Virus record (IMG/VR): IMGVR_UViG_3300041403_000657
Coordinates: 1-21,197 of that record
Length of the DNA stretch: 21,197 nt
Direction: 5' to 3' (one strand)
Source: a virus
Part shown: piece by piece, positions 1-21,197 of the stretch
How the letters are laid out: every line of letters starts with the position of its first letter
How positions within the stretch are numbered: the stretch's first letter is position 1
The notes under the pieces: generated by a model
What the model was told of the DNA's origin: nothing
What the model saw: the letters and a program-made list of their open reading frames with translations, nothing else
Databases searched by the model: none
Translations under genes and position numbers: made by a program

Positions 1-104
1 TATTTCCTGCTATTCCTGCTATTTTCCCCGTACTTACTGGGTTTCAAGCACGTTTTCCTGTAGCGCTGTAAATTTGAATAACTGTAGAACTAGAATAACT
101 GCAC

Positions 105-154
105 AACTGGACCGCATTGGACTCCGTTGGACACAACTAAACACTTGTAAACTT
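105..154. repeat. Five helically phased TRRAC repeats
   Basis: CTGGAC (107), TTGGAC (117), TTGGAC (127), CTAAAC (137) and GTAAAC (147) start exactly 10 bp apart. Read as decamers from 105, every unit fits NNNTRRACNN. A 10-bp period places all sites on one face of the helix, as expected for a protein-binding array, and is incompatible with a codon repeat. Lying about 270 bp before terS, it could be a small-terminase recognition (pac/cos) site or an operator. No binding protein can be assigned from sequence. Confidence 0.5.
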
Positions 155-158
155 CTTT

Positions 159-187
159 TAACGTGATACGCTCTGCGTATCACGTTA
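159..187. repeat. Perfect 13-bp inverted repeat with 3-nt loop
   Basis: Arms TAACGTGATACGC (159-171) and its exact complement (175-187) flank a TCT loop. It begins a few bases after the phased repeat array. Neither side has a convincing T-run, so it is not a standard intrinsic terminator in either direction. It may be a protein-binding dyad, an RNA hairpin or part of the packaging site. Confidence 0.6.
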
Positions 188-232
188 TTCATTCAACGTT
201 GATCTCCAAGCTTCAGGCATTCCTTGTGCTTA

Positions 233-260
233 GCCCCCCACCTAGGGGGGCACCTTTTTT
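233..260 (+). terminator. Rho-independent terminator before terS
   Basis: A 7-bp all-GC stem, GCCCCCC (233-239) with GGGGGGC (245-251), has a 5-nt loop and is followed by ACC and six T residues (255-260). It would end transcription entering from an upstream gene outside the window. If so, the terminase operon should have its own promoter between about 260 and 422, but I see no clear sigma70-type boxes there. Confidence 0.75.
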
Positions 261-283
261 CCCAGTACAGATATTTTTGGCGC

Positions 284-319
284 GGGGTACCCCCTTTTCA
301 AACTAGGGACTCCTAGTTT
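284..319. repeat. Two further palindromes between terminator and terS
   Basis: GGGGTACCCC (284-293) is a perfect 10-bp palindrome. AAACTAGG (300-307) pairs with CCTAGTTT (312-319) across a GACT loop, giving an 8-bp hairpin. No T-run follows the second one. They may be operator or RNA-structure elements, or part of the same structured site as the upstream dyad. Function is unknown. Confidence 0.45.
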
Positions 320-387
320 CTATTACGTTTTCGTTGCGTTCTATTTAATTTAGGGCTACGCTTCAGCCAACTTAGTTAGGTAAACCA

Positions 388-402
388 GAACGCACTGCGT
401 TC
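388..402 (+). promoter_or_regulatory. Small hairpin just before terS start
   Basis: GAACGC (388-393) and GCGTTC (397-402) form a 6-bp stem with an ACT loop ending 20 bases before the terS ATG at 423. The terS start lacks a good Shine-Dalgarno match (only GAG at 408-410), so the hairpin could influence translation or be a binding dyad. The call rests on structure and spacing alone. Confidence 0.3.
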
Positions 403-422
403 ATCCCGAGCTACGCACTACA

Positions 423-1025
423 ATGATTTTTGATTATCTAAAACCCTATAAGGACCTTGGGCTAATTCCGCCTATTGATCAGGTGCCTATTAATCGCCCA
501 GCGATCAAGCTGTCGGAGCGAGAGGAAATCTTTGCCTGCGCCAAAACTGCACGCCTACTGAATGAGCTAGGCGACGACATTGAGATAACCCACGAAGATG
601 AAGCTCGTGCGCAAGATGCGTTTAAAACGCACCGCAAGCTGACAAAGCACGAAAAGAAGCTGCCCGGCATGATGCTCAAGCTTGAAGCGCTGCTGACTGC
701 CTATGATCACCAGATAATTAAAGACGCAGAGCAGGTTCGCAACTATGTGAAGCACAAGCTGCTCGAAGAGACTGACAACGAGGACCCGAAGATTCGTCTG
801 AAGGCGTTAGAACTCCTCGGTAAGGTTACAGATGTAGGCATATTCACTGAGCGCCATGAGATTACAGTCAAGCACCAGAGCACAGAAGAGCTAGAAGACC
901 TGTTGCTCAGTAAACTTGAGCGTGTGATCGAGGGTGAAGTGGTTGAAGAAGTGCCAGCTAAGCTTGATACAAAGAGTAAGTCGTACAAACTAGCCGAAAC
1001 AGTGTCTGTTGAGGACTTATTATGA
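423..1025 (+). CDS. terS: Terminase small subunit (probable)
   Basis: This 200-aa protein probably recognises phage DNA and recruits the large terminase to start packaging into the procapsid. Support: it sits directly upstream of an unmistakable large terminase with an ATGA overlap (1022-1025), and its size and acidic, mostly helical composition suit the role. The segment at about residues 125-150 (LKALELLGKVTDVGIFTE) resembles small terminase proteins of podovirus-like marine phages as I know them. The N-terminal third (residues 25-60) would be the DNA-binding part, the middle the oligomerisation core, and the acidic C-terminus the contact to TerL; this partition is by analogy. The start at 423 is the only ATG before Met82, but it has a weak ribosome site and a hairpin just upstream. 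It could instead be a different packaging accessory protein, though position makes that unlikely. Confidence 0.78.
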   Translation: MIFDYLKPYKDLGLIPPIDQVPINRPAIKLSEREEIFACAKTARLLNELGDDIEITHEDEARAQDAFKTHRKLTKHEKKLPGMMLKLEALLTAYDHQIIKDAEQVRNYVKHKLLEETDNEDPKIRLKALELLGKVTDVGIFTERHEITVKHQSTEELEDLLLSKLERVIEGEVVEEVPAKLDTKSKSYKLAETVSVEDLL

Positions 1026-2605
1026 GCCTAGGGCCGGTGAAATCGAAGATTACGCCGGAGAAAGCGCGTCTGCTCTACCAGAACCTCAATAAGTTCACCC
1101 CAGAAGAGCAGGTAAAGATAGTAGAGATTCTAGAAGAGATAGGCATACGCAAAGAAGCTACCGCTGCCAAGGTATCTCTGCTTAAGTTCGCCAAGATGAT
1201 GATGCCGGAGTACAAAATCGGGCCTCACCACAAAAAATTAGCCCAGTTACTCGAAGATATGGCTCACGGGCGCAAGTCTCGCACCACAGTCTCAATCGCA
1301 CCACGTATGGGTAAGTCCCAGCTGACGTCAATTTTCTTTCCGGCGTGGTTTATAGGCAACTGGCCTGACAAAAAGATAATGATGGTGTCGCACACGGCGG
1401 ACTTGGCGGTCGATTTTGGTCGTAAGGTGAGAAATATTGTTGCGACAGAAGAGTATAAACAGATATTCCCAGAAGTAACTCTTGCTGTAGACTCTAAATC
1501 CGCGGGACGTTGGTCCACAAACAAGGGTGGCGAGTATTTCGCAGTCGGTATTGGCGGCGCGATTGCGGGACGGGGCGCTCATCTCCTTGTGATCGACGAC
1601 CCGCACAACGAACAAGATGTCCTCAACGGCAACTTTGACGTTTTCGAGAAGGCGTACGAGTGGTACGCGTATGGTGCTCGGACTCGTCTGATGCCGGGGG
1701 GAGCAGTAGCGGTAGTTGCGACTCGTTGGGCTGAGCAAGACCTGATAGGTAAGCTTCAGACAGACATGATTCGTAATCCAGACGCTGACCAATGGGATGT
1801 GGTTGAATTCCCAGCTCTGTTTGAAAAAGAAGACGCGCCAACAGATGCGCCAGAAGCAGAACGCTACACAGCACTATGGCCTGAGCAATGGCCCGTGGAG
1901 TCTTTATTAAAGACCAAAGCTTCGATGCCGGGTTTCCAGTGGGCCGCACAATATCTCCAACAACCGACTAACCGCGATGCGTCAATCGTAAAACGTGAGT
2001 GGTGGCAGCCGTGGGAGAAGGATAATCCTCCAGCGTGTCACTACATCATCATGTCACTTGACGCCGCCGCTGAAAAGAACAACCGTGCTGACTTCACCGC
2101 TCTCACTACTTGGGGTGTGTTTAACTTCGAGTCGCCGGAAACGGGTGAGAACGACACGGGGATCATACTGCTCAACAGTATTAAAGAGCGTCTTGAATTC
2201 CCAGAACTCAAACGTCTGGCTTGGCAAGAGTACCAAGACTGGGAGCCTGATTGGTTCGTAGTGGAGAAGAAGTCAGCAGGTACTGCGCTGTATCAAGAGA
2301 TGCGCCGTGCAGGTATACCGGTGCAAGAGATAACACCGACAAGAGCCTCGGGCGATAAGATCGCACGCTTAAATGCAGTTTCAGATATATTTGCAAGTGG
2401 CATGGTCTGGTACCCGGCGGGACGTAGATGGGCTGAAGAAGTCGTAGATGAAGTGTGTGGGTTTCCAGCCATGCCCCACGATGACCTTGTGGATTCAACG
2501 ATTTATGCTCTAATGCGGTTTAGAGATGGCGGATTTATCCGTTTGCCTAGTGACGACTGGGCTGATGACGGTGGATTTGAGCCAATACGCGCGGCTTATT
2601 ATTAA
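1022..2605 (+). CDS. terL: Terminase large subunit (ATPase-nuclease)
   Basis: This is the motor of DNA packaging: it docks on the portal, translocates DNA with ATP and cuts concatemers. At 527 aa it is full length. The N-terminal ATPase shows a Walker A APRMGKSQ (93-100), Walker B HLLVIDDP (187-194) with adjacent acidic residues D192/D193, and a coupling motif VATRW (232-236). The C-terminal RNase H-like nuclease shows D347 (in IIMSLDAAA), E415 (FVVEKKSAG) and D487/D488/D491 (MPHDDLVDS), a complete acidic set. The APR-GKS form of Walker A is the one common in phage terminases. The start overlaps the terS stop as ATGA, so the two are probably translationally coupled. Residues before about 65 form a charged helical N-terminal extension. 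Confidence 0.97.
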   Translation: MSLGPVKSKITPEKARLLYQNLNKFTPEEQVKIVEILEEIGIRKEATAAKVSLLKFAKMMMPEYKIGPHHKKLAQLLEDMAHGRKSRTTVSIAPRMGKSQLTSIFFPAWFIGNWPDKKIMMVSHTADLAVDFGRKVRNIVATEEYKQIFPEVTLAVDSKSAGRWSTNKGGEYFAVGIGGAIAGRGAHLLVIDDPHNEQDVLNGNFDVFEKAYEWYAYGARTRLMPGGAVAVVATRWAEQDLIGKLQTDMIRNPDADQWDVVEFPALFEKEDAPTDAPEAERYTALWPEQWPVESLLKTKASMPGFQWAAQYLQQPTNRDASIVKREWWQPWEKDNPPACHYIIMSLDAAAEKNNRADFTALTTWGVFNFESPETGENDTGIILLNSIKERLEFPELKRLAWQEYQDWEPDWFVVEKKSAGTALYQEMRRAGIPVQEITPTRASGDKIARLNAVSDIFASGMVWYPAGRRWAEEVVDEVCGFPAMPHDDLVDSTIYALMRFRDGGFIRLPSDDWADDGGFEPIRAAYY

Positions 2606-2614
2606 GGAACTGAA

Positions 2615-5044
2615 ATGGCAGTTGAAAAGGCAATGTATGAAGCACCGGTGGGTATCGATAGCGAAGATGCTATGGAGCCAGCGCTGGAGATAGAGATCGT
2701 CGACCCTGAAGAGGTTAGTGTGAGCATCGATGGGATGGAGATTTTTGAGTTCGATGCTGATGCAGACGGCTTAGATCACAACACCAACCTCGCTGAACTA
2801 CTTGATGAGCAAGCTCTAGCTCTTATTTCAGACGAACTGCTTGAAGGTTATGCTGCCGATTTAGAATCACGCGCTGAGTGGGAAGAGACTTATTATGATG
2901 GACTTGAGTTACTGGGTCTTAAGATTGAGGATCGCAGTGAACCATGGGAAGGTGCGTTCGGTGTCTACCACCCTGTTTTGGCTGAGGCGGTTGTTAAGTT
3001 TCAAGCAGAAACAATTGTGGAAACTTTCCCTGCGCAGGGCCCAGTTAAGACGAAGCTTGTTGGCGCTGCAAGCCGCGAGAAAACAGAAGCAGCAAACCGC
3101 GTCCGAGAAGACATGAACTACATGCTCACCGAGGGCATGTCAGACTATCGTTCCGAGCACGAGCGTTTGCTTTGGAACCTACCAATCGCAGGTTCTGCGT
3201 TTAAGAAGGTGTTCTTCGATCCGTCTCTAGATCGTCCGGTAGCACAGTTTATTCCCGCAGAAGACTTTATTGTGAGCTATGGCGCTTCAAGCCTTGATAA
3301 CGCTCAACGTATGACCCACCGCATGAAACGTTCTAAGAACGAAGTGCGCAAGATGCAGGTGTCAGGCTTCTATCGTGACATTGATCTCGGTGATCCAGTA
3401 GCGGACAACGACGAGGTTAGTCGTCGCAAAGATGAGCTAGGCGGATATAACGCGTCACAAGACGACCGCTTCACCTTACTAGAGATTCATTGTGATCTCG
3501 ATATCGAAGGTTTTGAAGATACCGACAAGAACGGTGAGCCTACAGGCATCGAGATTCCATACGTAGTTACTATTGATAAAGGCACCGGTGAGGTGTTGAG
3601 TATTTATCGCAACTGGGACGAAGAAGACGAGCGCAAGCGTCGTCTGAATCATTTCTCACATTACAACTACGTACCGGGCTTTGGTTTTTATGGCTTTGGT
3701 CTGATTCACCTGATCGGCGGTTACGCTAAAGGTGCTACATCTATCATGCGTCAGCTTGTAGATGCTGGTACCCTGTCGAACTTGCCGGGTGGTTTCCGTA
3801 CACGGGGTATGCGTATAAGGGGTGGTGATACGCCTATCGCCCCCGGCGAGTTCAGAGATGTCGATGTACCGACCGGTACAATCCGCGACAACATCATGCC
3901 TCTTCCATATAAAGAGCCTTCGATGGTTCTTCAAAACATGCTCAACACTGTTGTTGATGAGGCTCGTCGCTTTGCGGCAATGGCTGATGTGCAGGTCTCG
4001 GATATGCAGGCTAACTCAGCTGTAGGTTCTACCCTTGCAGTTCTTGAGCGTCAGTTGAAGACAATGACCGCAGTTCAGTCTCGCGTACACCACGCGATGA
4101 AAAGCGAGTTTAAGATTCTCAAGCGCATCGTTGCTGAGATGGCTCCTGAGTCCTATGAGTACGACGCGATTGGTGATGAGCCGATGGGCGCTCGTCGCAT
4201 GGACTACGAGCTCACCGACATTATCCCTGTATCTGATCCTAACGCTTCAACAATGGCGCAGCGTGTAGCTCAGTATCAGTCTCTACTTCAGTTGGCTCAG
4301 CAGGCACCGAATCTCTACGATTTACCTTTGCTGCACCGTCAGATGATTGAGGTTCTTGGCGTTAAAAACGCTTCAGAGTTGGTTCCTGACAAAGATGACG
4401 TCAAACCATGCGATCCAATCACTGAGAACACCAACATGCTTCAAAGCAAGCCTGTTAAGGCGTTTGCGTACCAAGACCACGAGGCGCATATCAAGGCGCA
4501 CCAAGCGTTTGCGGACGATCCGAAGATTCAGCAGATTGTTCAGGCAGAAGGCCCAGCGGCTCAGGCTAAAGCTATGGCTATGCACGCGCACATCGCTGAG
4601 CACGTAGCGTTTTTGTATCGAGCCAAAGTCGAGGAAGAACTTGGTGTTCCACTACCAGCTCACGACGAAGAGCGTGGTATGGAGCCAGAGCAGGAGCTCG
4701 CTATTTCACGTTTGGTTGCAGAAGCAGCTCCTCGTGTTACTGGCAAGCACCAGCAGGAAGAAAAAGCCAAGCAGGATCAAGCTCAAGCCCAAGACCCTGT
4801 TATGCAGATGCAGCAGAAAGAGTTGCAACTACAAGAAGGTGAACTACAGCGCAAGATGAAGAAGGACGAGATGGATCACCAGATCAAACTCGCTCAGGTT
4901 CAAATTGACGCAGCACGAATTCAGTCCGACGAGAAGAAGTCTGGTGCAGCCCTAGGCGCCAAGCTTCGTGAGGCTGATGCCAAGATTAAGTCTGATGAAA
5001 AGAAGACTGGTCTAAAAGCAGGGGTCGATCTATCCAAACAATAG
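2615..5044 (+). CDS. Portal protein, P22-like, with coiled-coil tail
   Basis: The portal forms the dodecameric ring at one vertex through which DNA enters and to which TerL and later the neck bind. At 809 aa it is close to, but longer than, P22 gp1 (725 aa). The first 70 residues are acidic. The core, about 80-600, has the wing/stem/crown make-up of the family, with a stem-region segment around 360-400 (LIHLIGGYAKGATSIMRQL) and then GGFRTRGMRIRGGD. From about residue 727 on, the protein is Gln/Lys/Glu-rich helix, probably a coiled-coil barrel like the P22 portal C-terminus. It contains IQSDEKKSG (769-777) and IKSDEKKTG (791-799), 22 residues apart. An AAGGAA ribosome site precedes the ATG, nine bases after the terL stop. 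The assignment rests on position, size and fold-level features, and is firm. Confidence 0.93.
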   Translation: MAVEKAMYEAPVGIDSEDAMEPALEIEIVDPEEVSVSIDGMEIFEFDADADGLDHNTNLAELLDEQALALISDELLEGYAADLESRAEWEETYYDGLELLGLKIEDRSEPWEGAFGVYHPVLAEAVVKFQAETIVETFPAQGPVKTKLVGAASREKTEAANRVREDMNYMLTEGMSDYRSEHERLLWNLPIAGSAFKKVFFDPSLDRPVAQFIPAEDFIVSYGASSLDNAQRMTHRMKRSKNEVRKMQVSGFYRDIDLGDPVADNDEVSRRKDELGGYNASQDDRFTLLEIHCDLDIEGFEDTDKNGEPTGIEIPYVVTIDKGTGEVLSIYRNWDEEDERKRRLNHFSHYNYVPGFGFYGFGLIHLIGGYAKGATSIMRQLVDAGTLSNLPGGFRTRGMRIRGGDTPIAPGEFRDVDVPTGTIRDNIMPLPYKEPSMVLQNMLNTVVDEARRFAAMADVQVSDMQANSAVGSTLAVLERQLKTMTAVQSRVHHAMKSEFKILKRIVAEMAPESYEYDAIGDEPMGARRMDYELTDIIPVSDPNASTMAQRVAQYQSLLQLAQQAPNLYDLPLLHRQMIEVLGVKNASELVPDKDDVKPCDPITENTNMLQSKPVKAFAYQDHEAHIKAHQAFADDPKIQQIVQAEGPAAQAKAMAMHAHIAEHVAFLYRAKVEEELGVPLPAHDEERGMEPEQELAISRLVAEAAPRVTGKHQQEEKAKQDQAQAQDPVMQMQQKELQLQEGELQRKMKKDEMDHQIKLAQVQIDAARIQSDEKKSGAALGAKLREADAKIKSDEKKTGLKAGVDLSKQ

Positions 5045-5052
5045 GAGGATAA

Positions 5053-5250
5053 ATGATCACAACCTTCGCCGCCAAGGCGCAACAAGAGCTGGATATGTTA
5101 ACCGACGACGTAACCAAATGGCTCGCATCCGGTAAGGCAAAAGATTATGCCGAATACCGCTACATGGTCGGGCAACTAACTGCACTTGATGCAGCACATT
5201 CAATCTTAGATGGACTTCTAAGAGCATACGAGCTATCGGAGGACCAGTAA
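5053..5250 (+). CDS. Small helical protein between portal and co-chaperonin
   Basis: A 65-aa protein with an AGGAGG ribosome site (5043-5048) four bases before the ATG. Its stop overlaps the next gene (TAATG at 5248-5252). The sequence predicts two amphipathic helices with a central DYAEYRYMVGQLTALDAAHS segment and no signal peptide or membrane segment. I recognise the pattern as a small conserved protein found beside portals in marine podovirus-like phages, but I know of no function. A portal-associated or assembly-helper role is suggested only by place. Confidence 0.75.
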   Translation: MITTFAAKAQQELDMLTDDVTKWLASGKAKDYAEYRYMVGQLTALDAAHSILDGLLRAYELSEDQ

Positions 5251-5618
5251 TGGACGCCGCAGAAAACATTGAACTATCCGATAAGGATGTTCCAGTACCT
5301 ACAGGCTACCGCCTGCTAGTTGCTTTACCGCAAATTAAAGAGACCTATGGCGATTCAGGTATCGTCAAAGCTCAATCTGAGATCAAGAACGAGGAACTCT
5401 CGTCTATGGTGGTTCAGGTTGTAGATATGGGTCCAGACGCGTACAAAGACCAAACGCGTTTTCCGAATGGTGCGTACTGTAAGGTCGGTGATTTTGTAAT
5501 GATCCGCGCTTATTCAGGTACACGTTTTAAAACACACGGCAAAGAGCTGTTCCGTCTTATTAACGACGACTCAGTAGAAGCAGTTGTTGGCGACCCTAAC
5601 GCATTTACGAGGATTTAA
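5250..5618 (+). CDS. GroES-like co-chaperonin (Cpn10 family)
   Basis: A 122-aa protein with the Cpn10 fold signature. It has an N-terminal strand GYRLLVALPQI (19-29), a mobile-loop-like segment ETYGDSGIVKAQ (31-42) containing the G-I-V that resembles the GroEL-binding tripeptide of GroES, VVQVVDMGPD (54-63), and a strong C-terminal match KVGDFVMIRAYSG (78-90) followed by GKELFRLINDDSVEAVV (97-113). GroES is about 97 aa; this protein adds about 17 residues at the N-terminus and 8 at the C-terminus. It would cap the host GroEL to fold phage proteins, most likely the major capsid protein, as T4 gp31 does for gp23. Its place between portal and scaffold supports a head-assembly role. No GroEL gene is in the window. 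The start has GGAGGA six bases upstream and overlaps the preceding stop. Confidence 0.88.
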   Translation: MDAAENIELSDKDVPVPTGYRLLVALPQIKETYGDSGIVKAQSEIKNEELSSMVVQVVDMGPDAYKDQTRFPNGAYCKVGDFVMIRAYSGTRFKTHGKELFRLINDDSVEAVVGDPNAFTRI

Positions 5619-5620
5619 TC

Positions 5621-6688
5621 ATGGCACTAATTAACAGTGAAGACAGCTTCGACGATACAGAATTCGTCGTAGGCTCAGACCCATCAGGCATGCCACCGGG
5701 CATGCAATCAGCTAAGGACGACGATGAAGTCGAGATCGATATTGAGGAAGAAACTGAAGCCCCTGCGAAGAAAGAGGCCAAAGCGGAACCTGAAGACGAT
5801 ATTGAGATTGAGTTTGTTGACGACACTCCAGAGGCTGACCGCTACCGCGAGCCGCTTCCTGATGAAGTAAAGGCAGAGCTTGAGAACGTAGACGCTGAAG
5901 AATACTCAGCTAAGGTTAAGTCTCGTATCGATCAGATGAAAAAGGCTTGGCACGACGAGCGTCGTGAGAAAGAGGCGGCTCAGCGTGAACGCGAAGAAGC
6001 TGCACGTCTTACCAAGCAGCTGATGGAAGAGCGCAACACCTTAAAGGCTCAACTGGCTAAAGGTGAGCAGTGGGCGCTTGAGCAAACAAAGCAACGCGCA
6101 GCGCTACAACTAGAGCAAGCAAAACGCGCGTATCGCGATGCGTATGACTCTGGTGATGTTGATCAGATGGCGACAGCCCAAGAAATGCTGTCTCGCGCCA
6201 CCTATCAAGCGGACCAAGCTAACAACATGTACCCTATGTTCAAGCAAGAACAAGCAGAAGCAAGCTCTTTACAGCAAGCCGATCAAGGTGTATATAATCA
6301 ACAATATAATGAGCCACGAGTTCAAGCACCTGAGCCTGACGACAAAGCAAAGTCGTGGGGCGACAAGAACAAGTGGTTCGGAAACGACGATGAAATGACT
6401 AGCTTTGCGCTAGGACTTCATCAAAAGTTAGTTAAGGAAGGCGTGCCTCCCACGACTGACGAATACTACGAGCGAATTGACGCTCGCATGCGTGAGGTGT
6501 TCCCCGATAATTTCGAGGACTCTCCAAAGAAAGAAAAGCGACGCCCAACAACCAACGTCGCACCCGCAGGCCGTACGGCTAAGGGCAAGAAGGTTGCATT
6601 AACACGGTCTCAACTGGCGATTGCTAAGAAGCTGGGTGTTTCACCTGAAGCCTACGCGAAAGAGTTGATGAAACAGCAGGAGTCTTAA
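5621..6688 (+). CDS. Capsid scaffolding protein
   Basis: This is the likely internal scaffold that guides coat assembly and leaves before or during packaging. The 355-aa protein is highly charged. Residues 1-75 are very acidic (runs such as DDDEVEIDIEEE), about 85-215 are Glu/Lys/Gln-rich and predicted long coiled coil, 215-300 are Gln- and Asp-rich and probably flexible, and the last 35 residues form a basic helix-turn-helix-like end (ALTRSQLAIAKKLGVSPEAY, 326-345). Scaffolds such as P22 gp8 bind coat through a basic C-terminal helix-turn-helix, and this end fits that scheme. Position between portal and coat supports the call. No protease motif is visible, so coat maturation by a phage protease is not indicated here. 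GAGG (5609-5612) precedes the start. Confidence 0.82.
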   Translation: MALINSEDSFDDTEFVVGSDPSGMPPGMQSAKDDDEVEIDIEEETEAPAKKEAKAEPEDDIEIEFVDDTPEADRYREPLPDEVKAELENVDAEEYSAKVKSRIDQMKKAWHDERREKEAAQREREEAARLTKQLMEERNTLKAQLAKGEQWALEQTKQRAALQLEQAKRAYRDAYDSGDVDQMATAQEMLSRATYQADQANNMYPMFKQEQAEASSLQQADQGVYNQQYNEPRVQAPEPDDKAKSWGDKNKWFGNDDEMTSFALGLHQKLVKEGVPPTTDEYYERIDARMREVFPDNFEDSPKKEKRRPTTNVAPAGRTAKGKKVALTRSQLAIAKKLGVSPEAYAKELMKQQES

Positions 6689-6689
6689 T

Positions 6690-7145
6690 ATGACAACTCG
6701 TGAACCCAAAAAACTCAATCGTGAACAATCTACCCGTGAAGAAACCGCGCGCGTAAAGGCGTGGAAACCAGCGAGCGTGCTCCCTGATCCCACCCCTGTC
6801 GACGGATATAAGTTCCGTTACATTCGTAAAAGCATGTTGGGAGTGAATGACCCAACAAACTTCTCACGTAAAACTCGTGAAGGTTGGGAAACCTGTCGTC
6901 TAGAAGATCACCCAGAGTTAGCTCTGATGGTCGACAACGATGCACAGGCATCTGGTCTCGTAGAGATTGGTGGTCTCATCCTCTGCAAAATGCCGACTGA
7001 ATTTGTTGAGCAGCGTCGTGAATATAACGACCGCCGTAATCAAGCTCAGGTGGATTCTGTAGATAACAGCTTTATGCGTGAGAACGACCCTCGCATGCCG
7101 CTATTCTCGGATAAAAAGTCCTCGACTAGCTTCGGCAAGGGTTAA
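6690..7145 (+). CDS. Unrecognised head-region protein
   Basis: A 151-aa hydrophilic protein starting one base after the scaffold stop, with an AGGAG site inside the end of the scaffold gene. It has no signal peptide, membrane segment or cysteine pair. A folded middle (about 35-110, including FRYIRKSMLGVNDPTNFSRK and VEIGGLILCKMPTEF) is flanked by a charged N-terminus and a polar C-terminal tail. I cannot assign a family. Its place between scaffold and coat suggests a head assembly or minor capsid protein. After its stop comes a T-rich 32-base gap without a GC stem. Confidence 0.7.
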   Translation: MTTREPKKLNREQSTREETARVKAWKPASVLPDPTPVDGYKFRYIRKSMLGVNDPTNFSRKTREGWETCRLEDHPELALMVDNDAQASGLVEIGGLILCKMPTEFVEQRREYNDRRNQAQVDSVDNSFMRENDPRMPLFSDKKSSTSFGKG

Positions 7146-7177
7146 AAACTCTTTTTCTTTTTTATGGAGATAATCTC

Positions 7178-7756
7178 ATGGGTTACGGCTTAAAACCTGT
7201 AAAACGTGCCGACGGACAGCCTTATGCTGGCGCGGTTACAAACTACCTGATTGATCCAGCTGGCGAAGCAACTAACATCTTCAACGGCTCAATCGTAACT
7301 TTAGGTACCGATGGCTACATTGCTTTGGCAACTGGCGACGGTACTGACGCAACTACTAACAACCTCGGCGGCAACACCATCGGTGCTATCGGCGTGTTTG
7401 TTGGTTGTTCTTACACCAATGATCAAGGTCAAACTGTACACTCTCAATACTACCCATCGGGTGCATTGAATGGTGTTGCATACGTTGTTGACGATCCAAA
7501 CGTACTGTTCTCGGCTGAATTGGACGAGGCTGCTACTCAAGCAATGATTGGCGCTGGCACTACTGTTCTTGCAGCTCAAGACACTGATGCTGGTTCAACT
7601 ACTACTGGTAACTCAACCACAGAACTTGAGGGCGGTGTTGTTACAACTACCATGCCTTTTAAGATCGTGGCTTTGGACCCAACCACTTCTACTGATGCAG
7701 TATTGGTTAAGTTCAATCCCGGTTATCACATGATGACCATGAATACTGGTGTGTAA
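7178..7756 (+). CDS. Probable capsid decoration or minor head protein
   Basis: A 192-aa protein rich in Thr, Gly, Val and Ala with alternating hydrophobic pattern, so mostly beta strand. It has one cysteine (in GVFVGCSYTND) and no export signal. GGAG (7166-7169) lies eight bases before the ATG. It sits immediately before the major capsid gene and is separated from it by only 13 bases, where decoration or head-stabilising proteins are commonly encoded. The stretch TDAGSTTTGNSTTELEGG looks like a surface loop. The assignment is by place and composition, not by a recognised motif. Confidence 0.68.
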   Translation: MGYGLKPVKRADGQPYAGAVTNYLIDPAGEATNIFNGSIVTLGTDGYIALATGDGTDATTNNLGGNTIGAIGVFVGCSYTNDQGQTVHSQYYPSGALNGVAYVVDDPNVLFSAELDEAATQAMIGAGTTVLAAQDTDAGSTTTGNSTTELEGGVVTTTMPFKIVALDPTTSTDAVLVKFNPGYHMMTMNTGV

Positions 7757-7769
7757 GGAGTAATTAACA

Positions 7770-8681
7770 ATGGCAATTTCACGCGCCCAAATGTTGAAAG
7801 AGCTCCTACCGGGCTTAAACGCGTTATTCGGTATGGAGTACAACCGTTATGGTGAGCAACACAAAGAGATTTTCGATACTGAAAGCTCTGATCGCTCATT
7901 TGAAGAAGAAGTAAAGCTTTCTGGCTTTGGTCAGGCACCTGTTAAGGGTGAAGGCTCAGCAATCTCTTATGATGCTGCGCAAGAAGCGTACACTTCTCGT
8001 TACAACCACGAGACCATCGCTCTTGGTTTCTCAATCACTGAAGAAGCGGTTGAGGACAACTTGTATGACTCATTGTCATCTCGTTACACCAAAGCACTGG
8101 CTCGCGCTATGTCTTACACCAAGCAAGTAAAAGCTGCGTCTGTGTTGAATAACGCATTCGCTTCTTCTGGCTACACTGGTGGTGATGGCAAGACCTTGTG
8201 TGCAACTGACCACCCATTGGTATCAGGCGGCACAAACGCTAACCGTCCTTCAACTGACGCTGATTTGAACGAAACTTCTTTGGAAGCTGCAATCATCGGT
8301 ATCGCAGATTGGACTGACGAGCGTGGTCTTTTGATCGCAGCTAAAGCTAAGAAACTGATCATTCCTTCAGAATTGCAATTCGTTGCAACTCGTTTGTTGG
8401 AAACTCAGGGTCGTGTAGCAACTGCTGATAACGACATCAACGCGATTATGAACAACGGTGCAGTTTCTGGCGGTTACGCCATTAACAACTTCTTGACCGA
8501 CAGCGACGCATGGTTCTTGACCACTGACGTTCCTAACGGCTTGAAGCACTTCGTTCGTACCGCTTTGACCACTAAGATGGAAGGCGACTTCGATACTGGT
8601 AACGTACGTTACAAGGCTCGTGAGCGTTATTCATTCGGTTGGTCTGATCCATTGGCGATCTACGGCACAACTGGTGCATAA
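7770..8681 (+). CDS. Major capsid protein (HK97-fold, Mu gpT-like pattern)
   Basis: A 303-aa protein that forms the icosahedral shell. The pattern SYDAAQEAYTSRYNHETIAL (66-85) followed by GFSITEEAVEDNLYD (86-100), then KAASVLNNAF (121-130), DHPL (147-150) and the tail EGDFDTGNVRYKARERYSFG (271-290), matches the coat family related to Mu gpT with its E-loop/N-arm and A- and P-domain order. A strong AAGGAG site (7755-7760) and a terminator right behind the gene agree with very high expression. The length is short for a coat carrying a delta domain, consistent with a separate scaffold. Codon use here favours well-expressed codons such as AAC, GGT and CGT. The GroES-like protein upstream may help fold it. 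Confidence 0.9.
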   Translation: MAISRAQMLKELLPGLNALFGMEYNRYGEQHKEIFDTESSDRSFEEEVKLSGFGQAPVKGEGSAISYDAAQEAYTSRYNHETIALGFSITEEAVEDNLYDSLSSRYTKALARAMSYTKQVKAASVLNNAFASSGYTGGDGKTLCATDHPLVSGGTNANRPSTDADLNETSLEAAIIGIADWTDERGLLIAAKAKKLIIPSELQFVATRLLETQGRVATADNDINAIMNNGAVSGGYAINNFLTDSDAWFLTTDVPNGLKHFVRTALTTKMEGDFDTGNVRYKARERYSFGWSDPLAIYGTTGA

Positions 8682-8693
8682 GCACTAGCTGAG

Positions 8694-8717
8694 AGGGGGT
8701 CTTCGGACCCCCTTTTT
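8694..8717 (+). terminator. UUCG-tetraloop terminator after coat gene
   Basis: An 8-bp stem, AGGGGGTC (8694-8701) with GACCCCCT (8706-8713), is closed by a TTCG loop in the extra-stable C(UUCG)G arrangement. The T-run 8713-8717 follows directly. It lies 12 bases after the coat stop. The genes beyond continue on the same strand, so it either divides the late region or acts as a partial terminator that makes coat mRNA more abundant than downstream messages. Confidence 0.92.
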
Positions 8718-8819
8718 ATTTCTCAACTTATGTGCTACAAATACCTTGTACAATTTGTATAGATTCGCAGGATTTAGCAACCTAGCGAAGTTGACGCCGG
8801 ACACGGCAGGAGCATAATC

Positions 8820-9086
8820 ATGGCAGCTACTAATTTCTCAGGTCCAGTCGTATCAGCTGGCGGTTTCACAGGCGACGTAACAGGCGACGTAACAGGCGAC
8901 ATTACTGGCGACGTAACTGGTGTTATCTCACTAACCTCTGTTGCTACAGCAGACCTTCCTGCGGCAGCTTCAAGCACAGGTCAGTTATACGTAATCAACG
9001 ACAATGGCTCAGGCGATGACGAATTTGCATTGGTTGTTAGCGACGGTTCTGCTTGGGTTAAAGTTACTACCACAGCATTGACCTAA
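8820..9086 (+). CDS. Small GDVT-repeat structural protein
   Basis: An 88-aa protein. Residues 18-33 are four tandem G-D-V/I-T units encoded by 12-bp DNA repeats, followed by a compact beta-rich part (SSTGQLYVINDNGSGDDEFA, then LVVSDGSAWVKVTTT). GDVTG repeats are common at the heads of phage fibres and decoration proteins, where they make thin trimeric stalks. The C-terminal part resembles the short domain often found in fibre or head-fibre proteins. An AGGAG site (8808-8812) lies seven bases upstream. Being just behind the coat and its terminator, a capsid surface fibre or decoration role is the best guess. Confidence 0.72.
   Translation: MAATNFSGPVVSAGGFTGDVTGDVTGDITGDVTGVISLTSVATADLPAAASSTGQLYVINDNGSGDDEFALVVSDGSAWVKVTTTALT
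8871..8918 (+). repeat. Four 12-bp tandem units inside a gene
   Basis: GGCGACGTAACA occurs at 8871-8882 and 8883-8894, then GGCGACATTACT (8895-8906) and GGCGACGTAACT (8907-8918). The first two copies are identical, which suggests recent slippage or selection for repeat number. They encode the GDVT/GDIT stalk of the 88-aa protein. Confidence 0.9.
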
Positions 9087-9098
9087 TAGGAGGTCGAC

Positions 9099-9383
9099 AT
9101 GGGCATGCGCTCTGACGGCAAAGCCACTACGTTGACTTCTACTGGTGGCGCAGTGTTCGGTGGTCCAGCACGGATCATGGGCATTCATTTTGTATCCAGC
9201 GCTACAGCAGGCAGCATCATCATTAAGGACGGCGGCTCAGGCGGCACGGCTTTAGCGACTTTTGCTACCCCAGCTGCGGTTAACGTTGGCTACATTGATC
9301 TTTCAGCATCTCCGATTCGTTGCGAGACTAGCGCCTACGGCGCGTTGTCAAACGTAACTTCGGCAACAGTGGTGTACGCATAA
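9099..9383 (+). CDS. Small beta-rich virion protein
   Basis: A 94-aa protein with a near-perfect AGGAGG site (9088-9093) five bases before the ATG. The sequence alternates hydrophobic and small polar residues, with GSIIIKDGGSGGTALATFAT (about 46-65) and a C-terminal NVTSATVVYA. This pattern is typical of single-domain beta-sandwich proteins encoded near phage heads and fibres. There is no signal peptide. The stop overlaps the next start (TAATG, 9381-9385). A decoration or fibre-associated role is inferred. Confidence 0.7.
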   Translation: MGMRSDGKATTLTSTGGAVFGGPARIMGIHFVSSATAGSIIIKDGGSGGTALATFATPAAVNVGYIDLSASPIRCETSAYGALSNVTSATVVYA

Positions 9384-9646
9384 TGGCTGATTTTCCTAGT
9401 TTAGCGGATATGATTGCCGACATTAAACAAGGCAATCCGGATATGTCTGACGCAGCAGCGCGCCGTGCGGCTCGCCAAGCTTTAGATGACATGATGGATC
9501 AATCGCAACAACGCTTCGAGAAGCGTAAAGCTGAAGGTAAAGAAAACTTTAAGTCTGGCGGCAAGGTCAAAAAGTACGCTAAAGGCGGCATGTGCCGTGG
9601 CGGTCGCTCTGCTACTCGTGGAACTAAGTTCTCAGGTGTTAAATAG
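9383..9646 (+). CDS. Small helical protein with basic KGG tail
   Basis: An 87-aa two-part protein. Residues 1-52 are a helical region (SLADMIADIKQGNPDMSDAA and onward) and residues 55-87 form a Gly/Lys/Arg-rich tail with SGGKVKKYAKGGMCRGGRSA (58-77). The tail motif GGKVKK recurs in the next gene, and YAKGG recurs in the gene at 17648. Such positively charged KGG tails are frequent in small proteins of marine phages; a nucleic-acid or capsid-interior contact is plausible but unproven. It starts in the TAATG overlap with the previous gene and ends in a TAGTG overlap with the next. Confidence 0.72.
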   Translation: MADFPSLADMIADIKQGNPDMSDAAARRAARQALDDMMDQSQQRFEKRKAEGKENFKSGGKVKKYAKGGMCRGGRSATRGTKFSGVK

Positions 9647-9942
9647 TGGCTATAAGCCGCGCTAATCTGCCTAAGCAGATGGAAGGTAAAATGAAAACTT
9701 GTAAAGCATGTAAAAGCCCAGCTAAATGTAAAAAAGCTGGTAAGTGTTTAGCTAAAGGTTACGCTGAAGGCGGCGCTTTGAAGATGGTTGAAAAGGATGG
9801 TAAAAAAGTTCCATTCTACGCAGCTGACGGCGAAGGCAAAATGATGGCTGGCGGCAAAGTCAAAAAGGCATACAAGTCTGGCGGCAAAGTTCGCGGCTGT
9901 GGTATGGCTAAGAAAGGCACTCGCAAAGCGAAGATGTACTGA
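9646..9942 (+). CDS. Cys/Lys-rich small protein with GGKVKK repeats
   Basis: A 98-aa basic protein with a GTG start in a TAGTG overlap (9644-9648). The GTG is preferred over Met12 because it gives the MAISRANLPKQM opening, which echoes the coat N-terminus MAISRAQM, and it keeps tight coupling. Cysteines 19, 22, 28 and 34 (CKACKSPAKCKKAGKC) could bind a metal; Cys85 is extra. GGKVKKAYKSGGKVRG (69-84) carries two GGKV copies and matches the tail of the preceding protein at DNA level as well. No function is known to me; the charge suggests binding to nucleic acid or to an acidic virion surface. Confidence 0.7.
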   Translation: MAISRANLPKQMEGKMKTCKACKSPAKCKKAGKCLAKGYAEGGALKMVEKDGKKVPFYAADGEGKMMAGGKVKKAYKSGGKVRGCGMAKKGTRKAKMY

Positions 9943-9950
9943 GGTAAGCA

Positions 9951-10616
9951 ATGGCTACGTCAGGAAGCAGAGATTTTAAACTCGACGTCTCAGATGTAAT
10001 TGAAGAGGCGTACGAGTTAATCGGTGCAGAAATGCGCACGGGTTATGACGCGCGTAAGGCACGTCGCAGTCTGAACGTTATGTTTCAAGACTGGATGAAC
10101 CGTGGTGTGAATCTGTGGACGGTTAACGAAGTAAACCTGACCCTGACCTCTGGTACCGACACTTACGCTTTAAACGCTTATGATGTGGATTTGATGGAGG
10201 TAGCGGTCCGTCGCAGTGGGATCGACTACACCATCGACCGCATCACCCGGGAAGACTATCTGAATATCCCTAACAAGACTCAGACTGGTCGCCCGACCCA
10301 AATTTATTTCGAGCGTAGCTCAACGCCTAGCATCAAGCTTTGGCCTGTCCCTGATAGCTCAACCGACGTTCTGGTTAGCTATCGCGTGCAGCGCATTCAA
10401 GACGCAGATACGTTGACCAACGACGTTGACGTTCCAAGCCGATTCATCCCGTGCATGGTCTCAGGCTTGGCGTATTACTTAGCACTGAAAGCGGCTCCAG
10501 AGCGTGCTCAGATGGCTAAACAGATTTACGAAGAAGACTTTGCTCGCGCAGCGAACGAAGATTCTGAATGGGGCTCGCTGATGATTCGCCCTGACAACCG
10601 ATCTTATGGGTGGTAA
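9951..10616 (+). CDS. Neck/tail adaptor (P22 gp4-like accessory factor)
   Basis: A 221-aa protein likely forming the first ring under the portal that closes the head after packaging. The N-terminal helices DVSDVIEEAYELIGAE (13-28), then RKARRSLNVMFQDWMNRGVN (35-54) and the strand-rich middle (VNLTLTSGTDTYAL, then GRPTQIYFERSSTPSIKLWP) follow the pattern of the P22 gp4-type adaptor family in podovirus-like phages. The C-terminus is helical and ends in PDNRSYGW. GAGG lies shortly before the start at 9951. A similar-sized adaptor-like protein follows two genes later, which fits a two-ring neck. Confidence 0.78.
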   Translation: MATSGSRDFKLDVSDVIEEAYELIGAEMRTGYDARKARRSLNVMFQDWMNRGVNLWTVNEVNLTLTSGTDTYALNAYDVDLMEVAVRRSGIDYTIDRITREDYLNIPNKTQTGRPTQIYFERSSTPSIKLWPVPDSSTDVLVSYRVQRIQDADTLTNDVDVPSRFIPCMVSGLAYYLALKAAPERAQMAKQIYEEDFARAANEDSEWGSLMIRPDNRSYGW

Positions 10617-10619
10617 GAG

Positions 10620-10880
10620 GTGGCGTTTGCTTCTGGTAAACACGCACTAGCTATCTGCGACCGATGCGGGTTCCGTGCTAAGTACACAGAAATCCGTGAA
10701 GAGTGGAATGGTTCTCGTGTTTGCCCCGAGTGTTTTGAGACTAAACACCCACAGTTAGAAGCGCCAAAGGTACGTGCTGATGCAGAAGCTCTGCGTAATG
10801 CGCGACCGGATGTAACTGAAACGCCGTTAACTACGGCTGAGCAGCAAGCTTACACTGATTTTCTTAATGGACGTGGCTAA
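10620..10880 (+). CDS. Zinc-ribbon protein between the two adaptors
   Basis: An 86-aa protein with two CxxC knuckles, CDRC (13-16) and CPEC (35-38), 18 residues apart, the spacing of a small zinc ribbon. The C-terminal half is acidic and helical (TTAEQQAYTDFLNG). The start is GTG, three bases after the adaptor stop; no ATG is available. The stop forms a TAATG overlap with the next adaptor gene. Its conserved-looking place between two neck proteins suggests a structural head-completion part rather than a transcription factor, but this is inference. Confidence 0.7.
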   Translation: MAFASGKHALAICDRCGFRAKYTEIREEWNGSRVCPECFETKHPQLEAPKVRADAEALRNARPDVTETPLTTAEQQAYTDFLNGRG

Positions 10881-11518
10881 TGGCTGGATACACACTCGCA
10901 ACACTGACTCAAGCTATCCAAGACTACACGGATAACGACGAAGCTGTGTTCGTTACCAATATTCCTAATTTTATTGAGGCAGCTGAAGAGCGCATCCTGA
11001 AAGAAGTTCCTCTTGAGGTGTTCCGTAAAAGCGCAGCTACCCCAATGACTGCCACAAGTAAGCTTTTCGGTAAGCCATCTGACTGGCTGTTTACGTACTC
11101 GTTGGCGATAATCGACTCAAGCGGCGACAGAAAGTTTTTACTTAACAAAGATCGCAGCTTCATTGAAGAATATTGGCCCAATGCCAGTGAGCAGGGTGAG
11201 CCTAAGTATTACGGCGATTACACTGTTGGAGCGTTTATACTTGCGCCAACCCCAAACACAAGCTACACAGCTGAGATTGAATACATGTACCGCCCCGCTT
11301 CGTTGACTTCAACGACTGGTACAACTCAGACTTGGCTGAGTGAGAACGCCGGACAAGCCCTGTTGTACGGTTCACTAGTTGAGGCTTACACCTTTATGAA
11401 AGGTGAAATGGATATGGTTGGTCAATACGAGCAGTCATTCCAACGTAACGTTCAGCGTCTTGGCGTATTTGCGCAGGGTGCTGAAGGATTAGACTTCTAC
11501 CGCCGGAGTAAAGATTAA
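10880..11518 (+). CDS. Second adaptor protein (SU10-type)
   Basis: A 212-aa protein with the pattern of short-tailed phage adaptors: N-terminal TLATLTQAIQDYTDNDEAVF (5-24), then IPNFIEAAEERILKEVPLEV, a middle strand region ending in YTAEIEYMYRPASLT, and a C-terminal helical part LLYGSLVEAYTFMKGEMDMV followed by a YEQSFQ helix. This order is known from adaptor or nozzle-linking proteins of SU10-like podoviruses. It would sit between the first neck ring and the tail nozzle. It starts in a TAATG overlap and ends in another. Confidence 0.78.
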   Translation: MAGYTLATLTQAIQDYTDNDEAVFVTNIPNFIEAAEERILKEVPLEVFRKSAATPMTATSKLFGKPSDWLFTYSLAIIDSSGDRKFLLNKDRSFIEEYWPNASEQGEPKYYGDYTVGAFILAPTPNTSYTAEIEYMYRPASLTSTTGTTQTWLSENAGQALLYGSLVEAYTFMKGEMDMVGQYEQSFQRNVQRLGVFAQGAEGLDFYRRSKD

Positions 11519-11808
11519 TGTTTAGTGTTGAAGGCAGCGCCAATGCTTTTGATGTGAAGGTACAGACCACCAACAATCGTGGTTTTACCCCAGAAGAGCT
11601 TGCTGAGCAGGCTCTGGAAAAGATTGTGTCAGTGTCTGACCACGCTGACCCGATAGTGCGGGAGCAAGCCCGTGCATTCCAAGATCGCATTCGTCATGTA
11701 TTGATTCACTATTTGAAGCAAGCAGCGCGAAGCGACAGAACCACGGTCTGCGCAGCACTTGATGCAGCAGGTCAACCCAAGCTATCTGAAATGATCAGGA
11801 GACTCTGA
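11518..11808 (+). CDS. Small conserved phage protein, function unknown
   Basis: A 96-aa protein whose start overlaps the adaptor stop (TAATG). The core GFTPEELAEQALEKIVSVSD (22-41) followed by HADPIVREQARAFQDRIRHV (42-61) is helical, with a short basic stretch KQAARSDRTTVCAAL. I recognise it as a small protein recurring next to neck genes in marine phages, but no activity is known. There is no membrane segment or signal. It may be a tail-assembly or chaperone-like factor; this rests on place only. Confidence 0.7.
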   Translation: MFSVEGSANAFDVKVQTTNNRGFTPEELAEQALEKIVSVSDHADPIVREQARAFQDRIRHVLIHYLKQAARSDRTTVCAALDAAGQPKLSEMIRRL

Positions 11809-11810
11809 CA

Positions 11811-12242
11811 ATGGCTATTACTCAAGCAATGTGCACAAGCTTCAAAGTGGAGCTTCTGACCGGCACACACGATTTTACTAACTCAAGTGGCGACGCTTTT
11901 AAGATTGCGTTGTACACCAGCTCAGCAACTTTAGGCGCAACTACTACTGCGTATTCAGCGTCTAACGAAGTTGCTAACGGCAATGGTTACACCACAGGCG
12001 GTGAAGCGTTAACTAACGTGACTCCAACCTCGTCAAGCACTACTGCATATACTGACTTTGCTGACGTTACTTGGTCTTCAGCGACTATTACTGCTAACGG
12101 CGCGTTGATCTACAACGATGACAAGTCTGATAAAGCAGTGGCTGTATTGGCGTTCGGTGGTGATAAGACCTCTACCAACGGTGACTTCACTATTCAGTTC
12201 CCAACAGCTGACGCCTCTAACGCGATCATCCGCATCGCTTAA
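11811..12242 (+). CDS. Beta-rich tail/fibre-associated protein
   Basis: A 143-aa Thr/Ser/Ala-rich protein with AGGAG (11797-11801) upstream. Segments SFKVELLTGTHDFTNSSGDA (10-29), FKIALYTSS, then YTTGGEALTNVTPTSSSTTA and VTWSSATITANGALIYNDD give a strand-turn-strand pattern common to small virion proteins encoded before fibre genes in many dsDNA phages. There is no export signal. It may be a fibre base or trimerisation partner; the exact role is not known. Confidence 0.7.
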   Translation: MAITQAMCTSFKVELLTGTHDFTNSSGDAFKIALYTSSATLGATTTAYSASNEVANGNGYTTGGEALTNVTPTSSSTTAYTDFADVTWSSATITANGALIYNDDKSDKAVAVLAFGGDKTSTNGDFTIQFPTADASNAIIRIA

Positions 12243-12254
12243 TAGAGAATACCT

Positions 12255-13499
12255 GTGGCTGCCGGTTGGGGAACGCTAGCGTGGGGTGAAGCTGGCTGGG
12301 GCGCTGTTCCAGTCACTATCACTTATGACGCGTGGGCCCGCGGCACTTGGGGTCAGGGCACGTTTGGTTCGACTATTGGCCCTGCGGCTCTTTCAACTTC
12401 TGTCGGAACTGTTTCTGTATCTGAAGGTACAGGCGTAGCGGTATCGCTAACCGGCGTAGCAGCCACAACTTCTTTAGGTAGCGAGACTACCTCCACAGAT
12501 CAGGTTATAGCGTTAACCGGTGTTGTTGGAACTACAGCTCTAGGCGATGAAACAGTTGTCGCAACCGCTAATGTAACTGTCACTGGCGTTGCTGGCACCG
12601 CCGCTCTAGGTGATGAGTCTGTTTCTACTGATCAGATTCTATCTGTAACCGGTGTCGCCGGTACTACGGCTCTAGGTGACGAGTCTGTTTCAACCGATCA
12701 GGTTCTATCTTTAACTGGCGTTGCAGGTACCACAGCTCTCGGCGCTGAAACAATCGTAGCTGACGCCAACGTATCTCTTACCGGTGTTGCCGGAACTACG
12801 GCTCTAGGTGATGAGGCTGTATCTACCGACCAAGTTCTATCGGTTACTGGCATTGCCGGTACTACGGCTTTAGGTGCCGAAACAGTTACAGCCGATGCTA
12901 ACGTAGCTCTTACTGGTGTATCGGCTACAGTAGTTTTAAATAATGACGGCGTTTACATATCGCAGACTGTAACTATAGAAGCTACTGGGCTTGAGGCTAC
13001 AACAGGGCTGGGCGATGAAACAGTTGTAGCTAAAGCAGTTGTCGAGCCTACGGGCGTTGCTGGAACTACAGCTCTAGGCGCCGAGTCTGTATTCACGGAT
13101 CAAATTCTTTCTGTTACTGGTGTCTCCGCAACCGCGTCTCTTGGCGATGAATCGCCATCCACCGATCAAGTTTTATCCGTCACTGGCGTAAGCAGCACGG
13201 CGTCTCTCGGGGCTGAAACTACAACCTCTGACGCTAACGTTTCTGTAACCGGTGTTGCCGGTACCACGGCTCTTGGTGATGAGACTGTAGACACAAGCAA
13301 TGTCATCGTCCGGTTAAGTGGCGTTCAGGCGACAGGAAATGTAACAAGTTTAATAATTTGGGGTACACTAGCATCAAGTGTTCCAGCTACAGCATGGGCT
13401 GAATCAGGCACTGGCGGAAGTGTACCGCCTACTTCGTGGACTGAAGCTGGCGCAGGCAGCGGTGTACCACCAACATCATGGTCGGACATAGCGGCTTAA
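12255..13499 (+). CDS. Fibre protein with about fourteen 22-residue repeats
   Basis: A 414-aa protein starting at GTG (12255). Residues 1-40 are Trp/Gly-rich (GWGTLAWGEAGWG, then ARGTWGQGTFG), a likely virion-anchoring head. Residues 65-366 are a tandem array of units of about 22 residues with core TGVAGTTALGDE followed by a variable VSTDQVLS or VVADANVS part. One unit near residue 220 is divergent (LTGVSATVVLNNDGVYIS). The C-terminal 48 residues carry three Trp-containing units (PATAWAESG, PPTSWTEAG, PPTSWSDIA). The array should form an extended beta fibre. DNA copies differ mostly at third positions, so the protein repeat is maintained while DNA identity is reduced. The start has only a weak AGAG site upstream. 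Confidence 0.8.
   Translation: MAAGWGTLAWGEAGWGAVPVTITYDAWARGTWGQGTFGSTIGPAALSTSVGTVSVSEGTGVAVSLTGVAATTSLGSETTSTDQVIALTGVVGTTALGDETVVATANVTVTGVAGTAALGDESVSTDQILSVTGVAGTTALGDESVSTDQVLSLTGVAGTTALGAETIVADANVSLTGVAGTTALGDEAVSTDQVLSVTGIAGTTALGAETVTADANVALTGVSATVVLNNDGVYISQTVTIEATGLEATTGLGDETVVAKAVVEPTGVAGTTALGAESVFTDQILSVTGVSATASLGDESPSTDQVLSVTGVSSTASLGAETTTSDANVSVTGVAGTTALGDETVDTSNVIVRLSGVQATGNVTSLIIWGTLASSVPATAWAESGTGGSVPPTSWTEAGAGSGVPPTSWSDIAA
12447..13352 (+). repeat. Degenerate 66-bp tandem coding repeat
   Basis: About fourteen copies of a 66-bp unit encode the 22-residue fibre repeats. Units around 12580-12900 and 13240-13290 are the most alike, sharing for example ACGGCTCTAGGTGA-like cores with scattered synonymous differences. 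Two alternating subtypes are visible, one ending STDQVLS and one ending ADANVS, so the array may have grown by duplication of a two-unit block. Confidence 0.85.
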
Positions 13500-13514
13500 T
13501 TTTGGAGCTTTAAA

Positions 13515-14054
13515 ATGGCAAGTACATACTCAAATACTGGCATTGAACTCATCGCGGACGGCGAACAGTCCGGTACTTGGGGTCAAACCACAAATTTAAA
13601 CTGGCAGATCGCAGAAGAGCTGGCTACCGGTGTGATTTCTATCGCACTAAGTGCTACCACTTACACTCTGACTACTTCAGACGGCGCGCTATCTAACGGT
13701 CGACATGCGGTTGTTGTATTTACCGGCTCACCCGGCGGCACTTGTACCGTTACAGTTTCACCTAACGACATGCAGAAGGTCTACTGGATCGTCAATAACT
13801 CAGACGAAGACGTAGCGATTTCGCAAGGTTCAGGCGCAAACGTAAGTATTGTTGCTGGCGGTAAGAAAATTGTTTATTGCGACGGCGCAGGCTCAGGCGC
13901 TGCGGTTGTTGACTTATTGGAAGATGTGGTCGTAGATTTACTTGCTAGTGAGTGGGCTATCGACGGCACTAAAGTGACGGCTACAGCAGCAGACTTAAAC
14001 GGTGCTGCTACAACAGGTAAAGCCATCGCGATGTCAATCGTATTTGGCGGCTAA
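13515..14054 (+). CDS. Fibre-associated protein with GTWGQTTNLNW motif
   Basis: A 179-aa protein. The N-terminus YSNTGIELIADGEQSGTWGQ (5-24) followed by TTNLNWQIAEELATG (25-39) is a widespread phage tail-fibre element that probably docks fibres or tail-tip proteins. The rest is beta-rich (VISIALSATTYTLTTSDGAL and following), ending in a hydrophobic VVDLLEDVVVDLLASEW and a small-residue tail. GGAG is located about eight bases upstream of the start. There is no catalytic motif. A baseplate or fibre-connector role is likely. Confidence 0.75.
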   Translation: MASTYSNTGIELIADGEQSGTWGQTTNLNWQIAEELATGVISIALSATTYTLTTSDGALSNGRHAVVVFTGSPGGTCTVTVSPNDMQKVYWIVNNSDEDVAISQGSGANVSIVAGGKKIVYCDGAGSGAAVVDLLEDVVVDLLASEWAIDGTKVTATAADLNGAATTGKAIAMSIVFGG

Positions 14055-14066
14055 CAGGAGAATATT

Positions 14067-14420
14067 ATGGCAGCACCAAACATTGTAGGCGTAACTACGA
14101 TCACTGGTAAGACCGCGGTTCAAGCCGTAGGTACATCAGCGTCAGCTATCGTCACTAACTCAGCAGCAAGCGGTAAAGTATACAAGGTTAACGCTTTGTA
14201 CATCTCAAACGTAGACGGCACTGACAACGCTGAAATCAACGTTGACCTGTATCGCTCATCAACTGCGTACCACATCGGCAAGACCATCGTGGTCCCTGCT
14301 GACGCTACTTTGGACGTTTTAAGTAAAGCAATCTACCTTGAGGAAGGCGATTCACTGCGTTTAACAGCAAACGCAACATCTGACCTTGAGGCTGTTTGTT
14401 CATACGAAGAGATTAGCTAA
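14067..14420 (+). CDS. Small beta-sandwich virion protein
   Basis: A 117-aa protein with LYISNVDGTDNAEINVDLYR (48-67), then STAYHIGKTIVVPADATLDV (70-89) and IYLEEGDSLRLTANATSDLE (93-112), ending in CSYEEIS. This is a recurrent single-domain virion protein in marine and other phages, usually next to fibre genes. The function is structural by context. AGGAG precedes the ATG and the stop overlaps the first glycine-rich gene (TAATG, 14418-14422). Confidence 0.75.
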   Translation: MAAPNIVGVTTITGKTAVQAVGTSASAIVTNSAASGKVYKVNALYISNVDGTDNAEINVDLYRSSTAYHIGKTIVVPADATLDVLSKAIYLEEGDSLRLTANATSDLEAVCSYEEIS

Positions 14421-15319
14421 TGGCAACATTTCCGGACACTGATGGTGCGTCTGGAATCTGGACGCTAAAGCAGCAAAAACGTGCTCAAAAGGGTGATAAA
14501 TGGCCTGAGTTGCCTGTTGGTATTACGGCTACTGGCGGCACTATAACGACATCTGGTGATTACAAGTATCACGCTTTCACTTCATCAGGAACATTAACTG
14601 TTTCCGATTTAGGCAATCAAGGCAGTACGATTGAATACATCGTTGTTGGTGGCGGTGGTTCAGGCGGTACTGGTTCATACGGTATAGGTGGTCTATACAA
14701 TGGCGGTGGCGGCGGCGGTGGTGGTATACAACACAGCGCAAGTTTTACAACCTCTGTAACTGATTACTCGATAACTATCGGCGGTGGCGCAGCAGGTGTT
14801 GCACCACAAAACAACCCGGGTAACAACGGCACCGCTTCTACTGCTTTTGGAGTTACGGCAGGTGCAGGTAACAAAAACAGCGGACTTACAGGTGGATCCT
14901 CTGGTACTCCGCAAAGCAATTCTGGCGGTGGCGGCGGATCGTATTCCGGTGGCGGCGGTGGCGGCGCAGGTGGAACAGGCGTTGGTGGCGGTGGCAACGT
15001 ATCTAAGCTTGGTGGCGCAGGTGCTTATTACCCATCCTTTACCTCATGGGGTGCAGCTGCTCAATCTACTGCAACAACAACTCCAACTCCAAATGGTTAC
15101 TTTGCGGGTGGTGGTTCTGGAGCTGGTGCAAGTGCAATTGGCAGACCATCTGGCGGCGGTGGCTCATCGTCAACTCAGGGAGCTTCAACTTCAACTGGTA
15201 TTCATGCAGGTTTTGCTAATACTGGCGGTGGCGGTGGCGGTGGTTACGCACAAAGCAGTTACTCAGGTAACGGCGGCTCAGGCATTGTAATCATTCGTTA
15301 TCAGTATCAGAATTTTTAA
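14420..15319 (+). CDS. Glycine-rich tail-tip protein, paralogue 1
   Basis: A 299-aa probable adhesin. It opens with the anchor motif SGIWTLKQQKRAQKGDKWPE (11-30), shared in form with the next two genes. It then has a strand module TGGTITTSGDYKYHAFTSSG (38-57) and, from about 74 to 290, poly-glycine stretches separated by short variable segments, ending GGSGIVIIRYQYQNF. Such Gly-rich domains in phage receptor-binding proteins are known to pack as polyglycine-II helices, with the loops between contacting the receptor. It differs from paralogues 2 and 3 by having the DYKYHAFTSSG module before, not after, the glycine region. The long open frames on the opposite strand here are proline-rich shadows. 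Confidence 0.82.
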   Translation: MATFPDTDGASGIWTLKQQKRAQKGDKWPELPVGITATGGTITTSGDYKYHAFTSSGTLTVSDLGNQGSTIEYIVVGGGGSGGTGSYGIGGLYNGGGGGGGGIQHSASFTTSVTDYSITIGGGAAGVAPQNNPGNNGTASTAFGVTAGAGNKNSGLTGGSSGTPQSNSGGGGGSYSGGGGGGAGGTGVGGGGNVSKLGGAGAYYPSFTSWGAAAQSTATTTPTPNGYFAGGGSGAGASAIGRPSGGGGSSSTQGASTSTGIHAGFANTGGGGGGGYAQSSYSGNGGSGIVIIRYQYQNF

Positions 15320-15329
15320 GGGTTAAACG

Positions 15330-16298
15330 ATGGCGGACAATCCAAGTTCAACAGAAGCATCTGGCGTTTGGTCTTTAGACGACAACTACAATGCAGAGGC
15401 AGGTGATAACTGGCCTGAAATGCCTTATCCCATTTCGTACCTCGTTATTGCCGGTGGCGGTGGTGGCGGTGGTGACTTCGGCGGCGGCGCAGGTGCAGGT
15501 GGCTACAGAAATAGCTATGCCTCAGAAACTTCTGGTGGTGGAGCGTCAACTGAAACACCAATATCTTTACTTGCAGGAACAACATTAACCGTTACTGTCG
15601 GTGCAGGTGGTTCAGGTAGCGGTAAGCCGTCAACTACCGGTTCAAACGGCAATACCTCAAGCATTACTGGTTCAGGCATTACAACTGTTACTACATCAGG
15701 CGGTGGTCTTGGTGGTGGTTTGTCACCAACTGGCGGTTTTGGTCAAACAGGTGGTTCAGGTGGTGGTCATCAGTGTGGCGGCACCATTTCAACAAGAGCA
15801 TCTGGAACAACTGGTGAGGGATATGCCGGTGGTACGTCAAATGTTTTTAGTGGGGGCTGGACTGCAACCGGCGGCGGCGGTGGTGGCGCAGGTGAGTTAG
15901 GCGACAATGGCGGTATTTCAGGCGCAGGAGATAATGGTGATGGTGGTGACGGTCTTTCATCAAGCATCACAGGCTCGGCAGTAACCCGAGGTGGCGGCGG
16001 TGGTTCTGCTGCTATTTCAGGCGGAAGCGAAACAATAGGCTATGGCGGCGCAGGCGGCGGCGGTAACGGCGCACTCGAATACGGCAATGGTGGAAATGGC
16101 TCTGCAAACACTGGCGGCGGTGGCGGTGGCTCAGGTGGCTATAATGGTGAATTCGGTGGTACTGGTGGTTCAGGCGTTGTAATCCTAAGAATCCCAACTG
16201 CAAACTATTCAGGCACAACTACTGGTTCACCTTCTGTTTCTACTGACGGTTCAGATACAATCTTAGTGTTTAATTCATCAGGCTCTTACACTTCATAA
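15330..16298 (+). CDS. Glycine-rich tail-tip protein, paralogue 2
   Basis: A 322-aa paralogue of its neighbours. Anchor motif SGVWSLDDNYNAEAGDNWPE (11-30), then YLVIAGGGGGGG and a long glycine-rich region with insertions such as SNVFSGGWTATG, ending GGSGVVILRIPTANYSG and a C-terminal module TGSPSVSTDGSDTILVFNSS (298-317). It starts 11 bases after the previous stop. It has the same proposed role as a receptor-binding tip. Variable loops between glycine blocks differ strongly from the other paralogues while the ends stay alike, as expected where receptor specificity is under selection. Confidence 0.82.
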   Translation: MADNPSSTEASGVWSLDDNYNAEAGDNWPEMPYPISYLVIAGGGGGGGDFGGGAGAGGYRNSYASETSGGGASTETPISLLAGTTLTVTVGAGGSGSGKPSTTGSNGNTSSITGSGITTVTTSGGGLGGGLSPTGGFGQTGGSGGGHQCGGTISTRASGTTGEGYAGGTSNVFSGGWTATGGGGGGAGELGDNGGISGAGDNGDGGDGLSSSITGSAVTRGGGGGSAAISGGSETIGYGGAGGGGNGALEYGNGGNGSANTGGGGGGSGGYNGEFGGTGGSGVVILRIPTANYSGTTTGSPSVSTDGSDTILVFNSSGSYTS

Positions 16299-16307
16299 GG
16301 AACACAC

Positions 16308-17222
16308 ATGGCACAATTTCCAAGTACAAGTTCTGCTTACGGTGTTTGGTCACTGAAAGAAAACCGTGATGCTGAGATGGGCGATAACTGGCCTGAGTTG
16401 CCACCTGTTGTTGAGTATCTCGTTATCGCCGGTGGTGCTTCTGGCGGTGGTGGTGGTACATCATCAGTATACGATGGTGGCGGCGGTGGTGGAGCCGGTG
16501 GTTATCGCACATCTACACTTGAATTAACCAAGTCTACTGCATACACAGTTACTATTGGTGCCGGTGGCGCATCAATACAATCAGACCGTGGCAATAACGG
16601 CAATACTTCTACCTTTGCAACTATTAGCTCGTCCGGTGGCGGTGGCGGTGGTTGGAATAGTAATAAGTATGGTAAAGACGGCGGCTCAGGTGGCGGTGGT
16701 TCCGAGCAATCTAGCGCAGATGGCGGCTCAGGTAACATAGGCGGTTATACACCAGTAGAAGGTTATGATGGCGGCTCTGGTTTAGTAGGCGCTAATGGTG
16801 CCGGCGCAGGCGGTGGCGGTGCCTCAGAAGCAGGCCATGACCCGACTGGAAGCTACCCTAATGGAAGCGGTGGCGCAGGTGGTGATGGCGAAGCTTCTTC
16901 AATTACTGGTTCATCTGTTACTCGTGCAGGTGGCGGTGGCGGTGGTATCCGCTACTCAGGTTCAGGCGTTGCAGGAGCAGGTGGCGCAGGTGGTGGCGGC
17001 AATGGCGGTGGCGTTGGTGCAGCCGGTTCAGCCGGTTCAACTAATACAGGCTCGGGCGGCGGCGGTGGTGGCGCAAATAATGTTTCAGGCGCAGGCGGCT
17101 CTGGTGTAGTCATCCTTCGCACTCTCTCTACCGCAGCTTCAACGACAGGCTCACCTTCAGTAACTACAGATGGTAGTTATAATATCTACACGTTCACATC
17201 TTCTGGTTCAATTACGTTCTAA
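16308..17222 (+). CDS. Glycine-rich tail-tip protein, paralogue 3
   Basis: A 304-aa protein with the same plan: anchor YGVWSLKENRDAEMGDNWPE (11-30), VEYLVIAGGASGGGGG, a glycine region to about 265, GGSGVVILRTLSTAAS and a terminal TGSPSVTTDGSYNIYTFTSS (280-299). It begins nine bases after paralogue 2. Overall it is closer to paralogue 2 than to paralogue 1 in module order. Whether all three are on each virion or serve as a recombination reservoir cannot be read from the sequence. Confidence 0.82.
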   Translation: MAQFPSTSSAYGVWSLKENRDAEMGDNWPELPPVVEYLVIAGGASGGGGGTSSVYDGGGGGGAGGYRTSTLELTKSTAYTVTIGAGGASIQSDRGNNGNTSTFATISSSGGGGGGWNSNKYGKDGGSGGGGSEQSSADGGSGNIGGYTPVEGYDGGSGLVGANGAGAGGGGASEAGHDPTGSYPNGSGGAGGDGEASSITGSSVTRAGGGGGGIRYSGSGVAGAGGAGGGGNGGGVGAAGSAGSTNTGSGGGGGGANNVSGAGGSGVVILRTLSTAASTTGSPSVTTDGSYNIYTFTSSGSITF

Positions 17223-17234
17223 GGACAAATAAAC

Positions 17235-17645
17235 ATGGCACATTTTGCTCGCGTTAACGCACAAGGCATCGTTACTCAAGTAATCGTTGCCGAACAAGAC
17301 TTCATCGATGGTTTGGCTGATGCTGATTCATGGGTGCAAACCTCATACAACACTCGTGGTGGTGTTCATTATGGTCAGGATGGTCAACCTGATGGTGGTA
17401 CAGCACTGCGTAAAAACTTTGCAGGTATTGGCTTCAAGTATGACTCAGATCGTGATGCGTTCATTCCACCACGTCCATTCGCTTCTTGGAATCTGGTTGA
17501 AGAAACCTGTTGGTGGGAAGCACCGATTGCTATGCCTGAGTTAACTCAAGAGCAGATAGATGCAGGTTCGTACTATATGTGGGACGAAGATACCTATCAA
17601 GCTGACAACACTCAGGGTTGGGTGTTGATTGAGTCAGGTGTATAA
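17235..17645 (+). CDS. Tail/virion protein of the SYNTRGGVHY type
   Basis: A 136-aa protein with MAHFARVNAQGIVTQVIVAE at the start, then WVQTSYNTRGGVHY (33-46), LRKNFAGIGFKYDSDRDAFI (58-77), PPRPFASWNL and ETCWWEAPIAMP. This combination is characteristic of a small protein common in marine myo- and podophages, including cyanophages, where it is found among tail and fibre genes. It is soluble, rich in aromatic residues and has no signal. A role as a fibre or tail-tip component is inferred from context. Confidence 0.8.
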   Translation: MAHFARVNAQGIVTQVIVAEQDFIDGLADADSWVQTSYNTRGGVHYGQDGQPDGGTALRKNFAGIGFKYDSDRDAFIPPRPFASWNLVEETCWWEAPIAMPELTQEQIDAGSYYMWDEDTYQADNTQGWVLIESGV

Positions 17646-17647
17646 CC

Positions 17648-17941
17648 ATGCGTCGCTACTACGCTAAAGGCGGCCGAGTTGATAAGGCTTCAATGCCGTG
17701 CAACAAACCACGTCGCACTTCATCTCACAAAGGCAAGTCTCACGTAGTTAAAGCGTGCGAAGGCGGCAAAGAGAAGATCATTCCGTTTGGCGAGAAAGGT
17801 GCTAGCACCGCTGGCAAGCCTAAAGCAGGTGAATCAGCTCGCATGAAAGCCAAGCGCAAGTCGTTCAAAGCGCGCCATCGCAAGAACATTGCCAAGGGCA
17901 AAATGTCAGCTGCATACTGGGCTGACAAAGTTAAGTGGTAA
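17648..17941 (+). CDS. Small very basic conserved phage protein
   Basis: A 97-aa protein, strongly Lys/Arg-rich. YYAKGGRVDK (4-13) repeats the KGG motif of the proteins at 9383 and 9646. The rest, MPCNKPRRTSSHKGKSHVVK (16-35), ESARMKAKRKSFKARHRKNI (62-81) and AKGKMSAAYWADKVKW (82-97), is a well-conserved marine phage pattern. The charge suggests a nucleic-acid-binding or packaged protein, but no function has been shown to my knowledge. It starts just after the previous stop and lies at the border between fibre and envelope genes. Confidence 0.8.
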   Translation: MRRYYAKGGRVDKASMPCNKPRRTSSHKGKSHVVKACEGGKEKIIPFGEKGASTAGKPKAGESARMKAKRKSFKARHRKNIAKGKMSAAYWADKVKW

Positions 17942-17945
17942 GACG

Positions 17946-18116
17946 ATGGCATCTAAAGACATTCACGATTTAGACAGGGACCTAGCTGTGCTACAGAAAG
18001 AAGTTGATACCCAATTCCGCGAAGTATTCACCCGCATCAAGCGCCTTGAGGCAATTATGATCGGTACCAGCGGCACAATTATTCTGCTGCTGCTAAAGAT
18101 GCTAGCTGAGAAGTAG
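17946..18116 (+). CDS. Holin-like one-TM coiled-coil protein (XhlA-like)
   Basis: A 56-aa protein. Residues 4-35 form a heptad-type amphipathic helix (DLDRDLAVLQKEVDTQFREV) and 36-53 a single membrane segment (AIMIGTSGTIILLLLKML) with a short AEK tail. This architecture matches XhlA-type haemolysin/holin accessory proteins. I chose ATG 17946 rather than an in-frame upstream ATG at 17889, which would place most of the extra 19 residues inside the previous gene. The Shine-Dalgarno match is weak. It is the first of a row of envelope-related genes, so a role in lysis is plausible. No endolysin is in the window. Confidence 0.68.
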   Translation: MASKDIHDLDRDLAVLQKEVDTQFREVFTRIKRLEAIMIGTSGTIILLLLKMLAEK

Positions 18117-18118
18117 CT

Positions 18119-18706
18119 ATGACCCCCGCCGCCCGCCTGTACTTTTTATTCGTATCACTTCTGTTCGGCGGCTTAATTGCTGTGCTACTTAGCTTTTTGT
18201 TCCCCGCCCCCGCCCACGCGGCAGACCCAATCGTCACGGAATCCACATCCACGGTGACAACCAATGGCTCGCAAACGACAACAGTTAAGTCTCCACCACC
18301 TTCAGCAATTGCACCCCAATTCAGTGCAGGAAATAACAGCGATCTTTGCACAATCGGAGCTACAGGCGCCGTCCAAACCCAAATCCTCGGCATTTCAATC
18401 GGTTCAACCTTTACCGAAGAAAATTGTATCCGTCTGAAGAACGCCAAAACGCTTTACGACATGGGTATGAAGGTAGCCGCTGTCTCGGTGATGTGCCAAG
18501 ACAAGAAGGTGTTTGACGCCATGATGAATGCGGGCACACCCTGCCCATACGACGGTCTAATTGGAGATGCAGCAAAAGCGGCGTGGGAAACGCACACTGA
18601 CAAAACTCCAGTAGAAGGAGAAGACGATGAACCTACTGCTGAGGACAAGCGCAACCAAGCTCTTGGCATTATCGGTGGCGTATTCGGCAGCTTGTTATTC
18701 TTCTGA
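18119..18706 (+). CDS. Exported four-Cys protein with C-terminal membrane segment
   Basis: A 195-aa protein. Residues 6-34 are a clear Sec signal (hydrophobic core followed by APAHA, with likely cleavage after Ala34). The mature part begins with a Ser/Thr/Pro-rich linker and then a domain with Cys77, 103, 126 and 142 (DLCTIGATGAVQTQILG, ENCIRLKNAKTLYDMGMKVA, MCQDKKVFD, GTPCPYDGLIGD), enough for two disulfides in the periplasm. The last 15 residues (ALGIIGGVFGSLLFF) are hydrophobic. I recognise the domain from marine phages but not a function. The gene begins two bases after the holin-like stop and its last 80 bases encode the signal peptide of the next gene in another frame. Spanin-like or surface-altering roles are possible. 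Confidence 0.78.
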   Translation: MTPAARLYFLFVSLLFGGLIAVLLSFLFPAPAHAADPIVTESTSTVTTNGSQTTTVKSPPPSAIAPQFSAGNNSDLCTIGATGAVQTQILGISIGSTFTEENCIRLKNAKTLYDMGMKVAAVSVMCQDKKVFDAMMNAGTPCPYDGLIGDAAKAAWETHTDKTPVEGEDDEPTAEDKRNQALGIIGGVFGSLLFF

Positions 18707-19484
18707 TTATGAGTTTGGATACACTAATAACGCTGCTAGTGGGGGTAGTTCTTGGGGGATGTCTGACCCTCTTTTTCCTGTGGACTCAATACCGGGAATC
18801 GACATCAACGGCGTCATCTACCAGTACACCGCAGTCAAAGAACGAGCCGACCCCTATACCGTCAGTATCCAGAACGAAAATGCCAATGGAAGTGGATATA
18901 TATTCAGGGAAACTGATGATTGGTCAGGGAAAAGTGGTGCGACTATCAACAAATTCGTACCGGTGCCATATAGTCCGCTGGGAAACTGGGGTACTGGATC
19001 AATTGAACAGGTGGGTATAGGTGAAGTTCAAGACCCTACTGTTGTATATACCTATCGTATTGACCCTGAGCGGTTGCAGCCATCCCAAGAAGCCTACGAC
19101 TTTGGTACCGTTTCTACTTACGACGCCCTTAGTGACGGTTACGTCACAGCATCGCTAGAACCCACAGACCGCGAGCTGTACGAAGACGACGATGAAGTTA
19201 ATCAAAAAGACACAGAAGAAGAGGACGATGGACGCCTTGAAAAGGCACTTGCGGCTTCTGAAAACGCGCTAACAATCGGGGTTGGTACGACCCAAAACGC
19301 GCTGGTGCAAGCGATGAACGTTGCAACCAACCTAAACACGTACTACGCTGCCAATATTCCGGGTGGCGCGTACCGCGAAACTGTTGTTTTAAAAGACAAA
19401 AACATACCGGATAATCGACGCGCGCTTCGCAGTTTGGGGCAGCAAAAGTTACACACTGAGATGATCGAGGAGCAATATCGATGA
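18627..19484 (+). CDS. Exported, possibly lipid-anchored 285-aa protein
   Basis: The start is set by AAGGAG (18615-18620) six bases before ATG 18627, inside the preceding gene in another frame. The N-terminus MNLLLRTSATKLLALSVAYS is a signal peptide ending SAAC; Cys23 is the only cysteine in the protein, so a non-standard lipobox or ordinary cleavage are both possible. The mature part has VIYQYTAVK, IQNENANGSGYIFRETDDWS, GKSGATINKFVPV, YRIDPERLQPSQEAYDFGTV, TDRELYEDDDEVNQ and a C-terminal helical part with ALTIGVGTTQNALVQAMNVA and NIPGGAYRE. These are family-like conserved blocks in marine phages without known function. Full use of this frame argues against the competing 18709-19020 frame. 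The stop overlaps the next start (ATGA). Confidence 0.78.
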   Translation: MNLLLRTSATKLLALSVAYSAACYSSDYEFGYTNNAASGGSSWGMSDPLFPVDSIPGIDINGVIYQYTAVKERADPYTVSIQNENANGSGYIFRETDDWSGKSGATINKFVPVPYSPLGNWGTGSIEQVGIGEVQDPTVVYTYRIDPERLQPSQEAYDFGTVSTYDALSDGYVTASLEPTDRELYEDDDEVNQKDTEEEDDGRLEKALAASENALTIGVGTTQNALVQAMNVATNLNTYYAANIPGGAYRETVVLKDKNIPDNRRALRSLGQQKLHTEMIEEQYR

Positions 19485-19978
19485 ATAGTGTCAAAATTGT
19501 AGCTACATTGTGTCTACTTTCTGGTGCAGCGCATGCTGTTGACGTGCCAATCACAGGCACAGTGCAATCGCGCTGCATTATTCAGACAGACGTTCCGGGC
19601 ACCTACGGTAACCCTAATGCGTATACGCTCTCAACAGCACCAGCAGATGGTGGTGTGCTTCCAGTTGTTCGTTACGACGTGACTTTAGCTGATGCGTATA
19701 AAGCGCAGATTACATACCCAACGTCTTTTTCAGCGGCGCCATCATCCAACGACACCGTGACCTTCACGGGTTCTGTTGACGTGCAAGCTGTTGGCGACGT
19801 GGCGATGGCTGACTATCAGACAGACTCTGTGACCTACGACGAGACACGTGAGTACGACCTTACAGCTACCGGTAGCACTTGGTTCAAGATTAGCTCAACT
19901 GCGACTAATGGTGGTGACAAGGCGTTTCCCGGCGGCACTTACCGAGCAGTGGTGCAGGCTGAATGTATCGCTCAGTAA
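19481..19978 (+). CDS. Exported pilin-like / spore-coat-U-like beta protein
   Basis: A 165-aa protein with a short Sec signal (VKIVATLCLLSGAAHA, cleavage after Ala19). The mature part is beta-rich with just two cysteines, Cys32 near the start (TGTVQSRCIIQTD) and Cys162 at the end (YRAVVQAECIAQ), which could join the first and last strands of an Ig-like sandwich. The opening pattern and Gly/Thr-rich strands resemble secreted fimbrial subunits such as the CsuA/spore-coat-U group, although overall similarity is distant. Other blocks: GGVLPVVRYDVTLADAYKAQ, TFTGSVDVQAVGDVAMADYQ, TGSTWFKISS. It overlaps the previous gene by ATGA and the next, chaperone-like gene by 16 bases. No usher is in the window. 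Confidence 0.65.
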   Translation: MNSVKIVATLCLLSGAAHAVDVPITGTVQSRCIIQTDVPGTYGNPNAYTLSTAPADGGVLPVVRYDVTLADAYKAQITYPTSFSAAPSSNDTVTFTGSVDVQAVGDVAMADYQTDSVTYDETREYDLTATGSTWFKISSTATNGGDKAFPGGTYRAVVQAECIAQ

Positions 19979-20334
19979 TCTTTTTGCTTTGTTTGTGGCA
20001 ATCTGCCACAGCTCACGATATGACGCCGACGTACCCAAAATGGGAGGCGTCACACGTGCAAGGCATATTCAAAGCTAAGATGGAGCTGTTTAACAAACGC
20101 TCTGATGTAAATTGGTACGAGATTGGGGTTTTTACTGAAGACTGGAAGCCCGTTCAGTTCGTTTCACAGTACAAAATGGTCCGTATGGACCACTTATCTA
20201 AGATCAAGTTTGATGTGTATATCAACGCAATTGACGTGCCTGTAGCTAGGTACATCTGTTCTGAGACTAGGCTACGGGAAAACTCCAATAACAAGCCAAT
20301 GATTTCGTCGAAGATATGCTCAAAAATACGTTAA
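19963..20334 (+). CDS. Exported small protein resembling a pilus-chaperone domain
   Basis: A 123-aa protein with signal MYRSVIFLLCLWQSATA (cleavage after Ala17). The mature core ELFNKRSDVNWYEIGVFTED (41-60) followed by WKPVQFVSQYKMV (61-73), then HLSKIKFDVYINAIDVPVAR (77-96) reads like the N-terminal Ig domain of periplasmic PapD-type fimbrial chaperones, followed by YICSETRLRE and a basic SSKICSKIR end with Cys99/Cys119 suited to a disulfide. It is about half the length of a true chaperone, having only one domain. It overlaps the pilin-like gene by 16 bases and the next gene by 19, so all three are probably co-translated. The chaperone reading is moderate; it may equally be another exported Ig-like subunit. 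Confidence 0.6.
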   Translation: MYRSVIFLLCLWQSATAHDMTPTYPKWEASHVQGIFKAKMELFNKRSDVNWYEIGVFTEDWKPVQFVSQYKMVRMDHLSKIKFDVYINAIDVPVARYICSETRLRENSNNKPMISSKICSKIR

Positions 20335-20753
20335 TCGTCGCTGGGTGGTACCTGCTGATTGTTATCGGCTCCGCCAAAGTTTTGGCTGACAGCAGCTCTC
20401 TTAACCTTCAACTCCCCAACGCAGGTGGTACCTATGGAACTGACTCGATTCGAGCTGGGGACCTTGATTGCAGCAATAGCATTGGCGGCGCTACAAACTT
20501 TGAATTGGGTGTTACCGGAATAGTTAACAACGCCGTTAGCCCGTTTGAGAACGAAGACCCAACAAATCCGCAGACTAAAGACCTAGGGTTGTACGCACGG
20601 ATTGTAATTCCGCTAGATGCGCCCAAAGAAAGAATTAACTGTAACACCTTGTATCAGCTAGAATTACAGCGTAGAAGGTTAGAAGTGCAGAAGCTTCAGC
20701 AAGAGCTGGATAACTTACGTAGATTGCAGAAAAACGCGGGGTTTGAGAATTAG
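20316..20753 (+). CDS. Exported protein with C-terminal coiled coil
   Basis: A 145-aa protein with an N-terminal signal or anchor (TLIVAGWYLLIVIGSAKVLA, likely cleavage after Ala24). The mature region SLNLQLPNAGGTYGTDSIRA (28-47) and GLYARIVIPLDAPKERINCN (91-110) frames Cys52 and Cys109, probably a disulfide. It is followed by a coiled-coil helix TLYQLELQRRRLEVQKLQQE (111-130) to the end. I have seen this kind of beta domain plus coiled coil in marine phage genomes but know no function. Overlap of 19 bases with the chaperone-like gene ties it to the same module. It could be a membrane-proximal stalk or a subunit that oligomerises through its tail. Confidence 0.68.
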   Translation: MLKNTLIVAGWYLLIVIGSAKVLADSSSLNLQLPNAGGTYGTDSIRAGDLDCSNSIGGATNFELGVTGIVNNAVSPFENEDPTNPQTKDLGLYARIVIPLDAPKERINCNTLYQLELQRRRLEVQKLQQELDNLRRLQKNAGFEN

Positions 20754-20755
20754 CG

Positions 20756-20860
20756 ATGTGGTGCGAGCATGCCAATAAGAAGATTTGTTTTACGGGAAGT
20801 AAACTAATGCAACACCACACCGCTGAGTTAACAGTACGCTCATTGAAACATTTTAGGTAG
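20756..20860 (+). CDS. Possible 34-aa small protein
   Basis: An ATG at 20756, two bases after the preceding stop, opens a 34-codon frame ending TAG 20858-20860. The product starts MWCEHANKKICFTGSK and carries two cysteines (Cys3, Cys11) and a His pair. The ribosome site is weak. It fills most of the space between two accepted genes, which is the main reason to list it. It may be non-coding. Confidence 0.25.
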   Translation: MWCEHANKKICFTGSKLMQHHTAELTVRSLKHFR

Positions 20861-20876
20861 TCCGCAAAACATAGAC

Positions 20877-21197
20877 ATGGCAGACCTTGGGGAAAAACTT
20901 GACGACATTGAAGGCTTGGCTGACAAACGTCTCAGCGTGGGTGGGCTGCGGTTTACACCTACTCAGCTTGGTCTTGCTCTCGGTCTTGTTTCCAGTGTTG
21001 TTGGTGCTCTTTACGGCGGCTTCGTTATGTACCAAAAGGTTGAAGAGATCGCATCGTTAGACTTAGGCGCATACGCCCAGCAGATGCAGCAGACCAGCGA
21101 CAAGATTGAGACGCAGGAAAAACTGCTCGACTCAATCGAACAGAATTTGCGTGACGCCAAGCAATTGACGTACGACATTGAAAAACGTGTGAACGAT
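20877..21197 (+). CDS. Membrane-anchored coiled-coil protein, cut by window end
   Basis: The frame from ATG 20877 stays open to the last base (107 codons). The N-terminus MADLGEKLDDIEGLADKRLS is amphipathic helix. Residues about 29-51 (TQLGLALGLVSSVVGALYGG, then FVMY) form one membrane segment. From about 53 on, the sequence is heptad-rich helix (QQMQQTSDKIETQEKLLDSI, then EQNLRDAKQLTYDIEKRV). This is the plan of a phage membrane protein with a long extracytoplasmic or cytoplasmic coil; inner-membrane spanins also have an N-terminal anchor and coil, so a lysis role is possible. The C-terminus is outside the window, so neither length nor class can be fixed. Confidence 0.75.
   Translation, partial: MADLGEKLDDIEGLADKRLSVGGLRFTPTQLGLALGLVSSVVGALYGGFVMYQKVEEIASLDLGAYAQQMQQTSDKIETQEKLLDSIEQNLRDAKQLTYDIEKRVND

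Follow-up and report, generated by a model that had tools for sequence, protein, structure and literature searches.

We find an array of five hexamer boxes in exact 10-bp phase ahead of the terminase genes of an uncultivated phage. The sequence analysed, called the window here, comprises all 21,197 bases of a linear virus record in IMG/VR (IMGVR_UViG_3300041403_000657). The phase is kept in its nearest relative, and similar arrays are associated with terL in unrelated phages. Our leading reading, held weakly at a probability of about 0.4, is that the array is a putative multi-box TerS-type recognition site within a packaging-initiation region. The boxes stay in register while their sequence drifts, which speaks for a multimeric DNA-binding protein. 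The location and the wider terL association favour TerS and packaging; transcription control is favoured by the leader next to the array and by the occurrence of arrays at regulator genes. We infer protein binding at the array, TerS as the binder and the start of packaging at this locus.

In the window, 422 bases precede a terS-like gene, which is followed by terL and then by the portal, GroES-like and major head protein genes. The array ends about 260 nt upstream of terS with terL next, the terminase neighbourhood that an earlier sequence-only reading of this DNA had described. Profile searches match TerL to phrog_38 at an E of 1.4e-95 and TerS to phrog_51 weakly at an E of 0.0022, and 12 of 13 aligned TerS homologues match phrog_51 at E<0.1. 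The window TerS has no Pfam match at E<=0.1. Its predicted fold is of low confidence (mean pLDDT 71) with no PDB match at E<=0.001, and the similarity to PDB 3zqp is marginal (E 0.057).

A 5,496-base contig, L001, is identical to window positions 1–1030 and reaches 2,106 bases further upstream. It holds a gap of about 1 kb between a minus-strand gene and terS, and the gap is rich in repeats (two copies of 48 nt, with others of 17 and 9 nt). It also has two long similar non-coding blocks (L001 396–722 and 1593–1881), each with hairpins then ATTCCTTT, on either side of a minus-strand 250-aa gene. Elsewhere in the window, 66-nt coding repeats lie within a 414-aa protein (12498–12919), and three adjacent glycine-rich genes (14420–17222) are alike in make-up. 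The features of the locus are collected in Table 1.

Table 1. Features at and around the array, in window positions unless L001 is named.
Feature	Position	Strand	Remark
48-nt direct repeat, copy 2	23–70	+	copy 1 just upstream of the window, L001 2054–2101
Two 17-nt direct repeats	71–104	+	adjoining the array; repeat search
Box 1, CTGGAC	107–112	+	YGGAC type
Box 2, TTGGAC	117–122	+	YGGAC type
Box 3, TTGGAC	127–132	+	YGGAC type
Box 4, CTAAAC	137–142	+	second box type
Box 5, GTAAAC	147–152	+	second box type
Weak sixth in-phase box, TTTAAC	157–162	+	overlaps the dyad
Weak promoter-like pair, TTGTAA (145–150), 16 nt, TACGCT (167–172)	145–172	+	TGA before TACGCT; by eye, missed by the promoter scan
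Perfect 13-bp dyad, 3-nt loop	159–187	+	arms 159–171 and 175–187
Intrinsic terminator, GCCCCCC..GGGGGGC and T run	233–257	+	closes the leader upstream of terS
GGGACTCC element	306–313	+	conserved in terS-upstream regions of relatives
terS-proximal promoter-like pair, TTGCGT (334–339), 17 nt, TACGCT (357–362)	334–362	+	by eye; counterparts in relatives
terS-like gene, 200 aa	423–1025	+	ORF, profile searches
terL (phrog_38; Terminase_6C)	1022–2605	+	profile searches
~40-bp element, TATACATGCCATTCCACACAAACAATC or a diverged form	L001 1975–2001		just upstream of the window

All five hexamers of the sequence-only reading stand where it had placed them. Its 'five repeats' are right as five in-phase boxes but not as a single box type, because three are YGGAC and two are NTAAAC. 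Box 2 runs on as GGACTCC (119–125), a 7-mer whose one other occurrence in the window is at 307.

The exact 10-bp phase is borne out by self-match beyond shuffles. Within 105–154, bases 10 apart are identical in 24 of 40 comparisons (0.60), and other lags from 3 to 19 give 0.08–0.34. Across the 600 nt that precede terS, the highest-scoring 50-nt segment at lag 10 has 30/50; none of 1000 dinucleotide shuffles equals this at the same lag, and 1 of 1000 does so at any lag of 8–14. The stricter five-hexamer column score is weaker evidence for the array than the lag-10 self-match, as its 23/30 is reached by 4 of 300 shuffles at period 10 and by 44 of 300 at any period of 8–21. YGGAC-N5-YGGAC starts only at 108 and 118 in the whole 21,197-base record, and the three-box YGGAC form occurs once in it and in none of 100 shuffles.

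The nearest relative, L004, has a TerL 93% identical and a TerS 52% identical to those of the window. It carries a 10-bp array of NYGGACNCCA units and then ATAAGC-type units, the two box types being in the same order and phase as in the window, and its phase is also beyond shuffles. The arrays lie at −318 (window lineage) and −322 (L004) from the terS ATG. An ungapped alignment of the two has 35 identical bases out of 60, a score that none of 1000 shuffles reaches; window segments clear of the array score 25–28. The best gapped match between the two regions is the block 108–264, comprising the array and the leader (104/157).

Beyond this pair the array is scarce. Among the leader-bearing close contigs (L001 and L003–L006), only L001 and L004 have a 10-bp array; L003 and L005 have none at the locus, and L006 has 9-bp repeats where the window has the array. 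L007 and L010 have neither array nor leader, relatives with a TerS 54–58% identical to that of the window are mostly without the array, and the isolates with 43–46% TerL identity (HTVC023P, DSL-LC04 and 023Pt_psg01) have none of the elements. A search of genome contigs returned two remote matches. The comparison of terS-upstream regions for conserved decamers, which the sequence-only reading had called for, thus finds the array kept in L004 only.

That the array marks packaging throughout the family is rejected, also by the refuting condition which the sequence-only reading had set, because it is kept in only one other lineage and most relatives are without it. Significant short tandem arrays occur in 17 of 89 terS-upstream regions versus 3 of 89 coding controls, the 89 representatives having been selected among 124 contigs that reach 250 nt or more upstream. 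Their periods range from 8 to 24, so one helical turn is no family rule.

As a packaging site shared by the family, the conserved non-coding locus is a stronger candidate than the array by itself; the candidate elements common to the family fall outside the array. Besides the array, C-tracts, GGGACTCC or its reverse complement, and an element of about 40 bp (TATACATGCCATTCCACACAAACAATC in close relatives, TATTACTAATCTnCACGAACAAT in distant ones) recur upstream of terS and are close to unique within each genome. Within 700 nt upstream, GGGACTCC/GGAGTCCC is found in 41 of the 89 representatives versus 3 in a 700-nt control. C-tracts are found upstream of terS in 60 of the 89 versus 1 in the control stretch, and the ~40-bp element in 38 versus 0.

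GGGACTCC/GGAGTCCC comes once or twice per relative, mostly at −40 to −310 from terS, and is scarce elsewhere in the genomes checked. Just upstream of terS lie 11 of 12 GGGACTCC matches (13 records) and all 6 CCCCCCACCCCC C-tract matches, the latter being the single match in each of 6 records. A literature search for GGGACTCC with phage gave nothing relevant. Of 34 close contigs, 20 have an end 250–1250 nt before terL versus 6.7 expected; the ends are scattered without a common base, several of them in C-tracts, so assembly breaks are as likely an explanation.

On our leading reading, the array would be a multi-box protein-binding site read from one DNA face and would sit in a non-coding locus of packaging and control before terS. 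Its most likely reader would be the small terminase or a TerS–TerL complex, with several subunits of the TerS ring each contacting one box per helical turn. The site would be part of a packaging-initiation region of the pac/cos type, to which the C-tracts, GGGACTCC and the ~40-bp element of the wider family would also belong.

Decamer arrays of YGGAC recur widely among viral contigs. Scanned with the consensus of the three boxes in the window and L004, these contigs give 41 stretches, and with the reversed pattern 14; the four-box form (YGGACN5 x4) gives at least 120. A strong core is present in 17 of 40 YGGAC arrays versus 5 of 14 reversed-motif arrays. The reversed-motif scan also yields decamer arrays, and decamers in tandem are thus not in themselves special to YGGAC. 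One of these control arrays, L219, lies 1.17 kb from a terL.

Forty non-coding four-box arrays were drawn from 77 new loci among the matches listed, and terL was looked for at all 40 with phrog_2 and phrog_15. It was located in 19 records, or 17 lineages. Among the matches listed, the array is within 1.5 kb of terL in 9 of the 17 lineages versus 2.73 expected by uniform placement (P 2.1e-4), and is far from it in 8. The 1.5-kb cut-off was picked after the distances were seen, so we also give 1.0 kb (5/17, P 0.028) and 2.0 kb (9/17, P 0.0015) for the same listed matches. Some flanks had also been seen beforehand, and YGGAC was the only motif tested against terL. For the records of at least 12 kb among the matches listed, 5 of 11 arrays are within 1.5 kb versus 1.08 expected (P 0.0023).

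In these counts L276 and L305 were merged with L253, the two records of L261/L277 were counted once, and L264 was excluded as found through its flank only. L284, a 5-bp repeat, is in the main test and out of the 12-kb version. The pac/cos candidacy proposed by the sequence-only reading hence gains comparative support, because YGGAC arrays are near terL oftener than placement predicts, but not the support of conservation in the family.

PHROGs naming covered 40 ORFs beside 29 four-box loci and 10 ORFs beside 8 three-copy loci. Arrays lie 11 nt before a phrog_51 terS (L180/L206), 100 nt and 279 nt before a phrog_57 terS (L261 and L265, respectively), beside a phrog_9 terL (L253) and between a phrog_38 terL and a portal gene (L264). 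The L264 record (G080) has two separate four-box arrays, at 15536–15570 and 21064–21098, one of them being that between terL and portal. By profile comparison the window TerS resembles neither that of L180 nor that of L265, and the L186 array found no good match among annotated phages. Linker divergence does not differ between the terminase-adjacent and other arrays (Mann-Whitney P 0.89).

Similar arrays at integrases and repressors (the latter in L193 and L285) count against the packaging reading. Two more arrays, in L256 and L282, are beside the phrog_36 transcription regulator; the L282 phrog_36 ORF and the L256 pair were classed as regulator neighbours, not as terminase. A literature search, with most subscription journals outside its coverage, listed no reports of such arrays with terminase.

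A broader proposal, unlikely in our judgement, is that helically phased YGGAC decamer arrays form a widespread and undescribed packaging-initiation class. Three to ten boxes would stand beside the terminase genes of unrelated phages at one box per turn, and a single subunit of a TerS ring, with the DNA bent around the ring, would read each box. The window would then be a degenerate member.

Ranked closely below packaging recognition, though still somewhat unlikely, is control of a leader. The array would be the upstream activating site or operator of a predicted short transcription unit before the terS promoter. This unit would run from a promoter through a 5′ hairpin and a structured RNA of about 100 nt to the terminator, with a second promoter for terS beyond it. 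A phage regulator would bind one box per turn and switch the leader or small RNA, somewhat like a read-through late leader.

The perfect dyad that the sequence-only reading had claimed next to the array is present. It resembles an RNA hairpin at the start of a short, terminated transcript more than it does part of a cos site, which leaves room for a promoter or operator role of the array. The dyad itself is probably such a hairpin, close to the 5′ end, or else an operator. The predicted RNA 159–262 folds at −41.4 kcal/mol versus −20.3 in shuffles (z −7.4). Moreover, with the adjacent L001 gene running on the minus strand, only a transcript begun in the gap needs the terminator.

Leader control is further favoured by the array, dyad, leader and terminator being one block common to the window and L004, and by the YGGAC arrays next to phrog_36. 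Comparable terminated cassettes stand at the same place in L003–L006; L146 has one too, as an insert flanked by conserved elements. Their hairpins are unlike in sequence, which suggests an RNA feature. However, the cassette comes without any such array in L003, L005 and L146. A promoter scan of 1–700 (at 9/12) finds no plus-strand sigma70 site either, and the hexamers picked by eye are weak.

The L005 leader resembles in layout Rfam RF02837 (anti-hemB, 27.3 bits) and RF02278 (toxic sRNA, 22.2 bits); these scores are below the curated gathering scores of 49.5 and 50, and membership in either sRNA family is rejected. The window leader has no Rfam match. Pairing between the array and the leader RNA is also rejected, as the window duplex is matched by 1 of 300 shuffles as low but the L004 duplex by 285 of 300.

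An improbable origin is slippage during replication: the array would be its by-product in an intergenic region that changes fast, and no protein would bind it. The region is indeed full of other repeats, the locus is enriched in tandem arrays of many periods over the coding controls, and 44 of 300 shuffles reach the five-box score alone once periods of 8–21 are allowed. Slippage nevertheless sits poorly with units that have diverged yet remain in register, and with L004 keeping both box types. Least probable are sites of another phage protein (putative replication initiator iterons, integrase arm-type or partition-type sites), for although YGGAC arrays adjoin a helicase gene (L269) and lie 63–320 nt from integrase genes (L210, L272, L291 and L302), where they could be arm-type sites, no integrase, repressor or initiator was recognised among the minority of ORFs searched in this 21-kb fragment.

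Phage lambda offers two comparisons. In its cosB, the R sites are bound by gpNu1. The window likewise has several candidate recognition boxes near terminase genes, but the R sites are longer than its boxes and are not known to stand in contiguous 10-bp phase. The lambda pR′/6S leader is a short RNA closed by the intrinsic terminator tR′ ahead of the late genes. The window shares the terminator before late genes and, as predicted, the short leader, whereas it has a second promoter-like pair past the terminator.

The pac of the Bacillus subtilis phages SPP1 and SF6 is another parallel, and SPP1 pac is a precedent for the packaging reading. In the available excerpt of PMC4737164, direct repeats come in sets that span the terS promoter of SPP1 pac, before and at the terS start, the SPP1/SF6 repeats are poorly conserved between relatives, and the helix-turn-helix motifs of the TerS ring are about one DNA turn apart; against the packaging reading, SF6 TerS showed little specificity for its own repeats. 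As far as this excerpt goes, the window is alike in having direct repeats before terS that are poorly kept between relatives. It differs in that its locus is known from sequence alone and its TerS is only marginally similar. By analogy with SPP1 pac, which spans the terS promoters, packaging recognition and leader control may overlap.

How TerS recognises the packaging site is unsettled. According to the available part of a 2022 review, all proposed models of TerS DNA binding have major weaknesses and leave the sequence specificity unexplained (PMC9611059). If packaging recognition is true, the one-box-per-turn arrays by terminase genes would be a defined substrate for testing the wrapped-ring model, and the box sequence is now in hand for the phages carrying such arrays. 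For a large group of uncultivated phages, the locus also supplies candidate packaging elements that recur across the family.

Follow-up and report, generated by a model that had tools for sequence, protein, structure and literature searches.

A cassette of three overlapping genes for exported proteins

We asked what three overlapping genes for exported proteins might do for the phage that carries them. The window, a linear viral contig of 21,197 bases, encodes terminase, portal, and major head proteins upstream of these genes, which we call C, D, and E; all three lie on the plus strand. Gene C (19481 to 19978) encodes a 165-amino-acid (aa) exported protein, predicted to be a pilin-like beta protein, in which Cys32 and Cys162 are invariant. 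Gene D (19963 to 20334) encodes an exported protein of 123 aa with invariant Cys99 and Cys119, a candidate single-Ig-domain chaperone of the PapD-like kind. Gene E (20316 to 20753) encodes an exported protein of 145 aa with two invariant cysteines, a short beta-type domain, and a C-terminal heptad-like tail; judged by eye, the tail is probably a coiled coil, and from its sequence E would probably be a beta plus coiled-coil protein. The start codon of C falls inside the stop of the gene before it (ATGA at 19481), and C and D overlap by 16 nucleotides (nt) and D and E by 19 nt. Read by eye, the N termini of C, D, and E are Sec-type signals (MNSVKIVATLCLLSGAAHA/VDV, MYRSVIFLLCLWQSATA/HDM, and MLKNTLIVAGWYLLIVIGSAKVLA/DSS, respectively), from which we infer Sec export of all three, and the original prediction of three overlapping exported genes is upheld at these positions. 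It had also counted exactly two cysteines per mature protein, and this number recurs in 37 of 37 aligned relatives of C, 45 of 45 of D, and 31 of 31 of E. Since it is kept in all 113 aligned relatives, it is not due to chance.

Several features of the mature N termini vary among relatives. In two relatives (L114 and L130), C opens with a lipoprotein signal (LTGC and VAGC), and judging from this lipobox it may be membrane anchored there. The first residue of mature D (residue 18, 20014 to 20016) is a histidine that is invariant in 45 marine rows and is not found in D of Vibrio phages. At the mature N terminus of E, the alternating hydrophobic motif LNLQLP (20400 to 20417, plus strand) follows an hxhxhP pattern shared by the marine E sequences (29 of 29) and absent from the Vibrio and jumbo-phage versions compared. 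As a lead only, this motif could serve as a donor strand in marine E.

The cassette belongs to a larger block that the original prediction missed. Upstream are gene A (18119 to 18706, plus strand), encoding an exported protein with a hydrophobic C terminus, and gene B (18627 to 19484, plus strand), encoding an exported acidic protein; downstream is gene F (20877 to 21197, plus strand), which is cut by the window end and encodes an N-terminal transmembrane segment followed by a coiled coil. All three are partners of C, D, and E in the same conserved block of marine relatives. F is weakly similar to Rz spanins (a match to the Rz-like phrog_739 at an E value of 0.005), and gene A also occurs on its own in pelagiphages, a roseophage, and JWAlpha. 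Nested out of frame within B are two open reading frames (ORFs), one at 18709 to 19020 (103 aa, with an N-terminal transmembrane segment and a length that stays at 103 to 110 aa in 17 of 75 relatives) and one at 19021 to 19158 (45 aa, with the lipobox LSGC in the window), which are possibly an embedded spanin-like pair. Farther upstream, positions 14420 to 17222 hold three tandem glycine-rich paralogues of ~300 aa with a common N-terminal motif (GVWSL...GDNWPE), and the two that were tested match phrog_2295, a family of unknown function. A 414-aa ORF contains 66-nt tandem repeats (22-aa units) at 12498 to 12919.

Conservation and distribution

A search with C returned 57 viral contigs, and a search with E returned 356 matching stretches, of which 80 were kept. 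When duplicates were removed and only E loci with sufficient DNA upstream were counted, D was found at 95 of 95 and C at 94 of 94; over all 96 deduplicated E loci, these counts were 95 and 94, and at the loci lacking D or C the contig end falls just before E. C-D-E is therefore a strict, obligate unit in which C and D are never separated. Gene order in marine relatives is always A-B-C-D-E-F, while the genes flanking the block vary. A and B are missing only at contig ends or in Vibrio phages, and a few loci lack F. The cultured pelagiphage HTVC115P has A and F (gp54 and gp49), and profile searches found no C, D, or E in it; it is a natural version without the cassette. In the bacterial genome collection, only five loci were found, all on contigs of metagenome-assembled genomes and none a clear chromosomal operon, and a plasmid search found no cassette.

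The same unit is widespread in cultured Vibrio phages. A single-sequence tblastn search with E matched 173 Vibrio phage records, with homologues of C and D directly upstream, and searches with Vibrio queries placed C, D, and E each in ~180 records of cultured Vibrio phages, which span several genome types, in the same C-D-E order. Carriers include the T5-like Thalassavirus Bennett, K478b, D80, D82, and vB_VhaS-tm. Profiles of C and D built from marine rows alone gave adjacent single hits, next to E, in the complete 126.6-kb genome of Vibrio phage Bennett; hidden Markov models of another set included Vibrio sequences, and Vibrio scores from that set were not counted as evidence. Profile-profile comparison of marine with Vibrio families gave E values of 5e-10 for C and 3e-7 for D, both over the full length, and 4e-22 for E. 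On five different Vibrio phage backbones, the cassette lies directly 3′ of large fiber-like genes, a label that reflects size and collagen-like sequence, the matching PHROG having no function. In vB_VhaS-tm, the cassette sits among head genes. In Vibrio phage D82, a gene for a PagP-like lipid A acylation protein (9224 to 9661 of that record) lies ~3.8 kb from the cassette.

Searches with E also reached jumbo phages of Klebsiella and an rv5-like phage of Erwinia. In 24 records of enterobacterial jumbo or rv5-like phages, an exported trio occurs in the rearranged order D′-E′-C′. E′ is clearly homologous to E and D′ only partly to D, and no homology of C′ to C was detectable by profile-profile comparison; C′ likewise carries a signal sequence, and its two cysteines are far apart. 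The trio is probably, not provably, related to C-D-E. In the Erwinia phage (L158, 5995 to 7215), it lies inside an array of ~26 tRNA genes, and in the Klebsiella jumbo phages (L152 among them) it lies among nonstructural genes; in the neighborhoods inspected, neither is beside fiber genes.

Predicted folds of C and D

Confident AlphaFold models were produced from alignments of 37 rows for C and 45 rows for D, with mean pLDDT values of 91 and 85. A Foldseek search of the C model against the PDB returned chaperone-usher (CU) pilins as its first six matches (including CfaB, FimF, and the pilin domain of PapG; best E value, 2.3e-3); FimG and Caf1 are also among the CU pilins matched, and weaker matches include the usher-independent fiber proteins of Pyrobaculum bundling pili and CanA. 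For the D model, DraB ranked first (E value, 6.5e-4), and most of the top 50 matches were CU chaperones, PapD, FimC, FaeE, SafB, and Caf1M among them; D also resembles other Ig-like folds, namely, MSP, VAP-A, and a Cu-SOD. Since the two independent searches land on both partners of one known complex, we favor the fold pairing, and the models suggest that C is pilin-like and D PapD-like at the level of fold, with E values that are borderline for both proteins and TM scores of about 0.4 to 0.56. A search of C against a viral structure library gave no match below 1e-3.

Sequence methods gave a different picture. C, D, and E had no Pfam match to PapD_N (PF00345) or pilin families, and scans of the cassette proteins against Pfam and PHROGs returned families of unknown function only. 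Sequence profile searches against solved structures were empty, and hhalign comparisons with six chaperones and twelve pilins of Escherichia coli K-12 gave nothing above reversed-sequence controls; the best D score against the K-12 chaperones falls at the G1 strand and likewise does not exceed those controls. The original prediction, which called C pilin-like and D a small PapD-like Ig-domain protein, had named profile and structure searches as its check, and the answer was divided: predicted structures put CU pilins and CU chaperones on top for C and D, respectively, and sequence profiles recovered neither CU family. Unrelated folds would have spoken against it, and the models of C and D match, at borderline E values, Ig-like pilin and chaperone folds.

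Proposed function and rival explanations

The same prediction held that the cassette could build a fimbria-like fiber on the cell surface. A classical fimbria is unlikely, since no usher occurs in the records searched, C lacks a donor extension, and D is a single Ig domain. The usher family PF00577 was found in 0 of 19 phage or viral records, which include complete genomes and perhaps several fragments, and was found in the E. coli control; PapD_N was likewise found in 0 of 19, and E is not an usher. In C, about 5 residues separate the predicted cleavage site from the first Cys-bearing strand (strand A), and without a donor extension it has no strand to lend to the following subunit. Mature D (~105 aa) has no second chaperone domain and thus does not form the two-Ig boomerang.

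We instead propose, with a probability of roughly 45%, that C, D, and E form an accessory chaperone-subunit cassette that has no usher and works in the infected Gram-negative cell's envelope. In this model, whose fold pairing is computed and whose C-D interaction and function we infer, C, D, and E would all be exported by Sec; D, a minimal one-domain PapD-like chaperone, would fold and cap C in the periplasm; and C would then be handed from D to E. The coiled-coil tail of E might oligomerize C or dock it to F, the coiled-coil protein of the inner membrane. The C-E complex would end in or at the outer membrane, and we place C at a membrane because of the lipobox in two relatives. The benefit would be an altered surface of the infected cell, through receptor masking, superinfection exclusion, or the sparing of progeny from useless readsorption.

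The position of the cassette bears on this proposal. In marine phages, B and F flank it; in Vibrio phages, it lies 3′ of fiber-like genes; the Erwinia phage has it in a tRNA array; and jumbo phages carry it among nonstructural genes. Because position varies in this way, as it does for envelope-modifying accessory genes, we favor an envelope-modifying complex. Since the cassette is accessory, portable, and repeatedly adjoins putative tail fiber genes, it most likely alters adsorption or superinfection, which we propose with moderate confidence; we know of no exclusion phenotype for the cassette. Points against the envelope reading are the lack of a CU sequence match, the borderline Foldseek values, and lysis-type genes close by in the window and several relatives. 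A specific form of it, a donor-strand system without an usher in which D would complement C, the LxLxLP strand of E would replace D, and multimerized C would block adsorption or superinfection, seems to us improbable.

The nearby lysis genes suggest a second explanation, in which C, D, and E together with A, B, and F would form a trans-envelope complex that destabilizes or bridges the outer membrane late in infection, as an unusual spanin partner or substitute. Holin-, lysozyme-, and spanin-like genes are found close to the block in the window and in many marine relatives; F is weakly Rz-like, and F and probably E have coiled coils; and Vibrio phages have a lipoprotein ORF overlapping the 3′ end of their E gene, with holin and endolysin genes nearby. 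However, this linkage varies and is absent in vB_VhaS-tm, the Erwinia phage, and the jumbo phages, where no lysis genes lie beside the cassette, and HTVC115P keeps A and F without C-D-E. Furthermore, spanins have, to our knowledge, no need of a folding chaperone. Since lysis genes are near the cassette in the window and some relatives and not everywhere, we rank a lysis role second, at about one chance in four. That other phages carry the cassette in accessory and tRNA-array regions speaks against an obligatory lysis gene and likewise against a virion part. Although C-D-E follow the virion genes on the same strand in the window, tailed phages assemble in the cytoplasm, all three proteins carry Sec signals, and virion proteins are a very improbable explanation. 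A paper on phiKp24 yielded no proteomic data.

Two further explanations turn on how the fold matches are read. C and D may be small, unrelated periplasmic proteins with Ig-like folds, such as phage-encoded inhibitors of a host envelope protein, with D no chaperone at all. Ig-like folds are common, the Foldseek values are borderline, CU sequence homology is lacking, and a chaperone would not need the invariant mature N-terminal histidine of marine D. Conversely, such a coincidence would have to explain why independent searches chose both partners of one complex, why C and D are never separated, why Vibrio D ends in a strand (VGRVCAKLRLYWP) that by eye resembles the G1 strand of CU chaperones, and why D has a Cys pair at what we take to be the F1/G1 position known from FGL chaperones; we consider it unlikely. 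Slightly less probable still is that C polymerizes by donor-strand exchange without an usher into a fimbria-like fiber on infected cells. The resemblance of C to CU pilins, its weaker matches to usher-independent fiber proteins, and the alternating hydrophobic N terminus of E, which could act as a donor strand, are consistent with such a fiber, whereas the missing usher in 19 records, the lack of a donor extension in C, the single C gene, and the absence of the E motif from Vibrio and jumbo-phage versions argue against it.

Novelty and comparison with known systems

The original prediction of an undescribed system stands: C-D-E is an obligate unit, and a literature search limited to open-license papers found no description of such a cassette or of phage-encoded fimbrial chaperones or pilins, and nothing relevant on virion proteomics of carrier phages. 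In the records inspected, C, D, and E are hypothetical or unannotated. If our reading is right, lytic phages manage the folding of periplasmic subunits to remodel the host envelope, by means of a compact, strict unit that marine phage contigs have in common with Vibrio phages, T5-like and others, and probably with jumbo phages of enterobacteria. Among the carriers are cultured Vibrio phages whose hosts are laboratory strains.

Among known phage systems, T5 Llp and lambdoid-phage Cor are superinfection exclusion genes beside receptor-binding genes. Like them, the cassette encodes small exported accessory proteins; unlike them, it comprises three genes with a chaperone-like member. It adjoins fiber-like genes in Vibrio phages, and in the window it is close to glycine-rich proteins, but it is not always near fiber genes. 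Like the spanins Rz and Rz1, the cassette encodes envelope proteins that are exported or tethered to a membrane, includes probable coiled coils, and has lysis genes as neighbors in some genomes, but C and D have no fold relation to spanins and the cassette is also present at a distance from lysis genes. Two other candidates, curli (CsgE/CsgF) and histidine-brace copper proteins, had no support from fold or sequence.

The closest comparison is with CU systems. Like the CU chaperones (PapD/FimC and the FGL chaperones DraB/Caf1M), D is exported, has a predicted Ig-like fold, and is encoded next to a pilin-like gene; it differs in having one domain rather than two, no PF00345 match, no usher gene, and a phage carrier. 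FGL chaperones have a Cys pair in F1/G1, and the pair of D presumably lies, as theirs does, in the last two strands. Vibrio D, whose last strand is the G1-like one, ends in VGRxCxKxRLYWP with invariant Arg/Lys, and marine D keeps a basic residue and has no clear A1 Arg. Like the CU pilins (CfaB, FimF/FimG, the pilin domain of PapG, and Caf1), C is an exported beta protein of pilin size with a chaperone-like gene downstream; unlike them, it lacks an N-terminal donor extension, a pilin family match, and an usher, and its cysteines are in the first and last strands rather than in strands A and B. Because sequence methods see neither family, we describe C and D as working like, and not as being members of, the CU families. 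Bacterial pili are a known case of pilin-like subunits exported with the help of a chaperone, and the cassette, as far as its function can be inferred, is an usher-free, phage-borne, and apparently undescribed form of the same chaperone-subunit principle.
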